In this document: positions 1 to 64,000 of the stretch, in pieces
Layout of the letters: every line of letters starts with the position of its first letter
How positions within the stretch are numbered: the first letter of the stretch is position 1
Assembly (NCBI RefSeq): GCF_039545455.1
Contig: NZ_CP154468.1
Coordinates: 62,001 to 126,000, forward strand
DNA length: 64,000 nucleotides
Source of the DNA: Brucella sp. BE17
GTDB taxonomy: Bacteria; Pseudomonadota; Alphaproteobacteria; Rhizobiales; Rhizobiaceae
Direction: 5' to 3'
Program-made: the position numbers and the translations under genes
Notes under the pieces: model-generated
Databases searched by the model: none
What the model was told of the DNA's origin: nothing
Seen by the model: only the letters and a program-made list of their open reading frames with translations

Positions 1-391
1 CAAGCTGCGTTTCCTCGCCACGCATCACATTGGGAGCATCGTCCCGGATTTGAGCGACACCGGGAATAACGCGGACATCCCGCTTGTATCCTTTTACCCG
101 AACTGCGCAATCAGCCAGGCTGTCCAGGTATGTTGGAACTGGTAGATAGGGTGCTTCCACCCAGCCCTGACGTGCTCCAGCCATTCCACTGATCAACACA
201 GGGAGATCGGAAGGAGCTCCAAGTTTAATAAGATGGTTTTCCAGAATGGCGGCAAATCCGATTTTTGCCGCCTTCAACATTCCTTCATCACTCTTGCTCT
301 CACCGAGCACTATACCGTGCTCATCGACAAGCCAAAGCCGGAAACTGGAAGTACCCCAATCGGCAAGCGCATAGAACACGTTATTTACCAT
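1..391 (-). CDS. dgoK: 2-dehydro-3-deoxygalactonokinase, N-terminal part (runs off window)
   Basis: About 130 N-terminal residues are visible; the gene runs off the left edge. I read it by translating the complement from the ATG at 391. The start MVNNVFYALADWGTSSFRLW contains the sugar-kinase phosphate-binding DWGTSS motif. Further on are GMAGARQGWVEAPY and NVMRGEETQL, which are characteristic of the DgoK family. The enzyme phosphorylates 2-keto-3-deoxygalactonate in the De Ley-Doudoroff galactose pathway. It follows the AraH-type permease by 11 bp on the same strand, so it is the distal gene of the importer operon. A dgoA aldolase gene might follow outside the window; that is a guess. Confidence 0.88.
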   Translation of the reverse strand, partial: MVNNVFYALADWGTSSFRLWLVDEHGIVLGESKSDEGMLKAAKIGFAAILENHLIKLGAPSDLPVLISGMAGARQGWVEAPYLPVPTYLDSLADCAVRVKGYKRDVRVIPGVAQIRDDAPNVMRGEETQL

Positions 392-402
392 TCGTGCAGC
401 CA

Positions 403-1353
403 CTAGCTTCTAAATGCGATGGTTGACGAACGAAGGTTGTCGAGAAGAACAGCTAGCAGCAGGATAAAGCCGCGCACGACATATTGGTAAAATGCCTGGA
501 TATTCAGCAGGTTCATTACATTTTCTGCAATGCCCATGATCAGAACACCCACAATCACACCGGTCATTGCTGCACGTCCTCCTGCGAGCGAAACGCCGCC
601 AAGTACGCATGCCGAGATAACGGACAGTTCCAGACCGGTTGCAGCATTCGGCTGGCCCGAAGTTATACGCGATGCCAGTAGAATCCCGGCAATTGCACAG
701 ATCAAGCCTTGAAGAGCGAATATCCATACCCGCATGCTTACGACATTCACGCCCGCCAGACGGGATGCCTCCGGGTTACCACCGATTGCCAGTGTGTTCT
801 TTCCGAAAACCGTGCGGTTCAAAATAAACCCGAACACGATGAACAAAGCGATCATCACCCAGATTGGCGTCGGAACGCCAAGAAACTTTGACAGTGCGAC
901 CTGATAGAACGAAGGGTCATTGATACCGACGGCCCGGCCATCGGAGGATATCAGCGCAAGACCTCGCACAATTTGCATAGTGGCAAGCGTTGCGATCAGC
1001 GCATTAATTTTAAAGCGTGCAATAACGATGCCGTTGAAAAGCCCCACAAAAAACCCCGCAGCCAGTGCAGCTAAGAGGCCTACAATGATCGAGCCGCTCA
1101 TGTTGGAAGCCATGACCGCAATCATTCCGGTAAAGGCCACGTTGGAACCAACCGAAAGGTCGAAGTCGCGTGAAGCAAGACACAACATCATTGTGCAGGC
1201 AACAATTCCGATTGTTACAACTGATTGCAACAAACCCAACAGGTTACGTTCGGTAAGAAAATTGGGCACCGTCAATGCCACCACTGCGAAAGCAATAGCG
1301 AAAATAACGACTAGCCCCTGTTCGCCGAGAAGGAGTTTTTTCAAAGAGTTCAT
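403..1353 (-). CDS. araH: Sugar ABC transporter permease, AraH type
   Basis: A 316-residue hydrophobic protein of the BPD_transp_2 (RbsC/AraH) family with many predicted membrane segments. It contains the typical stretch DLSVGSNVAF early on and GGVSLAGGRAAMTG near residue 255, the usual ATPase-coupling region. It would form the inner-membrane channel for a monosaccharide imported with the neighbouring ATPase and binding protein. Its start overlaps the stop of the ATPase gene (ATGA, 1350-1353), which indicates translational coupling. The dgoK gene follows. The best assignment is L-arabinose and/or D-galactose uptake, because the binding protein resembles AraF. Confidence 0.88.
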   Translation of the reverse strand: MNSLKKLLLGEQGLVVIFAIAFAVVALTVPNFLTERNLLGLLQSVVTIGIVACTMMLCLASRDFDLSVGSNVAFTGMIAVMASNMSGSIIVGLLAALAAGFFVGLFNGIVIARFKINALIATLATMQIVRGLALISSDGRAVGINDPSFYQVALSKFLGVPTPIWVMIALFIVFGFILNRTVFGKNTLAIGGNPEASRLAGVNVVSMRVWIFALQGLICAIAGILLASRITSGQPNAATGLELSVISACVLGGVSLAGGRAAMTGVIVGVLIMGIAENVMNLLNIQAFYQYVVRGFILLLAVLLDNLRSSTIAFRS

Positions 1354-2885
1354 CGTGGCGCAACCTTCTGACTGTCAAACTGAATAGATGCCGTGCGGTC
1401 CGGCAGAGCCGCTGCAAGAATAGTGCGCTCGTTAAAGTCAGCGCGTTCAACTGAAGCGGCGATTCGACCCTCGCACATAACGAGAATACGGTCCGAAATG
1501 CCCATGACTTCTGGCAATTCGCTCGAAACCACAACAATGGCCATGCCGCTGTCAGCAAGGCCGTAGAGCGTTTCATAAATTTCGGCTTTTGCGCCGACAT
1601 CGATGCCACGGGTTGGCTCGTCGATCATCAGCACCTTGACATTTTGCTCCGAAAGCCAACGCCCGAGAATGACTTTCTGCTGGTTGCCACCCGATAAATG
1701 AACGATATCCTGCTTGCGTGACGGCGTGCGCACGCGCAGCTGCTTGATACTGGCTTCGGCAATACCGGCTTCTTTGCGCGGATTGATAATCCCCATCGGA
1801 GAAAAATGCCTGCGGGTAGAAATCGTGATGTTTTCTTCGATGGAGCGACTTTGCAGAATGCCATCCGCCTTACGATCTTCCGGGCATAACATAATACCCG
1901 CCTCTATCGATTTTCGAGGGTTATTTGCAGGTGCTTTCACGCCATCGACTTCCACGCTGCCGCTATGGCGGGTGTCGGCGCCATACAGAAGGCGCAGCAT
2001 CTCAGAACGGCCGGCTCCTATAAGGCCGAACAGACCAAGAATTTCGCCCTTGCGCACCTCAAAACTGTTAGGCTCAGGCAACTTTGGGCCGCTAATATTT
2101 TCTACTCGCAATCGTACCTGATCTTTGATCTGGCGGCCTCTCCATCCCCAAATATCGGAGATTTCTCGCCCTACCATTTCCGCAATCACCTGATCACGCG
2201 TAACATTTTCAAGCGTACCATGATGGGCTGCAAGCTTGCCGTCGCGCAAGACTGTAAGGCTGTTACAGAGATCGAATACTTCGTCCAATCTATGCGAGAC
2301 ATAAATAATTACCTTTCCTTCGGCTTTAAGCCTACGGATCAGCTTAAAAAGGATTTCGCTTTCACGCGACGAGAGGGAAGAGGTAGGCTCGTCCAGCGCA
2401 ATAACGCGAGCATCGAACATAATGGCTTTGGCAATCTCGACCATCTGCCGTTCGCCAATGGAGAGCTTCGAGACCTTAACTGAAGGATCGATATCCAGGC
2501 CAATATCAATTAGTTTTTCTGTGACTTCGTTCATCAAGTAACGAGAACTGATGATGCCGCCCTTGTTGGGGAAGCGCCCCAGCCAAAGATTTTCCGCAAC
2601 CGTCAGTTCAGGGACAAGTTGCAGTTCCTGATGTACAACCACCACACCCGCCTGAAAGGCATCGCGAACGGATGTATATTTCTGTTCGACACCATCAATT
2701 GATATTGATCCGGAGTTTGCGGATTGATCGCCTGATAAGATGCGGATCATCGTAGATTTCCCCGCGCCGTTTTCTCCCATCAAGCCATGGACACTGCCCT
2801 TGGCTATCGTGAAAGAAACATCGGAAAGCGCTTTTACGCCGGGATACGATTTTGAGATATGACTGAACGCAAGAAAGCTATCCAT
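1350..2885 (-). CDS. araG: Sugar ABC transporter ATPase, AraG type (double ATPase)
   Basis: A 511-residue protein with two fused ATPase domains, the normal layout for monosaccharide importers. Domain 1 has Walker A GENGAGKST at residues 37-45 and signature LSIGERQMVEIAKA. Domain 2 has a degenerate Walker A (GLIGAGRSEML) but an intact signature LSGGNQQKVILGRW and Walker B (MIDEPTRGIDVG). I chose the ATG at 2885 because GGAG lies a few bases upstream and the protein then begins MDSFLAFSHISKSYPG as in homologues. The reading frame extends 32 codons further upstream without homology. It sits between the binding-protein and permease genes. Confidence 0.92.
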   Translation of the reverse strand: MDSFLAFSHISKSYPGVKALSDVSFTIAKGSVHGLMGENGAGKSTMIRILSGDQSANSGSISIDGVEQKYTSVRDAFQAGVVVVHQELQLVPELTVAENLWLGRFPNKGGIISSRYLMNEVTEKLIDIGLDIDPSVKVSKLSIGERQMVEIAKAIMFDARVIALDEPTSSLSSRESEILFKLIRRLKAEGKVIIYVSHRLDEVFDLCNSLTVLRDGKLAAHHGTLENVTRDQVIAEMVGREISDIWGWRGRQIKDQVRLRVENISGPKLPEPNSFEVRKGEILGLFGLIGAGRSEMLRLLYGADTRHSGSVEVDGVKAPANNPRKSIEAGIMLCPEDRKADGILQSRSIEENITISTRRHFSPMGIINPRKEAGIAEASIKQLRVRTPSRKQDIVHLSGGNQQKVILGRWLSEQNVKVLMIDEPTRGIDVGAKAEIYETLYGLADSGMAIVVVSSELPEVMGISDRILVMCEGRIAASVERADFNERTILAAALPDRTASIQFDSQKVAPR

Positions 2886-2971
2886 GACATCTCCATAAAC
2901 TATGATGATCGGGGCAGTTCCACAAAACGATATATCGGTTTTCGATCTAGGACATGCGTGAAAGCAGATAG

Positions 2972-2998
2972 GCGGCCGCACGGTATGAGAGCGGCCGC
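2972..2998 (-). other. Intercistronic stem-loop between araF and araG
   Basis: Two copies of the self-complementary octamer GCGGCCGC (2972-2979 and 2991-2998) are separated by 11 bases. In RNA they can pair as one stem-loop. It lies 20-45 bases after the binding-protein stop codon and about 90 bases before the ATPase start. There is no T-run, so it looks like an mRNA-stabilising or attenuating element rather than a full terminator. The function is inferred from its position. Confidence 0.55.
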
Positions 2999-3016
2999 AC
3001 CAGAAAGACGTTCGAC

Positions 3017-4000
3017 CTACTCTATGCCGAGGTCTTTTCTTACCTGTTCAAAATTATCGCGCAGAGCCAGTTCGCCAGAAGTCAAGATAAGCTTTTCCGG
3101 CTCCTTATCGTTTGCGATCCACTCATACATATTGACTGCCGTTTCATAACCATGGCGCTTGGGCGAGATGATTACGGTGCCATAAAAGCCGGTATTATTT
3201 GGCTTTTTGAATTCGTTGATTGCGGAATCTGATCCTCCGATACCAACAGCCACAATACTATCCGCCGACATACCCACACTCTCTGTCGCACGCACAGCAC
3301 CAAGAACCGCTTCGTCGTTAAGACCAACAGCAACCCAATGTTTAATCTGGGGGTTCTTATTCAGAACGACAGTAGATGCATTCAAAGCCGCCTCCGTGTC
3401 GGTCTTTGCCTGAGGTGCATCAAAAATATTGCTCTCAGAAAGGCCTGAAGCCTTCAAAGCAGAAAGAGCACCCTCTACACGGTCAACAGCAGTTGGCAAC
3501 TGATCGTAAGACACGCGAATTGCGCCAACGTCTTTCCAGTCCCATCCACGTTTCTTCACTTCTTCACCGATCGACTGACCGACCGCTTCACCGATTTTTG
3601 TGGCGGAAATGCCCATATGCGGAACATCTTCCAGTGGCTTATCATCCGCACCGACAAGGCGGTCATCGACCGTCATCAACTTAAGGTCATTGGCGGCAGC
3701 TTTGGCCACGATGCCAGGTCCAAGTTTCACGTCTGGGGTGCAGATAATCACACCCTGCACGCCTTGCGCACCAAGATTATCGAGTGCGGCCTGAACCTTT
3801 TCGCCATCTTGTGCAGCAATCTTGACGAGAGTGAAGCCCTTTTCCTTGGCCGCCACTTCAGCGAACTTCCATTCATCCTGAAACCAGGGCTCTTCCGGCT
3901 GCTTCACCACAAAACCAATCTTTACGTCCGCAGCCATGGCCGAGGTTACGCCGGCAAATGCAACTGTGCTGGCCACGAGCGCGGCCTTAACCAAATTCAT
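3017..4000 (-). CDS. araF: Sugar ABC transporter periplasmic binding protein, AraF type
   Basis: A 327-residue periplasmic protein beginning MNLVKAALVASTVAFAGVTS, a clear Sec signal peptide ending near AMA-AD. The mature part starts DVKIGFVVKQPEEPWFQDEW, strongly like L-arabinose-binding protein AraF. Residues VAVGLNDEAVLGAVRA and ERLVGADD-like segments also fit the family. I chose the ATG at 4000 because GGGAG precedes it; an upstream ATG at 4060 would add 20 residues before the signal peptide. It is the first gene of the importer operon and faces a divergent FadR-family regulator. The substrate is probably L-arabinose or D-galactose; the adjoining dgoK favours galactose. Confidence 0.9.
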   Translation of the reverse strand: MNLVKAALVASTVAFAGVTSAMAADVKIGFVVKQPEEPWFQDEWKFAEVAAKEKGFTLVKIAAQDGEKVQAALDNLGAQGVQGVIICTPDVKLGPGIVAKAAANDLKLMTVDDRLVGADDKPLEDVPHMGISATKIGEAVGQSIGEEVKKRGWDWKDVGAIRVSYDQLPTAVDRVEGALSALKASGLSESNIFDAPQAKTDTEAALNASTVVLNKNPQIKHWVAVGLNDEAVLGAVRATESVGMSADSIVAVGIGGSDSAINEFKKPNNTGFYGTVIISPKRHGYETAVNMYEWIANDKEPEKLILTSGELALRDNFEQVRKDLGIE

Positions 4001-4076
4001 GATGATCTCCCATAAACTTCCCCCGCACTCCATAGCGGTCCGTATGCCTAAACCGATCATCGGGTTTCGTCAATCT

Positions 4077-4132
4077 CTGGTATGATGAATTCTTTCTCTT
4101 GTATAATTTTTATATTCCTATAATCATACCAG
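4077..4132. promoter_or_regulatory. Paired operator half-sites in the araF/gntR divergent promoter
   Basis: A perfect 10-bp inverted repeat, CTGGTATGAT (4077-4086) and ATCATACCAG (4123-4132), encloses 36 bp. The enclosed part is AT-rich and contains TATAAT-like hexamers at 4102-4107 and just before the second arm. The location, midway between divergently transcribed araF and the FadR-type regulator, suggests that the two arms are regulator-binding sites. The sequence repeat is seen directly; the binding protein is inferred. Confidence 0.6.
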
Positions 4133-4245
4133 CTTTGTTATGGCGTATATAGCGAGGCTATTCTCGAGTAGATTGCACCTCGTGAACGCGCTAAGTTCTG
4201 CGTCCGCTTAATAGCCTTTCGAAGGCCGATGACGAGTGATCAGAA

Positions 4246-5013
4246 GTGAAAACCGGAAAAGTGATGACAGTGCCATCAAGTGAAACAGCAAGCACGTCAT
4301 CATCCTCTAAATCCCGCCCGAGAGTAAAGAATAGCGTAATCTCGGCCCTTGCCCTGGATATATGTTCAAATTCTTTTCCTCCGGGAAGCTATCTTCCAAG
4401 CGAAAGTGATCTGTGTGCACGTTATAATGTGAGCAGAACCGTTATTCGCGAGGCACTCAAGGTATTGGAATCCAAGGGACTTGTTTATATTCGTTCGCGT
4501 GTGGGTACGGTTGTTTGCGAGCCCGACGAATGGAACATTCTGGATCCTCAGGTAATTGAATGGCTTGGTGACCGGATTATTGAATTCAATCTGCTTGACT
4601 GCGTATTGGAAGCAAGACGCAGCATAGAGCCGGCGGCGGTCGTTCTGGCCGCCGAAAAAGGGAGCACACAAGAAATTGCGGATATTGAGAAGGCTTGGCA
4701 AATGATGTGTGATGCCGAAAAAGACATCACAAAATTCACGGAAGCTGACGTGCTTTTCCACTCATGTTTGCTTAAAGCCAGCCATAATCAGATATTCAGA
4801 CAACTCTCACATACGATCAGTGCTGCGCTGAAATATTCATTGCAAACCTCCAATGAGATTGCCGAAACTCGCGATGAGGCCGTCGCTGCGCATGGAAATC
4901 TTGTCGAAGCGTTAAGAATGCGCGACACGGTCAAAGCAACGCAGGCTATTAACTGTATACTCGGTATAGCCGAACGTGATTTGGATCAAGCGAAGTGCAG
5001 TAACGCCAGATAG
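4246..5013 (+). CDS. GntR-type regulator, FadR subfamily (FCD domain)
   Basis: A 255-residue regulator. An N-terminal winged helix (about residues 25-95) includes SYLPSESDLCARYNVSRTVI and REALKVLESKGLVYIRSRVG, the classic GntR pattern. The C-terminal all-helical FCD domain contains the metal- and ligand-binding type motif FHSCLLKASHNQ. It is divergent from araF and so probably controls the araFGH-dgoK operon in response to a sugar acid such as 2-keto-3-deoxygalactonate (compare DgoR/LGO-type regulators). An alternative start is the ATG at 4264. The substrate assignment is inference from context. Confidence 0.85.
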   Translation: MKTGKVMTVPSSETASTSSSSKSRPRVKNSVISALALDICSNSFPPGSYLPSESDLCARYNVSRTVIREALKVLESKGLVYIRSRVGTVVCEPDEWNILDPQVIEWLGDRIIEFNLLDCVLEARRSIEPAAVVLAAEKGSTQEIADIEKAWQMMCDAEKDITKFTEADVLFHSCLLKASHNQIFRQLSHTISAALKYSLQTSNEIAETRDEAVAAHGNLVEALRMRDTVKATQAINCILGIAERDLDQAKCSNAR

Positions 5014-5358
5014 AGGCTGTCGATTTTGTGTAATTTATCTGGCTAGCCTTCTGGCATCATCTAGCAACTTTCGAGTTTATCATAGGCTAAGACAATCTCT
5101 GTCTTATCGATATATGGCAAACGTGGTTGAAGTTGATCTGCCACTCGCTGCCAGGTTTTGCCTCTATGTTTGAAGTTTGGTTGATCGGAAGTCGAGCGGA
5201 TTGCGGCCGCCGCGAAGGTGTGGCGGAGCATTGTCCACTCAATGGACGCGGCAGCATTATCTTGTCGCTCTTCTCAGCCGTACGAACTCTTTCGTCCCTA
5301 CCAGTTCCAAAGGCCTCGCTTCTCAGATTAGATCGTTCCGCGATGCTTGATACGCTTT
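5014..5358. other. Intergenic gap, 345 bp, no recognised feature
   Basis: This lies between the convergent GntR regulator and alpha/beta hydrolase genes. I saw only a weak 5-bp hairpin (GTCCA/TGGAC near 5235-5250) and short open frames without recognisable similarity. No terminator with a T-run was found. Confidence 0.4.
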
Positions 5359-6198
5359 TTATCGCCTGTTACGAGTTGTTATCTGTTCACCCGTTGGTTT
5401 CACCCCAGCCGACATTAACTTTCTCGCAAGAGACATGATAAGTTCAGGTTCCTGACGGTGCGGAGCGTGTCCGCAGTTTTCAATCCAAATGGTTTTTCCT
5501 TTAGCAGCAAAATTTTGGATGTCTCTTAGTTGCTTTGTAGAAGCAAACTCATCCAGAGTCCCCTGTACGGCAATGATAGTGCAAACTACGCGCTTAAGCT
5601 CTGGCAAGATATTGAAGTGGTGCCCGAAGCGCTCGCTAATCCAGAGGTCATGCCAACGTCGGAAGATCGGCTCGGGATTGGCATGCTGGCGCTTGAGCGC
5701 CCGTTTTAACGGACCTTTATCCCAGGATTCTCCTGCCGCCATAACGGCTTTGACCGTTTCAGGCTCAACATAAAGATGAGGCGCTTCGACAAAGATAGAC
5801 AATATCCGTTCCGGAAAAAGGGCCGCAGTGATGATCGCGATGGAGCCGCCGTCGCTATGACCGAACAGGTAGGCCTTTTCAATGCCTAGGCAGTCCAGTA
5901 TCGCCGGAATATGCCGTGCCTCATCATGCAGATAGTCCAGATTATCGACCCTTCGCAACGGCGTGGAATGCCCGTAACCCTCGCGTGAATAGGCAACGAC
6001 ACCGAAGCCTGTCTCCTCCGAAAGTTTTTGGGGAAAGTCACGCCATTCCGCAATACTGCCCAGCCCTTCATGCAAAAGAATGATCTGCGGCGCTGGTGCT
6101 GGCGGCCCCCACATCGCAACGTCAAGCTCCAGATGCGGCAGAAGAGAGAGCGTTCTGCGGGTCAAATGCGCGGGGAATTTCATAGACATGTCTCGCAA
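5359..6198 (-). CDS. Alpha/beta hydrolase (last gene of molybdenum-hydroxylase operon)
   Basis: A 279-residue alpha/beta-fold hydrolase. It has an oxyanion-side LLHEGLGS motif near residues 41-48, the nucleophile elbow GHSDGG with Ser115, the acidic residue in QGTLDEFAS and the catalytic His in ENCGHAPHRQEP. There is no signal peptide, so it is cytoplasmic. It is the last gene of the block running from the MHS transporter through the molybdenum hydroxylase, CoA ligase and crotonase. It could hydrolyse an ester, a ring-cleavage product or a CoA thioester made by the neighbours; the exact reaction cannot be told. ATG at 6183 is an alternative start. Confidence 0.85.
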   Translation of the reverse strand: MRDMSMKFPAHLTRRTLSLLPHLELDVAMWGPPAPAPQIILLHEGLGSIAEWRDFPQKLSEETGFGVVAYSREGYGHSTPLRRVDNLDYLHDEARHIPAILDCLGIEKAYLFGHSDGGSIAIITAALFPERILSIFVEAPHLYVEPETVKAVMAAGESWDKGPLKRALKRQHANPEPIFRRWHDLWISERFGHHFNILPELKRVVCTIIAVQGTLDEFASTKQLRDIQNFAAKGKTIWIENCGHAPHRQEPELIMSLARKLMSAGVKPTGEQITTRNRR

Positions 6199-6201
6199 TG
6201 A

Positions 6202-6221
6202 GGCCGGAAATATATCCGGCC
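6202..6221 (-). other. Intercistronic stem-loop between crotonase and hydrolase genes
   Basis: Perfect 7-bp arms GGCCGGA (6202-6208) and TCCGGCC (6215-6221) with a 6-base AT loop. It sits in the 74-bp gap just upstream of the hydrolase start. No T-tract follows on the transcribed strand, so it is more likely an mRNA-processing or stability element. Confidence 0.5.
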
Positions 6222-6272
6222 CCTTTCTCTTTCATGGATAAACAGCTACCGCAGTATTGCAACAGCAGATGA

Positions 6273-7058
6273 TTACAGTCCTTTGAAAGCGGGTTTGCGC
6301 TTTTCGTGGAAAGCTTTCACCCCTTCAGCGAAATCTTCCGATGAGCGCAGACGGCTATAGCAATGACCTTCCAATTCGATTGCCGTCGAAAGCGAGCTGT
6401 TCTCGCTGTCGTTGAGCAGTTTCTTGGCCGTGCGCTGGGCAAGCGGTGAGAAGGAAAGCAGTTCCTTGACCAGAGCATCCGTTGCGTCCTCAAGCTGGTC
6501 GTCGGCAACGAGTTCGGTTGCGATACCCCAGTCATAGGCCTGCTGCGCCTTGATGCGTCTGGAGCGCATGACGATATCTTTCGTGCGGGTGATGCCGACG
6601 ATCTGCTGCAGACGGGCTGAACCGCCTGAACCGGGAATCTGGCCAAGTTTCTGCTCCGGCAGCGCAAATTCCGCCGTTTCGGAAATGATGCGGAAATCGC
6701 AAGCCAAAGAGATTTCAAAACCGACCCCGAAAGCATAGCCGCGATTGGCGACGATCACCGGCTTTTCGCAGCGAGCGGGTGCGGCGATATTCCAGGCAAG
6801 CTTGGAAACATGTTCGGGCGAAGCTTCGAGAAAGCCCATAATATAGCCGCCAGAGGAAAAATGCTCACCCTCGGCACGAAGCACCACAACGCGCACGCGC
6901 TCGTCAGCGTCCAGCGCTTCGAAGGCCAGCCGCAACTGGTCGCGTTGCAGCATAGATACGGTATTGAAGGGCGGACGCGACAAGATGATATCGCCACGCT
7001 GCCTGTCCGCGTCGATCTCTACGCGGAACCCATCGAGATTGCTGTATGGATCGCTCAT
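6273..7058 (-). CDS. Enoyl-CoA hydratase/isomerase family protein (crotonase)
   Basis: A 261-residue crotonase-fold enzyme. Both catalytic glutamates of classical enoyl-CoA hydratase are in place: Glu115 in GVGFEISLACD and Glu135 in ALPEQKLGQIPGSGG. The oxyanion-hole segment reads EHFSSGGYIMGF, where most hydratases have a Gly-Ala-Asp; this suggests a specialised substrate. Its start overlaps the CoA-ligase stop by four bases, so the two are translationally coupled. Together they imply that an acid is activated to a CoA thioester and then hydrated, isomerised or cleaved. BadI-like ring cleavage or a lyase activity are possible alternatives. Confidence 0.87.
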   Translation of the reverse strand: MSDPYSNLDGFRVEIDADRQRGDIILSRPPFNTVSMLQRDQLRLAFEALDADERVRVVVLRAEGEHFSSGGYIMGFLEASPEHVSKLAWNIAAPARCEKPVIVANRGYAFGVGFEISLACDFRIISETAEFALPEQKLGQIPGSGGSARLQQIVGITRTKDIVMRSRRIKAQQAYDWGIATELVADDQLEDATDALVKELLSFSPLAQRTAKKLLNDSENSSLSTAIELEGHCYSRLRSSEDFAEGVKAFHEKRKPAFKGL

Positions 7059-8602
7059 GCCATGCTCTTTTCTTTTTCACTCGTTTCCAGTTGATAGTCT
7101 CCTTCGACAAGCTTTCTTCGCAGAAGCTTGCCAACGGGCGATTTCGGGATTTCCGTCACAAAAACATAGGCGCGCGGTCGCTTGAAATTGGCGAGAGTGG
7201 AAGCGGCGCAATAGGCGTCGAGTTCCTTTTCGCTGACTTTGTCGGCTCGGGTGATAAAGGCGGTGACGACTTTACCCCATTTCTCGTCGGGCAAGCCGAC
7301 AACAGCCACTTCGGAAACGCAAGGATGTAGCGACAACAGGCTCTCTATCTCGACGGGTGAGACATTTTCGCCGCCGGTAATAATCATGTCATCGACACGC
7401 CCGGTCACAAAAAGATCGCCATCCGCATCGAAGTAGCCGGTGTCGGAACTGAAATACCAGCCTGACTTGAAGGCCTTTTCATCCGATTCCGGGCGGCGCC
7501 AATAACCCTCGAAAGCCTCGTCCCCGGCCATGAGCGCAATGATTTGTCCTTCTTCGCCAGCTGGCAGGCGGCTTTCGGGATCATCGCTGTCAAGCGCCAC
7601 CACACGGATCATCTGGTTAAGGCCGGATTTTCCGGCGCTGCCAGGTTTTAGCTGTGCGCGCTGGTTGATCGAACAGGTATAGATTTCGGAAGAACCATAA
7701 TGATTGACGAAGAGGTCTGGTTTGAAGGCCTTCTGTAGTGCCTGTAGCAGCGCTTCAGTCATCGGCGCTCCTGCGAAACCCAGTTTGCGAACTGAAGTTA
7801 TATTCGTCTGCTTGAACTCAGGCGCATTGATGAGGGAATGATAGAGCGTCGGAACGAGATAGAGATTGTCGATCTTTTCCAGCTCGATCAGCTGCAGCGC
7901 TTCGGCCGTATCGAATTTGGGAAGGCAGATAAAAGTTCCGTTGATTGCGGCCGAGGCCAGAAGCGAACGCACACCCATTGTGTGGTAAAGGGGCATGACG
8001 CCAAGCGTCTTTTCGCCATATCCATATAGATTTTGCGCGACATGAGCGATGGCTGCCGCGCGCTCTGCCCTTTGCCGACGCGGAACACCCTTTGGGCGCG
8101 ATGTGGTGCCGGATGTATAGAGCATCAGCGACCACGCATCTGCCCCAACCCGCGGAACGGCTGGAGAGGCGCCCGCTTCCAGCATCGTGTCAAAGGAGAT
8201 TTCTGCACCGCTAACATCATCCAGTGAGATCAGATGAATGCTTTGAGGTAGTTGCGCTTCGCGCACGGCCTGCGCTGCAAAACCCTCGAAAATGACGGCG
8301 AGCGCTTCGGAATCACTGACGGCATAATGGATTTCATCGGCTTTGGAGCGCCAGTTGATTGGCGTCAAAATAATGCCGGAAAACTGGCAGGCCCAATGAA
8401 GCGCGGCCGCTTGCCAACGGTTGCGCAGAATGCTGACGAGATGGTCGCCGGGCTTCAATCCGAGGTCGTCGAAGGCCGTTACCAATGCCGAAATCTTTTC
8501 GTAAAGATCCTGATAGGTAAGCCTCACGTCACCGTCGACAACGGCAAGTCCACCCGGCTCCCGTTCCAAACTCGCCAAAAATGTCGTGCCGAGATCAAGC
8601 AT
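7055..8602 (-). CDS. Acyl-CoA ligase (AMP-forming, class I adenylate-forming enzyme)
   Basis: A 515-residue AMP-binding enzyme of normal length. Key motifs are the P-loop TSGTTSRPKG (163-172), YGSSE (302-306), the C-terminal-domain hinge GRVDDMIITGGENV (401-414) and the catalytic lysine in SPVGKLLRRKL (Lys492). The P-loop has Ser instead of the usual Gly after TSGTT, a small deviation. It overlaps the Fe-S subunit gene by 8 bp and the crotonase gene by 4 bp. It likely activates an aromatic, heteroaromatic or alicyclic acid that is a substrate or product of the molybdenum hydroxylase. The substrate cannot be read from the sequence. Confidence 0.88.
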   Translation of the reverse strand: MLDLGTTFLASLEREPGGLAVVDGDVRLTYQDLYEKISALVTAFDDLGLKPGDHLVSILRNRWQAAALHWACQFSGIILTPINWRSKADEIHYAVSDSEALAVIFEGFAAQAVREAQLPQSIHLISLDDVSGAEISFDTMLEAGASPAVPRVGADAWSLMLYTSGTTSRPKGVPRRQRAERAAAIAHVAQNLYGYGEKTLGVMPLYHTMGVRSLLASAAINGTFICLPKFDTAEALQLIELEKIDNLYLVPTLYHSLINAPEFKQTNITSVRKLGFAGAPMTEALLQALQKAFKPDLFVNHYGSSEIYTCSINQRAQLKPGSAGKSGLNQMIRVVALDSDDPESRLPAGEEGQIIALMAGDEAFEGYWRRPESDEKAFKSGWYFSSDTGYFDADGDLFVTGRVDDMIITGGENVSPVEIESLLSLHPCVSEVAVVGLPDEKWGKVVTAFITRADKVSEKELDAYCAASTLANFKRPRAYVFVTEIPKSPVGKLLRRKLVEGDYQLETSEKEKSMA

Positions 8603-9122
8603 TTATTTCCTCCGTATTCAGCGCCCGCTTTGCCTGAAGTTTCTTCTGGGCAGCAAGAACCGCTTTGATAATGGGTGCATAGCCGGTGCATCGGCAGAGA
8701 TTTCCAGAGAGAACGTCGCGGATTTCATCCTCGCTCGCATCGGGTTGTTCTTTCAAAAAGACATCGACGGTCATCAGAAAGCCCGCCGTGCAGAAGCCGC
8801 ATTGCAGACCATGGTGCTCTCGAAACGACTCCTGAAGGATGGAAAGGCGGGCACCGTCACCCGCGAGACCCTCGACGGTTCGCACGTCACAACCTTCGGT
8901 CTGTACTGCGAGGGCGAGACAGGCGCGCGCCATACGCCCGTCGATCTCAATCGTGCAGGCACCACAGACGCCATGCTCACAACCGACGTGGGTTCCAGTC
9001 ATTCCGAGTTCGCCCCGCAGAAAATCGCTCAGCAACATCCGCGGCTCCGCTAGACCCGAAACATTGCGGCCGTTCAACGTGAATGAAACGAGATGTCTTC
9101 TGTCTGCACTCAGTCGCGGCAT
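8595..9122 (-). CDS. Molybdenum hydroxylase small subunit, two [2Fe-2S] clusters
   Basis: A 175-residue protein of the CoxS/XdhA class. The plant-type cluster is bound by Cys48, Cys53, Cys56 and Cys68, and the second cluster by Cys108, Cys111, Cys143 and Cys145 (QCGFC and CRC motifs). The protein passes electrons from the molybdenum centre of the large subunit to FAD. It overlaps the FAD subunit by 13 bp and the CoA ligase by 8 bp, indicating one tightly coupled transcript. All cluster ligands are present, so the enzyme should be functional. Confidence 0.93.
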   Translation of the reverse strand: MPRLSADRRHLVSFTLNGRNVSGLAEPRMLLSDFLRGELGMTGTHVGCEHGVCGACTIEIDGRMARACLALAVQTEGCDVRTVEGLAGDGARLSILQESFREHHGLQCGFCTAGFLMTVDVFLKEQPDASEDEIRDVLSGNLCRCTGYAPIIKAVLAAQKKLQAKRALNTEEINA

Positions 9123-9952
9123 GTGACAGCCTCCTCTAGCGTCTGGCGACCCAACTTGCGCACGAGGTCACGGCGATAGCGGGCTGTTGCGTGAAGGTCG
9201 TCACGGGCATTGAGATCCCAGGCAAACTGGTTGAGCGCGGCGTCGAAATCGGCAGAATCCGGAAGCGGCAAGGCGCGTCGGGTCGGCGTATCGGCTACCC
9301 CGCCAACGGTGAGCCACGCGGTTTCGCCATCAACCACGGCTGCACAAGCCGCAATGGCGAAATCACCATGCCGGCGCCCGACTTCGCCAAATGCATAGCC
9401 ATGACCATCCCTGCGCGTGGGATAAGTTACGGCAACGATCAGTTCATTATCCGCCTTGGCGGTGGTCATCATGCCGGTTACGAATTTTTCGGCGGGCAGT
9501 ACCCGCTCCTTCTTCGATTTGTATGAGGTGAGATGGACGGTGCCCTCAAGCGCTATGAGCGTGGTCAGAAGCTCGGCGGATGGGTCAGCATGGGCAACAG
9601 AACCGCAGACGGTTCCCCGCGCACGGGTCTGCGCGTGGCCAACCCATTTAAGCGCCGCAGAAAGCAGCGGTTGCCGGTCGTCCAGCGCCGGATAGCGTTC
9701 CAGTTCCGCCTGACGGACGCCAGCACCAACGCGCAGGCCGCTGCCCGTGTCCTCGATCCTGCGCAGCGGCTCTATAGCCATGATGTCGACAAGCAATACA
9801 GGGCGGGCAAGACGCATATTCAGCATAGGAACGAGAGACTGTCCACCTGCGATAACGCGCGCATTTGACTGCTCTTTTTGCAAGGCGTCCAACGCTTCGG
9901 AAAGAGCGTCTGGACGCAGATAATCGAACTGTGCCGGTTTCATCGCATCCAC
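9110..9952 (-). CDS. Molybdenum hydroxylase FAD-binding medium subunit
   Basis: A 280-residue CoxM-like subunit with the FAD-binding motifs VIAGGQSLVPMLNMRLA (about 34-50) and GTVCGSVAHADPSAELL (about 114-130), followed by the CO_deh_flav_C domain. It accepts electrons from the small Fe-S subunit and passes them to an external acceptor. The start overlaps the end of the large-subunit gene by 13 bp. The gene order large-medium-small differs from the medium-small-large order of cox operons, but it is common among aldehyde and heterocycle hydroxylases. Confidence 0.92.
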   Translation of the reverse strand: MDAMKPAQFDYLRPDALSEALDALQKEQSNARVIAGGQSLVPMLNMRLARPVLLVDIMAIEPLRRIEDTGSGLRVGAGVRQAELERYPALDDRQPLLSAALKWVGHAQTRARGTVCGSVAHADPSAELLTTLIALEGTVHLTSYKSKKERVLPAEKFVTGMMTTAKADNELIVAVTYPTRRDGHGYAFGEVGRRHGDFAIAACAAVVDGETAWLTVGGVADTPTRRALPLPDSADFDAALNQFAWDLNARDDLHATARYRRDLVRKLGRQTLEEAVTCRD

Positions 9953-12900
9953 CCCAGAGCAAGAGCGACACGCTTCAAAGAAGCGATCGGATTGAAGCCG
10001 CGCTTTTTGCCTCCGGCCTTAGCGGCCAGCGCCTCGAAAAACTGCCCTATGACCACGCGTGCTGCGCCATCGAGCAACCGTCCGCCGATGGAGGCGACCT
10101 TGCCGCCCACGGCTGCGGTATACTGATAAGAAATCTTCGTTACGCCGGGCGAAATTTCCGTGAGCGTCACGGTTCCCGTACCCTCGCCGTTTCCAAGCGC
10201 ACCACTTGTGCCGCCGCTAAGAGTGACCGATTCCGGTTCGTTGAGGTCGGATAGGCTAATAGACGCCGAATAGCGTCCCTTGACGGGACCGATACCAAGC
10301 GTGACATCAGCCTTGAATTGGGTATCCGATACTTTCTCAACGCCATGCGCGCCCGGAATGATCGACATCAGTTCGTCCGGGTTAAGAAGCATGTCCCAAA
10401 TGCGCTGGCGTGACGACTGAACGATGGCTTCGCCTTCACCGGAAAGTCCCCGCTCTCCGGCTTTTGCATGCGTTGATTTAGGCTTGGCCTTCGGTGGCTT
10501 GGCTGGTGCGGGTTCAGCACCGTGAACGTGCTCGGCGAGCTTTGCCGGCGTGAGTGGAAGTTGGATGTCATGGATTCCCAGTGCATCTGCAACCGCATTT
10601 GCGATACAGACGGGTGTCGACATACAGTTTCCCTCGCCGACCCCCTTAGCGCCCAGCGGCGTGAATGGCGAAGGGCTTTCATAATGCAGGATCGTAAGCG
10701 GTGGCGTCTCCATGATCGTCGGAATGAGATAATCGGCCAGAGTACCCGATTGCAGGCCGCCGTCTTCGCCATAACTGGTTTCTTCATAAAGAGCCGCACC
10801 CAACGCATGCGCGAACCCGCCGGTCACTTGCCCCTCGACCATGCCCGGATGCAGGATGCGTCCGCAATCGTGCATCGTGACATATTTATAAATCTTCACT
10901 TCTGCGGTGACGCGGTCAATTTCGACGGCACAAATGTCGAAGATGAAGCCATGGCAGAGCGACGAGTTTACACGGTCCTGCTCGTCCGGTGCGGTCAGTT
11001 CCGGCGGCGTCCAGAAAGCGGTTTCACGGATCGTCTGGTCAATGCCTTGCGGCAGCTCGCCCGGCGACCAGTGGCTTGACGAGGCGACACGGGCAAAGGG
11101 GAAACTCTTCTGGATGTCGCCAGCATGAACACGACCACCCTCGAAGACAATATCTTCAAAGTTCGCTTTCAACTGCCGTGCCGCGATGGCGGCAAGCTTG
11201 GCGCGGACCCGGCGCGCGGCAATATCGGCAGCACCGGCCACCGCGGCAGCAAAGCGGCTCGAATAATTTCCCGAAGCAATTGACCAGGCATCTTTTGCCG
11301 TATCGAGTTCTGTTACGACGCGGATATCGGCAGGTTTCAATCCAAAGACATCGGCCACCACCTGCGACAACACCGTGCGATGCCCCTGTCCTTGCGGGAC
11401 GGACGCAACATGAACCGACACCGAGCCGAGCGCGTCGATGCTGATGGTCGCAGTTGCCTGAGCACCGTTCTTTGGGCCAGCCTTGGCTCGCTGTTCGGGG
11501 CTCAGTACCGCAGTGATGTAGCCCATATTCGAGACGCTGGGTTCAACGACAGCCGCATAGCCTATGCCGAACACGCGCCCTTTGGCGCGAGCCAAGTCAC
11601 GAAGAGCAATAAGTTCATCGAGTTTGCCGTCGCGGACTGCAATGTCGATTGCGGCCTGATAATTACCGCTGTCATAGAGCGCACCCGCTGCATTGCGGTA
11701 GGGAAAGGCGTTGGCAGGAATGAGATTGACGCGAATAACATCAAGCGGATCGAGCGACAGCTCCACGGCTATGCGCTGCATGAGGCGTTCCAGCGCGAAA
11801 TAGACCTGTGGTCCGCCGAAACCGCGGTTGAGCCCGGTCGGCATTTTGTTGGTCAACGCGATACGGTTACGCATCGACAGGTTGGGGATCGCATAGGCAC
11901 CCGTCATATTGCCGTGCATACGATAAAGCGTTGCGGGCTCTGGCGCACGCAGATGCGCACCGCAATCCTCGATCTGGTCCCAGTGCAGCGCCGTGATCCT
12001 GCCGTCTGCTTCGACAGCGGCTTTGAGTTGGGTCACGCGATTGGTTGCCGTCACCGAAGCCATGAGATGTTCCATCCGGTCTTCGATCCACTTGACCGGA
12101 CAACCGGCGACACGCGCGGCAATACCCATCAGCACGACATAGGGAAATATGGCCTGCTTGACGCCGAAACTGCCGCCTGAATCAGGCGGCGTACGCAATC
12201 TAAGACGATTGCCCGGTACATTCAGCCCGCGCGCCATCACCGCATGAATACTGAACGGCCCCTGAAAATTCGCCAGAATGTCATAGCTGTCTTCGGTCGG
12301 ATCATATTCTGCAACCACGCCGTAGGTTTCAATCGGCGTGCAGGCATTGCGCGGATAGCGCACATCGATGGAAATCGTGTGTGGTGTAGTGGCGAATGCC
12401 GTATCGGGATCGCCATAACGAAACGACCGATCATTGGCGAGATTGCCATTCAGTCCCTCGTGAAGAACCGGAGCATTGCTGCCGAGGGCTTCGACTGGAT
12501 CGGTTACGACGGCAAGCGGCTCGTAGGCGACTTCGATCAGGTCGAGCGCGTCTTCTGCGATATAGCGGCTCGTAGCAACCACAATCGCCACCGGCTCGCC
12601 GAAATAACGCACCTTATCAACGGCAATCGGCCAGCATTCGATGGGTGCCTTGACACCTACGACGAGCGAACTCCCGTAACGTTTCACATCTTCGGCGGTC
12701 AGGATGGCCACAACGCCGGGCAGTACGGATGCCTTAGACGTGTCGATTTTTCCAATGCGTGCATGACCATGCGGCGAGCGAAGAATGGCCGCGTGGCATG
12801 TCCTGGTCCGGGTCGGAAGATCATCGATATAACGCCCGCGCCCGGTCAAAAGCGCGCCATCCTCGACACGGGGCATGGATTTTCCAGTCCATTTCCCAAT

Positions 12901-12963
12901 CTTGCCGGGTGAAGCCGGTTCCTCGCGTAATTTCTGTGTTGCAAGCGTCAATGTCATCACCAT
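9940..12963 (-). CDS. Molybdenum hydroxylase large subunit with fused C-terminal CoxG-like (SRPBCC) domain
   Basis: A 1007-residue protein. Residues about 20-815 form the xanthine-oxidase-family catalytic subunit: GVGEGNC carries the catalytic glutamate Glu777. The active-site loop reads NRGFGGPQ (379-386), not the cysteine-containing AYRCSFR loop of true CO dehydrogenase, so a CO-oxidising role is unlikely. A low-complexity Ala/Pro/Lys linker (about 816-836) joins a carbon-monoxide-dehydrogenase subunit G-like SRPBCC domain (about 842-990). CoxG is normally a separate membrane-recruitment or maturation protein, so the fusion is notable. The substrate is probably a heteroaromatic acid or aldehyde. 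Alternative start: ATG at 12957. Confidence 0.9.
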   Translation of the reverse strand: MVMTLTLATQKLREEPASPGKIGKWTGKSMPRVEDGALLTGRGRYIDDLPTRTRTCHAAILRSPHGHARIGKIDTSKASVLPGVVAILTAEDVKRYGSSLVVGVKAPIECWPIAVDKVRYFGEPVAIVVATSRYIAEDALDLIEVAYEPLAVVTDPVEALGSNAPVLHEGLNGNLANDRSFRYGDPDTAFATTPHTISIDVRYPRNACTPIETYGVVAEYDPTEDSYDILANFQGPFSIHAVMARGLNVPGNRLRLRTPPDSGGSFGVKQAIFPYVVLMGIAARVAGCPVKWIEDRMEHLMASVTATNRVTQLKAAVEADGRITALHWDQIEDCGAHLRAPEPATLYRMHGNMTGAYAIPNLSMRNRIALTNKMPTGLNRGFGGPQVYFALERLMQRIAVELSLDPLDVIRVNLIPANAFPYRNAAGALYDSGNYQAAIDIAVRDGKLDELIALRDLARAKGRVFGIGYAAVVEPSVSNMGYITAVLSPEQRAKAGPKNGAQATATISIDALGSVSVHVASVPQGQGHRTVLSQVVADVFGLKPADIRVVTELDTAKDAWSIASGNYSSRFAAAVAGAADIAARRVRAKLAAIAARQLKANFEDIVFEGGRVHAGDIQKSFPFARVASSSHWSPGELPQGIDQTIRETAFWTPPELTAPDEQDRVNSSLCHGFIFDICAVEIDRVTAEVKIYKYVTMHDCGRILHPGMVEGQVTGGFAHALGAALYEETSYGEDGGLQSGTLADYLIPTIMETPPLTILHYESPSPFTPLGAKGVGEGNCMSTPVCIANAVADALGIHDIQLPLTPAKLAEHVHGAEPAPAKPPKAKPKSTHAKAGERGLSGEGEAIVQSSRQRIWDMLLNPDELMSIIPGAHGVEKVSDTQFKADVTLGIGPVKGRYSASISLSDLNEPESVTLSGGTSGALGNGEGTGTVTLTEISPGVTKISYQYTAAVGGKVASIGGRLLDGAARVVIGQFFEALAAKAGGKKRGFNPIASLKRVALALGWMR

Positions 12964-12971
12964 TCAGTCGT

Positions 12972-13004
12972 CAGGTCATGGCCGGATATGCCGGCCATGA
13001 CCTG
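12972..13004 (-). other. Perfect 14-bp stem-loop between transporter and molybdenum hydroxylase genes
   Basis: Arms CAGGTCATGGCCGG (12972-12985) and CCGGCCATGACCTG (12991-13004) pair perfectly around the 5-base loop ATATG. The element begins 5 bases after the transporter stop and ends 9 bases from the large-subunit start. No T-run is present. It would protect the upstream mRNA end or reduce read-through into the enzyme genes. Confidence 0.65.
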
Positions 13005-13008
13005 TCCG

Positions 13009-14334
13009 TCAGCGGAAGTTGCCCTTGGTTTCGGGCGTCGCAATCGCTCCTATGAGGAAAAGGACGAAGACGGCCGCAGCAAAGATAGACAGCGATGTCG
13101 GAATATCCGCAGTCGTCGCACTGACAAGGGAGACGAAAGTGGGCAACATGCCGCCAATCGCAAAACCGATATTCCACGAGAGGCCGGTGCCACTGGCACG
13201 GATTTCGGTCGGAAAGCGCTCGTTCAGGAAAATCAGGACGGGAGCATAGCCTGCATTGCCGATAAAGGAGATTGCCATGGCATAGCACGTGATGACCGGA
13301 ATACTGGTCGCCCCAGCCATGCCTAGATAGCAGACAGGCAGCAGGACGGCCGCAAACACACCGACAATCAGAAAGGTCTTCTTTCGCCCGATCCTGTCAC
13401 TGAGCATCCCGATTCCCACAGCCGCCACGAAAGCCGAGATACTGCAGGCCATGAGGATCAACGATGTGACATGGTTCGGTATTTGGTTAACCACCTTGAG
13501 AAGTGTCGGCATATAGCCCGAGGTCAGGTAATAGCCTGCACCACCGCCTGTTGTGATGAGCAGATTGAGCAGCAGAATTCTACGATATTGTGTAGAGAAC
13601 AGGCGCTTGAGAGGCGATTGGACCGCTGTCGCCTTGTTGGCTGCCTTACGGGCTTTCAATTCTTTCCAGAACGGCGATTCTTCAAGGTTCTTGAAGATGA
13701 ACCAGCCAAGAAACGAACTGATTAGCCCGGAGAAGAACATCACGCGCCAGCCCCATTCGGCAAACGCTTCACCTGGAAAGGCCCAAGACGTCAGAAGAAA
13801 GGCGATCGATGCGAGCAATGCACCGATGGCCGCACCACCACCACCAACAAGGCCTGAAACCGCACCGCGCCAGTTCTCAGGCACGGATTCCGTTCCAATC
13901 GTATGCGTAGATGCGACAACACCACCGACGAAAATGCCTTGAATGAGGCGCAGGACGATGAAAATCAGCGGCGCAAACCATCCAATCTGATGAATGGTCG
14001 GGAGCAGACCGAAAGCAGCCGTGCTTATGCCCACACCAACGATGGCGATAAGCATAGCTCCTTTTCGACCATGCACATCGGCGAAATGGCCAAAAATTGC
14101 CGACCCGATCGGTCGCATCAGCAAGGTCACCGCGAAGGAAGCATACACAGCGGCAAGCGACCATGTGGCGTGCGTTGAAGGAAAGAAAAGTTGCCCGATA
14201 ACGGGAGCAACGTAGAGAAGAATAAAAAGATCATAAAGGTCCAGCGACCACCCCAGAAGGGATGACGTAATGGCGCTCACGATCTGCTTGCGTTCTTTCG
14301 GGCTGGTGCCGACAGTGGCATCACTGATAGTCAA
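13009..14334 (-). CDS. MFS transporter, metabolite:H+ symporter (MHS) type
   Basis: A 441-residue polytopic protein. The hallmark MFS loop between TM2 and TM3 reads GHFADVHGRKGAM, and the region LRLIQGIFVGG with ESVPENWRG is characteristic of the MHS family (ShiA, KgtP, aromatic-acid permeases). The start MTISDATVGTSPKERKQIVS leads into GWSLDLYDLFI, the family's TM1. It is the first gene of the operon that encodes the molybdenum hydroxylase and CoA ligase, so it likely imports the substrate acid by proton symport. A stem-loop separates it from the enzyme genes. Confidence 0.88.
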   Translation of the reverse strand: MTISDATVGTSPKERKQIVSAITSSLLGWSLDLYDLFILLYVAPVIGQLFFPSTHATWSLAAVYASFAVTLLMRPIGSAIFGHFADVHGRKGAMLIAIVGVGISTAAFGLLPTIHQIGWFAPLIFIVLRLIQGIFVGGVVASTHTIGTESVPENWRGAVSGLVGGGGAAIGALLASIAFLLTSWAFPGEAFAEWGWRVMFFSGLISSFLGWFIFKNLEESPFWKELKARKAANKATAVQSPLKRLFSTQYRRILLLNLLITTGGGAGYYLTSGYMPTLLKVVNQIPNHVTSLILMACSISAFVAAVGIGMLSDRIGRKKTFLIVGVFAAVLLPVCYLGMAGATSIPVITCYAMAISFIGNAGYAPVLIFLNERFPTEIRASGTGLSWNIGFAIGGMLPTFVSLVSATTADIPTSLSIFAAAVFVLFLIGAIATPETKGNFR

Positions 14335-14572
14335 GACTGATCCTCCCGCCGGTTCTCCAAATAAGGTAAGCCGCCCCCGGCTATCGAGCGTCTTCCAGCC
14401 AAACTCGTTCGCGTTCGTTCATGCCGGGCAAACGCCTGCGGCACGCCTGATCCCCATACGAAGAGCGAGCGGGAAGATTTCAGTATTTTGGAAGAATTGG
14501 CGATATGGAGGAGTCTCGCAAATGACCGCTAAGTCTCATTATTTGCATTCACACCACCGGGCTGACTTTACT

Positions 14573-15424
14573 TCATATGGCGGAAGACGCTCTTATGACC
14601 CTGCGAAACTCTCCGGGAGGAACACCAAGATGATCGCGAAAGAAGCGATTAAAATGTGTGGGAGCCGAGAAACCCAGCCGCTCGCCGATATCGGAAAAGC
14701 TGTCATTGGAGTTCGCGCTGGCATCAACGGCTGCTTCGACCCGGATAACGTTGAAATAAACACGCGGGGACACGTGCGTGTTGGCTTCGAACAGGCGGAA
14801 AAAATGCGCACGCGACAAACCCACCTTACGGGCCAGTTTGTCAATGTCCTCGCCTTCGCGATGGTCATTACGCATTTCGTGTATCGCGCGACGGATGCGA
14901 AAATCGATCAGGGGACCGGCAGCAAGGCCCCGTACCGAGACACTGTGCTCACGCCAGGCCGAAAAACGTTCGATGACTGCAATCATCAGCTTTGCGAGTA
15001 GCTCCTCATGGCTCACGCGTGCGCCCGGACGGCTGATCATTTCTGCGACCAGGTCGTGGGAGGTCGTCTTGATGAGCCGCGAAAGCTCACCGGTCGGCTG
15101 GGTAAAAAAGCCAGGAGAACCGCTGGCCTGCCAACCGGTTCTGAATACCTTCAACCATTGGGGTTCGATATACAGCGCCAGAATGAGCGTTTTCGGCCTC
15201 TCGGGATCGTGCACATAGCTATGCGGTTCCCATCCATTCACCAGAACTGCATTATTGTCGGTCAAAGGCACGATGCGGTCGCCAACTGCAAAGAACGTAT
15301 CGGCACCCTCGACCTTAAGCAGTACGTGACAATGCGGATGCGCATGTCGAACAAGAGGGCGGTCCATATCAAGGAGTGCCACTCTCCCAAAGTCGCCATA
15401 AGCTATCCGAAGTACTTCCGACAT
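14573..15424 (-). CDS. AraC-family transcriptional regulator with N-terminal cupin domain
   Basis: A 283-residue protein. The N-terminal cupin contains the RHAHPHCHVLL metal/ligand-binding strand near residues 25-35. The C-terminal part (about 185-283) has the two helix-turn-helix units, including DKLARKVGLSRAHFFRLFEA and FSDIGERLGFSAPTHFNRFF. I chose ATG 15424 because GGGAGGA precedes it; the frame extends 14 codons further upstream. It lies 238 bp upstream of the transporter gene on the same strand and is divergent from the XdhC-like gene. It probably activates the catabolic operon in response to its substrate. Confidence 0.88.
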   Translation of the reverse strand: MSEVLRIAYGDFGRVALLDMDRPLVRHAHPHCHVLLKVEGADTFFAVGDRIVPLTDNNAVLVNGWEPHSYVHDPERPKTLILALYIEPQWLKVFRTGWQASGSPGFFTQPTGELSRLIKTTSHDLVAEMISRPGARVSHEELLAKLMIAVIERFSAWREHSVSVRGLAAGPLIDFRIRRAIHEMRNDHREGEDIDKLARKVGLSRAHFFRLFEANTHVSPRVYFNVIRVEAAVDASANSNDSFSDIGERLGFSAPTHFNRFFRDHLGVPPGEFRRVIRASSAI

Positions 15425-15539
15425 CGTTCCTCCCTGAATGTTAACTTGACTGAAATTTACATGCATAGTCAGCTAAAGGCAAAGTGGTCCTTCGTCCGGG
15501 CGGTTGATCGCAGTGAAGCCACGAGATAAAGGTATCCCA

Positions 15540-16460
15540 TTGACAAAAGAAGCCACATTCGCCTCAAACACGCTGCCAATCCGATTAAATGCCGGTGATG
15601 ATCCATTGGACATTTTGACGCGTGCCGCCCAATGGTGGGAGCAAGGCCACGGGGCAGCGCTTGTCACTTTGGTTGAGATACGCGGTGGCGCAGCCCGTGC
15701 GCTTGGCGCGCAAATGGCGGTGCGTGCAGATGGTCTTTATTGCGGCTATATCTCCGGGGGATGTACGGAGGCCGCCGTTGCAGCGGAGGCTATGCAGGCC
15801 ATCGAGAACGGTCTTGACCGGTTCCTGAAACTTGGTGAAGGCTCGCCGTTTTTTGATATCATGCTTCCCTGCGGCGGCGGGCTTAATCTGGCAATCCACG
15901 TGCTGAGAAGCTCTATCGAGATCAGAACCATGCTTGAACAGGTTATGAATCATAGGTCTCCGGCATCCCTAGCATATGATCCTGCGACCCAGAGGCTGAC
16001 AGCCACATCAGATATCGACATAGGTGATTGGCGCGACGGAATCTTTTTGACGTCATATCGCCCAAAAGTCCGGCTTTTGCTGGCGGGAAGCCGCCACGAA
16101 GTAGAAATGTGCGCCAAGGTCGGACGGGCTATGGAGTATGATGTCAGTGTGATATCCGACCGTAGCCGGATGTGCTGGCATTTCGATGCTGATACCGCGG
16201 TCGCTCTGCTCTTTCACGATCTGGACAAGGAATTGCCGGTACTCCGGGCAGCCCTTGAATCCGATTGCTTCTACATAGGTGCACTGGGAAGTAAGAGGAC
16301 CCACGAAAGACGCGTCAAGGCGTTAGAAGAACTCGGCGTCCCAGCCCAATCCATGCTGCGCATCAAAGCCCCCATAGGATTGATCCCCAAGGCGCGCGAC
16401 ACTGCGACCATCGCCGTATCCGTTATGGCCGAAATCGCGGCCACCCGTAAAAATAACTGA
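15540..16460 (+). CDS. XdhC/CoxI-family molybdenum hydroxylase maturation protein
   Basis: About 306 residues. The N-terminal XdhC_CoxI domain includes GGAARALGAQMAVRADGLYCG-type sequence with the conserved GYISGGCTEAAVA and LPCGGGLNLAIHVL. The C-terminal Rossmann XdhC_C domain contains FYIGALGSKRTHERR. XdhC proteins bind molybdopterin cofactor and help insert the sulfurated form into xanthine-oxidase-family enzymes, so it very likely serves the hydroxylase encoded at 8595-12963. The start is uncertain: a TTG at 15540 has AAAGG 7 bases upstream, while GTG 15513 and TTG 15504 are alternatives. It is divergent from the AraC-type regulator. Confidence 0.87.
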   Translation: MTKEATFASNTLPIRLNAGDDPLDILTRAAQWWEQGHGAALVTLVEIRGGAARALGAQMAVRADGLYCGYISGGCTEAAVAAEAMQAIENGLDRFLKLGEGSPFFDIMLPCGGGLNLAIHVLRSSIEIRTMLEQVMNHRSPASLAYDPATQRLTATSDIDIGDWRDGIFLTSYRPKVRLLLAGSRHEVEMCAKVGRAMEYDVSVISDRSRMCWHFDADTAVALLFHDLDKELPVLRAALESDCFYIGALGSKRTHERRVKALEELGVPAQSMLRIKAPIGLIPKARDTATIAVSVMAEIAATRKNN

Positions 16461-16564
16461 CGTGCCAGGCTCTGGCAGGCCAGGTAGGACGTAATCGACC
16501 CTACTTTTTTGGAGACCTTCCGAGTCAGATCTTCGAGTATCAGTTCTTACAGTGACGAGCGCTT

Positions 16565-17365
16565 CTAGCTTTTAGTCCGATACTGATGCTGTACGTAACC
16601 AAGCATTTCACTAATTTCGCTCGCGGCCTTCATCAGACTTTCGAGGTAAGCATTGCGGTTACGCAAACCGTCTTCCCGAGGCGCGACAAGGCAGAGGGTG
16701 GCGATGCATGCGCCATCTGCCTGATAAATAGGTACGGCAAAGCAGTGGGTAAAATTCTCCACTTCACTGTTGAAGGTGAAAAAGCGTTCACGGCTGGCTT
16801 GACGGACCTGCTTAATGAAATCTGCCGGTTCCATCCTGCGACCATCCGGCAAAATAAAGTCTTCCGGTGGGATTAGATCAAGGATCTGCTGGTCGCTCAA
16901 ATGCGAAACAAGTAGACGGCCGGACGCTGTCCAGACGATAGAGACTAGTTCACCGACATTCGACGAGATTCGAAACGGGCGAATACCCTCGCGCATCATG
17001 GCAACCGTATATTTTCGTCCCTCAAGCAGGCACATCTGCGCTGTCTCGCGGGTTTCTTCCGCAAGTCGCGTCAGCATTCGGTCGCATTCGCGCATCAGGT
17101 CGAACTGTTCGGCATAGGCCGTGCCGAGGAAATAGAGACGACGGCCGAGGAACACTCGACCGTCGTCGCCCTGATAATCCAGCATGCCGTGGTTGAGCAG
17201 AAGGTTGACCAGCTCGTAGACCGACGAGCGAGGTGCCCCAATTTCCGAGGCGATCTCGTTTGGCCGCATGGGCTGCCGCTTCACGCGTAAAAACTCCAGG
17301 ATATCGAAAGCGCGATCCAGTCCCCTCGTGCGTCGCGATACAGTATCGGCTTCCGTATCGGTCAT
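16565..17365 (-). CDS. IclR-family transcriptional regulator
   Basis: A 266-residue IclR protein. The winged helix (about 12-75) includes GLDRAFDILEFLRVKRQPMR and IASEIGAPRSSVYELVNLLL. The effector-binding domain contains NVGELVSIVWTASGRLLVSHL. It ends the operon that encodes the polar amino-acid importer and RidA, 18 bp after RidA. Autoregulation of that operon is likely but not shown. I preferred the ATG at 17365 (MTDTEADTVSRRTRGLDRAF) over 17377. Confidence 0.88.
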   Translation of the reverse strand: MTDTEADTVSRRTRGLDRAFDILEFLRVKRQPMRPNEIASEIGAPRSSVYELVNLLLNHGMLDYQGDDGRVFLGRRLYFLGTAYAEQFDLMRECDRMLTRLAEETRETAQMCLLEGRKYTVAMMREGIRPFRISSNVGELVSIVWTASGRLLVSHLSDQQILDLIPPEDFILPDGRRMEPADFIKQVRQASRERFFTFNSEVENFTHCFAVPIYQADGACIATLCLVAPREDGLRNRNAYLESLMKAASEISEMLGYVQHQYRTKS

Positions 17366-17383
17366 GCTGTTCTCCAAATCTTG

Positions 17384-17773
17384 TCAGGCGCGGTCGGCAC
17401 GGTAAGCAATGCAGTCCACTTCTACCTTGCAATCGACCATCATACTTGACTGAACGCAAGCGCGGGCCGGTGGATTGGTGCCAAAGTATTCTGCATAGAC
17501 GCCGTTGAAGCTCCAGAAGTCGCGGGGATCGTCCAGCCAGACACCAATGCGGACAACGTCTTCCACGCCGTAACCAGCCTCGTGTAAGATGGCGATCAGA
17601 TTTTCAATAGCCTTGCGGGTTTCAGCGACGATTCCGCCGCGCACGATCTCACCATTTTCCATCGGAACCTGGCCGGAAACATGTAGCCACCCATTGGCTT
17701 CTACAGCTCTGGCGAAGGGAAGGGGCTGTCCGCCTGCACCGGTTTCCCCGGCACCGTAACGCTTTATCGTCAT
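17384..17773 (-). CDS. RidA/YjgF-family imine/enamine deaminase
   Basis: A 129-residue protein of the RidA superfamily. It has the typical GWLHVSGQVP strand and the C-terminal segment PPARACVQSSMMVDCKVEVD, in which the Arg that binds the carboxylate of imine substrates is present. RidA-type enzymes hydrolyse reactive imines and enamines formed by PLP enzymes or by amino-acid oxidases. Its place between an amino-acid importer and an IclR regulator suggests that the imported compound is an amino acid or amine that yields an imine, although no oxidase or lyase gene lies in this operon. Confidence 0.88.
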   Translation of the reverse strand: MTIKRYGAGETGAGGQPLPFARAVEANGWLHVSGQVPMENGEIVRGGIVAETRKAIENLIAILHEAGYGVEDVVRIGVWLDDPRDFWSFNGVYAEYFGTNPPARACVQSSMMVDCKVEVDCIAYRADRA

Positions 17774-17788
17774 TGCACTTTCCCTTTT

Positions 17789-18559
17789 TTAGTTGAAACT
17801 GGATGTCTTGAGAAATTCAGCAAGCCGTTCGGATTTCGGCCTGATGAACATCTCTTTAGGGTCGCCCTCTTCACAGATGATGCCCTGATTCATGAAAATC
17901 ACGCGGCTGGAAACCTCGTATGCGAAGCGCATTTCATGGGTGACGAGCAACATGCTCATGCCGTCTGCAGCCAGGCCCTTGATGACCTGCAGCACTTCAC
18001 CGACCAGCTCAGGGTCGAGTGCCGACGTTACTTCGTCGAACAGCATCAGTTGTGGCGACATGGCAATGGCGCGGGCAATCGCGACGCGCTGCTGCTGGCC
18101 GCCCGACAGCTGGCCGGGGAAATGGCCACCACGTGAACCGAGGCCCACGCGCTCAAGCCACTTTTCGCCGATGGTTCGGGCTTCATCGCGGCTCATTTTC
18201 TTGACCTTGATCAGGCCGAGCATGACGTTCTGTAGCGCTGTCATGTGGGGGAAGAGGTTGAATTGCTGGAAAGCCATGCCTGTCATGGCGCGCTGGCGGG
18301 CAATTTCTTTTTCGCTTTTCCGCTTGCGGGTGCTGCCGGAATATTCGTAACCGATCTCTTCCCCCGCCAGGCGGATGTGTCCGCCCTCGAACTCTTCCAG
18401 CATATTGATGCAACGAAGCATTGTTGTCTTGCCGGAGCCGGAAGAGCCGATGATCGAGATGACTTCGCCCTCATGCATTGTGGTGTCGACGCCTTTTAAG
18501 ACTTCAAGCGGGCCATATTGCTTTCGCAGTCCCTGGATTTCGAGAAGTATTTTGCTCAT
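17789..18559 (-). CDS. Polar amino-acid ABC transporter ATPase (GlnQ/HisP type)
   Basis: A 256-residue ATPase. It has Walker [11 protein letters not shown]-loop [13 protein letters not shown], signature [14 protein letters not shown] and Walker [15 protein letters not shown]. Walker B has Val (DEVTSALD) instead of the common Pro, a frequent variant in this family. The open frame runs 86 codons further upstream into the permease gene, but homology starts at [20 protein letters not shown] (ATG 18559), 11 bases after the permease stop. It works with the two permeases and binding protein just upstream. Confidence 0.92.
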
Positions 18560-18570
18560 GACATGCGGCC

Positions 18571-19236
18571 TCAGGACGGGACAGCGGTCTTGCGTTCGAC
18601 GTATTTGCCAAAGCGCTCGATGCTGTAGTTGATGACGAAATAGAGAAGCCCGGCGAAGAAATAGAACTGCAGGCTCATGAAATTGCGCGAGATGATCTCT
18701 TGCGTACGCAGCAGAAGCTCGGCAACGCCGATGACTGAAAGCAGCGTCGAGGCCTTGACCATCTCTGCTGCTGTGTTGACCCAAGCCGGCAGGAACTGCC
18801 GTAATGCCTGCGGCCACAGCACAGAGGTAAAGGTCTGGCTGAAGGTCAGGCCGATCGCCTTGGCGGCTTCAGTCTGACCCTTGGGAATAGCCTGCAGGCC
18901 ACCTCGGACAATTTCGCCGACATGGGAGGAACAGAAGATGGCGAGAGCAAACACGCCCGCCTGAAACGGTCCGAGCGCGATGCCGACAGCTGACAGTACA
19001 TAATAGCTGGCCAAAACCAGCACAAGAACCGGCGTACCGCGGATGAAGTCAGTATAGGCACGGACGAAAAAGCGCAGCACACGATTGCCGTAGACCAGCG
19101 AGAGGCCGACAAACACACCGAGCACGGAGCCTGCAAGGATTGCCAGAAGCGAGATCGATACCGTGACACCGAGGCCTTTGAGGATGACGTAACGCGCCAG
19201 CCAGACCTGATCAAAGAAAGCGGAAAAATCCATCAT
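18571..19236 (-). CDS. Polar amino-acid ABC transporter permease (HisM/GlnP type), second
   Basis: A 221-residue permease of the His/Glu/Gln/Arg opine family. It has the EAA-loop region [21 protein letters not shown] and the [18 protein letters not shown] segment that contacts the ATPase. It is four bases from the first permease and 11 bases before the ATPase gene, so all are on one transcript. ATG at 19233 is an equally good start. Confidence 0.92.
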
Positions 19237-19240
19237 GACA

Positions 19241-19903
19241 TCACCTCGGGACAGTCAGACGGCGCTCGACAAAACGCATCAGCGCGGCGAGCACAAAACA
19301 GGTGGTGACGTAAAGACCCGATACGACGATCCAAGTCTCGACGATACGGAACGTCTCGACATTGATCTTACGTGCTTCGAAGGTCAGTTCCGGCACGGCG
19401 ATAGCGGCAGCAAGCGATGTGTCCTTGAACAGCGAAATGATCGTCGACGACAGGGATGGCAACACATTGCGGAACATCAGCGGTGCGATGATCGACGTGC
19501 GGATCTGCATAGGTGTTAAACCGATGGCGAGACCGGCTTCCGTCAAACCACGCGGGATAGACAACAGGCCAGCGCGAAATACCTCGGCCAGATAGGCTCC
19601 AGAATAGATCGCCAGGACTGCAACGAAACTTTCGATCTTGCCAAGCCGCACGCCAAGCTGCGGCAAGGCGAAATAGGCAAACAGCACCAGCACGAGGATC
19701 GGTAGGTTGCGAATGATCGTGACGTAGGTCGCAGCCGGAGCTTTGATCCAGACATTCTTCGAAATCAGCGCGAAAGCGACAAGCAAACCGATCAGCGCGC
19801 CGATCAGAATGGCAACAAAAGCAAGGCCGAGACTGAGCAGAAGACCTGCAAGAAGCTGGTCGAAACTGCGCCAGACGGCGGCAAAATTGAGCGTGTAGCC
19901 CAT
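19241..19903 (-). CDS. Polar amino-acid ABC transporter permease, first
   Basis: A 220-residue permease paired with the gene at 18571-19236. The conserved coupling segment reads LLSIPRGLTEAGLAIGLTPM followed by a hydrophobic tail, and the N-terminal part YVTIIRNLPILVLVLFAYF is typical of the HisQ/HisM group. It is 78 bp downstream of the binding-protein gene, and the gap carries a stem-loop. Confidence 0.92.
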   Translation of the reverse strand: MGYTLNFAAVWRSFDQLLAGLLLSLGLAFVAILIGALIGLLVAFALISKNVWIKAPAATYVTIIRNLPILVLVLFAYFALPQLGVRLGKIESFVAVLAIYSGAYLAEVFRAGLLSIPRGLTEAGLAIGLTPMQIRTSIIAPLMFRNVLPSLSSTIISLFKDTSLAAAIAVPELTFEARKINVETFRIVETWIVVSGLYVTTCFVLAALMRFVERRLTVPR

Positions 19904-19935
19904 GGCGTCATCCTGCCATAGTAGTAGAGCGAGCA

Positions 19936-19960
19936 GGACGAAGAGCTCAGCTCTTCGTCC
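19936..19960 (-). other. Intercistronic stem-loop after the amino-acid binding-protein gene
   Basis: Arms GGACGAAGAG (19936-19945) and CTCTTCGTCC (19951-19960) pair perfectly around CTCAG. The hairpin lies in the 78-bp gap between binding-protein and permease genes. There is no T-run on the transcribed strand. This is the classical position of elements that keep binding-protein mRNA in excess of membrane-component mRNA. Confidence 0.65.
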
Positions 19961-19981
19961 ATATGAGACAAGCCGGTGGGC

Positions 19982-20824
19982 TTACTTGTATTCGACAGGG
20001 AAGCCGATTTCTGGCGGCGTCAGTTCCTTGCCGAACCATGTCTTGTAGGAGTCGGCATAGAAATCGAACTCGACGCCGGTCATCGCTTCATGCAGAGCCG
20101 TGTTGACGAAGTTCAGCCAATCCTGGTCGCCACGCTTAACGCCGCAAGCGTAAGTTTGCGGGTTCCAACCATAGCCGGCATCCTTGTAACGCCCCTCGTT
20201 CTGGGTCATGTACCAGCTAAGCGACGACTGGTCGGTGGCGGCAGCGTCGGAGCGACCGGATTCCAGCGCCTGATAGATCAGGTCAACGGATTCGTACTGG
20301 TCAACCTTTGCATCCGGCAAGGCTGCATGAACCATGGCTTCAGCGTAGACGTTTTGCAAAACAGAGATGGTGACGGAAGACCCAGCTGCCTTCAACGCTT
20401 CATAATCAGCGTATTTGCCGTTTGCCTTGAGCATCAGGCCAACGCCTTCACGGTAGTAAGGAATGGTGAAGGCGATTTGCTGCGCGCGTTCGCCGGTCAC
20501 GGTCATGAACTGGCAGGTCAGGTCAACCTTGTTGGTGGTGATGTTTGGAATACGGGCGTCGGAAGACTGATTGACATATTCAATCTTGTTTGGATCGCCA
20601 AACAGGGCCTTGGCGACGATGCGGCCCATATCAACGTCAAAGCCCTGCAGCTTGTCATCAGCGCTCTTGAAGTGCCAAGGCGCGTTCGTGCTCCCGGTGC
20701 CCAGAACGAGGTGGCCGCGAGCAAGCACTTCATCGAGTTTGCTGCCGTCGGCGAGAACCGGTGTGGTGGAAAGGAATGTGGCGGCAACCAGAGACATGAT
20801 GCCGGTGCGGAAAGAAATGGTCAT
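19982..20824 (-). CDS. Polar amino-acid ABC transporter substrate-binding protein
   Basis: A 280-residue family-3 binding protein. The signal peptide is MTISFRTGIMSLVAATFLST through TPVLA-DG. The mature domain starts LDEVLARGHLVLGTGSTNAP and has GFDVDMGRIVAKALFG and the DLTCQFMTVTGERAQQIAFT segment that closes over the ligand's amino-acid groups. It is the first gene of a six-gene operon (binding protein, two permeases, ATPase, RidA, IclR). The ligand is unknown; the RidA neighbour hints at an amino acid that gives reactive imines. Confidence 0.92.
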   Translation of the reverse strand: MTISFRTGIMSLVAATFLSTTPVLADGSKLDEVLARGHLVLGTGSTNAPWHFKSADDKLQGFDVDMGRIVAKALFGDPNKIEYVNQSSDARIPNITTNKVDLTCQFMTVTGERAQQIAFTIPYYREGVGLMLKANGKYADYEALKAAGSSVTISVLQNVYAEAMVHAALPDAKVDQYESVDLIYQALESGRSDAAATDQSSLSWYMTQNEGRYKDAGYGWNPQTYACGVKRGDQDWLNFVNTALHEAMTGVEFDFYADSYKTWFGKELTPPEIGFPVEYK

Positions 20825-21715
20825 TGCGTTCCCCTATGAACTGGACACTGCTTTGAATCCAATATAATGGACACATGTCTGTTTTACTGGATCGCCCTAT
20901 CAGGTATCATAGAGAATGTCTTGTCAAGAGGCCGTAGCTTATAATTGGTGCGGCGCCGTGAAGTGATGTTTTTTGCAAAAACCTCCTACTTGGAAGCATC
21001 GAGGAATTTATACCATTCTCACCCAGCGACATTGACGTAGCCAACCCCTAAGAAAATTGCTTCGATCCCTACATAAATTGCTGGTTAACACCGTGCGTAG
21101 CTCTATAAGCTTCGCTCTTAGAGCAGATCATAGCTTTGAACTGTTGACCGACCTCGTAGCAGCATTATGGGTGTCAAAGGCACTCTTCAGTGACAACTCA
21201 CGTCCGTGCATCGTAGGGTGGGGCAGACATGAAAAATTGGCGAAAGAAACCAACAATGAATGTCAGTCGCGGCCAGTCATTTGCAGTCGCCCTAACACGA
21301 TCCCGCAAGTCCTTTGGATTTAAGATATCAGCAGAGGCTTTTGACGGTTTTTTGCAAGAAGCAACATAATCGGATACCCTTACAATGGGCATTATGCGCA
21401 TGGGGAAGCTTTTCGAAAAAATCTAGCAGCGGGTGAGCTTGCTCAGAAGCTTGATGTGAACTGCTTTGCGTCTGAAATCGTCAGGATGTAGCGCTGCGAT
21501 AAGTCTTCTCCTTGATGACAAATGTTTATTCGAGAAGACGGAAACAATATGCGACTGGTTCGATATCACTTTTTTGAATACTCTAATTATGATTTATATG
21601 GATTTTCAGATTCGACTTGTTTTCTCGTTTTGAGGCATTTTCAGGTTGAACTGCTCCGCCTGTTCACCAAAATGACTTTAGGGGTGCTCAAACTTGGATT
21701 GCAGGACGTTAACAA
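20825..21715. other. 891-bp intergenic region with direct repeat near the amino-acid importer promoter
   Basis: This gap lies between the divergent amino-acid binding-protein and LacI genes. TGGACAC occurs twice as a direct repeat at 20842-20848 and 20868-20874, close to the binding-protein start, and could be a regulator site. Around 21100-21125 an imperfect hairpin (GCTCTA/TAGAGC) is visible. Several short open frames show no family similarity and are interrupted. It may be eroded sequence next to an acquired block. Confidence 0.4.
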
Positions 21716-22759
21716 TTGAAAAACGCTAAGCGACGTACGACTGCTCAGGACGTAGCGCAGTTCGCCGGAACCTCTCAATCTGCGGTCAGCAGAGTTTTCA
21801 CCCCCGGTGCCAGCGTTTCAACGGAGTTGCGAAAGCGTATCCTTAAAGCCGCCAATGAGTTGGGCTATCGGCCAAACGCCTTTGCACGTTCGCTTATCAC
21901 CCGCCGCTCCGGCATGGTTGCCGTCACAATGGCGATGATGCACAATCCCTATAATGCGAAACTGATCGAAGTTTTAACCAGTCGGTTACAGGATCAGGGC
22001 TATCAGGTTCTGCTATTTTCAGCGCCTCATGGTTCAAGTGCGAGTCTGCTGCTCGAACAGATCATGCAATATCAGGTTGAGGCCGTTATTCTGGGTTCGA
22101 CAGGCTTGTCACCTTTGCAAACCAGCGAGTGCCAGCTGGCTGGCGTGCCGATTATCATGTTTAATCCATCGCTGGAAGATACAGGCATTTCGATGGTTCT
22201 CGGTGAAAACGAGAGAGCCGGTGAAATGATTGGCGATTTTCTAGTCAAGGGTGGTCACAAAAGGATGGCTTTTGTCAGCGGACATGAAGGTACCGTGGGA
22301 AGCCATCATCGTGAGGTGGGCTTTACCCGTGCGGTTGTGAATGCTGGTCTGCCTGAACCGATCCGTGTCAATGGTGATTATGATATTCATACAACCGCAA
22401 AAGTGATGCGTGACCTTCTTAATCGCCGGGACCGGCCTGACGCTGTTTTCTGCGCGAATGATTCCACCGCAATTACTTGTCTCGACGTTGCACGATATGA
22501 GTTTGGCTTAAAAGTGCCGGATGATATTTCGATCGTTGGTTTCGATGATATGCCGCAATCGCGCCTGCCCGGTTTTGATCTCACAACCTATGCGCAGCCG
22601 GTAACCCCATTTGTTGATCTGACAATCGGGATCGTCAATGATTTTGTACGCGACCCGTCACAGGCGCCGCGACGCATCACGGTGGCTGGTGAGTTTCTGA
22701 TCAGAGGAACCGCCCGCATACCCGATGGCATGACACGCCGCCCCAAGGAAAATCTATAA
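21716..22759 (+). CDS. LacI-family transcriptional regulator
   Basis: A 347-residue LacI/GalR protein. The N-terminal HTH reads TAQDVAQFAGTSQSAVSRVF, and the hinge helix follows as LGYRPNAFARSLITRRSG. The ligand domain has the GFDDMPQSRLPGF motif. No ATG is available near the start; the TTG at 21716 with AGGA about 9 bases upstream is the likely start. It is convergent with the dimethylformamidase-like gene, from which it is separated by a bidirectional terminator, and probably regulates that operon, which holds a sugar-type ABC importer. Confidence 0.88.
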   Translation: MKNAKRRTTAQDVAQFAGTSQSAVSRVFTPGASVSTELRKRILKAANELGYRPNAFARSLITRRSGMVAVTMAMMHNPYNAKLIEVLTSRLQDQGYQVLLFSAPHGSSASLLLEQIMQYQVEAVILGSTGLSPLQTSECQLAGVPIIMFNPSLEDTGISMVLGENERAGEMIGDFLVKGGHKRMAFVSGHEGTVGSHHREVGFTRAVVNAGLPEPIRVNGDYDIHTTAKVMRDLLNRRDRPDAVFCANDSTAITCLDVARYEFGLKVPDDISIVGFDDMPQSRLPGFDLTTYAQPVTPFVDLTIGIVNDFVRDPSQAPRRITVAGEFLIRGTARIPDGMTRRPKENL

Positions 22760-22780
22760 AACCTTAATCGTGATAAGCCA

Positions 22781-22816
22781 AAAACTCCATGCGCCGGATT
22801 GGACGCATGGAGTTTT
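22781..22816. terminator. Bidirectional terminator between LacI and dimethylformamidase-like genes
   Basis: Perfect 13-bp arms AAAACTCCATGCG (22781-22793) and CGCATGGAGTTTT (22804-22816) around a 10-base loop. A-rich and T-rich ends on both sides make it work on both strands. It sits between two convergent genes. Confidence 0.85.
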
Positions 22817-22842
22817 GACATTTAGTATCTGAAGCTCTGGGC

Positions 22843-25056
22843 CTATTCAGATGTTACAAAGTGGCGGACCACATTTGCCGTGAGCGTTGAGACCGGGTTG
22901 TCATATCCATTCATGGGGAGACAACCGATCCAGCAGATCGAGCCAACAGAAAACACCGCACCACCGCCCGATATATCAAGCCAGGTCAGATCAGCCCGCA
23001 CCAAGGGGTTTTTTGAGCCACCCTGCTGCGGGAGCATATTGGTATAGTCTTCAATCACTGGCTGGAAATACTCGCTGTGATTAATGGATGAGGCCAGTAC
23101 TTCGGTTGCCGCTGGCGTGCCATGCAAATAATCCGTGTGATCAATTTCATCACCGGCGGCACCACCCAGCATCATGCCATCTTCACCCAGAAGGTCGCTT
23201 TCAACATTGTTGAATATCCAAGCTCTTGGTCCGCTGCGCGCGGTCTCGCTGATCTTATAGGGAGAGGCACGGCCCCAGCCCACAGCACCCATGCCAATGC
23301 CGGTCAAGCGATGCGGGCTGCGGCCTTTATTGCGCCACAAGCCACCTTCTTCACCGCTAAATGCGTGTACTACTTCGCCGGGGGGGGACGTCCAGTTTCT
23401 TGCACCCGTATAGCCACGGCGCACCTCGATCATATCCGGCCGGTCTGGATGATAGGTCGTGGTCCAGTAAAAGCCATTTCCGCCCAAATACATAAGATTG
23501 CCGCCATCGCCAACATAGTCCTGAATCGCATCCAGCATGCGTTCAGAAACATATTCGGGATGCGAACCTGTGATCACTACCTTATAGCCATCAAGCGCGC
23601 TGCGGCCTTCAAGATGAAGGTCTTCATCCGTTAGCACGTCAAACTCGAAACCCTGTTCGGTGAGCCAGTCCAGCAGATAAAAATCGGCAGGAAAATGCCG
23701 GTAAGAATTGTTGAGCCAATTGCGGTGGAATGGTCGAAAATTCAGCATTGGACGCAAGCGTGAGACATACGCAACACCTGCACCGTCAAGATGGTTGTCA
23801 TATATGGACAAGCCAAGTTCGGGGTGGCAGGCTACATAGAGATCGGCAGCTTGCGGCTCGACGGGTTCATTCTTCATCAAAGAGAGTTCGGCAACGCCGA
23901 TTTCACTTAAAGAATTGGTTTCATTGCCATAGGCCAGATATGTATTGGTGGGCGCGAGGAAAACCGCGCGGGCTTTCCGGCTATTGATGGATGGACGCAC
24001 ATAGAATGGAATCCAGTCTTCAGCGCCGCCGTCAAATATTTTCAGGGCATAGACGCCGCTTTTCCAGCTATCGCCAATTGGAAGGCTAAGGCTTTTTTCC
24101 CAATCACCGCCGGCGACCATGTCGGCATGAAACAAAATCGCATCATATTCATGCGGGGCAATTTTATAGTGATTGTGGCGGCCGCTCCATTCCGGGCCAG
24201 TGACGGCACGCATCGGTGCATTGACCAGCGTTGCCGTTGGACCGCCCTCAATCTGGTTTGAAATATCAAACCGTCGGGGCTCCACACCAAAGGACCATGC
24301 TGCCCAAACAGCTGTGCCCAGAACATTGGAAAGGTCATTGCCGCGCAAAATCTGACTTACCTGCGAAGCATTGGCTGCGCCACTGGCAAGCGACAGAGAA
24401 GCAATCTTGCCGGTAAAATGGTTTGCGACAATCGTCTCACGCTGCTCTGCGGCCAGAATAACAATCTGACCTTTTTCGTGACCCAGCAGACTGTCGGCAT
24501 TCGTGTATTCCATCACATCCAGCGGCAGCGAATAGCTGGCACGCGAAACACTGCGCAACGCGATACGGATCACGGATCCTTCAAGAGTGATAACAACCCG
24601 GTACCAGGCAAGCGTGGATAATGTTTGAGACAACTCACCCACAACCCGGCCTGCAATGACAAGCTGAAGCTTTGCATTCTCAATACGCAACGCAAGAGCA
24701 CGGCCGATAGAAAGAAGGGTCTGTGTGCTCCTGCCTTCGAGAATTGTCGGCAGAAAAGCAAAGCTGATCGTCGTTTCCCGCTGGCAGAGCAGGCCGCGCT
24801 CATCCTGAAACGTCAGATAAGACCCGATTGACGATAGCTGAAGCTTACCCGGATAGGATTTTGCAAGCGGTGCTTCAACGCGGAACAGTTTTTTACCCGG
24901 CGCGCCTTCACGATCATCGATACTTTGAATACGCCAAACTTCCGCCTCGTATGAGCCATTGGGTGCACTGATATAAAAATTGAGTTCTTCGCCAGCACGG
25001 GCGCTGAGCCGGTCCGAATAACCCATAATCTGGTGCGGTTTAATTGCGGTGGGCAT
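22843..25056 (-). CDS. N,N-dimethylformamidase large (beta) subunit homologue
   Basis: A 737-residue protein similar along its length to the large subunit of N,N-dimethylformamidase (DmfA2, about 760 residues). An N-terminal concanavalin-like beta domain (about 60-230) precedes the catalytic half. Motifs matching the mononuclear-iron site are Tyr376 in NTYLAYGNET, Tyr419 in LSIYDNHLDGAG, and His499/Glu501 in GSHPEY. In Paracoccus DMFase the iron is held by two Tyr and one Glu with a nearby His. No gene for the small subunit is seen. It is the last gene of a sugar-type ABC operon, so a natural amide or glycosyl-amide substrate is possible. Start chosen at 25056 (MPTAIKPHQIMGYSDRLSAR). Confidence 0.85.
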   Translation of the reverse strand: MPTAIKPHQIMGYSDRLSARAGEELNFYISAPNGSYEAEVWRIQSIDDREGAPGKKLFRVEAPLAKSYPGKLQLSSIGSYLTFQDERGLLCQRETTISFAFLPTILEGRSTQTLLSIGRALALRIENAKLQLVIAGRVVGELSQTLSTLAWYRVVITLEGSVIRIALRSVSRASYSLPLDVMEYTNADSLLGHEKGQIVILAAEQRETIVANHFTGKIASLSLASGAANASQVSQILRGNDLSNVLGTAVWAAWSFGVEPRRFDISNQIEGGPTATLVNAPMRAVTGPEWSGRHNHYKIAPHEYDAILFHADMVAGGDWEKSLSLPIGDSWKSGVYALKIFDGGAEDWIPFYVRPSINSRKARAVFLAPTNTYLAYGNETNSLSEIGVAELSLMKNEPVEPQAADLYVACHPELGLSIYDNHLDGAGVAYVSRLRPMLNFRPFHRNWLNNSYRHFPADFYLLDWLTEQGFEFDVLTDEDLHLEGRSALDGYKVVITGSHPEYVSERMLDAIQDYVGDGGNLMYLGGNGFYWTTTYHPDRPDMIEVRRGYTGARNWTSPPGEVVHAFSGEEGGLWRNKGRSPHRLTGIGMGAVGWGRASPYKISETARSGPRAWIFNNVESDLLGEDGMMLGGAAGDEIDHTDYLHGTPAATEVLASSINHSEYFQPVIEDYTNMLPQQGGSKNPLVRADLTWLDISGGGAVFSVGSICWIGCLPMNGYDNPVSTLTANVVRHFVTSE

Positions 25057-25078
25057 GAGATGATTTCTTTTCTTTAGA

Positions 25079-25116
25079 CTGTCCTCAGAGTGTGCAGTTA
25101 AGAACTCTGAGGACAG
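25079..25116 (-). other. Stem-loop 1 between ABC permease and dimethylformamidase-like gene
   Basis: Perfect 13-bp arms CTGTCCTCAGAGT (25079-25091) and ACTCTGAGGACAG (25104-25116) with a 12-base loop. It lies in the 125-bp leader of the enzyme gene, within the same operon. No T-run follows on the transcribed strand except a weak CTTTTC tract, so partial termination or mRNA protection are both possible. Confidence 0.65.
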
Positions 25117-25130
25117 GCATGAAAACCAGA

Positions 25131-25170
25131 TAGAGCGGCGCGGTTTATGCGCCACATAAAGACCGCTCTA
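25131..25170 (-). other. Stem-loop 2 in the same intercistronic gap
   Basis: Outer arms TAGAGCGG (25131-25138) and CCGCTCTA (25163-25170) enclose an inner stem TTTATG/CATAAA (25144-25149 and 25155-25160). It starts right after the permease stop codon. Together with stem-loop 1 it makes a two-hairpin spacer ahead of the dimethylformamidase-like gene. Confidence 0.6.
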
Positions 25171-25181
25171 AGCGAATAAGA

Positions 25182-26183
25182 TTAAACTGCTCTGCGTCGC
25201 AGGTTTTTGTTCAGGAAACCTGACAGGGAGACTGCAATCAGCAACATTGCACCATTGAAAAGATCCTGCACCCAAGGGGCAAAACCGAGCTGCTGAAGGC
25301 CGCTCACACCTGCGCCGAGCAGAAAGACGCCAACAAGTGTGCCCCAGACGTTGAATTTTCCGGGTGTAATGGTGGTGAGGCCGAGAAAAGCACCTGCATA
25401 GGCTGGTAGCAGATAGCCCATGGCGATCATCGGCTGGCCTGAACCGAGCTGACTGCCACTCACAATGGCCGCAAAGGCTGCAATGCCACCCGCAAGGGCA
25501 AATGCGACCGCAACCGTCTTGGTGATGTTAATGCCAATGAGCTTCGATGCCGCACGATTGTCACCGACCGCACGCATATGCCTGCCCAGCGCAGTATGCT
25601 CAAACAAAAAATAAAGGAAAATTGCTGTCATGAAGACATACCAGACAGGGAAATCAATACCAAACAGCTTGCCCTGACCAAATGTATAAAATGAGTCTGG
25701 CAGAATACCCGTTATAATTGCTCCACCTGAATAGCCCATTCCGATACCACCGAGAATGGTTGCAAGCCCCATGGTTGCGACAAAGGAACTGACATAGAGG
25801 CCTCTGATCAAGAAAGCATTGAACAGGCCCACGAGACAGCCAGCGCTCACCAGAAGCACGGCGATAAGCGGCCATGGAAGAGTGCTTTGTGACACAAGTC
25901 CAATGATGAGAACCTGACAAAGCCCCATAAGCGCTGCAAAAGACAGGTCAAACTCACCGACGATCAGCACGCCGAGAATAGATAAAGATAAAAGCGCAAT
26001 GATGGATTGCGATGTGGCAATCGATAACAGATTACGCGTAGTCAGATAGGTGTCTGGCTTGAGAAAAGCGAATGTCAGAACGAGTGCAATCACGATCAGC
26101 ACCAGGCCGTATTTTCCAGTGAGCGCCTCAAAGAGACCGCCTGAGACAAACGACTTCTTTTCAGGAATTGCGGTAGCTTTCAT
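25182..26183 (-). CDS. Sugar-type ABC transporter permease (RbsC family)
   Basis: A 333-residue permease with about nine hydrophobic segments. Family features are LGVLIVGEFDLSFAALMGL near residue 88 and RAVGDNRAASKLIGINITKT, the cytoplasmic coupling loop. It is fused end to start (TAATG-type overlap) with the ATPase gene upstream. It pairs with the ATPase and binding protein of the same operon. The substrate is unknown, but the operon also encodes a dimethylformamidase-like enzyme. Confidence 0.9.
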   Translation of the reverse strand: MKATAIPEKKSFVSGGLFEALTGKYGLVLIVIALVLTFAFLKPDTYLTTRNLLSIATSQSIIALLSLSILGVLIVGEFDLSFAALMGLCQVLIIGLVSQSTLPWPLIAVLLVSAGCLVGLFNAFLIRGLYVSSFVATMGLATILGGIGMGYSGGAIITGILPDSFYTFGQGKLFGIDFPVWYVFMTAIFLYFLFEHTALGRHMRAVGDNRAASKLIGINITKTVAVAFALAGGIAAFAAIVSGSQLGSGQPMIAMGYLLPAYAGAFLGLTTITPGKFNVWGTLVGVFLLGAGVSGLQQLGFAPWVQDLFNGAMLLIAVSLSGFLNKNLRRRAV

Positions 26184-27670
26184 TATGTAACCTCATGCGT
26201 AAGCTGGGCGACAGCTTCAGGATCAAATGGCTGGTCAACGAGTTCTCGCCCGATCCTCCCATGTGCAAGAACGTAGATGCGATCGCTGACGGCTGCGACT
26301 TCGTCATGATCCGAAGATGTAAGAAGGAAGCTGACGCCGTCATCCGCTTTCCGGCGCATCAATGCGTAAAGCGCGTTTCGCGTTGGCATATCCACGCCAG
26401 CGGTCGGTTCATCCAGAATGACTAATTTGGGATTCGCGTCAAAGCCGCGCGCGACGATGACTTTCTGCGCGTTCCCGCCCGACAATTCCGATATTAACGC
26501 ATCGGCATTTGCAGGTTTCACGCCATATTCAGCAATGGCCCTGACCGTTGTTGCTCGTTCCTGACGCCGGGAGCGGACTAAACTTGGCAAAGACGATGTA
26601 GTTGGATTAAGAAACAGGTTCTCAATCAGGTTCATGGTTGCAGCCGTTGTCAGCGTTCTGTCACCACTGATAAAGACAATGCCCTCCTTCATGGCTGAAG
26701 CAGGCGTGGCTGGAACATATGGCCTTCCGGCCAGTTCAATCCTGCCTTCTGATTTTGCCAAACCAAAAAGCAGTTTTCCCAAATCTTCCTGACCTGCACC
26801 GCGCAGGCCGACACAGCCGACAATTTCACCTTTGCGAACAGTCAGATCAACCGATTGTAAGCCGTGTGCTGTGCTGACATTCTCAAGCGTGAGCATTGAA
26901 GCGACACTTGTTGGTACAGGCGCGCGACGCTCACGTCCATCGGTTACCTTATCCGACATCATCGAGACAAGATCGGCCTCGCTCAGGCCTGTGGTCGTGC
27001 CCGTATGATAAAGTAAACCATCGCGAACAACCGTCACATGATCGGCGATCGTCAGCACTTCGCGCAGCCTGTGACTGACATAAATCATGCCAATGCCCTG
27101 CTGGCTGAGATGCCGCAACACCTTGAACAGCAAGTCAACATCGCTGCCGGGCAAAGTGGCTGTCGGCTCATCCAAGACCAGCAACCGCGCATTACGCCCC
27201 AATGCGCGGGCAATGGCCACTAATGCTTTTTCTGCAAGCGAAAGCTCTGATACTTCTTTTTCGGGGTCGATAGCAACGCCAAGCATATTCAGGCACTTGC
27301 GTGCCGTTTGATTGACGCTGCGCCAGTTAACCAGCCCCGCCCGTTTCGGGTAACCTGCGCCGAGAACAATGTTCTCGGCAACAGTCATGGAAGGGATCAG
27401 ACCCAGATCCTGATGAATAAAGGCAATCGCAGGACGACCATCATCACTTTCAGCAAACTGGATAGAGCCGCCATCTTCCTTATAGATCTCAGCGAGGATC
27501 TTAATGAAGGTGGATTTTCCGGCACCATTCTCACCAATGAGCGCATGAATCTGACCCGGAAGCACTTCCATGCTAAAGGATTTCAAGGCTTTCGTTGCAC
27601 CGAAAGATTTACTGACATTCTTCGCTATCAGGAGCGGCTGTTCCGCGTAGTTTGCTACGCTCAGGGTCAT
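26183..27670 (-). CDS. Sugar-type ABC transporter ATPase (RbsA family, double domain)
   Basis: A 495-residue tandem ATPase. Domain 1 has Walker A GENGAGKST and a signature reading LSLAEKALVAIARA, a deviation from LSGGE. Domain 2 has the degenerate Walker A GLRGAGQEDLGK but an intact LSGGNAQKVIVARG and DEPTAGVDMPT. That only the second domain has a canonical signature is normal for this family. The ATG overlaps the binding-protein stop (ATGA) and the stop overlaps the permease start. Confidence 0.9.
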   Translation of the reverse strand: MTLSVANYAEQPLLIAKNVSKSFGATKALKSFSMEVLPGQIHALIGENGAGKSTFIKILAEIYKEDGGSIQFAESDDGRPAIAFIHQDLGLIPSMTVAENIVLGAGYPKRAGLVNWRSVNQTARKCLNMLGVAIDPEKEVSELSLAEKALVAIARALGRNARLLVLDEPTATLPGSDVDLLFKVLRHLSQQGIGMIYVSHRLREVLTIADHVTVVRDGLLYHTGTTTGLSEADLVSMMSDKVTDGRERRAPVPTSVASMLTLENVSTAHGLQSVDLTVRKGEIVGCVGLRGAGQEDLGKLLFGLAKSEGRIELAGRPYVPATPASAMKEGIVFISGDRTLTTAATMNLIENLFLNPTTSSLPSLVRSRRQERATTVRAIAEYGVKPANADALISELSGGNAQKVIVARGFDANPKLVILDEPTAGVDMPTRNALYALMRRKADDGVSFLLTSSDHDEVAAVSDRIYVLAHGRIGRELVDQPFDPEAVAQLTHEVT

Positions 27671-28746
27671 TTTTTACCCCACATCTTCTTATAATGATCT
27701 CGGAAATCAATATCGTAGGCCTGTTCTGCAAGACCCGTCTCAGGGCAGGTAGCCTTCACAACCATGAAGGCCGGAATATTCTGCTTCTGCGGCTCGCTTT
27801 TATTGAAGACCCGGTTCATCTGATCGACGCCCGCCCAACCAGACCAGCTAAGTAAAGTCACAGCAACTGCACCAACCTGTCCCTGACGGCATAATTGCAT
27901 TTGTTGCGCATTGCCATCATAGCCAACGACCTTAACATCGGAACGACCCGCAGCACGCAATGCAGGCACGATCAGGCCATCCAGTGTGCCATATGGCGAT
28001 ACAATATAGTTAAGGTCATCACCAAAGCGGGCAACAAGACTCTGCACGAGCTGCTGGATATAAGATGGATTTGCTCCCTGCGAGACTGTCAGGTTAACGG
28101 AATCAAGAATTTTACAATCGGCGCAGTTTTCAAAAGCCTTCGCAACATTGCTTTGACGTTCAATCACGGCCTGAAATTCATCGGCGCGCAGCAACACGGC
28201 CTTTGCAGTCCCGCCACTATCTGCGATCATCCATTTACCCATCTGTTCGCCTTGAGCGGCAAACTCACGGTCAACATGGGCTGCAAAGAGATCGCTGTCA
28301 GACGCGATTTCAGCACCGTTGACGACAGGAATATCGCGTTCCTGTGCATACCGTAGGCCATCGCGGATCAGCGAAGGCGCAATTGCAATTGTGATGATAC
28401 CATCGACGCCGGCATTCACGGCTGTGCGGATGGCCGCATTATAGATCGCAGGGTCACCCTTGCCATCCACCACGGTAGCAGTCCAGCCAGCGGCCGTTGC
28501 AGCTTCTTTTGCGCCTGCCGCGTCGATTGCGCAATTTGATGCCTGATGGCAAGAAATAATTGTAATGGACTTGCCTTCGGCCATTGGTGGCGATTGCGTC
28601 GGTCCCGGCCATTCCCCCCGATTGCGGGAGGAGTTTTCAACATATTGCTTTGCTTCAGAGATCACATCTTCGCTGGTTGCAGCAATGACCGAGGCTGAAC
28701 TGGCCAATAAAACAGCCAACGAAAAAGCAGCGGCAATTTTGTACAT
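27667..28746 (-). CDS. Sugar-type ABC transporter periplasmic binding protein (Peripla_BP_4)
   Basis: A 359-residue secreted protein starting MYKIAAAFSLAVLLASSASV with a signal peptide ending at VIA-AT. It belongs to the RbsB-like family: ITIISCHQASNCAIDAAGAK and GVDGIITIAIAPSLIRDGL match the type-I fold, with GRSDVKVVGYDGNAQQM in the second lobe. A 30-residue N-terminal extension precedes the usual start of the fold. Two conserved-looking Cys (NCADC) may form a disulphide. ATG 28746 has GGGAG upstream; ATG 28770 is less likely. First gene of the operon. Confidence 0.9.
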   Translation of the reverse strand: MYKIAAAFSLAVLLASSASVIAATSEDVISEAKQYVENSSRNRGEWPGPTQSPPMAEGKSITIISCHQASNCAIDAAGAKEAATAAGWTATVVDGKGDPAIYNAAIRTAVNAGVDGIITIAIAPSLIRDGLRYAQERDIPVVNGAEIASDSDLFAAHVDREFAAQGEQMGKWMIADSGGTAKAVLLRADEFQAVIERQSNVAKAFENCADCKILDSVNLTVSQGANPSYIQQLVQSLVARFGDDLNYIVSPYGTLDGLIVPALRAAGRSDVKVVGYDGNAQQMQLCRQGQVGAVAVTLLSWSGWAGVDQMNRVFNKSEPQKQNIPAFMVVKATCPETGLAEQAYDIDFRDHYKKMWGKK

Positions 28747-29443
28747 CTTGATACTCCCATTTGCATCCATTCAGAAATCGATAAAGGGTCTATGACGCTC
28801 ACTTGCACGAGCCCCTTCAAACTTCATATTCGACGTGAAGCCCCCATACTGGTGGGGTTGTTTTTGTAATCACGGCATTGTTCCCTAAATCAATGCATAC
28901 GTTATCTGCATAATATTCATATGTCTACAGTGACTTAATATCCGGCCGAAATTATTTAATTATGGTAATTAATTGTTTTAATTAAATAAATACACTTATG
29001 CTCCCCCGGCATGTTCAGAATTGAATATCGTCGGATAGATGAAAACAAAATTATTCGGTAACTTGTTGCATTCGCATGCAATGCTCATAGCGTTTGTTCC
29101 CTCCCAGCTTTATAATGGTGTTTCCGTAGCCCACGGAGCGGTGCGCCTTGACGGTGGTGTTGTCAATCGCTTGAAAATCACTCCCACCCATCATGATCAT
29201 CCCCATAAAGGCGACGTGGAAAACGGGATATGCGACGCCCATCGACCCGGGATGTGGCCGGCCCTCACGAGCGAAGGTTCCAACTGTGCTGGATTCTGGT
29301 CGAGATCGGCTCGGAAATGGGCGTGTAGGGCTTTCAGAAGATCAAGGCGATCGAGAATATCTCCGATGTCAGAAAGTCGGCTATTTCACGCCCGCACACA
29401 TCTTTGAAAATCAAGCCGCTCAGCTGCTCTGTTTTTTCAGTGG
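28747..29443. other. 697-bp gap: AT-rich promoter region and possible transposase scar
   Basis: The part next to the binding-protein gene (28870-29010) is markedly AT-rich and holds an inverted repeat ATTTAATTA (28954-28962) / TAATTAAAT (28979-28987), a candidate operator. A second weak pair is ATGCA/TGCAT at 28893-28911. The part from 29050 to 29240 contains the possible transposase remnant listed separately. The rest shows nothing I recognise. Confidence 0.45.
29051..29242 (-). pseudogene. Possible IS5-family transposase remnant
   Basis: A 63-codon fragment contains SDFQAIDNTTVKAHRSVG, which resembles the DDE-region motif of IS5/IS427-type transposases (of the form LIDSTxVKAHRSA). The similarity stops abruptly and no terminal inverted repeats or full transposase are visible. 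If real, it is a decayed scar beside the dimethylformamidase-like locus. This rests on one short motif and is weak evidence. Confidence 0.4.
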
Positions 29444-30229
29444 TCATTCACCGTTTGCGCCGCCGCGCTGGCGATAGCGCAGTTGCGAAACGCGCTGGCG
29501 TTCCTCGGTGAGTTCGCGTTCATGCGTCGCCTGTTCGACGAAGCGGATATGTTTCTGAACTGCTTCGCGCGCAGCTTGTGGATTGCCTGCCATCACCGCA
29601 TCATAAATGGCGCGATGCTGCGATAAAAACATGTCGGCAACACCCGGATAGCTGAAGATAAGGCTGCGATTATAGAAAACGCCGTCCTTCAGAAGCTGGT
29701 AGCAGGAGCGCAACGTGTGCAGCAGAACAATGTTATGGGCGGCTTCGCCGACCGCATTATGCAATTCGACATCAAGCCGTGTTTCCGTGTCGAAGTCGCT
29801 TTCCTTGCGCGCCTTTTCCATGGCATCCATGATATTCGTCATGAGCGCCTTGTCGGCAGGTGTTGCTCGCAGCGCCGCATATTCGGCGGCGACGCTTTCG
29901 ATCTCGCGGCGATATTCGAGATAATCCGATGTCGCCTTGCGGTGATCAGTGAAAAGCCTGACCACCGGCGCGCTGAAAACCTGCCCTATGACGTCGGCGA
30001 CAAAAGTCCCGCCGCCATGGCGCGAAATCAGTAAACCATCCGTCTCGAGGCGTTTCAGCGCATCTCGAAGAATGGGGCGGGAGATATCGAACTGTTTGGC
30101 CAGTTCACGTTCGCCCGGCAGGCGGTCGCCGCCGCTCAGGACGCCTTCGAGAATCAATGCCTCGATCTGGCGCACGACGTCGTCCGCCGTGCGGCTCGAT
30201 TGTATCCGGGAAAAAATTGTCTCGTTCAT
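29444..30229 (-). CDS. GntR-type regulator, FadR subfamily (PdhR/LldR/GlcC-like)
   Basis: A 261-residue protein. The winged helix includes GDRLPGERELAKQFDISRPI and LRDALKRLETDGLLISRHGG. The FCD domain has LDVELHNAVGEAAHN and FLSQHRAIYDAVMAGNPQAA. FCD regulators such as GlcC, LldR and PdhR respond to small carboxylates. The glycolate oxidase genes begin about 1.5 kb away, so glycolate or lactate sensing is plausible. A LysR regulator lies closer to glcD and is a rival candidate. Confidence 0.86.
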   Translation of the reverse strand: MNETIFSRIQSSRTADDVVRQIEALILEGVLSGGDRLPGERELAKQFDISRPILRDALKRLETDGLLISRHGGGTFVADVIGQVFSAPVVRLFTDHRKATSDYLEYRREIESVAAEYAALRATPADKALMTNIMDAMEKARKESDFDTETRLDVELHNAVGEAAHNIVLLHTLRSCYQLLKDGVFYNRSLIFSYPGVADMFLSQHRAIYDAVMAGNPQAAREAVQKHIRFVEQATHERELTEERQRVSQLRYRQRGGANGE

Positions 30230-30347
30230 GTCATCTCGAACTCATTCATATGAACGACAAGGTAGCGGTATGGAAGAGTGCGGGCAACGCAATAATAGCG
30301 CAACAGGCCCGGATACGCGCTTGCTTCCGGGCCATATTTGCGAATGC

Positions 30348-30635
30348 TCAGGCCTGTTTGCGGCGACGCGTTGCGACAAGCACAAACAACCCGGCAACGA
30401 TACCATACATGGCCCACTTGACCGGAAGAGCGTCAGCGGTTTCGCTGCGGATCGGTAGCACAGTGACCGTTCCCGGCCTGCTTTCAAAACCGGTCTTGCC
30501 TTCGGCCTTCGCCTGTTCGATCTGTTGCGGAGAAACGACCCATTCCGCGCCACGCGACTTGTCATACACCATGAAACCGCAGCCGACGATCACGGCGACA
30601 ATGAGGGCGAAGATGAAGCGAAGGGGGGTATTCAT
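30348..30635 (-). CDS. Small hypothetical membrane protein
   Basis: A 95-residue protein with an N-terminal membrane helix (FIFALIVAVIVGCGFMVY, about 7-24), a polar middle that probably faces the periplasm, and a second helix near residues 73-88 followed by a positive tail ATRRRKQA. I do not recognise a family. GGAAAACC-type sequence precedes the ATG. It lies between the FadR-type and LysR-type regulators on the same strand, with no obvious functional link. Confidence 0.65.
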   Translation of the reverse strand: MNTPLRFIFALIVAVIVGCGFMVYDKSRGAEWVVSPQQIEQAKAEGKTGFESRPGTVTVLPIRSETADALPVKWAMYGIVAGLFVLVATRRRKQA

Positions 30636-30697
30636 TGGTTTTCCTTATGCGCATTTTCTAATAATTGCGGTTCAGTAGCCTAACCTTGCGCCTTCGT

Positions 30698-31612
30698 CTA
30701 TTTTTTTGATGCGCCGCCTTCCCAATAGGGAACCGGTCCGTAAAGATCGGTAAGATAATCGATGAAGAGCCGTACCTTGGCTGGCAGAAACTGCTTTGAA
30801 GGATAGACCGCGTGAATGGCAACATTGCGCGATGCTGCATAGCCGGGAAGCACCTGCACGAGTTTTCCGGCGGCAAGTTCGACACCGATATCCCAGGTTG
30901 AGCGCTGTGCAATGCCCAGCCCCGAAAGCGCAGCCTCGCGCACCAGTTCGCTGGAATTGGTCTGGAGCGGACCAGTCGGGCGCAGGATGAACGGTCCCTT
31001 CGGCCCTTCCAGCCGCCAGGGATCATTGTTGTGCGGGGCGAGGCAAATATGTTGCTGTAAGTCCTCGATTGTTTGAGGCTCGCCGCGCTCGGCAATATAG
31101 TCGGGGGAGGCGACGAGAATACGCTGTACCGGTGCCAGACGGCGGGCGACAAGCGTCGAATCGGAAAGTTCGCCGATGCGTATGGCAAGGTCATAGCCAT
31201 CGCCGACGATATCGACCATGTCGTCGCTCAACTGCATATTGACCGTGAGGTCTGCATTGGCGCGCATGAAAGATACGAGATAGGGTGCGATATGCATGCG
31301 CCCGAAAGAGGTTGGTGCAGAAATCTTGAGCGTTCCGCGCGCATCCGCCGATCGGCGGGCGACGAATGCTTCCGCTTCTTCGACCCCGGAAAGGATCGCA
31401 AGCACCCGCTCATGATAACCATGACCGGCTTCGGTGAGCGCGATCTGGCGGGTTGTCCTTTGCAGGAGACGGGTGCCGAGGCGCTCTTCCAGTCGCCCCA
31501 GCCGCTTGGAGACCACGGCGGGCGACAGACCAAGATCGCGGGCTGCCGCCGACATGCTGCCGGTTGCCACGACCCGGGCAAAGATTTCCATATCCGCCAG
31601 ATTGCTCATCAT
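30698..31612 (-). CDS. LysR-family transcriptional regulator
   Basis: About 304 residues. The N-terminal HTH reads GSMSAAARDLGLSPAVVSKR with LGRLEERLGTRLLQRTTRQI, typical of the CrgA/AaeR-like LysR group. The substrate domain follows (KISAPTSFGRMHIAPYLVSF). It is divergent from glcD, with a 178-bp gap, and so is a candidate regulator of glcDEF. The frame continues upstream for 22 codons without homology; ATG 31612 and 31609 are adjacent and GGAAGAG precedes them. Confidence 0.86.
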   Translation of the reverse strand: MMSNLADMEIFARVVATGSMSAAARDLGLSPAVVSKRLGRLEERLGTRLLQRTTRQIALTEAGHGYHERVLAILSGVEEAEAFVARRSADARGTLKISAPTSFGRMHIAPYLVSFMRANADLTVNMQLSDDMVDIVGDGYDLAIRIGELSDSTLVARRLAPVQRILVASPDYIAERGEPQTIEDLQQHICLAPHNNDPWRLEGPKGPFILRPTGPLQTNSSELVREAALSGLGIAQRSTWDIGVELAAGKLVQVLPGYAASRNVAIHAVYPSKQFLPAKVRLFIDYLTDLYGPVPYWEGGASKK

Positions 31613-31790
31613 ATATGCGCTCTTCCACTGCCATGATTTGGTTCCATCTAGCCGGGGCTGATGAAATGAAGCAAGCAATTATGCCGCAGCATAAAAACTG
31701 TTTAACGGGCAGGTGGATTGGTAAAGTTGGTTTACCACTTGACGTAAAGTGCATGCAATGCACTGTGTCAGGTGACGGTGGGAGGAGATT

Positions 31791-33287
31791 ATGAGCGGAT
31801 TGATTATGCCGGAGCCGGATGCCGCCGTGCTGCAAAAGCGGGCGCGGATTGTGGCTGATCTGCGCGCCATCGTGCCGGGCGAAGGCGTGGTCGATACGCT
31901 CAACGCCATGCGTGTGTTCGAGACAGATGGGTTGACCGCGCACCGCACCCTGCCGCTGGTGGTGGTGCTGCCGGAAACCGTTGATCAGGTGGCTGCGGTC
32001 TTGCGTTATTGCCATGACAACAACATCCGCGTCGTGCCGCGTGGCGCTGGCACATCATTGTCGGGTGGTTCCATGCCATTGCAGGACGCAGTGCTGCTCG
32101 TGATGTCGCGCTTCAATCGCATTCTTGAAATCGATTACCCCAATCGCGTCGCGGTGGTGCAGCCGGGCGTGACCAATCTCGGCATTACCAAGGCTGTCGA
32201 ACATGAAGGTTTTTACTACGCGCCCGATCCGTCATCGCAGATTGCCTGTTCGATTGGCGGCAATGTGGCGGAAAATGCAGGTGGCGTGCATTGCCTCAAA
32301 TATGGTCTGACCGCCAATAATGTGCTTGGCATCGAAATGGTCCTGATCACCGGCGAAGTTCTGCGTCTTGGCGGCAAGCATCTCGACAGTGAGGGGTACG
32401 ATCTTCTAGGGCTGATGACTGGCTCGGAAGGCCTGCTTGGCGTGGTAACTGAAGTGAGCGTGCGTATCCTGCAAAAGCCGGAAACCGCGCGGGCCGTGAT
32501 GATCGGCTTTCCATCGAGTGAACAGGCGGGGCAATGCGTGGCCGATATTATCGGCGCGGGTATCATTCCCGGCGGCATGGAGATGATGGATCGTCCCGCC
32601 ATCCTTGCAGCGGAGGATTTCGTGCGGGTCGGCTATCCCCTCGATGTCGAGGCACTTTTGATTGTCGAACTCGATGGCCCGCCGGTTGAGGTCGATTATC
32701 TCATCGGTGAAGTGGAGCGGATCGCACTCAAAAATGGTTCCAGCACATGCATCCTGTCGCATTCTGAAGAACAGCGTCTGGCCTTCTGGGCAGGCCGTAA
32801 GGCGGCTTTCCCTGCCGTGGGGCGCATTTCGCCGGATTATCTTTGCATGGATGGCACCATTCCGCGTAAAGAATTGCCGCGTGTTCTGGCCGGTATGCGG
32901 GAACTGTCGGAAAAATATGGTCTACGTGTGGCCAATGTCTTTCATGCCGGTGACGGTAATCTGCATCCATTGATCCTTTACGATGCCAATAATCCCGGTG
33001 AATTGCAGGCGGCGGAAGATTTCGGTGCGGATATATTGCGCCTTTGCGTAAAAGTTGGCGGGGTTCTGACCGGCGAGCATGGCGTGGGTATCGAAAAGCG
33101 CGATCTCATGCCGGAAATGTTCAATGAAATCGATCTCGACCAGCAGATGCGGGTCAAATGCGCTTTCGATGCCAACCATCTCCTCAATCCGGGAAAAGTC
33201 TTTCCGCAACTGCGCCGCTGCGCCGAGTTGGGCCGCATGCACGTGCATCGCGGCGAAATGGCATTTCCCGATCTTCCACGGTTCTGA
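31791..33287 (+). CDS. glcD: Glycolate oxidase FAD-linked subunit
   Basis: A 498-residue FAD-dependent oxidase. The PCMH-type FAD domain has RVVPRGAGTSLSGGSMPLQD and DPSSQIACSIGGNVAENAGG. The C-terminal FAD-oxidase domain includes VFHAGDGNLHPLILYD, whose His residues belong to the catalytic site, and GGVLTGEHGVGIEKRDLM. GlcD oxidises glycolate to glyoxylate, and D-lactate in related enzymes. AGGAG lies upstream of the ATG. It is followed by glcE after 9 bp and glcF, forming the complete three-subunit enzyme. Confidence 0.95.
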   Translation: MSGLIMPEPDAAVLQKRARIVADLRAIVPGEGVVDTLNAMRVFETDGLTAHRTLPLVVVLPETVDQVAAVLRYCHDNNIRVVPRGAGTSLSGGSMPLQDAVLLVMSRFNRILEIDYPNRVAVVQPGVTNLGITKAVEHEGFYYAPDPSSQIACSIGGNVAENAGGVHCLKYGLTANNVLGIEMVLITGEVLRLGGKHLDSEGYDLLGLMTGSEGLLGVVTEVSVRILQKPETARAVMIGFPSSEQAGQCVADIIGAGIIPGGMEMMDRPAILAAEDFVRVGYPLDVEALLIVELDGPPVEVDYLIGEVERIALKNGSSTCILSHSEEQRLAFWAGRKAAFPAVGRISPDYLCMDGTIPRKELPRVLAGMRELSEKYGLRVANVFHAGDGNLHPLILYDANNPGELQAAEDFGADILRLCVKVGGVLTGEHGVGIEKRDLMPEMFNEIDLDQQMRVKCAFDANHLLNPGKVFPQLRRCAELGRMHVHRGEMAFPDLPRF

Positions 33288-33296
33288 GTTCTGATC

Positions 33297-34520
33297 ATGC
33301 GTGATGCAAATATTCTAAAACCGCAGGATGAGGCGGGTGTTCTGGAAAGCGTGCAGTGGGCGTTGGCAAATTCGACACCGCTGGAAATCATTGGCCATGG
33401 CTCCAAGCGCGGTATCGGGCGTCCGGTCGAGGCAGGCCGCATGTTGGATGTGTCTGCGCTTACGGGCATCACGCTTTATGAGCCGGATGAGCTGGTCCTG
33501 TCTGCCCGCGCTGGGACGCCGGTGGCCGAGATCGAAAAACTTCTGGCTGAAAACAATCAGTGTTTTCATTTTGAGCCGATGGATTACGGCCCGCTGCTTT
33601 CGGGGACACACGGGCGCGGCACCATCGGCGGTGTGCTGGCAGCGAACCTCTCGGGACCGCGACGGCTCAAGGCGGGTGCAGCACGCGATCATGTTCTGGG
33701 TGTGCGTGTCGTGTCGGGGCGGGGCGAAGTGTTCAAGTCGGGTGGACGTGTAGTCAAGAACGTGACCGGCTATGATCTTTCCAAGGGCATGGCTAATTCC
33801 TGGGGCACTTTGGGTGTGGCAACGGAAGTGACTTTCAAGGTGTTGCCGCGCCCCGAAACCGTGGCGACGTTGATCGTGCGCGGATTGGCCGACGAGCAGG
33901 CAGTGCGTGTCATGGCGATGGCGATGGGATCGCGTGAGGAAGTCTCGTCTGCCGCCCATCTGCCGCCTACCGCAGCCGCAGCTTTTCTGGATGGAGCTTT
34001 TGGCTGGGAGGCCGCAACCATTCTGCGGCTAGAAGGTTTTGCGCCCTCGGTCGCGCATCGCAGCCAACAATTGCAGGCGCTTCTGGGTGGCGCCGATATG
34101 CTTGATTCCGATCAGTCATACCGGCTGTGGCTCCAGGTGCGCGATGTTGTGCCTTATGCCAAGGCCGGCGACAGTCGTGCTATTTGGCGTGTGTCGATGG
34201 CACCCATGAAGGGCTGGCGCATGGTCGATGATTTCCGCCGTTACGCCGGTGTTGACGCCTATTACGATTGGCAGGGTGGGTTGATCTGGATGCGCATGGA
34301 AGCAAATCCGGAACCGCATGTGCTGCGTAAACTGATTGCGCAATATGGCGGCGGTCATGCGACGCTCGTGCGCGCGCCGCAACATATCCGCGAAAATATC
34401 GATGTGTTCGAGCCACAACCTCCCGCCTTGGCTGCATTGTCTCAGCGTTTGAAGCAGCAGTTCGACCCGGAAAACATTCTCAATCCGGGGCGCATCTATC
34501 CCCCAAAGGCTGGAGCGTGA
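33297..34520 (+). CDS. glcE: Glycolate oxidase FAD-binding subunit
   Basis: A 407-residue GlcE homologue. It has a shortened FAD-binding domain with GTHGRGTIGGVLAANLSGPR and GGRVVKNVTGYDLSKGMANS, both hallmark segments. The C-terminus NPGRIYPPKAG matches the FAD-oxidase family ending. It is translated between glcD (9-bp gap) and glcF (3-bp gap), so expression is coupled. It is needed with GlcD and GlcF for glycolate-dehydrogenase activity. Confidence 0.94.
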   Translation: MRDANILKPQDEAGVLESVQWALANSTPLEIIGHGSKRGIGRPVEAGRMLDVSALTGITLYEPDELVLSARAGTPVAEIEKLLAENNQCFHFEPMDYGPLLSGTHGRGTIGGVLAANLSGPRRLKAGAARDHVLGVRVVSGRGEVFKSGGRVVKNVTGYDLSKGMANSWGTLGVATEVTFKVLPRPETVATLIVRGLADEQAVRVMAMAMGSREEVSSAAHLPPTAAAAFLDGAFGWEAATILRLEGFAPSVAHRSQQLQALLGGADMLDSDQSYRLWLQVRDVVPYAKAGDSRAIWRVSMAPMKGWRMVDDFRRYAGVDAYYDWQGGLIWMRMEANPEPHVLRKLIAQYGGGHATLVRAPQHIRENIDVFEPQPPALAALSQRLKQQFDPENILNPGRIYPPKAGA

Positions 34521-34523
34521 ACC

Positions 34524-35825
34524 ATGCAGACCCAATTCAGCCCTGAACAATTGCTTGATCCCGATGTCAACGAAGCCGAAAAAATCCTGCGCAAATGCGT
34601 GCATTGCGGGTTTTGTACGGCCACATGCCCGACCTACGTGACGCTTGGCAATGAGTTGGACAGCCCGCGCGGTCGCATTTATCTCATCAAGGACATGTTG
34701 GAAAACGACCGCCCGGCGGACGACGAGGTCGTGCGCCATGTCGACCGCTGCCTGTCGTGCCTGTCCTGCATGACCACCTGTCCGTCCGGTGTCAATTACA
34801 TGCATCTGGTCGATCATGCCCGTGCGCATATCGAAAAGACCTATCGGCGTCCGTTCATCAACCGGCTGCTGCGCAGTGTGCTGGCGCATGTGCTGCCCTA
34901 TCCGGGGCGTTTTCGTACCGCTTTGCGGTTGGCGAAGCTTGGAAGGCCTTTTGCACCGCTGTTTGAAAAAAGCCCGGCATTGAAACCTGTTGCGGCAATG
35001 CTGGGCCTTGCGCCAAAGCACCTTCCGTCAAAGCCGGATATGATCAATTCGGTTGCGGGCGAAAAGCGCGGGCGGGTGGCGATGCTTGGCGGTTGCGCGC
35101 AATCCGTGCTCGATCCGGGCATCAATGCCGCAACTCTGCGTGTTCTGAACCGCTTCGGCATTGAAGTGGTGACACCGAAAGATGAAGGCTGCTGCGGTTC
35201 TCTTGTGCACCATATGGGCCGCGAGAAAGAGGCGCTTTCGCAGGCACGCCACAATGTCGATGTCTGGACACGCGAGATCGAGGCGGACTGTCTCGATGCA
35301 ATCATCGTCACAGCCTCGGGGTGCGGTACGACCATCAAGGATTATGGCTATATGCTACGGCTTGATCCCGCCTATGCGGATAAGGCAGCCAGGGTTTCTG
35401 CATTGGCAAAGGATGTAACCGAATATCTTGCCATGATCGATTTGCCGGAGCCGCAGCAACCAAAGGCGATGACCGTCGCCTATCATTCCGCTTGTTCCAT
35501 GCAGCATGGCCAGAAGATCGTGCGTCCGCCAAAAGACCTTTTGGCAAAGGCCGGTTTCAGCGTGAAAGAGCCGCTCGAAGGCCATCTGTGCTGCGGGTCG
35601 GCGGGCACTTACAACATCATGCAGCCGGAAATCGCCACGCGGTTGCGCGACCGCAAGGTCAAAAACATCGAGGCGACGGGTGCGCAGCTGATCGCCACCG
35701 GTAATATCGGGTGCATGACGCAGATCGGTTCCGGCTCGACATTGCCGATCGTGCATACGGTGGAACTGATCGACTGGGCCTATGGCGGGCCATGTCCGCA
35801 GCAACTGAAAACCATCGCCGCATGA
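34524..35825 (+). CDS. glcF: Glycolate oxidase iron-sulfur subunit
   Basis: A 433-residue protein. Two [4Fe-4S] ferredoxin motifs are visible: CVHCGFCTATCPTY (about 27-40) and CLSCLSCMTTCPSG (about 77-90). Two cysteine-rich CCG domains follow, with CCGSLVHHMG and CCGSAGTYNI. It transfers electrons from GlcD/GlcE to the respiratory chain at the membrane. It ends the operon; a strong bidirectional terminator lies just after its stop. Confidence 0.95.
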   Translation: MQTQFSPEQLLDPDVNEAEKILRKCVHCGFCTATCPTYVTLGNELDSPRGRIYLIKDMLENDRPADDEVVRHVDRCLSCLSCMTTCPSGVNYMHLVDHARAHIEKTYRRPFINRLLRSVLAHVLPYPGRFRTALRLAKLGRPFAPLFEKSPALKPVAAMLGLAPKHLPSKPDMINSVAGEKRGRVAMLGGCAQSVLDPGINAATLRVLNRFGIEVVTPKDEGCCGSLVHHMGREKEALSQARHNVDVWTREIEADCLDAIIVTASGCGTTIKDYGYMLRLDPAYADKAARVSALAKDVTEYLAMIDLPEPQQPKAMTVAYHSACSMQHGQKIVRPPKDLLAKAGFSVKEPLEGHLCCGSAGTYNIMQPEIATRLRDRKVKNIEATGAQLIATGNIGCMTQIGSGSTLPIVHTVELIDWAYGGPCPQQLKTIAA

Positions 35826-35850
35826 AAAAGCCGGGCTTTACCCGGCTTTT
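35826..35850. terminator. Bidirectional terminator between glcF and aldo/keto reductase genes
   Basis: Arms AAAAGCCGGG (35826-35835) and CCCGGCTTTT (35841-35850) pair perfectly around CTTTA. The A-run/T-run layout works on both strands, and the two flanking genes are convergent. Confidence 0.9.
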
Positions 35851-35857
35851 CGTTTGA

Positions 35858-36682
35858 TCAGGAGAGTGTACCGGGATTTGGCCCGATGCGTCCATCCGCG
35901 CGATCAAGCTTGGTGATTGCATCGTGATCGGTGCCATTGAGGCGGAAATCGAACACGTCAAAGTTTTCCTTGATGCGGGCCGGTGTGACCGATTTCGGAA
36001 TAACGATATTGCCGGTTTCGATATGCCAGCGCAAAATCACCTGAGCAACCGACTTGCCGTGCCTTTCCGCGATGGCTTTAAGCGTTGCATCTTCCAGTAT
36101 CTTACCCTGCCCAAGCGGGCTCCAGGCTTCGGTTGCAATGTTGTGCTTGCCGTGGAACAGGCGCAACTCGTCCTGCTGGAACTGTGGATGCAGTTCGATC
36201 TGGTTGAGCACAGGGGTTGCTTCGCTTTCCTTGATGATGCGCTCCAGATCGGCTGTGCGGAAATTTGACACGCCGATAGATTTTACCCGGCCTTCTTCCT
36301 TCAGCTTGATGAAGGCGCGCCACGTCTCGACAAAAAGATCCTTGGATGGCATCGGCCAATGGATGAGATAGAGATCGACGTAATCGGTGCCGAGCTTTTT
36401 CAGGCTGGCGTCGAAAGCCTTCAGGGTTGATTCATAGCCCTGTTCACCATTCCATAATTTGGTGGTCAGAAAAATGTCGCCACGCGCGAGACCTGATGCG
36501 CTGATCGCTTTGCCGACACCCTCTTCATTGCCATAGATGGCGGCTGTGTCTATATGCCGATAGCCCAACTTCAAGGCTTCGCTGACGGCTGCAACCGCTT
36601 CGTCATTGCCGACCTGCCAGACACCGAAACCGAGTTGTGGAATCTGATTGCCGTCGTTCAGTTTCACGGTCGGTACGCTCAT
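35858..36682 (-). CDS. Aldo/keto reductase (2,5-diketo-D-gluconate reductase-like)
   Basis: A 274-residue AKR with the complete catalytic tetrad Asp45, Tyr50, Lys75 and His108 (GYRHIDTAAIYGNEEGVG, LTTKLW, DLYLIHWP). NADPH-binding residues follow in IVIPKSVTPARIKENFDVFD. The closest general match is the DkgA/DkgB group, which reduce aldehydes and 2,5-diketogluconate or methylglyoxal. GGAGGGAAGG lies upstream of ATG 36682. It is a single gene. Confidence 0.9.
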   Translation of the reverse strand: MSVPTVKLNDGNQIPQLGFGVWQVGNDEAVAAVSEALKLGYRHIDTAAIYGNEEGVGKAISASGLARGDIFLTTKLWNGEQGYESTLKAFDASLKKLGTDYVDLYLIHWPMPSKDLFVETWRAFIKLKEEGRVKSIGVSNFRTADLERIIKESEATPVLNQIELHPQFQQDELRLFHGKHNIATEAWSPLGQGKILEDATLKAIAERHGKSVAQVILRWHIETGNIVIPKSVTPARIKENFDVFDFRLNGTDHDAITKLDRADGRIGPNPGTLS

Positions 36683-36879
36683 GCTCTATCCTTCCCTCCA
36701 AGGCGCACCGATCCTGCTGCGATGCGCGCCGCCCATCGGCGGCAGCATTCAATTCCTGTTTGTCTGACAAGCATATGGGTGTTCGCGATAAAAGCAAAAG
36801 CCTTTTGCGGGAGCTTTTTGCGTTTGGCGGCGATATTGTGAATAAATATTACGGTTGTTTCAGATTTATGAAAACACAA

Positions 36880-36905
36880 GGCCGCCCTTCGTTGGAAGGA
36901 CGGCC
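36880..36905 (-). terminator. Terminator-like hairpin after the L,D-transpeptidase gene
   Basis: Arms GGCCGCCCTTC (36880-36890) and GAAGGACGGCC (36895-36905) pair with one mismatch around GTTG. On the transcribed minus strand it is followed by TTGTGTTTT. It lies about 30 bp past the stop of the gene at 36933. Confidence 0.7.
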
Positions 36906-36932
36906 TGAAATGACAGCAAGGCGGTTTTTTAA

Positions 36933-37628
36933 TCAGCGCACGACAACGCGGGCGCCCACGGGAACACGATTGTACAGATCGCTCACATCTTCGTTACGCA
37001 TGCGGATGCAGCCGGAAGACATGGCTTTGCCGATGGTCCAAGGCTGGTTGGTGCCATGGATGCGATAAAGCGTATCGCCGAGATAAAGGGCACGCGCGCC
37101 GAGCGGGTTGTTGATCCCGCCTTTCATGCTGGTCGGTAGGATACGACCCTTCTTACGCTCGCGTTCAATCATGCGCTTGGGCGGGGTCCAGGTCGGCCAT
37201 TCCGCTTTGCGGCTGATGCGCTGCCCGCCTTTCCAGCTAAAACCCTGCCTGCCGACTCCGACGCCGTAGCGCTTGGCTTTTCCGCCAGACTGCACCAGAA
37301 ACAGGAAGCGGTTTTTGGTGTCGATAACGATCGTGCCGGGGGCTTCCTTGCCGTTGTATGAGACGGTCTGAGGCAGGTAGATGGAAGAAATCTGCTTCTT
37401 GTTCGGCTTGGGGCTTACGGCAGGGCGCTGTAAGGAAACCTTACGTGTGGCCTGAGGTTTCGGCTGGGCTTTTTGCCTGGCCGTGCCGCGCATGGGTTCC
37501 TGCTGCAACTGGGCAACCTGGTGCAGTGCATTATCGTTTCGATCATAGGCAAAAGCCATGCTCGTATTAACAATCGAAACGGCTAATGCCGCAAGTGAGC
37601 CCACCAAGAGAAGATGACGCGGTTTCAT
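36933..37628 (-). CDS. L,D-transpeptidase (YkuD/ErfK family)
   Basis: A 231-residue exported protein. The signal peptide is MKPRHLLLVGSLAALAVSIV through MAFA-YD. A Lys/Pro/Gln-rich linker (about 45-80) leads to the YkuD domain (about 88-231) with active-site His191 (YRIHGTNQ) and Cys207 (SSGCIRM). These enzymes make 3-3 peptidoglycan cross-links or tether outer-membrane proteins to peptidoglycan, which is notable in Brucella-group cells. ATG 37640 (four codons upstream) is an alternative start. Confidence 0.92.
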   Translation of the reverse strand: MKPRHLLLVGSLAALAVSIVNTSMAFAYDRNDNALHQVAQLQQEPMRGTARQKAQPKPQATRKVSLQRPAVSPKPNKKQISSIYLPQTVSYNGKEAPGTIVIDTKNRFLFLVQSGGKAKRYGVGVGRQGFSWKGGQRISRKAEWPTWTPPKRMIERERKKGRILPTSMKGGINNPLGARALYLGDTLYRIHGTNQPWTIGKAMSSGCIRMRNEDVSDLYNRVPVGARVVVR

Positions 37629-37877
37629 GTCATGTTCCATCCTGTTTGCACCGTTCGGCGATATGCCGTTTTGCCAGCGCTTGTTGCCTGATAAATGTCC
37701 TGACAATCTCTGTCAGGAGAAAGGTCTTAAAAGTTATTCCGCCATTGTGCGGGATAATGGAATCGTAAAAGTAAACGTCTGCCGTGTATTTCGTGTCTTT
37801 TTGCTCTAACTGTTGTTGTGGTTAGTGGAAAGTTGCGCGACATGCTTAAGAATGCGTGAAATCCAAAGGTCAGGTCA

Positions 37878-38525
37878 ATGAATAATATAGTCGAAGTAAA
37901 ATCCGGTCTGAGGATTGGTTCCGATGGTCAAACGCGTTGCTTCTGGCCGAGTGAACTTCCGGATTATCTTGCCTATCACGATTATGAATGGGGGGTGCCG
38001 GTTGATGACGACTACCGGCTATTTGAGAAAATCTGTCTGGAAGGCTTTCAATCCGGCCTGTCATGGCTGACAATTTTGCGCAAGCGCGAGAATTTCCGTG
38101 CGGCCTTTAGCGGCTTCGATTTTCATCGTGTCGCTCAATATGACGAAAAGGACGTAGAGCGTCTTCTTGCCGACAAGGGCATCGTGCGTCATCGTGGCAA
38201 GATTGTCTCCACGATCAATAATGCCAATCGTGCCATTGAACTCGTTGCGGAAAAGGGCTCGCTTGCTGCCTATTTCTGGTCGTTCGAGCCGGGAGTGAAA
38301 GAGCGCCCCGCCGTCATTGATTATCCGACCCTTATCGCAAATCCGAAGACAGAGACTTCCCTGCGCATTTCGAAGGATCTAAAAAAGCGGGGCTGGTCGT
38401 TTGTTGGTCCAACCACGGTCTATGCCTTCATGCAGGCCATGGGGTTGGTCAATGACCATATCGAAGGCTGTCACTGTCGTGCGCAAATAGAAACGCTGCG
38501 GCAAAATTTCAAACGACCACTATAG
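37878..38525 (+). CDS. tag: DNA-3-methyladenine glycosylase I
   Basis: A 215-residue Tag homologue. The structural zinc site is complete: Cys21, His34, His194 and Cys198, with the same spacing as in E. coli Tag. The catalytic-pocket Glu55 occurs in LFEKICLEGFQSGLSW. The enzyme removes 3-methyladenine from alkylated DNA. The N-terminus is about 17 residues longer than E. coli Tag. A second, unrelated 3-methyladenine glycosylase is encoded at 41592-42212. Confidence 0.94.
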   Translation: MNNIVEVKSGLRIGSDGQTRCFWPSELPDYLAYHDYEWGVPVDDDYRLFEKICLEGFQSGLSWLTILRKRENFRAAFSGFDFHRVAQYDEKDVERLLADKGIVRHRGKIVSTINNANRAIELVAEKGSLAAYFWSFEPGVKERPAVIDYPTLIANPKTETSLRISKDLKKRGWSFVGPTTVYAFMQAMGLVNDHIEGCHCRAQIETLRQNFKRPL

Positions 38526-38660
38526 AATCGGACCGATACATAAATCTAATATTTGAGACGCGGCCTTTGTGCGTGCGGATGGGCGTGACGGGCGCTCTAT
38601 TATGTCGATTGCCAAGGCGGATGGTTTCTGTAACAAGCAAAACATGTTCAGGAGTTGAAG

Positions 38661-39278
38661 ATGGATCTGGCATCGCTGATTGCTTTCGCGGGTATTCTGA
38701 TTGTTGCTGCCGGTACGCCGGGACCGAATGTTGGAGCGCTTGTCGCTCGGGTCATCAGTCGCGGCCACAAGGGCGTTTTTCCTTTTATGTTTGGCTTGTG
38801 GCTGGGGGATGCCGTGTGGCTTTCTCTTGCCGTCTGGGGTCTTTCGGCGCTGGCCAACACGTTCCATACCGCTTTCCTGATCCTTAAATATGCGGGTATC
38901 GCCTACCTTTGCTATCTGGCATGGAAAATGTGGATCGCGCCGGTTGCAGGAGAGACGGATGAGAACGCCATTCCGCAACATGGCGAAGGCCGTAAGCTTT
39001 TTTTGAGTGCGCTTGCGGTTACACTGGGTAATCCCAAGATCATGGTATTCTATATTGCGATCCTGCCCACCATCATCGACATTAACGCGGTAACAATGGT
39101 CGGCTGGGGCGAACTGCTTGTGGTAATGTTTGCGGTTCTTGCCGCTGTTGACAGCGCCTGGGTGGTTCTTGCGGCGCAAGCACGCCGCTTCTTACGTAGC
39201 CCGCGCATGATGCGCATTGCCAACCGGACCAGTGCCGGCATGATGGCAGGTGCAGCTGTTGCCATTGCTGCCCGCTGA
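38661..39278 (+). CDS. LysE-family amino-acid exporter
   Basis: A 205-residue LysE/RhtB translocator with about six membrane helices. The N-terminal family motif IVAAGTPGPNVGALVARVIS includes the conserved Gly-Pro-Asn. AGGAG (38650-38654) precedes the ATG at 38661, so I prefer it to the TTG at 38655. The substrate is unknown; homologues export homoserine, threonine, lysine and similar compounds. Confidence 0.9.
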   Translation: MDLASLIAFAGILIVAAGTPGPNVGALVARVISRGHKGVFPFMFGLWLGDAVWLSLAVWGLSALANTFHTAFLILKYAGIAYLCYLAWKMWIAPVAGETDENAIPQHGEGRKLFLSALAVTLGNPKIMVFYIAILPTIIDINAVTMVGWGELLVVMFAVLAAVDSAWVVLAAQARRFLRSPRMMRIANRTSAGMMAGAAVAIAAR

Positions 39279-39384
39279 ACTGGTCGGGGTTTCTATCCGA
39301 AGCGGTTAACTGAGGATGGCTTTTTCGTGTTTGCGCACTGGGGGTTACCCTCGTAGTGCCTCCAATGCCTTGCCATAAAAGAAC

Positions 39385-39418
39385 CGGCCCAGGACATCGC
39401 TCTTAATGTCCCGGGCCG
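39385..39418 (-). terminator. Terminator for the gene at 39445-39714
   Basis: Arms CGGCCCAGGACAT (39385-39397) and ATGTCCCGGGCCG (39406-39418) pair with one mismatch. On the minus strand the stem is followed by TTCTTTTATGG. It sits between two convergent genes. Confidence 0.75.
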
Positions 39419-39444
39419 TTCCCCCCGCCCAAAAACACTGCAGA

Positions 39445-39714
39445 TTAAAGAATTTCTTCGTTCAAGCCTTGTATGTTCGGGTTATCCGCATCAGGCCTGA
39501 ATTTAGAATGTGCAAGGCGTGCGGATAATTGCGCAATGTAAGCTGGTTCCCTCAAGCCGCTCTCGTAGAGCTTCATGATGCATGTCGCGAGTTCGGCCTC
39601 GGTATGGGCGCTGTTACTTTCTTCCAGAAGGATTGCCGCCTGCGAAAAGCAGTCGCGCATAACATTGATTTCGCCCGGCGTGTAAATTCGGCTCGCTTCG
39701 TTAAACAACGGCAT
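39445..39714 (-). CDS. Small conserved-type hypothetical protein
   Basis: An 89-residue acidic, mainly helical protein (start MPLFNEASRIYTPGEINVMR). I do not recognise a named domain, though the composition and small size resemble rhizobial proteins of unknown function found near Crp/Fnr regulators. It is divergent from the Crp/Fnr gene at 39878, and a perfect 16-bp palindrome lies between them. The start at ATG 39714 has GGAGG upstream. A terminator follows the gene. Confidence 0.7.
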   Translation of the reverse strand: MPLFNEASRIYTPGEINVMRDCFSQAAILLEESNSAHTEAELATCIMKLYESGLREPAYIAQLSARLAHSKFRPDADNPNIQGLNEEIL

Positions 39715-39792
39715 GGCAGCCTCCTTCAATAGACACATAGGATAATGCGTTTAACCGATTTGAGTAGAGGTAAACTGAGTTCATGGCGCATG

Positions 39793-39808
39793 CGTACGAT
39801 ATCGTACG
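39793..39808. promoter_or_regulatory. Perfect 16-bp palindrome in a divergent promoter
   Basis: CGTACGATATCGTACG reads identically on both strands. It is 79 bp upstream of the small hypothetical gene and 70 bp upstream of the Crp/Fnr gene, a typical operator position for a shared regulator. A core CGTACG recurs at 41469-41474, in the gap upstream of the second Crp/Fnr gene. Function is inferred. Confidence 0.55.
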
Positions 39809-39877
39809 GAAAACGCGCAATAATCCGGAACTTTTTGGTTTCTTCGCTGTTTCAAAATTACCTGAGAGGTAAATGAA

Positions 39878-40615
39878 ATGGATTTTCCACCCCATGAAGA
39901 TGTTGCCAACAAGCTTTTGGCATCAATGCCAAAACCGGATTACCGAGAACTGGCCCAAGAGCTTACCTATGTTACGTTGCCTTCCGGCACTTATATGGCC
40001 CGATGCGAAAAGCCTATAGATAAAGTATATTTTATGACTTCTGGTATTGGCTCCGTTATTTTGACGACGGGCAAGGGGCGGCGGGCGGAAGCCGGGATTT
40101 TCGGCTTTGAAGGTTATGTTCCAACGTCCGCGATCGCTGGCGTGGAAACCAGCTGCTATGACGTCATAATCCAGATCGCAGGCGAGGGCTACGCATTGCC
40201 CTATGACAGCTTTCGCCGCTGGATGGAGAAAAATGGCCGTTTCAACAAAATCATGATCCGGTCGATTGAAGCTTTTTCTGTTCAACTGGCGCATACGGCG
40301 GTATCCAATGCCGTTCACGATGTACCCCAGCGTCTCGCGCGTTGGCTTTTGATGTGCGATGACCGTCTTGCCGGAAATGAAATCCCCCTCACGCATGAAT
40401 TCCTCTCGATCATGCTTGGCGTGCGCAGGCCCAGCGTCACCGATTCCCTGCACGTTCTGGAGGGGCTTGGCCTTATCAGAGCCAATCGGGGCATGATTAC
40501 TATTCGTGATCGGCGCGGGTTGGAACAATATGCAGAAGATGCTTATGGACGGCCCGAAAGGCAATATGAGCGATTTCTCTCGAACCTGCCCGCGCCTGAG
40601 CCTTGGTGTGTCTAG
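39878..40615 (+). CDS. Crp/Fnr-family regulator (first of a convergent pair)
   Basis: A 245-residue protein. A cNMP-binding-like beta roll occupies about 25-135, and the C-terminal HTH_Crp_2 domain has HEFLSIMLGVRRPSVTDSLH. It lacks an N-terminal Cys cluster, so it is not an oxygen-sensing FNR with [4Fe-4S]. It also lacks the cAMP-binding RxSxE motif of true CRP, so the ligand is unknown. It closely resembles the gene at 40661-41368, which is convergent with it. Confidence 0.88.
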   Translation: MDFPPHEDVANKLLASMPKPDYRELAQELTYVTLPSGTYMARCEKPIDKVYFMTSGIGSVILTTGKGRRAEAGIFGFEGYVPTSAIAGVETSCYDVIIQIAGEGYALPYDSFRRWMEKNGRFNKIMIRSIEAFSVQLAHTAVSNAVHDVPQRLARWLLMCDDRLAGNEIPLTHEFLSIMLGVRRPSVTDSLHVLEGLGLIRANRGMITIRDRRGLEQYAEDAYGRPERQYERFLSNLPAPEPWCV

Positions 40616-40660
40616 GATCCGGACCCTGGGGCGTATCGGGAGAATTAAAGTCGATTGGCC

Positions 40661-41368
40661 CTAATACCCTTCGATAAGCCGGCTATATTCTTCTTCCGGT
40701 TTTCCGTAGGCTTCGCCAGCGAACTCCTCCAGCCCCTTGCGATCACGAATGGTGATCCGGCCCCGCTCGGAGCGCACAAGCTTTTTCCCTTCAAGCATAT
40801 GCAGACCGGTCGTGATACTCGGGCGCCGAACCCCCAGCATCAATGCGATGAAATCATGGGTGAGTACGATCTCGTCGCCGTCGATTCTGTCATGCGCCAT
40901 CAATAGCCAGCGGGCAAGGCGCTCATGGATATGAAGATTGACGTTTGCCCAGACGGTATAGGAAATCTGGGATGTAAAGGTCTGCATGTAGCGGGCCAGC
41001 AGGTTGGCGAACTGGCTGTGACGCGCGAGTGCGGTGGCTGCCGCGGCAATCGGCAGGCGATGACCGTAACCGTCCATTTGCATCACCACTTCATGCAAGC
41101 TCGTTGTCGCGCCGACTGCAGCGGATGTCGGCGAAAAGCCCTCGCGACCGAACATGCCGGATTCCGCCAGCTGGCCAGTCCGCGAAATGGTTATGACAGA
41201 GCCAATGCCGTCCGAAAGAAAATATAGATACCCGACGGGCTGATTGGCTTCCACGATTACTTGGCCGCGATGAAGCCTTACCGGTTCCAGGCTGGAACCG
41301 ATATGGTGAAGAATATCGCTATCGAGGTAGTTGAGAAGGCGGTTTTTCAAACTATTCTTGTCGTACAT
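40661..41368 (-). CDS. Crp/Fnr-family regulator (second of a convergent pair)
   Basis: A 235-residue paralogue of the preceding protein. The HTH reads HDFIALMLGVRRPSITTGLH, almost the same as its neighbour, and the sensory domain starts VRLHRGQVIVEANQPVGYLY. It contains no cysteine at all, which rules out an iron-sulfur sensor. The two genes end 45 bp apart. Such pairs in rhizobia often respond to nutritional or stress signals, but the ligand is unknown. Confidence 0.88.
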   Translation of the reverse strand: MYDKNSLKNRLLNYLDSDILHHIGSSLEPVRLHRGQVIVEANQPVGYLYFLSDGIGSVITISRTGQLAESGMFGREGFSPTSAAVGATTSLHEVVMQMDGYGHRLPIAAAATALARHSQFANLLARYMQTFTSQISYTVWANVNLHIHERLARWLLMAHDRIDGDEIVLTHDFIALMLGVRRPSITTGLHMLEGKKLVRSERGRITIRDRKGLEEFAGEAYGKPEEEYSRLIEGY

Positions 41369-41591
41369 GGATGTTGCTGATGGGCAAAGTACGAGCTCCC
41401 CCCGTCGCGATGCCCCAATTCTTTGACGGTTGTTTTTCTATAACACCCAGATTCGGCAAATGATTATCCGTACGCTAACAGACAAAGGAATGCTCAGGCG
41501 CGTATTGGGAACGAAGCAGGTCTGTTCTCGTTTGAAATCCAGACCTGCCACCTGATACACCTGCGGATAAGGATGGGACGGGAAGATATCG

Positions 41592-42212
41592 ATGACCATG
41601 GAAAGCCCGCAGTTCTCTGAAATTTTCGATAGGGACGCCGTCGAGGTCGCGACGCAATTGATCGGCTGGACTTTCGCGGTGGGCGATACGGGCGGGATGA
41701 TCGTGGAAACGGAAGCCTATACGCTTACCGATCCCGCCTCACACAGTTTTAAGGGGGAAACCAAGCGCAACAAGTCCATGTTTGGTCTGCCCGGTCGGGC
41801 CTATGTCTACCGGATCTATGGGCTGCACTGGTGCATGAATATCGTTTGCAGCCGTGGTTCGGCCGTGCTTATCCGCGCTCTGGAACCCTTAAGTGGACTG
41901 GACGAAATGAAGCAAAGGAGACAGAGCGAACAGGAGGATTCGCTTTGCTCTGGTCCTGCCAAGCTTGCGCAGGCTCTAGGGATCACTGGCGATCTCGATG
42001 GCCAGCGGCTGGACCGGGTGCCCTTTCGGCTGGAACCATGCCAGCGCGAAATGCAGGTCGTGAGGGGATTAAGGATCGGTATATCGAAGGCAACCGAATT
42101 TCCATGGCGCTTCTGTCTCCAAGGCTCTGCCTTTCTGAGTCGCCCGGTTAAGGCCCCTGCACGTTTGAAAGGCGTTCACCCAGACGCAGACAGGCTACGC
42201 GCAAAATCCTGA
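41592..42212 (+). CDS. mpg: 3-methyladenine DNA glycosylase, AAG/MPG type
   Basis: A 206-residue AAG-family enzyme. Active-site residues Glu41 (VETEAY), Tyr43 and His51 are in place. The segment FGLPGRAYVYRIYGLHWCMN is typical of the family. It removes alkylated and deaminated purines. It is unrelated in fold to the Tag protein encoded 3.1 kb upstream. The gene is divergent from the second Crp/Fnr gene. Confidence 0.93.
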   Translation: MTMESPQFSEIFDRDAVEVATQLIGWTFAVGDTGGMIVETEAYTLTDPASHSFKGETKRNKSMFGLPGRAYVYRIYGLHWCMNIVCSRGSAVLIRALEPLSGLDEMKQRRQSEQEDSLCSGPAKLAQALGITGDLDGQRLDRVPFRLEPCQREMQVVRGLRIGISKATEFPWRFCLQGSAFLSRPVKAPARLKGVHPDADRLRAKS

Positions 42213-42373
42213 CACCTTGCGGTAAATGTCATTTTCAGCGTTTACAGTGGATGGGAGCAATACTGGCGCTTTGCGCCGCGCAGAAATGTGGCCTATCAAT
42301 AGCGGGATTTCACAATATCGCCTGGCGTCGTATGTTCTGGGCATTGTGCAAGCTTTAATCAGTCCGACAGGTG

Positions 42374-43423
42374 ATGTTCGTGGCCCATGACGACCGTAGA
42401 AAAAACCGCGTCACCCTGATCGACGTGGCCCTCCATGCCGATGTTTCCCGCGCGACAGCATCGCTTGTGGTGCGCAAGAGCCCGCTGGTGAGTGCGCTAA
42501 CGCGTGAAAAAGTGGAAAGGTCACTACGGGAACTGGGTTATGTTTATAATATGGGGGCGGCCAGTCTGCGTGCCGAACGGTCGAATACGGTCGGCGTCAT
42601 CTTGCCCACCCTCGGCAATCCGTTTTACGGCGAGCTTCTTGCTGGCATCGAAAGTGTACTGGGCGAAGCTGAAATCGTGGTTCTTCTGGCGATCAGCCAT
42701 GACAAGTTTTCCAATCAGCGCCTGTTGATGCAGCGCATGCGCGAACATGGTGTCGATGGCGTAATCGTTTCGCCGTCCGCAGATACGCAAGCAGAATATA
42801 TCGAACAGATGCCCGGCTGGGGGCTACCAGCTGTGCAGGTTTTGCGGCATGTGAGTGACAGGGTCGACTATGCTGGCGTTGATTATGCCAGCGGCATGCG
42901 CCAGGCGGTCAATCATCTTGCCGCTCTCGGCCACAAGACAATCGCGTTTGCAGTTCATCGCCCCTTCCATTCGGCCTATCGCGAGAGAATCGAAGGCTTT
43001 CGCGAGGCGATGCTGCAACTGCGCCTCAATGCGGAACTGATTGTCGAGTTGCCAAATTCGATCCCTGAAATTGCCCGAGCGACTCCGTTGCTGTTCGCGC
43101 AGGGGCAGATGCCAACCGCTGCAATCTGTCTCAATGATGTTGTCGCGCTCGGTCTTTCAGCCGGGCTTTATGACTATGGCAAGAAAATCGGGCTTGATTT
43201 TGCGTTGGTCGGGTTTGACGACGTCAGTGATGCGGAAGCAACGCGCCCCCGACTGAGCTCGGTTGCGACGCGGCCCGTAACGGTGGGGCAGAACGCTGCC
43301 CGTCTGCTTCTGGACCGTCTTGACCAGCCAGATCGTGTGTCGCGCAAGATTATCAGCGAAACATATTTGCAGGTTCGCCAATCCTGTGGCGGCCCTGTTT
43401 ATCGAGAGAGTGCGACCAATTAG
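42374..43423 (+). CDS. LacI-family transcriptional regulator
   Basis: About 349 residues. The HTH reads TLIDVALHADVSRATASLVV, followed by the hinge LGYVYNMGAASLRAERSNTV. The ligand domain has GFDDVSDAEATRPRLSSVAT. The start is uncertain: GTG 42371, ATG 42374 and GTG 42380 are close together, and AGG at 42369 fits 42380 best in spacing. It lies 87 bp upstream of an amino-acid-type ABC operon on the same strand. A perfect palindrome in that gap is its likely operator. LacI control of this transporter class is unusual. Confidence 0.88.
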   Translation: MFVAHDDRRKNRVTLIDVALHADVSRATASLVVRKSPLVSALTREKVERSLRELGYVYNMGAASLRAERSNTVGVILPTLGNPFYGELLAGIESVLGEAEIVVLLAISHDKFSNQRLLMQRMREHGVDGVIVSPSADTQAEYIEQMPGWGLPAVQVLRHVSDRVDYAGVDYASGMRQAVNHLAALGHKTIAFAVHRPFHSAYRERIEGFREAMLQLRLNAELIVELPNSIPEIARATPLLFAQGQMPTAAICLNDVVALGLSAGLYDYGKKIGLDFALVGFDDVSDAEATRPRLSSVATRPVTVGQNAARLLLDRLDQPDRVSRKIISETYLQVRQSCGGPVYRESATN

Positions 43424-43448
43424 ACATTGACGCATAGGTACGATAGCA

Positions 43449-43464
43449 TTTAGATCGATCTAAA
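43449..43464. promoter_or_regulatory. Perfect 16-bp LacI-type operator
   Basis: TTTAGATCGATCTAAA is a perfect palindrome with a central CG, the layout expected for LacI/GalR operators. It lies just after the LacI gene and about 47 bp before the first permease start codon, so it would overlap or follow the promoter of the importer operon. The assignment to the neighbouring LacI protein is inference. Confidence 0.65.
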
Positions 43465-43510
43465 CACACTTGTCGCAGGAGCGAGCGGCCTGGGTGCCCG
43501 GAGGTTTAAC

Positions 43511-44179
43511 GTGTATAATTTCAATTTTGAACCGGTCTTCGCGTCGATGGACACGCTGCTCATCGGTGCGTGGCAGACGATCGAGCTATCATGTGCCTCC
43601 ATGTTGCTGGGTCTGATCGTCTCCATCATCTGTGCGGTGGGAAAGACGGCCGGTCCGAAGCCGGTGCGTTTCGTGATCGATGCCTATATCGAAATCATCC
43701 GTAACACGCCGTTTCTCATCCAGATATTCTTCATTTTCTTTGGTCTGCCATCTGTCGGTCTGCGTCTTTCGCCCAATAGTGCCGCACTTCTGGCGCTGGT
43801 GGTGAATTTCGGTGCCTATGGCACAGAGATCATCCGCGCGGGCATCGAATCCATTCAAAAGGGTCAGGTGGAAGCGGGTACGGCGCTGGGCCTTTCGCGG
43901 CTGCAGGTGTTTCGCTACATCATCATGAAGCCTGCATTGCGCACGGTCTATCCGTCGCTGACCAGCCAGTTCATCTATCTTATGCTGACGTCGAGTGTTG
44001 TCTCGGTAATTTCCGCCAGCGAGCTCGCCGCTGCCGGTAACGATCTTCAGTCGGCGACGTTTGCAAGTTTCGAAGTCTATATCGTCATCACCATTCTTTA
44101 TCTGATCATGTCGATCGGATTCTCGGCGATCTTTTCGCTGATCGAGAGAATGGCATTCAAGTATCCGTTGAGCCGATAG
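43511..44179 (+). CDS. Polar amino-acid-type ABC transporter permease, first
   Basis: A 222-residue permease of the His/Glu/Gln/Arg family. It has YIEIIRNTPFLIQIFFIFFG and the coupling segment GIESIQKGQVEAGTALGLSR. It starts at GTG 43511, which has GGAGG about 8 bases upstream. It is followed after 9 bp by the second permease. The unusual operon order is permease, permease, binding protein, ATPase, dehydrogenase, EthD-like. Confidence 0.91.
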   Translation: MYNFNFEPVFASMDTLLIGAWQTIELSCASMLLGLIVSIICAVGKTAGPKPVRFVIDAYIEIIRNTPFLIQIFFIFFGLPSVGLRLSPNSAALLALVVNFGAYGTEIIRAGIESIQKGQVEAGTALGLSRLQVFRYIIMKPALRTVYPSLTSQFIYLMLTSSVVSVISASELAAAGNDLQSATFASFEVYIVITILYLIMSIGFSAIFSLIERMAFKYPLSR

Positions 44180-44188
44180 GAGCCGATC

Positions 44189-44845
44189 ATGATCAGACCT
44201 TTCGGCTGGAACGAATTTCTCATCATCCTTTATGCGGCGCAGTGGACCATAGCGTTGTCGGTGATCGCTTTTGCAGGCGGCGGTGTCGGCGGGCTTCTGG
44301 TGGCGCTGTTGCGGGTGTCGGACAATAAGATAATCCGCTATATTGCGCTGGGCTTTATCCGGCTGTTTCAGGGCACGCCGCTTTTGATGCAGCTGTTTCT
44401 GGTGTTCTTCGGCCTCAATATTTTTGGCTTTGGCGTTAATCCTTGGGTTGCAGCGAGCATCGCGCTGACCTTGCATGCAAGCGCTTTTCTGGGCGAGATT
44501 TGGCGCGGCTGCATCGATGCGGTGCCCCCTGGCCAGCGTGAAGCAGCAACGGCTCTGGGTCTGCGATATTTCAACCGGATGCGCTACGTGATCCTGCCAC
44601 AGGCCGCCCGCATTTCGGTCGCGCCGACAGTTGGCTTCCTGGTGCAGCTCATCAAGGGAACCTCGCTTGCCGCGATCATCGGCTTTACCGAACTGACCCG
44701 ACAGGGCCAGATCATCAACAATGCGACCTTCAGTCCGTTCATGGTGTTCGGCACGGTGGCCGCGCTCTATTTTATTTTGTGCTGGCCATTGTCCATTCTG
44801 GCGCGGCGTATGGAAACACGGTTTTCGCGTTCAACCGCACGCTAA
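44189..44845 (+). CDS. Polar amino-acid-type ABC transporter permease, second
   Basis: A 218-residue permease with the motif GFIRLFQGTPLLMQLFLVFF and the coupling loop CIDAVPPGQREAATALGLRY. It pairs with the preceding permease. GGAG lies right before the ATG. It sits 65 bp upstream of the binding-protein gene. Confidence 0.91.
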   Translation: MIRPFGWNEFLIILYAAQWTIALSVIAFAGGGVGGLLVALLRVSDNKIIRYIALGFIRLFQGTPLLMQLFLVFFGLNIFGFGVNPWVAASIALTLHASAFLGEIWRGCIDAVPPGQREAATALGLRYFNRMRYVILPQAARISVAPTVGFLVQLIKGTSLAAIIGFTELTRQGQIINNATFSPFMVFGTVAALYFILCWPLSILARRMETRFSRSTAR

Positions 44846-44910
44846 CATCAAAAGCATAAACACACCACGTGCCGGCGAGGAGACCGGCCACACACAGGGA
44901 AGGAAATAAC

Positions 44911-45711
44911 ATGAATTACACCAGACGAATGGCAATGATCCTCATCGGGGCAGGCGCGCTTGCAACCGCCGTGGTGCCGTCGGCCTTTGCCCAGAGCGTG
45001 GAAGGCATCAAATCGGCTGGCGCGATCAAGATCGGCATGCTGGTCGATTTTCCGCCTTTCGGCATCATAAACACCAGCAACGAGCCGGACGGCTATGACG
45101 CGGACGTTGCTAAACTGCTGGCCAAGGAACTGGATGTTAAGGCACAGATCGTTCCCGTCACCGGACCGAACCGTATTCCCTATCTGCAGAGCGGACAGGT
45201 CGATGTGCTGGTTGCTTCGCTTGGTATCACAGAGGAACGCGCGAAGAGCGTAGATTTCTCGCAGCCTTATGCGGGTATTTCAATTGGCGTCTTCGGACCG
45301 AAAGACGCGGCCGTCACGAAGCCCGAAGACCTTTCGGGTAAGACGATTGGCGTGGCGCGTGCATCCACGCAGGATACGGCCGTTACCGCAGCTGCTCCAA
45401 AGGACGCCACCATCCGGCGTTTCGATGACGATGCCAGCGCCGTACAGGCACTGCTCTCCAATCAGGTGGAACTGATCGGACTTTCCAACGTCGTGGCCGC
45501 AGAAATCGAAAAGGCAGCCCCTGGCCGCTACGAGCAGAAAATGCAGCTGAGCCAGCAGGTACAGGGTATTGCGGTAAAGAAGGGTTCGACCGAGATGCTC
45601 GAATTTGTCAACAAATTCATCGAAAAGGCCAAGGGCGACGGCGAACTCAACAAGATCCACGAAAAATGGCTCGGCTCGCCATTGCCGGATTTTGTGTCTG
45701 AGGCAAAGTAA
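44911..45711 (+). CDS. Polar amino-acid-type ABC transporter binding protein
   Basis: A 266-residue family-3 binding protein. The signal peptide MNYTRRMAMILIGAGALATA ends near SAFA-QS. The mature fold has GYDADVAKLLAKELDVKAQI and the ligand-closing segment LVASLGITEERAKSVDFSQP. ATG 44911 has GGAAGGAAA upstream; the open frame extends 14 codons more. The ligand is unknown. A 2-hydroxyacid dehydrogenase in the same operon suggests that a hydroxy- or keto-acid or an amino acid derived from it is imported. Confidence 0.91.
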   Translation: MNYTRRMAMILIGAGALATAVVPSAFAQSVEGIKSAGAIKIGMLVDFPPFGIINTSNEPDGYDADVAKLLAKELDVKAQIVPVTGPNRIPYLQSGQVDVLVASLGITEERAKSVDFSQPYAGISIGVFGPKDAAVTKPEDLSGKTIGVARASTQDTAVTAAAPKDATIRRFDDDASAVQALLSNQVELIGLSNVVAAEIEKAAPGRYEQKMQLSQQVQGIAVKKGSTEMLEFVNKFIEKAKGDGELNKIHEKWLGSPLPDFVSEAK

Positions 45712-45722
45712 ATCTCGATTTG

Positions 45723-45751
45723 CGCCATGCCCGGTTTGGCCGGGCATGGCG
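45723..45751 (+). other. Perfect 12-bp stem-loop between binding-protein and ATPase genes
   Basis: Arms CGCCATGCCCGG (45723-45734) and CCGGGCATGGCG (45740-45751) pair perfectly around TTTGG. It starts 12 bases after the binding-protein stop. No T-run follows directly, so it is probably an mRNA-stability element that raises the binding-protein level. Confidence 0.65.
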
Positions 45752-45796
45752 ATAGGGCTTTAAAACGACTATTCTCTCGAAAGCAGGTTTTCCGTT

Positions 45797-46552
45797 ATGA
45801 ACCAGACGGCGCAGGACAAAGTGGGTCCGGCAGTGCTCATGGAAGGTATCAACAAGTGGTACGGGACCTATCATGCGCTGCGAAACATCAACCTGACCGT
45901 GGCGCGGGGTGAGCGTATCGTCATCTGCGGCCCGTCCGGATCGGGCAAATCCACGCTTATCCGCTGCATCAACCAGCTTGAAAGTATTCAGGAAGGGCGG
46001 ATTGTCGTCGATGGCCTGGACCTGACCAAAGGCGGCAGGAACGTCGATGTTGTCCGGCAGGAAACCGGCATGGTTTTCCAGCAGTTCAACCTGTTTCCGC
46101 ATATGACGGTGCTTGAAAACTGCACATTGGCGCCCACAAAGGTGCGCGGTGTGGCAAAAGCTGAAGCCGAGAAGACCGCACGGCAATATCTTGAGCGCGT
46201 ACGCATTCCCGAACAGGCCGACAAATATCCCGCCCAGCTGTCCGGTGGCCAGCAGCAGCGCGTGGCGATCGCCCGCGCCTTGTGCATGAATCCCAAGATC
46301 ATGCTGTTCGATGAACCGACTTCGGCCCTTGATCCTGAAATGGTCAAGGAGGTGCTCGACACCATGATCGATCTGGCGAAAGAGGGCATGACCATGCTGT
46401 GCGTGACCCATGAAATGGGATTTGCGCGTCAGGTCGCCGATCGGGTAATTTTCATGGACCAGGGGCAGATTCTGGAAATGGCACCGCCGGAAGAGTTTTT
46501 TGGCAATCCCAAGCATGAGCGCACGAAAGCCTTTATCGGTCAGATTTCCTGA
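45797..46552 (+). CDS. Polar amino-acid-type ABC transporter ATPase
   Basis: A 251-residue ATPase. It has Walker [11 protein letters not shown]-loop [13 protein letters not shown], signature [15 protein letters not shown] and Walker [15 protein letters not shown]. All are canonical. It energises the two permeases at 43511-44845. It is 37 bp upstream of the 2-hydroxyacid dehydrogenase. Confidence 0.93.
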
Positions 46553-46589
46553 CCGACGCGCATATCATATGAAATGACTGGAGCTATCC

Positions 46590-47528
46590 GTGACGCATGA
46601 AATCCTGCTCGTCGAGCCGATGATGGCGCTGATCGAAGAAAAACTTGATGCCGGTTATAAAGTGCACCGGCTTTACAGGGCTGAAGAGAAGACGGAAATT
46701 GAAGCAGCGCTCGGCAAAATCCGTGCGGTGGTAACCGGCGGTGGCAGCGGGCTTTCGAACGAATGGATCGCACGGCTTCCCGCACTGGGTATTATCGCAA
46801 TAAACGGGGTTGGTACCGATAAGGTCGATCTCGAATTTGCCCGCGATCGTGGCGTTAATGTGACGACCACACCGGGCCTGTTGAGCGATGATGTGGCAGA
46901 TATCGGCATTATATTGATGCTTGATCTCCTGCGCCATGTCACGGCAGGTGACGGCTTTGTGCGTGAGGGACGCTGGGCGCGCGGCGAGGCCTTTAGCTTG
47001 GGCGTCAGTCCCAAAGGCAAGCGCATCGGTGTTCTGGGGCTTGGCCAGATCGGCAGATCAATGGCCAGACGGGCCGAAGCCTTTGGTATGCAGGTTCATT
47101 ACTGGAACCGCTCACCCGTTGAAAATACCGACTGGATCGCCCATGCTTCGCCGGTCGAGCTCGCGAAAAACAGCGATGTTTTGGCAGTGTGCGTCGCCGC
47201 CAATCCCTCTACCGCCAATATCGTCAATGCCGATGTGCTGGCAGCACTTGGCAGCAAGGCCTATCTCGTCAACGTCTCACGTGGCAGCGTTGTCGATGAA
47301 GACGCGCTTCTCGATGCCCTTGAAAATGGCGTTATCGCAGGCGCGGGGCTTGATGTCTTTGTCAATGAGCCGACCATCCGCGACGAATTCCTGAGCGCAC
47401 CCAACACGGTTTTGATGCCACATCAGGGTAGCGCAACTGTTGAGACGCGCATTGCCATGGGCGAACTGGTGCTGGAAAATATCCAAGCATTCTTTGCCGG
47501 CCAAACCCCTCCTTCCACAGTCAACTGA
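46590..47528 (+). CDS. D-isomer-specific 2-hydroxyacid dehydrogenase
   Basis: A 312-residue NAD(P)-dependent dehydrogenase. The Rossmann motif is GVLGLGQIGRSMARR. The catalytic Arg lies in NVSRGSVVDEDAL and the catalytic His in MPHQGSATVETR. It is similar to the glyoxylate/hydroxypyruvate reductase (GhrB-like) group. It starts at GTG 46590 with GGAG 6 bases before. Its place in a transporter operon suggests that it converts the imported compound or its keto product. Confidence 0.9.
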   Translation: MTHEILLVEPMMALIEEKLDAGYKVHRLYRAEEKTEIEAALGKIRAVVTGGGSGLSNEWIARLPALGIIAINGVGTDKVDLEFARDRGVNVTTTPGLLSDDVADIGIILMLDLLRHVTAGDGFVREGRWARGEAFSLGVSPKGKRIGVLGLGQIGRSMARRAEAFGMQVHYWNRSPVENTDWIAHASPVELAKNSDVLAVCVAANPSTANIVNADVLAALGSKAYLVNVSRGSVVDEDALLDALENGVIAGAGLDVFVNEPTIRDEFLSAPNTVLMPHQGSATVETRIAMGELVLENIQAFFAGQTPPSTVN

Positions 47529-47532
47529 GTTC

Positions 47533-47862
47533 ATGATGATTGTCAGACAGGCTTTTTTCGAAGGACAAATTCACGCTGGTCGTGAAGATGCCTTCAAGGA
47601 TTATGTTGCGAAAACGCTGATGCCGATGTGGCTTGCCTTTCCGGGCATCCGGGACGTCAAAGTCTTGTACGCTGTCGAACGTGATGAGGGTGCACCGCCT
47701 TATCCGATGGTGCTGTGGACGCAGTATGATAGCAGGGATGCTCTGGCAAAGGCGCTTTCCTCGCCCATTCGTTACGAAAGCCGCGAGGCAACCAAGGGTC
47801 TGCTCGCCATGTTCGACGGGCATATCCACCATCATGTCTTTGAACTGGAGCAGGAAAGTTAA
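47533..47862 (+). CDS. Small dimeric alpha-beta barrel-type protein (EthD/NIPSNAP-like)
   Basis: A 109-residue protein (starts MMIVRQAFFEGQIHAGREDA). The length, the GQIHAGREDAFKDYVAKTLM helix and the beta-strand-rich ending HIHHHVFELEQES suggest a ferredoxin-like dimeric barrel as in EthD, NIPSNAP and antibiotic-biosynthesis monooxygenase-like proteins. I do not recognise the exact family. It starts 5 bp after the dehydrogenase stop, so it is co-translated, and ends 4 bp into the convergent NfeD gene. It may be a small isomerase or auxiliary enzyme for the same substrate. Confidence 0.75.
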   Translation: MMIVRQAFFEGQIHAGREDAFKDYVAKTLMPMWLAFPGIRDVKVLYAVERDEGAPPYPMVLWTQYDSRDALAKALSSPIRYESREATKGLLAMFDGHIHHHVFELEQES

Positions 47863-48317
47863 ACTGCTACCTCTATTTCCAACGTGACAGGATCGAAGCT
47901 CACGACACGCACCTGCGTACCGGCTGGTAGGTCCGGTCCTTTTACGCGCCATATCGTATCGTTGATGCGGATGCGACCACGGCCATTGACGAGCGCTTCC
48001 TCGAGTGTTGCGCGCTGACCGACGAGCTGTTCGCCGCGCTGGTTGAGGAACGGCTCGTCATGGCGGTCATTGCTGCCGAAGAAGCGGCGACCGGCCAGCA
48101 CGAAGATCACTGCCATAACCAGAAACACGACGATCTGAAATTGCCATCCGAAGCCGGTTATGGAACCAAGAAGCAGGGCAATGCCGCCGGTGACCAGTGC
48201 CGCCAGCCCAAACCAGATGAAAAAGAAGCCCGGCGCCAGAAGTTCAAGAAGCAGCAGGGCTAGCCCGAAGACGAACCAGTTCCAGAGGCCAAGCCCGGAG
48301 AGGAAGTCCGATATCAT
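47859..48317 (-). CDS. NfeD-like membrane protein
   Basis: A 152-residue protein with hydrophobic helices in the first half (WFVFGLALLLLELLAPGFFF, then GGIALLLGSITGF and further helices) and a soluble OB-fold C-terminus (RGRIRINDTIWRVKGPDLPA) of the NfeD family. It lies 20 bp downstream of the band-7 gene, the usual partner. The pair is thought to organise membrane microdomains. Confidence 0.88.
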   Translation of the reverse strand: MISDFLSGLGLWNWFVFGLALLLLELLAPGFFFIWFGLAALVTGGIALLLGSITGFGWQFQIVVFLVMAVIFVLAGRRFFGSNDRHDEPFLNQRGEQLVGQRATLEEALVNGRGRIRINDTIWRVKGPDLPAGTQVRVVSFDPVTLEIEVAV

Positions 48318-48337
48318 GGTGCCCTGCTTTCTTTAAC

Positions 48338-49327
48338 CTAGCTGCGGTTTGTCGTCGGCACGCTGCGCCCGCGCGTAACGGGTGGCGGCGAGGCCGGATC
48401 GACCGGGGTGACACCATCGCCAAAAACCTCCTTGGCGATCGCGCCGATACCGGCGAGCGAACCAATCAGCGAACTGGCCTCAAGCGGCATCAGCACAACC
48501 TTCTGGTTCTTGGCGCTGGCGATATTGCCAAGGGCTTCGGTATATTTCTGCGCCACGAAATAGTTGAGTGCCTGCACATTGCCGCTGGAAACCGCATCGG
48601 AAACAAGCGTGGTGGCCTTGGCTTCCGCCTCCGCCAGCCGTTCGCGAGCTTCCGCCTCGCGCTTGGCGGCTTCGAGCTTGCCCTCGGCTTCGAGAATCTG
48701 TGACTGTTTCTGGCCTTCGGCGCGAAGAATCTGCGCGTTGCGGTCGCCTTCGGCTTCCAGAACCTGTGCGCGCTTGTCGCGTTCGGCCTTCATCTGGCGG
48801 GCCATGGAGGCAACGATATCGGCAGGCGGGCTGATATCCTTGATCTCGACGCGTGTCATCTTGAGGCCCCATGGATGCGCGGCTTCGTCGACCACACGCA
48901 GCAGGCGATCATTGATCGTGTCACGGTTGGACAGAAGTTCGTCGAGATCCATTGACCCCATGACGGTACGGATATTGGTCATGGTGAGGTTGAGGACGGC
49001 ATATTGCAGGTTCGAAACCTGATACGCGGCCTGAGCGGCGTTCAAGACCTGATAGAAGGCCACTGCATCGACACCGACAATGGCGTTGTCGCGGGTGATG
49101 ACTTCCTGTGTCGGAACATCCAGCACCTGCTCCATCATGTTGAGGCGCGCACCGATGCGATCGAAGAAGGGAATGATCAGGTTGAGGCCCGGATTGAGCG
49201 TTCGCGTATAGCGTCCGAAACGCTCAACTGTATAATTAAAGCCCTGCGGCACCGTCTTGATGCCTGCAAACAGTGTTGCCAGAACCAGCGCAGCCAAAAT
49301 CAGCAGCGTTATGTCAAAACCTGTCAT
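48338..49327 (-). CDS. qmcA: SPFH/band-7 protein (QmcA/slipin-like)
   Basis: A 329-residue protein. It has one N-terminal membrane helix ([16 protein letters not shown]) followed by the SPFH domain ([20 protein letters not shown], then [16 protein letters not shown]). A long charged coiled coil of EAEG/AEGQKQ repeats (about 195-250) follows, and a Gly/Pro-rich tail ends it. Such proteins form membrane-associated oligomers that modulate proteases or membrane quality. It is upstream of nfeD, as usual. Confidence 0.9.
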
Positions 49328-49374
49328 TGTATCGTCCTTAATTTCGCGAACTGGACCTGTTCAGTCCTGTAGGC

Positions 49375-50427
49375 TCATACCCAGCCCTGTAATTCGCGCC
49401 GCACCAGCGTCTCGATAACCTTCATACCGTCTTCGCTGTCATTGAGGCAAGGAATATGGCTGAAATTCTCGCCGCCATTTTCGTGGAAGGCATGTGCGGC
49501 TTCATTTCCGATCTCATCAACGGTCTCAAGACAATCGACGACAAAACCCGGATTAAGCACGGCAACCGACTTGACGCCTTGTTTGGCAAGGTTTTCCACG
49601 GTCTCGTCCGTATAAGGTTGCAACCATTCCTCCGGGCCGAAGCGGGACTGAAAAGTGGTTCGGAATTTTTCTTCATCAAGACCGAGGCGTGCCCGCAACA
49701 GGCGCGCCGTCTCCAGACATTGCTGGCGATAGGGATCGCCCTTTTCCGAATAGCTTTTGGGAATGCCATGGAAAGAAGCGAGGATCACATCCGGCTCAAA
49801 GGAAAGCGTTTTCAGATGGTTCTCGATCGAGCGGGCCAAGGCCTCGATATAGACCGGCTCGCTCTCATAGGAGGGGATGGTGCGCACGGCTGGCATGAAG
49901 CGCTTCTTCATCAGCACTTCGAAGAACTTGTCATTCACCGTTGCGGTCGTGGTGGCCGAATATTGCGGATAGAGTGGAAACATGACGATGCGCTCGCATC
50001 CAGCCTGCAACAGCCGGTCGGTCACCGTTTCGATGGAAGGCTGGCCGTAGCGCATCGCCCAATCGACGACGACGTTTGAATGATCCTTCAAGGCTTCTGC
50101 CAGCTTTTCGCCTTGCGCGCGGGTATAGGTGCGCAGCGGCGATTCGTTTTTTTCCCGGTTCCAGATGCGTTCGTAAAGCTTGCCGGATTTGGATGGGCGG
50201 GTGTTGAGAACGATGCCGTAAAGGATTGGTAACCATGCGACGCGCGGCCATTCGATAACGCGGCGATCGGAGAGGAATTCGGCAAGATAGCGGCGCATCG
50301 GCGCGTAGCTGGTGCCGTCTGGCGTGCCAAGATTGACGAGCAGGACGCCGACTTTCGGCAATTGCGGCGCTTCGACGCCTGTCTGATCTGTCGCCGTTTG
50401 GGTCTGGCTTTTCTGCGCTTTTTTCAT
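49375..50427 (-). CDS. hemH: Ferrochelatase
   Basis: A 350-residue enzyme of normal length for the family. It has GVLLVNLGTPDGTSYAPMRR at the start, MFPLYPQYSATTTATVN, and the metal-site His in ASFHGIPKSY with Glu in CLETVDEIG. It inserts Fe(II) into protoporphyrin IX, the last step of haem synthesis. ATG 50427 is chosen over 50436. A terminator belonging to the upstream lipoprotein gene lies just before it. Confidence 0.95.
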   Translation of the reverse strand: MKKAQKSQTQTATDQTGVEAPQLPKVGVLLVNLGTPDGTSYAPMRRYLAEFLSDRRVIEWPRVAWLPILYGIVLNTRPSKSGKLYERIWNREKNESPLRTYTRAQGEKLAEALKDHSNVVVDWAMRYGQPSIETVTDRLLQAGCERIVMFPLYPQYSATTTATVNDKFFEVLMKKRFMPAVRTIPSYESEPVYIEALARSIENHLKTLSFEPDVILASFHGIPKSYSEKGDPYRQQCLETARLLRARLGLDEEKFRTTFQSRFGPEEWLQPYTDETVENLAKQGVKSVAVLNPGFVVDCLETVDEIGNEAAHAFHENGGENFSHIPCLNDSEDGMKVIETLVRRELQGWV

Positions 50428-50524
50428 CTCATTCACCTTCTGCCATCTATCCAGTTGGCCGTCATATATTCAGTTTGAAAGTAGAGAAAAAAAGCCAAAT
50501 TACAATCCTGACAATCACTGTCAT

Positions 50525-50557
50525 AAAAAAGGCGACACCGGTGTATCCGGTGCCGCC
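50525..50557 (-). terminator. Terminator after the Omp10-like gene
   Basis: Arms GGCGACACCGG (50531-50541) and CCGGTGCCGCC (50547-50557) pair with one mismatch around TGTAT. On the minus strand a T-run (from AAAAAA at 50525-50530) follows the stem. It lies between the lipoprotein and hemH genes. Confidence 0.85.
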
Positions 50558-50578
50558 ATTATAGCTATGTGGTGTTTC

Positions 50579-50959
50579 TTAACCGACAGCGCCACGTGTC
50601 AGTGAAAAACGGGCGCCGGTCGATGAAGTGCAGTTAAGCTGGCTTGGAGAAACCAGCGCGCAATTGACCTTGGAAGATGTGCCACGCACGATGGAGCGCA
50701 TGTCGATTTCCACGAGCTGCGGCGACTGATAGCGGTAGCTACCTTCGGCCAGTCGCTCGTTGGTGTCGGTGGTCCGGGTCTGGAAAGAACCGCCATTGAA
50801 TGAGGAAATAATGCCGTTGGGGTCTGACCAGTTGCCTTCAATGCCGCCAGGACGCCCGATGGCAGACTGAGAGTTGCCGCCTACCGGGCCGGTCGTTTCA
50901 CAAGCCGCCAAAACCAGCGACATGAGGGCAAGGGAGCCAATGATGCGGAAGCGTTTCAT
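50579..50959 (-). CDS. omp10: Outer-membrane lipoprotein, Omp10 homologue
   Basis: A 126-residue lipoprotein with signal MKRFRIIGSLALMSLVLAAC and a lipobox Cys at residue 20. The body GIEGNWSDPNGIISSFNGGS, RTTDTNERLAEGSYRYQSPQ and KVNCALVSPSQLNCTSSTGA matches Brucella Omp10 (a 126-residue outer-membrane lipoprotein and antigen of Brucella). Differences from the Brucella protein as I recall it suggest a related genus, such as Ochrobactrum. It is probably surface-exposed and anchored by the lipid. Start at ATG 50959; two further ATGs upstream are less likely. Confidence 0.92.
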   Translation of the reverse strand: MKRFRIIGSLALMSLVLAACETTGPVGGNSQSAIGRPGGIEGNWSDPNGIISSFNGGSFQTRTTDTNERLAEGSYRYQSPQLVEIDMRSIVRGTSSKVNCALVSPSQLNCTSSTGARFSLTRGAVG

Positions 50960-51205
50960 GTCCATGCTCTCCATATAAGCATTTGCAGCGAAAGATCATC
51001 GGTCTTTGGCACATATGCTCTAAAACAAAAGTCGAGCGATATCGGAGTTCTGTTTCAGCCCGATCGCTCCTGGGATGATATCCCTGTGATGTATTGAATT
51101 TTACAGGAAAACAAGTCCCTTTTGCGAGGATTGCGTGATTGTTGCGAAACTGCCGCAACATCAAAGGCCTGTTTTCAGTCGTCTTTTGTCATCATAGCGC
51201 CCTGC

Positions 51206-52651
51206 CTATCCGACGAGGATATTGCGGAACTGCCAAGGGTCTTTGCGGTCGATATCCTCTTCAAAGAGTATGCCGCGGCCCTCCAGCGGGGTCCAGTCGG
51301 TATAATATCCCTTCACCGGGCCCAGATAGGGCGTCTGTACTTCAAGGCAGCGGCGATAATCGATCTCGTCGGTTTCGACGATGCCGCTTAAAGGATTTTC
51401 CAGCGCCCAGACCATACCGGCAAGGACTGCGGACGATACCTGCAATCCGGTGGCATTCTGATAGGGGGCGAGTTTGCGCGCTTCGCGAATAGAAAGCTGC
51501 GAGCCATACCAATAAGCGTTCCTGTCGTGACCGTAGAGAAGGACGCCGAGTTCATCTGCGCCATCCAGAATTTCGTTTTCTTCCAGCACATGCTGGACCG
51601 GCTGCGCACGCCCGCCATTGCCGAACATCTCGTCGAGCGACAGAATGGCGTCATTGCTGGGGTGATAGGCGTAATTGCAGGTCGGGCGATAGTCGAGTTT
51701 GCCCTTCTTGCTGCGCAGCGTGAAGAAATCGGCAATCGAAATCGCCTCATTATGGGTGACGAGCAGACCATATTGCGCGCCATGGGTCGGACACCATGTT
51801 CGAATGCGCGTATTGCCTCCGGGCTGTTCAAGAAAGATCGCTGCTTTGTTGCCCTTTTTCTGTTTGCGCGCATTCTTGGGCTTCCATTTTTCATGGCTGC
51901 CCCAGCCAAGTTCCGCAGGCTGCAAGCCTTCAGCAATGAAGCCTTCGACCGACCAGGTGTTCCAGAACGTGTTGAAGGGTTTGGGCTTTTTGGCGCGCTG
52001 CGTGTCGCGTTCGGCAATGTGAATGCCCTTGACGCCAGCTTTCTTCATGAGCTTTGCCCAGCCCTGACGGTCATCCGCTGCGGGTTCAATGAAGTCGAGC
52101 TTGAGTTCGTTCGCGAGATTGACTAGCGCCTTTTTCACGAACCACGACACCATGCCGGGATTGGCACCGCAACACGAAACGGCAGTCGGGCCGTCTGGGT
52201 TCTTGCGCTTTTCGGCCCGCGCGGTTTCGCGCAGGGCGTAATTGGTGCGTGCGGCATTGTCGGCCTCGGCATCAAAATAAAAACCAAGCCATGGCTCGAC
52301 CACGGTGTCGATATAAAGCGCGCCTTGTTCACGGGCAAAACGCATCAGGTCGACCGACCCGGTATCCACGGACAGATTGACGACGAAGGGCTGGCCTTCG
52401 CCCTCTTTCAGCAGGGGACCAAGGATAGTTTTGTAATTATCGCGGGTGATGGCTTCTTTCAGGAAGCGAATGCCCTTGTCATCGAGATGCTTGCGGTTTT
52501 TTTCGCTTGGGTCGATCACGACCATACGCGCTTTCTCGAATTTGAAATGGCGCTCGATCAGCGGCAGGGTACCGCGCCCGATCGACCCAAAGCCGATCAT
52601 GATGACGGAGCCGGTAATCTCGCCATGGACTTGCCACTTCTCTTTCGCCAT
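51206..52651 (-). CDS. hss: Homospermidine synthase
   Basis: A 481-residue protein of the rhizobial/bacterial homospermidine synthase family. It begins MAKEKWQVHGEITGSVIMIG, and the NAD-binding motif is GFGSIGRGTLPLIERHF. Further on it has SCCGANPGMVSWFVKKALVN and VEPWLGFYFDAEADN. The enzyme joins two putrescine units into sym-homospermidine, the main long polyamine of many Rhizobiales. ATG 52651 is preferred; an extra 8 codons upstream are possible. Single gene. Confidence 0.95.
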   Translation of the reverse strand: MAKEKWQVHGEITGSVIMIGFGSIGRGTLPLIERHFKFEKARMVVIDPSEKNRKHLDDKGIRFLKEAITRDNYKTILGPLLKEGEGQPFVVNLSVDTGSVDLMRFAREQGALYIDTVVEPWLGFYFDAEADNAARTNYALRETARAEKRKNPDGPTAVSCCGANPGMVSWFVKKALVNLANELKLDFIEPAADDRQGWAKLMKKAGVKGIHIAERDTQRAKKPKPFNTFWNTWSVEGFIAEGLQPAELGWGSHEKWKPKNARKQKKGNKAAIFLEQPGGNTRIRTWCPTHGAQYGLLVTHNEAISIADFFTLRSKKGKLDYRPTCNYAYHPSNDAILSLDEMFGNGGRAQPVQHVLEENEILDGADELGVLLYGHDRNAYWYGSQLSIREARKLAPYQNATGLQVSSAVLAGMVWALENPLSGIVETDEIDYRRCLEVQTPYLGPVKGYYTDWTPLEGRGILFEEDIDRKDPWQFRNILVG

Positions 52652-52758
52652 TTTCTTCCTCTCAGAAGCCCACATGGGCTCTATTGATTATGGATAAAGC
52701 ATAACACAGGTTCATTGAAAGGAAGCAACGTCACAAGCTTATGACATGCATGATTCTT

Positions 52759-53469
52759 TTAAATCTTATCAATGTCGATCAGTTTTGCGCGGATCATGCC
52801 GCGCAACGAATTGCCAACCAGAATGGTCCGTGCTTTTTTCAGGTCTTTAACCGAAACCGGCGTTTCGGTGGCAATGCCGTTGTTGAGGATTTCGCGGCGC
52901 AAAACACCGTCGAGAAGCCCTGACGACAGCGCGGGCGTGGCGAAGGTAGCATCGCCTGTATCGAGAAAAATCGAGGTGATCGTGCCTTCGCACAGTTCAT
53001 CGCGCTCGTTAAGCAGAATGACTTCATCCACTTCCGCGAGCGAATATTCCTCCCGCGCCGCAATATAGGCTCGGCGACGCGTGGTTTTGTGGCGCAAGAG
53101 CGGATCGTCGTGTCTGAGGCGAGTGCTAGCGATGGCAATGCGCCAGACAGTGTTTTGCGGTAATGGTTCGAAAGGGGTGGCGATAATCTCGCTCAAACCG
53201 TCGGGTGCCAGCGTCAGGCGCAGTTTCAAGGCCTGATCGGATGTGCCTGCCGCTTCGATCTTTTGGCGGATCGCCATCATATCGCAATCGAAGCCGAGCT
53301 CGTTGGCCGAACCTTCCAGGCGCGCCATATGCAGATCAAGACGCAGGACACCCGACAGGGGTTCCCAGCGCATGGTCTCGATCAGTTGATAATCGGGCCC
53401 CTGATCGGTCTGCTCATCGAGCTTGACGCTGGCTTCTGCCCCGTCGCGAACCGCGCTTTCACCAGACAT
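52759..53469 (-). CDS. pabC: Class IV aminotransferase-like protein (PabC-like, aminodeoxychorismate lyase)
   Basis: About 236 residues (or 204 from ATG 53373). It belongs to the branched-chain-aminotransferase/aminodeoxychorismate-lyase fold. The segment LAEVDEVILLNERDELCEGT followed by ITSIFLD matches the PLP-binding region. It lies directly downstream of pabB; the annotated start overlaps pabB by 88 bp, and a shorter start 9 bases after the pabB stop is also possible. With PabB it would convert chorismate to p-aminobenzoate for folate. Confidence 0.82.
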   Translation of the reverse strand: MSGESAVRDGAEASVKLDEQTDQGPDYQLIETMRWEPLSGVLRLDLHMARLEGSANELGFDCDMMAIRQKIEAAGTSDQALKLRLTLAPDGLSEIIATPFEPLPQNTVWRIAIASTRLRHDDPLLRHKTTRRRAYIAAREEYSLAEVDEVILLNERDELCEGTITSIFLDTGDATFATPALSSGLLDGVLRREILNNGIATETPVSVKDLKKARTILVGNSLRGMIRAKLIDIDKI

Positions 53470-54569
53470 TCCTCATACTCCGCTTGCGCTGTGGAATCGA
53501 AGACCACGCCGCCTCCGACATTGAAGATCGCATGATTTTGATCCAGAAGCGAGATCGTGCGAATGGCCACATTGAACCGCATTTGCCCGCCCGGGGCGAT
53601 CCATCCGAGCGATCCACAATAGATATCGCGGGGGCCAATCTCAAGTTCGCGCAGGATTTTCATGGCGCTGATTTTCGGTGCGCCGGTAATCGAACCACAG
53701 GGAAACAGGGCTGCAAAAATTGACCGCAACGGCAGATTGCTTTTCAGTCTTGCGCGCACACGGCTGATCATCTGATGAACGGTGGGATAGGTTTCAACCC
53801 TGAAAAGCTCAGGTACATCCAGCGAACCGACGTCGCTGATCAATGAAATGTCGTTGCGCAGAAGATCGACGATCATGCGGTTTTCTGCCTGGTTTTTCGG
53901 GTCGTTCATCAGGAAGCGCCGGTTTTCTTCATCTTCTTGCGGCGATGACCCGCGCGGCATGGTGCCCTTCATCGGATGGGTCTCGATAAAGCCATCGCTG
54001 CCGATCTCAAAAAACAGTTCTGGCGAGCGCGACAGGATGACGGGGCCACCAAGATCGCAAAAAGTGGCATAACGCACCGGCTGACGCTGGCTAAGCTTGT
54101 TGAAAAGCGTCAGCGGATCGCCCTGCCATTGCGCGTCAACAGGGAAGGTCAGGTTGCCCTGATAGCAGTCGCCGTCGCGCAAATGCTGGTGCAACCGATC
54201 GAAGCGTTGCTGATAGTCCTCAAATGACCATTGTGCGACGGGGTCGTGCAGGACGGTATGCGGGTCATCATTGTGATGATGAATCGCTTCGTCGCAAGGA
54301 CCGTCGAAAACGCCAAAGCACAGCAGCGGGGTTCTGCGATTTTCCGGTAGGAGTGGTGCTAGCTTGGGTTCAAGAAGATAGCCTGCTTCATAAGCGAAAT
54401 AGCCTGCAAGCCATTTTCCCGCCTCATGTGCGCGCTGCATCGCCTCCCATGCACACTCGAATTCGCTGGCACTTTCCGCGCGGATAATCGAAGACGGGTT
54501 CGCGAAAAGAACATCGCGGCCCGCCTTGTCATCCCGAAACAAAATAAGCGGCCTCTTAGAAACCGGCAC
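53382..54569 (-). CDS. pabB: Aminodeoxychorismate synthase component I
   Basis: A 395-residue chorismate-binding enzyme. The key motif PCGSITGAPKISAMKILREL and the RSPELFFEIGSDGFIETHPM segment are typical of PabB. It starts at GTG 54569, nine bases after the pepF stop, on the same strand. It makes 4-amino-4-deoxychorismate from chorismate with ammonia; a glutaminase (PabA) is not encoded nearby. It is downstream of the oligopeptidase gene and upstream of pabC. Confidence 0.92.
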   Translation of the reverse strand: MPVSKRPLILFRDDKAGRDVLFANPSSIIRAESASEFECAWEAMQRAHEAGKWLAGYFAYEAGYLLEPKLAPLLPENRRTPLLCFGVFDGPCDEAIHHHNDDPHTVLHDPVAQWSFEDYQQRFDRLHQHLRDGDCYQGNLTFPVDAQWQGDPLTLFNKLSQRQPVRYATFCDLGGPVILSRSPELFFEIGSDGFIETHPMKGTMPRGSSPQEDEENRRFLMNDPKNQAENRMIVDLLRNDISLISDVGSLDVPELFRVETYPTVHQMISRVRARLKSNLPLRSIFAALFPCGSITGAPKISAMKILRELEIGPRDIYCGSLGWIAPGGQMRFNVAIRTISLLDQNHAIFNVGGGVVFDSTAQAEYEECLVKARFATGQKPASSSMSRPIRGPIIN

Positions 54570-54578
54570 GACTATATC

Positions 54579-56438
54579 TCAGTCTTCCATGGCTTCGAGT
54601 TCGTCGATGATGCCTTCGATCACCGACAGGCCCCTGTGCCAGAAATCCGGATCGGTCGCGTCAAGGCCAAACGGTGCCAGCAGTTCCTTGTGGTGCTTGG
54701 TGCCGCCAGCTTTCAGCATATCGAAATATTTCTGCTGAAAGCCAGTTTCGGAATTCTGGTAAACGGCGTAGAGCGAATTGACCAGACAATCGCCGAAGGC
54801 ATAGGCATAGACATAAAATGGCGAATGGATGAAGTGCGGGATATAGGTCCAGAAGGTCTCGTAGCCCGGATTGAGATTGACCGCATCGCCAAGGCTTTCG
54901 CGCTGCACATCCATCCAGATTTCACCGATGCGTTCCGCGGTCAGTTCACCCTCGCCGCGTTCCTTATGGATGCGGCGCTCGAACTGGTAGAATGCGATCT
55001 GGCGCACGACCGTGTTGATCATGTCTTCGGCCTTTTGCGCCAGCATGGCCTTGCGCTCGCGCTTGTCCTTGGTGGCCGCAAGCAGGGATCGGAAGGTGAG
55101 CATCTCGCCGAAGACCGATGCGGTTTCGGCAAGCGTCAGTGGCGTTCCGGCCATGAGCGCGCCCTGCTTCCCAGCCAGAACCTGATGCACACCATGGCCA
55201 AGTTCATGGGCGAGCGTCATCACATCGCGCGGCTTGCCCATATAGTTGAGCAACACGTAAGGATGCGCCGAGGGCACTGTGGGATGGGCAAAGGCACCCG
55301 GTGCCTTGCCGGGGCGGACCGGAGCGTCGATCCAGTTCTTGTCAAAGAAGTCGCGTGCAATATCGGCCATTTCAGGCGCGAAATTGCCATAGGCGGAAAG
55401 CACGGTTTCGCGCGCCTGGTCCCATGAAATCAGCGCCTGCGGCGTCTCCGGAAGCGGCGCATTGCGATCCCAGTTTTCAAGCTTCTCAAGGCCGAGCCAT
55501 TTGGCCTTCAGCGCATAATAACGGTGTGACAAGCGCGGATAGGCATCTTCGACGGCTTTGGTCAGCGCATCGACCACCTCGCGCTCGACACGATTGGCAA
55601 GGTGCCGGCTGTCGGCGATATCCTGAAAACCGCGCCAGCGGTCGGAAATTTCCTTGTCCTTGGCCAGCGTATTGGTGATCAGCGTGAAGATGCGCAGATT
55701 TTCACCAAAAGTCTTGGCCAGCGCTTGCGAGGCCTTCTTGCGGATAGCACCATCGGCATCCTGCAACAGGTTGAGCGTTTGTTCGATGGCCAGTTCCTCG
55801 TCATCGACCTCAAAGCGCAGGCTCGCCATCGTCTCATCAAAAAGACGGTTCCAGGCACTGTAGCCGGTGATCGACTTTTCGTGGAAGAGCTGTTCCAGCT
55901 TGTCATCGAGCTCATAAGGCTTGTCGAGGCGCAGGTCTTCCAGCCATGGCCGGTAATGGGCAATGGCGGTATTGGCTTTCATTGCCTTTTCGAGAACTGC
56001 ATCATCGATGCGGTTGATTTCGAGACTGAAGAAAATAAGCGGCGTGTTGGCATCAGTCAGTTTCTGCTGAACATCGCCGTACAGTTTCATGCGCCTGGGG
56101 TCGCTGGTGTCACCATAATAATAAAGCCCTGCAAAAGAGGCGATGCGGCCCATGAGTTCGCTCAGGGCTTCATAGTCGCGGATCGCATCGGCAAAAGCGC
56201 CGCCATCAACTTTCGCCGCTTCTTCGCCAAGCCGACCTTTCCACCGCTTTTCAAAATCAGTCGCATCCCGGGCTGCCTTTTCCAGATCTGCCTTCAGTTC
56301 CGCGCTTTCGGGTGAAGGATAGAGATCTGCCAGGTTCCATTCCGGCAAAGCGCCAAGATCGGACTTTTTTGATGCACCTACAGCATTGGCGGCAGCACGC
56401 GGAAGGGGATTTGAGAAAGGGGTTGAAACTTGGGTCAT
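54579..56438 (-). CDS. pepF: Oligoendopeptidase F (M3B metallopeptidase)
   Basis: A 619-residue cytoplasmic zinc peptidase. The zinc motif HELGH is at residues 411-415 (LAHELGHGVHQVLAGKQG), in the normal place for PepF. The N-terminal region is a long helical lobe. ATG 56438 has AGGAG 6 bases upstream; an open extension of 33 codons further upstream has no homology. It cleaves short peptides. It is the first gene of a likely operon with pabB and pabC. Confidence 0.94.
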   Translation of the reverse strand: MTQVSTPFSNPLPRAAANAVGASKKSDLGALPEWNLADLYPSPESAELKADLEKAARDATDFEKRWKGRLGEEAAKVDGGAFADAIRDYEALSELMGRIASFAGLYYYGDTSDPRRMKLYGDVQQKLTDANTPLIFFSLEINRIDDAVLEKAMKANTAIAHYRPWLEDLRLDKPYELDDKLEQLFHEKSITGYSAWNRLFDETMASLRFEVDDEELAIEQTLNLLQDADGAIRKKASQALAKTFGENLRIFTLITNTLAKDKEISDRWRGFQDIADSRHLANRVEREVVDALTKAVEDAYPRLSHRYYALKAKWLGLEKLENWDRNAPLPETPQALISWDQARETVLSAYGNFAPEMADIARDFFDKNWIDAPVRPGKAPGAFAHPTVPSAHPYVLLNYMGKPRDVMTLAHELGHGVHQVLAGKQGALMAGTPLTLAETASVFGEMLTFRSLLAATKDKRERKAMLAQKAEDMINTVVRQIAFYQFERRIHKERGEGELTAERIGEIWMDVQRESLGDAVNLNPGYETFWTYIPHFIHSPFYVYAYAFGDCLVNSLYAVYQNSETGFQQKYFDMLKAGGTKHHKELLAPFGLDATDPDFWHRGLSVIEGIIDELEAMED

Positions 56439-57024
56439 GGCGTTCTCCTGTCGGCTTCTTCTCGCATGTCTTGTCGAGATCGCCAAGGTGGAAGTGCCCT
56501 CTTTCGTGATGGTGAAACGCGCCCCGACCGGAATCAAAGTTTATGGGATTATGGCTGACGGCTTCAGAATATGGCGCTGATGTGGCTTCGTTATAGAGAG
56601 AACTTGAATACACTTATGCGGCTTGGAAAATTTCGCCTTCCCGGAAAATGAATTCACTTGGAAATCGATAATCTGTTGAATATAAAGACTTTTATGCATG
56701 TTCTCTTGTTTGGCTCGATCAATTGCGGCTTCTTGAAGACTGTTAATATTTTTTTTACTATAATGAAAATAGATGCACTGTTGTGTCTTTTTTGCCATGG
56801 TGTTTCCGCATTTGTTGTTCACTAAAGCTCTATTAACCATTCAATCCGACAATGGGTCGATGGAGGCGAAGGGCAAGTTGCAGAAGGCTTGTTAACAAAA
56901 GAGCCGGTCGCAATGGTGTTCGCAGCGGTTATGGCATGTGCTGTAGCCAGTCTTCGATCGGAGCTGGACAAGGTTTTGGACGCGGCCTGTGGGAACGGAT
57001 AAAACGGTAAGGCGATACGATCTG
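56439..57024. other. 586-bp intergenic region, AT-rich
   Basis: This is the divergent gap between pepF and the DUF882 peptidase gene. The stretch 56580-56830 is much more AT-rich than the neighbours and holds one small open frame (56541-56798, listed separately). Near 56890 a TTGTTAAC motif occurs upstream of the DUF882 gene. Nothing else is recognised. Confidence 0.4.
56541..56798 (-). CDS. Possible small helical protein, ribbon-helix-helix-like (uncertain)
   Basis: An open frame of about 85 codons starting MAKKTQQCIYFHYSKKNINS at ATG 56798 (99 codons from 56840). The segment NINSLQEAAIDRAKQENMHK followed by SLYIQQIIDFQ resembles the two helices of a ribbon-helix-helix DNA-binding protein. 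The AT-rich composition is unlike the surrounding genes and no good ribosome site is visible. It could be chance or a small transferred gene. Confidence 0.3.
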   Translation of the reverse strand: MAKKTQQCIYFHYSKKNINSLQEAAIDRAKQENMHKSLYIQQIIDFQVNSFSGKAKFSKPHKCIQVLSITKPHQRHILKPSAIIP

Positions 57025-58872
57025 ATGAATAGCATATCGACCATTCAAATGTGTCTGGCGGATGTCTGGGCAAAAGTCAGGCTCGGTGCGAAAGCCCGTC
57101 TGTCTCTGTCGCTTTCAGTCGTCGCGGCAACTTTTGCTTTGGCATTCATGCCAGCGCAGGCTTTCGCTGAGACGCGTTCGTTGAAGCTTTATTACGTCCA
57201 TACCGGTGAAAAGGCCGAAATCGCCTTCAAGCGCAATGGCCGCTATCTTCCCGACGGCCTCAAACGTCTGAACGTTTTTCTGCGCGACTGGCGCCGCAAC
57301 GAGCCGACCAAGATGGATCCGCGTCTGTTCGATCTGGTCTGGCAGGTTTATAAATCCTCAGGTTCCAGCCAGTACATAACGGTTGTATCGGCATATCGTT
57401 CCCCCGCAACCAACAAGATGCTGCGTGGCAAATCGAGCGGTGTGGCCAAAAAGAGCCAGCATATGCTCGGTCGTGCCATGGATTTCTTCATTCCCGGCGT
57501 CAATCTCGCCAAGCTGCGCGGCATCGGCATGCGCTATCAGATCGGCGGCGTTGGCTATTATCCGCGCTCCGGCTCTCCTTTCGTCCATATGGATGTCGGT
57601 AATGTGCGCTCCTGGCCCCGTATGAGCCGTCGCGAATTGCTGGCCCTGTTCCCGGATGGCAAAACCGCACACCTGCCGTCCGATGGTAAGCCGTTACCGG
57701 GTTATCAGCAGGCGCTTGCCATGATCGAAAAGCGGAAAGGCAGCGGCGGCGAAATCCTGATGGCCAGCAATTCCAGTACCAAGCGCAAGAGCAAGTCGCT
57801 CTTCGGTGCGCTGTTTGGCGGTGGTGCCGACGAAGAAGAGGATAATGGCGATACCGCCGTGCGCGGAAGCGCGCGTCCGGTACGAAATACGGCTCCCGTG
57901 AGAGAAGCACCTGCCGCAGTACCACAGCAGCCGGTACAGCCGGAAGAAACGATGATCGCAGCGTTGCCGACCAGAAATGCTCCGATCCCGATGCAGGCAC
58001 CGCGCCCTGAAACGAACCTGGAATCTTTGATGCCTGCGGTAGAGCCACAGAATGCCGCACCCGCTCAAGATGCGGCGCTGGTGGCTATGAATGTGCCGAT
58101 TCCGGCAAGTAAACCGCAGGATGCCATAGCGCTCGCTATGGCTGAGGCCGAAACGCAAGCGCCTTCTGCGTTGATGAATGGTTTTGTGCCGGTTCCGTCA
58201 ATACGTCCGGATGGACAATCCGGGGCTGCTTCCGGTCAGGATGCCATCGCGGCGCTCGTCAGTGAGCAGCATGATGTCCTAGCGGCAAACAATGCAGATG
58301 CTTCGGCACCGATAGCGGGTCAGGCGGGTGCCTTGCCTCTGCCGCAGGAAGCGCCGCGCGCCAGCACAGAAATCGCCATGCTTTCCAAGAGTGACGAAAT
58401 CGGCGAGTTGATCGCCACGCCGAAATATGATGACGATTATGACACCAAGCCGGTTGCCGCTGTTGCCGAGCAACCGACGCCGGTACAGGTCGCGTCTGCC
58501 GCAAATGCAATCCCCGTCCAGCCGGCAGTAACGAAGCAGGTCGCCAAGGTTGGCAAAGCTGCCAACACTGGCGTGCGCACCACCACCAAAGGCGCACGCA
58601 AGCTTGCCAAGGCTCTAGCGAAGCCGCGTCCGGTCGTGCAGCCGGTGACGGTACATAATGCCGCAATTGCCATGTCGGCGGAATCGGTTGCCAAAACCGT
58701 TCCAGAAACCAATCCGAACCTGCGCAATGATGCGATGCGTACGGCCCCCGCCGTAGTCTATACGGCAGGCTTCCAGCAGGGCGATCTGCCCAGTGAGCAA
58801 GCCAACAAGTTCAGGGGCAATGCCGTCACTTTCCTGACGGTGGCAAAATTCTCGAAACCAACCGATCTTTGA
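57025..58872 (+). CDS. DUF882 (M15-like) peptidase with long Ala/Pro-rich C-terminal tail
   Basis: A 615-residue exported protein. A signal segment (LSLSLSVVAATFALAFMPAQ) ends at AFA-ET. The DUF882/Peptidase_M15_2 domain (about 50-215) contains the zinc ligands in SQHMLGRAMDF and FVHMDVG. The remaining 400 residues are low-complexity, Ala/Pro-rich, with recurring PIP/PVP-x-RP/KP-type units and a Lys-rich stretch, and have no recognised fold. Bacterial homologues of the peptidase domain cut peptidoglycan peptides. It may be anchored or spread along the cell wall by its tail. A terminator follows. Confidence 0.88.
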   Translation: MNSISTIQMCLADVWAKVRLGAKARLSLSLSVVAATFALAFMPAQAFAETRSLKLYYVHTGEKAEIAFKRNGRYLPDGLKRLNVFLRDWRRNEPTKMDPRLFDLVWQVYKSSGSSQYITVVSAYRSPATNKMLRGKSSGVAKKSQHMLGRAMDFFIPGVNLAKLRGIGMRYQIGGVGYYPRSGSPFVHMDVGNVRSWPRMSRRELLALFPDGKTAHLPSDGKPLPGYQQALAMIEKRKGSGGEILMASNSSTKRKSKSLFGALFGGGADEEEDNGDTAVRGSARPVRNTAPVREAPAAVPQQPVQPEETMIAALPTRNAPIPMQAPRPETNLESLMPAVEPQNAAPAQDAALVAMNVPIPASKPQDAIALAMAEAETQAPSALMNGFVPVPSIRPDGQSGAASGQDAIAALVSEQHDVLAANNADASAPIAGQAGALPLPQEAPRASTEIAMLSKSDEIGELIATPKYDDDYDTKPVAAVAEQPTPVQVASAANAIPVQPAVTKQVAKVGKAANTGVRTTTKGARKLAKALAKPRPVVQPVTVHNAAIAMSAESVAKTVPETNPNLRNDAMRTAPAVVYTAGFQQGDLPSEQANKFRGNAVTFLTVAKFSKPTDL

Positions 58873-58909
58873 CCGATTTCTTGTTGAGCTTTGATTGAGA
58901 GCAAAAATT

Positions 58910-58931
58910 AAAGGGCCCGCGAAGGCCCTTT
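58910..58931. terminator. Bidirectional terminator between DUF882 and eda genes
   Basis: Arms AAAGGGCC (58910-58917) and GGCCCTTT (58924-58931) with loop CGCGAA, followed by TCTTTT on the plus strand and AATTTTTG on the minus strand. The flanking genes are convergent. Confidence 0.8.
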
Positions 58932-58950
58932 TCTTTTGATCTTGAGCTGA

Positions 58951-59589
58951 TCAGCCTTTTAGACCGGCAGCACCTTGCGCCAGCGCCGTAATGGCGTCCC
59001 AGTCGCCTTTCTCCACCAGCTCCTTCGGTGCGACCCACGAGCCACCAACGCAAATAACGTTCGGCAGTGCGAGATAAGTCTTTGCATTGGCCAGGCTGAT
59101 ACCGCCAGTCGGGCAGAAAAAAGTTCCGGCCAGAGGCGAGGAAAGCGCTTTGAGGAAAGATGCTCCGCCTGCCTGTTCAGCGGGGAAGAATTTGAGATGT
59201 GTGTAGCCTTCTTCGCGCAGCGTGAGCATTTCGCCTGGCGTGATGGCGGCAGGCAGGAGCGGCACGTCGCTGTCATTTGCGGCTGCAATGATCTGGCTTG
59301 TGGTGCCGGGGCTGACGATGAAACGCGAACCGGCCTTTGCCGCTTGCTCATAATGCTTTGCATTGAGGATGGTGCCCGCCCCGACAATCGCTTCGGGCAC
59401 TTCCGAGGCAACGGCGCGGATGGCGTCAAGGGCCGCATCTGTACGCAAGGTGATCTCGATTGCGGGCAATCCGCCCTTGGCCAGGGCACGGGCGAGAGGA
59501 ACGGCGTGTTCGACCCGATCGATCAGCAGCACCGGAATGACGGGCTGACCTTGCAGGACGGGGACGAGAAGGTCTGTTTTTTGCGGCAT
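58951..59589 (-). CDS. eda: 2-keto-3-deoxy-6-phosphogluconate aldolase
   Basis: A 212-residue KDPG/KHG aldolase. The Schiff-base lysine is Lys133 (HLKFFPAE), the catalytic Glu45 is in AIEITLRT, and VGAGTILN and FCPTGGI match the phosphate site. It cleaves KDPG in the Entner-Doudoroff pathway to pyruvate and glyceraldehyde 3-phosphate. ATG 59589 (MPQKTDLLVP) is chosen; the frame extends 22 codons further upstream. Single gene, convergent with the DUF882 gene. Confidence 0.95.
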   Translation of the reverse strand: MPQKTDLLVPVLQGQPVIPVLLIDRVEHAVPLARALAKGGLPAIEITLRTDAALDAIRAVASEVPEAIVGAGTILNAKHYEQAAKAGSRFIVSPGTTSQIIAAANDSDVPLLPAAITPGEMLTLREEGYTHLKFFPAEQAGGASFLKALSSPLAGTFFCPTGGISLANAKTYLALPNVICVGGSWVAPKELVEKGDWDAITALAQGAAGLKG

Positions 59590-59854
59590 GTTCTCTCGCT
59601 TAATTTTCGGCTTAACTGCTGGGACGATTAATAATCGATTTAGAATGCCTTCCATTGTTTGTCTAGCTTTGAGCTTTCAAAGCTATTTCCATCGATCGGG
59701 GCGAGTGTGGTGGATTTGATTCTGAAATCCGGTCAAAGCGCGCTTTAAAGTGATACCAATTTCAGATTAGCGCCACTGTGTAATGTCAAACGTGACTTGA
59801 ATTCGCCGTTTGCGGGAGGTAGTGCAGGGCTGGAATTCCAGAGAAGATAAGCTG

Positions 59855-60772
59855 ATGAGCAATTTACCGTTTAAAGTTGCAGCCCTTTATTGTTTTGCGC
59901 CGCTGCCGCAATATGAAAGCCTGCGTGAGCCGCTGGCCAAACTCTGCTGCACAAATGGCATCAAGGGTACACTGCTTCTGGCAGGCGAAGGGATCAACGG
60001 CACGGTTGCCGGAACGGCGGCTGCGATTGAAAAACTGGTTGAGTACATCACGGCCATTCCCGGCCTTGGCGCGCCCGAACTGAAATATTCTCATGCAAGC
60101 GAAATGCCCTTTCACCGCATGAAGGTACGGCTCAAGCGCGAAATCGTCACCATGGGCGTCGAGGGCATCGATCCCTTGAAAAGTGTGGGCACCTATATTG
60201 CGCCGCAGGACTGGAATGCATTGATCGCCGATGAAAACACTGTCGTCGTCGATACGCGCAACGATTACGAATATGCCATTGGCACATTCGAAGGCGCGCT
60301 CGATCCGCAGACCAAGACGTTTCGCGAATTTCCGCAATGGGTCGAGGACAATCGCGACAAGCTGGGAGGCAAGAAGATCGCCATGTTCTGCACCGGGGGC
60401 ATTCGCTGCGAGAAGGCGACAGCTTTTGTAAAGGGCCTTGGCTTTGATGATGTTTTTCATCTCAAGGGCGGTATTCTCAAATATCTGGAAGATGTGCCGC
60501 GTGAGGAAAGCCTATGGAACGGCGAGTGCTTCGTTTTCGATGAGCGGGTTGCCGTCGGCCATGGTCTGGTGGAAAGCGATGTTGAGCTTTGTCATGCCTG
60601 CCGTCGCCCCATCACGCCGCAAGACAAGCTTTCACAGTTCTATGAGGAAGGCATTTCCTGCGCTGGTTGCTTTGACGAGCGCACGCCGGAAGACCGCGCC
60701 CGCTTCGCCGAACGGCAAAAGCAGATCGCGCTTGCCAAACAGCGCGGTGCACCAAGGCATATTGGTAGCTAG
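59855..60772 (+). CDS. trhO: tRNA uridine-34 hydroxylase (rhodanese family, TrhO)
   Basis: A 305-residue TrhO/YceA homologue. An N-terminal acylphosphatase-like domain (about 1-100) has [14 protein letters not shown]. The rhodanese domain carries Cys179 in [13 protein letters not shown]-terminal zinc-like set (Cys246, Cys249, Cys269, Cys272) follows. The enzyme adds the 5-hydroxyl to U34 of certain tRNAs. ATG 59855 is preferred; an upstream in-frame ATG at 59810 adds 15 codons. Confidence 0.93.
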
Positions 60773-60830
60773 AGCGCATCCCGACAGGTGTGAAATGATT
60801 TTCCAATAAGAGCGCGTCAAATCAGATAAA
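60771..60830 (+). repeat. Dispersed extragenic repeat of the Rhizobiales type
   Basis: The segment begins AGAGCGCATCCCGACAGGTG and continues GTGTGAAATGATTTTCC, then AAGAGCGCGTCAAATCAGA. It resembles a short imperfectly palindromic repeat (GCGCATCCCGAAAAGTGTGA-type) that I recall as scattered between genes of Brucella, Ochrobactrum and Mesorhizobium. It starts at the stop codon of trhO. No other copy was noticed in this window. Confidence 0.55.
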
Positions 60831-61127
60831 CCTTTGTGCGGTTGTTTTGCCGCATGATGGCCCAAAGCACTAGCCAAATTGTTTTTGCCTGACTATTGTG
60901 CCCTTGTTTTTGGAACAATCTGAAATTGTTACAAAAATTTGGGCGACTTTTGCATGGACGCCTGTGTGAAAAGGGTCTGACGGCATCCGGGTCGCGTTTG
61001 CCTCCCTCATACCCATCATCGCAAGTCGAAGCATTGCGCAAAAAGCAATGCCTGAACGATTAAGCGCCGGTCGCTCGCCGGTGGATGATGGTGTTTGCTC
61101 GCATTGCGGGCATTATGGAGGTCGACA
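60831..61127. other. Intergenic region upstream of modA
   Basis: This holds the promoter region of the molybdate operon. I looked for a ModE-type palindrome and a molybdenum-cofactor riboswitch and could not identify either with confidence. CCGGTCGCTCGCCGG near 61067-61081 is a short hairpin close to the gene. Confidence 0.35.
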
Positions 61128-61898
61128 ATGAAGACACTTATTGCGAAAAAGCTTATCACGGCGTTTATGATCACGGTTGCAGCCAGTGCTGCTACGATTG
61201 CCAATGCAGCCGAAAAGGTCACGGTTTTTGCCGCAGCCAGCATGAAGGATGTGATCGAGGAAGCCGCCAAACAGATCAAGGCCAAGGATGGTACGGAAGT
61301 GGTTGCTTCCTTTGCTTCGTCCTCGGTGCTGGCCAAGCAGATCGAGCAGGGTGCACCTGCACAGATTTTCATTTCCGCCGATCTGGACTGGATGGATTAT
61401 GTCGAAAAAGCTGATGCCATAGACAAAGCCTCGCGCAAGGTCATTGCCGGTAATGCGCTGGTGATTGCAACGCAAAAAGATACGTCAAAGGCTGAGGCCA
61501 AGGATTTGTTGAGCGCGGGCCGTTTTGCCATGGGCGACCCGTCCAATGTTCCGGCTGGCAAGTACGGCAAGGCAGCACTGGAAAAGCTCGATCTCTGGAA
61601 AGACGTTGAAAAGAACGCCGTCTTTGCTGAAAATGTGCGTGTTGCGCTGCAATATGTGAGCCGCGCGGAAGTGAAGGCCGCAATCGTCTATGCGTCCGAC
61701 CGTGCGGCGGCGCCTGATCTTATCGAGGCCTATCGCTTCCCCGCTTCGAGCCACGCGCAGATCCTTTATCCTGCCGCCATGATTGCCAAGAATGAAAGTG
61801 ACGCCGCCAAGGCATTTCTGGCTTTCCTTGAAAGTGATGCCGGTCAGGCGATCATCAAGGATAAGGGCTTTGTCGGAGCCGCAGAGGCAGCGCAATAA
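61128..61898 (+). CDS. modA: Molybdate ABC transporter binding protein
   Basis: A 256-residue periplasmic protein. The signal peptide ends near ATIANA-AE. The oxyanion pocket is seen in VFAAASMKDVIEEAAKQ, SFASSSVLAKQIEQGAPAQI and FISADLDWMDY. The gene starts at ATG 61128, with GGAGG about 6 bases upstream. It binds molybdate/tungstate and delivers it to ModBC. Molybdate is needed by the molybdenum hydroxylase at 8595-12963. Confidence 0.95.
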   Translation: MKTLIAKKLITAFMITVAASAATIANAAEKVTVFAAASMKDVIEEAAKQIKAKDGTEVVASFASSSVLAKQIEQGAPAQIFISADLDWMDYVEKADAIDKASRKVIAGNALVIATQKDTSKAEAKDLLSAGRFAMGDPSNVPAGKYGKAALEKLDLWKDVEKNAVFAENVRVALQYVSRAEVKAAIVYASDRAAAPDLIEAYRFPASSHAQILYPAAMIAKNESDAAKAFLAFLESDAGQAIIKDKGFVGAAEAAQ

Positions 61899-62581
61899 TG
61901 TTCGATGAAAATGTCTGGCAGATTGTTCTTCTGTCGCTCCGGGTTGCCGGGATCGCCATTCTTGTCGCTCTGCCAGTCGCCTTCATCGTCGCATGGTTGC
62001 TTGCCCGGTTTCAATTTCCGGGCAAGTCGCTTGTGCAGGCCATCGTCACCATGCCGCTGGTGTTGCCGCCGGTTGTGACAGGCTATTTTCTGCTGATCCT
62101 TTTTGGCGCACGCGGCGCGCTTGGTGGTCCTTTGCAGGAATGGCTCGGCCTTTCCTTTTCGTTTCGCTGGACAGGCGCGTCATTGGCCGCAGGCGTCATG
62201 GCCTTTCCCTTGCTCGTGCGTCCGATAAGGCTATCGATAGAAGGGCTTGATCGTGGGCTTGAAGAAGCAGCCCGTACGCTCGGCGCCAATCGTCTGGTTG
62301 CTTTTTTCACCGTCGTTCTGCCACCCTTGTTGCCGGGCGTTCTGGCAGGGGCGGTGCTGGGTTTTGCCAAGGCGTTGGGCGAGTTCGGTGCCACCATCAC
62401 TTTTGTTTCCAATATTCCCGGCGAGACGCAAACCCTGTCGCTCGCCATCTATTCGCTATTGCAGACCCCCTCTGGGGATGCGGCTGCACTTCGGTTGATC
62501 GCTATCTCGGCCTCGATTTCGATTGCCGCTGTGGTGCTGTCCGAGTGGTTGCAGCGCAGGTTGACGAGGGAGGCGAAATGA
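61898..62581 (+). CDS. modB: Molybdate ABC transporter permease
   Basis: A 227-residue permease with VTMPLVLPPVVTGYFLLILF and the EAA coupling region GLEEAARTLGANRLVAFFTV, ending LGFAKALGEFGATITFVSNI. It starts at ATG 61898, overlapping the modA stop by one base. It overlaps the modC start by four bases (ATGA), so the three genes are translationally coupled. Confidence 0.95.
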   Translation: MFDENVWQIVLLSLRVAGIAILVALPVAFIVAWLLARFQFPGKSLVQAIVTMPLVLPPVVTGYFLLILFGARGALGGPLQEWLGLSFSFRWTGASLAAGVMAFPLLVRPIRLSIEGLDRGLEEAARTLGANRLVAFFTVVLPPLLPGVLAGAVLGFAKALGEFGATITFVSNIPGETQTLSLAIYSLLQTPSGDAAALRLIAISASISIAAVVLSEWLQRRLTREAK

Positions 62582-63657
62582 GCGGTCTTGATGTATCAGT
62601 TGCCGGTTGCAATGGCAGATTCGCTGTTGAGGCAGATTTTGCTGCCAGCTGGGGTGTTACGGCGCTGTTCGGTCATTCAGGCGCGGGTAAGACCACGCTG
62701 CTCAAGATGATTGCCGGAACGCTCAAACCGCAAAGCGGTCGTATCGCAGTGGGGGATTTCACATTATTCGATGCCGATAAAGGCATAGATCTGCGCCCTG
62801 AGCAGCGCCGCATCGGCTATGTCTTTCAGGAAGCGCGGCTTTTCCCCCATATGAGCGTGAAGCGCAACTTGACCTATGCCCGCTGGGCCGGGCACAGGAA
62901 GAACACCCGCAGTTTTGACGAAGTGGTGGCGCTGCTCGGGATCGATCACCTCCTTAACCGTGCGCCTGCAAGCCTTTCGGGCGGCGAGCGCCAGCGCGTT
63001 GCTATTGGCCGTGCGCTTCTGTCTGATCCGGCTTTACTGTTGCTGGATGAGCCTTTGTCCTCACTCGATCATGCGCGGCGCCAGGAAATCCTGCCCTTTA
63101 TTGAAAAGCTACGTGACGAAAGCCATGTGCCTATTGTCTATGTCAGCCATGAGATTGATGAAGTGGCGCGGCTGGCTGATGAAATCGTGCTGCTTGCGGG
63201 CGGAAAGGTCACGGCAAGCGGCGAGGCGGCTGAAATCTTTCCGTTGATCAATGCGCAGGATGAAGGCGGCGGCGTGCTACTTGAAGGCACTGTCTCATCC
63301 TATGACGAAGCTTATAAACTTGCAGAGATTGATCTAGGCGGCGCGGCATTCCAGTTAAGCGATACAGGCCTCAGGCAGGATATGCATGTGCGGCTGCGCG
63401 TTCGCGCGCGGGATGTCTCTCTTGCGCGAAAAGTGCCTGAAGAAATCAGCATCCGTAATCAACTCCACGTCACAATCACGGCGATTGAGACGGACGATGG
63501 ACCGAACGCCCATGTGATGCTCGATTTTCGTGGACGTCGCCTTGGCGCACGCCTGACAAGGCGCTCCGTCGATGATCTTGGGCTGAACGTTGGTGATAAG
63601 GTGGTGGCGCTTATCAAGGCCGTATCGATTGATCGCGCAGGCATCAGGGAGAAATAA
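62578..63657 (+). CDS. modC: Molybdate ABC transporter ATPase
   Basis: A 359-residue ATPase. It has Walker A GHSGAGKTT (32-40), signature LSGGERQRVAIGRALL and Walker B LLLLDEPLSSLD. The C-terminal molybdate-responsive TOBE domain includes LRQDMHVRLRVRARDVSLA. TOBE binding of molybdate gives feedback inhibition. ATG 62578 is chosen as MSGLDVSVAGCNG; the frame goes 11 codons further. Confidence 0.95.
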   Translation: MSGLDVSVAGCNGRFAVEADFAASWGVTALFGHSGAGKTTLLKMIAGTLKPQSGRIAVGDFTLFDADKGIDLRPEQRRIGYVFQEARLFPHMSVKRNLTYARWAGHRKNTRSFDEVVALLGIDHLLNRAPASLSGGERQRVAIGRALLSDPALLLLDEPLSSLDHARRQEILPFIEKLRDESHVPIVYVSHEIDEVARLADEIVLLAGGKVTASGEAAEIFPLINAQDEGGGVLLEGTVSSYDEAYKLAEIDLGGAAFQLSDTGLRQDMHVRLRVRARDVSLARKVPEEISIRNQLHVTITAIETDDGPNAHVMLDFRGRRLGARLTRRSVDDLGLNVGDKVVALIKAVSIDRAGIREK

Positions 63658-63731
63658 AACAAGGGCGACGAGCGAAGGGGTTTTCGGCGCTCTACTTTTA
63701 TGCTTCCTGTCTGTGGAGATAGGAAGCAAAG

Positions 63732-64000
63732 ATGACTGATTTGCAGAACTGGACGCGGCGTCCGAGGCCCGAGCGTAAGACATTTGAGGGGCGCTATGCG
63801 CGGCTTGAACCGCTCGATGCGCAAAAGCATGGTGATGAATTGTTCTCTGCATCGACAGTCAAGGATGCAGATCAGCGTTTCACATGGCTGTTTGAGGTCC
63901 CGCCCGTCAATCGCTCCGAATTCGAGCCTTGGCTTGAAAAAGCATCCGAGAGTGAAGACCCGTTGTTTTTTGTCGTGATCGACAAGGCGAGCGGCAAGGT
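63732..64000 (+). CDS. GNAT-family acetyltransferase, N-terminal part (runs off window)
   Basis: About 89 residues are visible, beginning MTDLQNWTRRPRPERKTFEG and continuing GRYARLEPLDAQKHGDELFS, FTWLFEVPPVNRSEFEPWLE and PLFFVVIDKASGK. This matches the N-terminal half of a RimJ/RimL-like GNAT acetyltransferase. The acetyl-CoA-binding part is outside the window. A ribosome site (AGGAAG) lies just before the ATG. Confidence 0.82.
   Translation, partial: MTDLQNWTRRPRPERKTFEGRYARLEPLDAQKHGDELFSASTVKDADQRFTWLFEVPPVNRSEFEPWLEKASESEDPLFFVVIDKASGK

What the first reader, a model, noticed from the sequence alone, without database searches (positions are those of the whole stretch)
22843..28746. Dimethylformamidase-like large subunit inside a sugar-type ABC importer operon, with no small subunit
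A protein homologous along its length to the DMFase large subunit (putative iron residues Tyr376, Tyr419, His499, Glu501) ends an operon with a ribose-type binding protein, double ATPase and permease, facing a LacI regulator. The characterised enzyme is an alpha/beta complex whose small subunit (about 130 residues) is encoded next to the large one; here no such gene is seen. Importing through a Peripla_BP_4 protein argues for a sugar- or nucleoside-like amide as the natural substrate. This may be a previously undescribed amidohydrolase-uptake system.
Basis: partly seen in the sequence, partly recalled or inferred. Interest (0 to 1): 0.78.

Follow-up and report, generated by a model that had tools for sequence, protein, structure and literature searches.

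The report
Stand-alone DMFase-like enzyme with sugar importer
A bacterium carries an iron-type amide-splitting enzyme related to the solvent-degrading dimethylformamidase, without its usual small partner subunit, at the end of a sugar-type uptake operon; comparison with relatives suggests that working without the partner is common in the family and that pairing with sugar-type importers recurs in distant bacteria, although the substrate is unknown.

Summary
Window 22843-25056 (-) encodes a 737-aa DMFA2_C protein whose model aligns with the Paracoccus DMFase large subunit over 706 residues at 30% identity. The positions of iron ligands Y376, Y419, E501 and catalytic H499, N527, E637 are kept. 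It ends a ribose-type (CUT2) ABC operon. A small-subunit profile found nothing in the own genome; 5 of 5 control genomes rang.

The missing subunit is not peculiar. Of 138 labelled rows 58 have an adjacent or in-frame small subunit and 80 do not; all 58 lie in one 76-row branch, the window outside it (second tree). The solved N-acetyl-(R)-beta-phenylalanine acylase shows no DmfA1-like chain.

Pairing with CUT2 importers recurs in Mesorhizobium (56% identity), Solirubrobacterales (same gene order), Nocardiopsis, Leucobacter/Microbacterium and Thermomicrobiales, some with FGGY sugar kinases, but in only 7 of 80 loci.

Best reading: uptake of a sugar- or polyol-like amide, then cytosolic Fe(III) hydrolysis without small subunit. 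The substrate is unidentified; a Bradyrhizobium orthologue lies beside SBP_bac_8 genes instead, which counts against one fixed substrate.

The parts
22843..25056 (-). DMFase large-subunit-like amidohydrolase (DMFA2_C), 737 aa, ATG start at 25056
25182..26183 (-). CUT2-type ABC permease (BPD_transp_2)
   Evidence: Pfam E 3.5e-30; below the cut-offs of the 12 NCBIfam families matched
26183..27670 (-). CUT2-type double ATPase (RbsA-like)
   Evidence: two ABC_tran stretches; best NCBIfam RbsA 371 bits, cut-off 745
27667..28746 (-). periplasmic substrate-binding protein (Peripla_BP_4)
   Evidence: Pfam E 3.6e-25; nearest solved relatives are ribose-binding proteins, E 6e-9
21716..22759 (+). LacI-family regulator, convergent with the operon
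   Evidence: Pfam LacI and Peripla_BP_3
25057..25181 (-). intergenic stretch with two stem-loops (perfect inverted repeat at 25080-25115) between permease and hydrolase genes
   Evidence: fold z -4.51, 0 of 200 shuffles as low; single copy in the window

Best explanation
The operon takes up a polar, probably sugar- or polyol-like compound that carries an amide (N-acyl or carboxamide) and hydrolyses it in the cytosol. The binding protein delivers it to a CUT2-type ABC importer. The last gene makes a small-subunit-independent Fe(III) amidohydrolase, probably a dimer of large subunits, in which Y376, Y419 and E501 hold the iron, a metal-bound water activated near E637 attacks the amide carbonyl, and N527 steadies the oxyanion (mechanism carried over from the DMFase paper). 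Shown here: gene content and order, the kept residues, the overall fold as a model, no detectable small-subunit gene, the position in the family tree outside the small-subunit branch, and recurrence of the pairing. Inferred: iron binding, quaternary state, cytosolic location (no signal peptide seen by eye), substrate class, and regulation by the LacI protein.
For: Catalytic residues: Y376, Y419, E501, E637 in 149 of 149 and H499, N527 in 148 of 149 rows counted (5 of 154 rows not counted). Fold match to DMFase and acylase. No small subunit found in own genome; all 58 small-subunit rows in one 76-row branch without the window (SH-aLRT 99; again in a 115-row tree with a mixture model). Linkage in close relatives: hydrolase P0003 and binding protein P0122 both on a 66,511-bp contig, P0002 and P0123 both on an 8,014-bp contig (inferred from equal contig lengths). 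Mesorhizobium orthologue (56%) in one strand run with LacI, RbsA-type, RbsC-type and Peripla_BP_4 genes. In 80 genome-contig loci 7 have a CUT2 permease within 10 kb, 7 of 7 within 5 kb and 7 of 7 on the same strand. FGGY kinases in L042 and L078.
Against: Of the four window-clade loci whose surroundings I could read, two (the window, L152) have a CUT2 operon; the two Bradyrhizobium ones (L146, L033) have no CUT2 permease in the DNA held, and L146 has SBP_bac_8 and isochorismatase genes instead; L033 is cut 286 bases behind the hydrolase match. Only 2 of the 16 closest binding-protein homologues share a contig length with a listed hydrolase homologue (120 of 1022 hydrolases listed, longest contig only), so the binding protein may also occur apart from it. 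The binding protein lacks the Asp-Arg pair of ribose-binding protein at the aligned positions (residue names recalled). Paracoccus DMFase large subunit alone was inactive (PMC7686228). CUT2 pairing is a minority: 7 of 80 loci. The operon has no sugar kinase, and eight stretches of the model, some in the active-site region, have pLDDT under 50.
Confidence: 0.5

Rival explanations
1. The enzyme hydrolyses a nitrogen compound that is not sugar-like (acyl amino acid, polyamine or xenobiotic amide), and the CUT2 importer was recruited for that ligand.
For: Known family activities are on formamides, acetamiprid and, by the PDB name, N-acetyl-beta-phenylalanine. The Bradyrhizobium orthologue in L146 sits near SBP_bac_8 and isochorismatase genes; a gene that looks like glutamine synthetase precedes the L095 homologue. 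Ribose contacts (recalled) are not kept in the binding protein.
Against: FGGY kinases, TIM-barrel isomerase-like and Gfo/Idh genes beside homologues in CUT2 operons.
Confidence: 0.33
2. Importer and hydrolase are neighbours by chance and do not share a substrate.
For: 125-bp gap with strong hairpins between permease and hydrolase; the genome holds 23 BPD_transp_2 matches; binding-protein homologues may occur without a hydrolase.
Confidence: 0.12
3. The protein is an inactive or non-hydrolytic relative because it lacks the small subunit.
For: DMFase large subunit alone was inactive.
Against: All six catalytic residues kept; the acylase of the family is solved with no small-subunit chain matched; small-subunit-free rows are the majority of the sample.
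Confidence: 0.05

Closest known systems
N,N-dimethylformamidase large subunit (DmfA2; PDB 6lvb)
   Same: full-length homology, three-domain fold, Y/Y/E iron ligands, H, N and E catalytic residues
   Different: no small subunit found in the genome; the F693 gate position aligns with N673 (in a low-confidence loop); 35% identity to P. aminophilus DmfA2
N-acetyl-(R)-beta-phenylalanine acylase (PDB 8huy, 8i59, 8i5a)
   Same: same fold and six catalytic residues; no DmfA1-like chain matched in the entries
   Different: 34% identity; lies inside the 76-row branch in a 13-row small-subunit-free set, away from the window clade; I found no paper on it in the library
AceAB acetamiprid amidase
   Same: DMFase-like two-subunit amidase on another substrate (one passage of a review, PMC11573777)
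   Different: two subunits; not compared by sequence here
CUT2 (ribose-type) ABC importers
   Same: Peripla_BP_4 binding protein, double ATPase, BPD_transp_2 permease
   Different: no equivalog cut-off reached among the families shown; ends in a DMFase-like hydrolase

Membership tests
DMFA2_C (DMFase large-subunit-like) family | match to Pfam PF20254 over the gathering score | tested here: met
   304 bits against 27
DMFA2_C (DMFase large-subunit-like) family | 2-Tyr-1-Glu iron ligands plus H, N, E catalytic residues in sequence | tested here: met
   Y376, Y419, E501, H499, N527, E637
DMFA2_C (DMFase large-subunit-like) family | iron actually bound | not testable with these tools
   needs protein and metal analysis
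N,N-dimethylformamidase (alpha2beta2) | small subunit encoded in the genome | tested here: not met
   0 hits in own genome, 5 of 5 controls ring; DmfA1 0 hits
N,N-dimethylformamidase (alpha2beta2) | hydrolysis of DMF | not testable with these tools
   no assay
N-acetyl-(R)-beta-phenylalanine acylase | single-chain member of the fold without small subunit | tested here: met
N-acetyl-(R)-beta-phenylalanine acylase | same clade | tested here: not met
   acylase inside the 76-row branch, window outside
CUT2 ABC importer | Peripla_BP_4, two-domain ATPase, BPD_transp_2 permease in one operon | tested here: met
ribose importer RbsABC | equivalog cut-offs and ribose contacts | tested here: not met
   RbsA 371 of 745, ribose permease 137 of 398, RbsB 42 of 337 bits; D89/R90 (recalled) not kept in the alignment

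The most novel reading that the evidence does not exclude
A broad, mostly uncharacterised class of stand-alone Fe(III)-tyrosinate amidohydrolases serves the catabolism of imported sugar- or polyol-like amides in several phyla; two-subunit DMFases are one branch of it that acquired the small subunit (or the rest lost it; the tree is unrooted).
Probability: 0.4. Interest if true: 0.68.

Novelty: new variant of a known kind. Interest (0 to 1): 0.46.

Why it matters
The DMFase paper calls the two-tyrosine-one-glutamate iron site unique and reports that the large subunit alone is inactive. If much of the family works without the small subunit and part of it sits in sugar-type uptake operons, the natural role of this chemistry may be carbohydrate-amide catabolism, with the degradation of DMF and acetamiprid as a side branch. 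Window-clade and actinobacterial homologues with importers and kinases alongside make that testable.

Tried and rejected
Ribose importer proper: rejected, no cut-off met. Small subunit overlooked because it diverges fast: rejected for the window by the profile with controls and by lack of room. A replacement partner: the two Bradyrhizobium orthologues have a 158-aa SnoaL_4 gene at the place of the small subunit, but neither the window nor Mesorhizobium L152 has one there. Shared LacI operator in the two promoter regions: no shared 10-12-mer; sigma-70-like sites were not above shuffles (6 found, mean 7.8). More orthologues: in the genus 3 of 35 genomes match at E<=1e-30, only the own one as a full orthologue, the others at 34% and as a 38% fragment; 1 of 397 in the order sample at E<=1e-150, the own one; in Bradyrhizobium 50 of 242 match at E<=1e-30, 2 of them close (89-92% to P0010); 1 of 146 and 0 of 148 in two further genera. 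Literature. Listings only; no paper on the acylase was seen (the strain name AJ110349 used was recalled), and none holds both 'dimethylformamidase' and 'ABC transporter'. Subscription papers are not held.

It also said that one control genome lay outside the profile; two do.

Full report
Observation. The operon runs on the minus strand: binding protein 28746-27667, double ATPase 27670-26183, permease 26183-25182, then after 125 bp the hydrolase gene 25056-22843. A LacI gene (21716-22759, +) meets its tail. Pfam gives Peripla_BP_4, ABC_tran twice, BPD_transp_2 and DMFA2_C. The hydrolase matches the Paracoccus DMFase large subunit over its length (E 8e-113) and, nearly as well, N-acetyl-(R)-beta-phenylalanine acylase (E 1e-107).

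Small subunit. DmfA1 of P. aminophilus (L002) matches only DMFase entries in the PDB, not the acylase entries. Iterated against the reading frames of 150 loci it gave 62 hits. In L006 and L100 the small domain lies in the same open frame as the large one. One hit, in L097, lies 1.4 kb away in a 977-aa frame that also matches an ABC permease; I did not count it as a small subunit. The alignment of 32 small subunits from those loci (A2) found nothing at E<=1 in the own genome or in two Bradyrhizobium genomes that hold orthologues, and rang in 5 of 5 controls, two of which (G105, G156) contributed nothing to the profile. Each large-subunit gene was labelled by a small subunit within 400 bp on the same strand, or none with at least 600 bp of upstream flank. 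Rows shorter than 640 residues and duplicate loci of the window and of two Bradyrhizobium genomes were dropped. This gave 58 with and 80 without; the 80 include the window and, from its PDB entries rather than from gene context, the acylase. In the genome-contig loci alone 61 of 79 labelled genes have none; this count includes one that stands for a close Bradyrhizobium relative, L033. On the tree the label needs 6 changes, against at least 36 in 200 shuffles; all 58 lie in one 76-row branch (SH-aLRT 99) that also holds 18 without, among them the acylase. A 115-row tree with a mixture model, 39 long or redundant rows dropped, agrees: a 53-row side holds all 41 remaining small-subunit rows, support 99, window outside. 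The sample is uneven (the best 80 genome-contig loci plus genomes of the window's family and of Bradyrhizobium), near-copies inflate the clustering, and very divergent small subunits could be missed.

Surroundings of relatives. There (L152, 56% to the window) the gene lies in a one-strand run with LacI, ATPase, permease, E1 alpha, E1 beta, a lipoyl/alpha-beta-hydrolase protein, hydrolase, Peripla_BP_4 protein and SDR, next to a TIM-barrel isomerase-like and a Gfo/Idh gene. L047 (Solirubrobacterales) has the window's order: binding protein, ATPase, permease, hydrolase. L042 (Nocardiopsis) has hydrolase, binding protein, ATPase, permease and then an FGGY kinase. L078 (Leucobacter) has FGGY kinase, TIM barrel, SDR, ATPase, permease, binding protein, hydrolase, and its sister L061 (Microbacterium) looks alike. 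L081 (Thermomicrobiales) has binding protein, permease, ATPase, hydrolase (Pfam was run on part of these genes, the others rest on similarity to the window's). With only the window and L152 permeases as queries, 7 of 80 loci have such a permease within 10 kb; 7 of 7 lie within 5 kb (55% of the scanned flank) and 7 of 7 on the same strand. L061 and L078 are sisters; L092, which does have a small subunit, and L095 have an opposite-strand ORF call in between. Among 70 nearest same-strand neighbours of small-subunit-free genes (70 of 194 neighbour genes listed for 59 loci), 5 match SSF symporters and 3 Peripla_BP_4 (25 of 75 families shown).

Against. The two Bradyrhizobium orthologues show no CUT2 permease in the DNA held. 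L146 has SBP_bac_8, isochorismatase and AtuA genes; L033 has aldehyde dehydrogenase and GMC oxidoreductase genes on one side and ends just behind the hydrolase on the other. Of the 16 closest binding-protein homologues 2 share a contig length with a listed hydrolase. With P0125 as query a binding-protein match at E<=1e-40 was found in 3 of 394 genomes of the family, the own one at 71% and two at 30-32%. The binding protein lacks the ribose contacts D89/R90 (recalled names) at the aligned positions.

Conclusion. This is a member, without detectable small subunit, of a known enzyme family, in an importer operon of a kind that recurs but is a minority arrangement. Import followed by cytosolic amide hydrolysis is the most likely reading; the sugar-like substrate is an inference.

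Noticed in passing
window 25080-25170: Two stem-loops between permease and hydrolase genes, one a perfect inverted repeat; fold z -4.51. The perfect one is followed by A-rich sequence on the transcribed strand, unlike an intrinsic terminator; the scan lists one weak terminator-like match at 25175-25163.
   Followed up: partly
L006:1474-4182 and L100:9620-12205: Small-subunit domain and large subunit in one open frame, so the DMFase-like complex may be fused in these species.
   Followed up: no
L152:4730-19901: Mesorhizobium gene run joins LacI, CUT2 importer, E1 alpha/beta and lipoyl components, DMFase-like hydrolase and SDR, with TIM-barrel and Gfo/Idh genes: a fuller pathway than the window's.
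   Followed up: partly
L095:8555-12154: A gene that looks like glutamine synthetase lies directly upstream of a DMFase-like gene, behind an ABC importer set (presumably the one Gln-synt_C member).
   Followed up: no
window 9943-12963: Molybdopterin dehydrogenase large subunit with a CoxG domain at its C-terminus in one protein.
   Followed up: no
window 17789-20824: ABC importer set with an SBP_bac_3 binding protein on the other side of the LacI gene.
   Followed up: no
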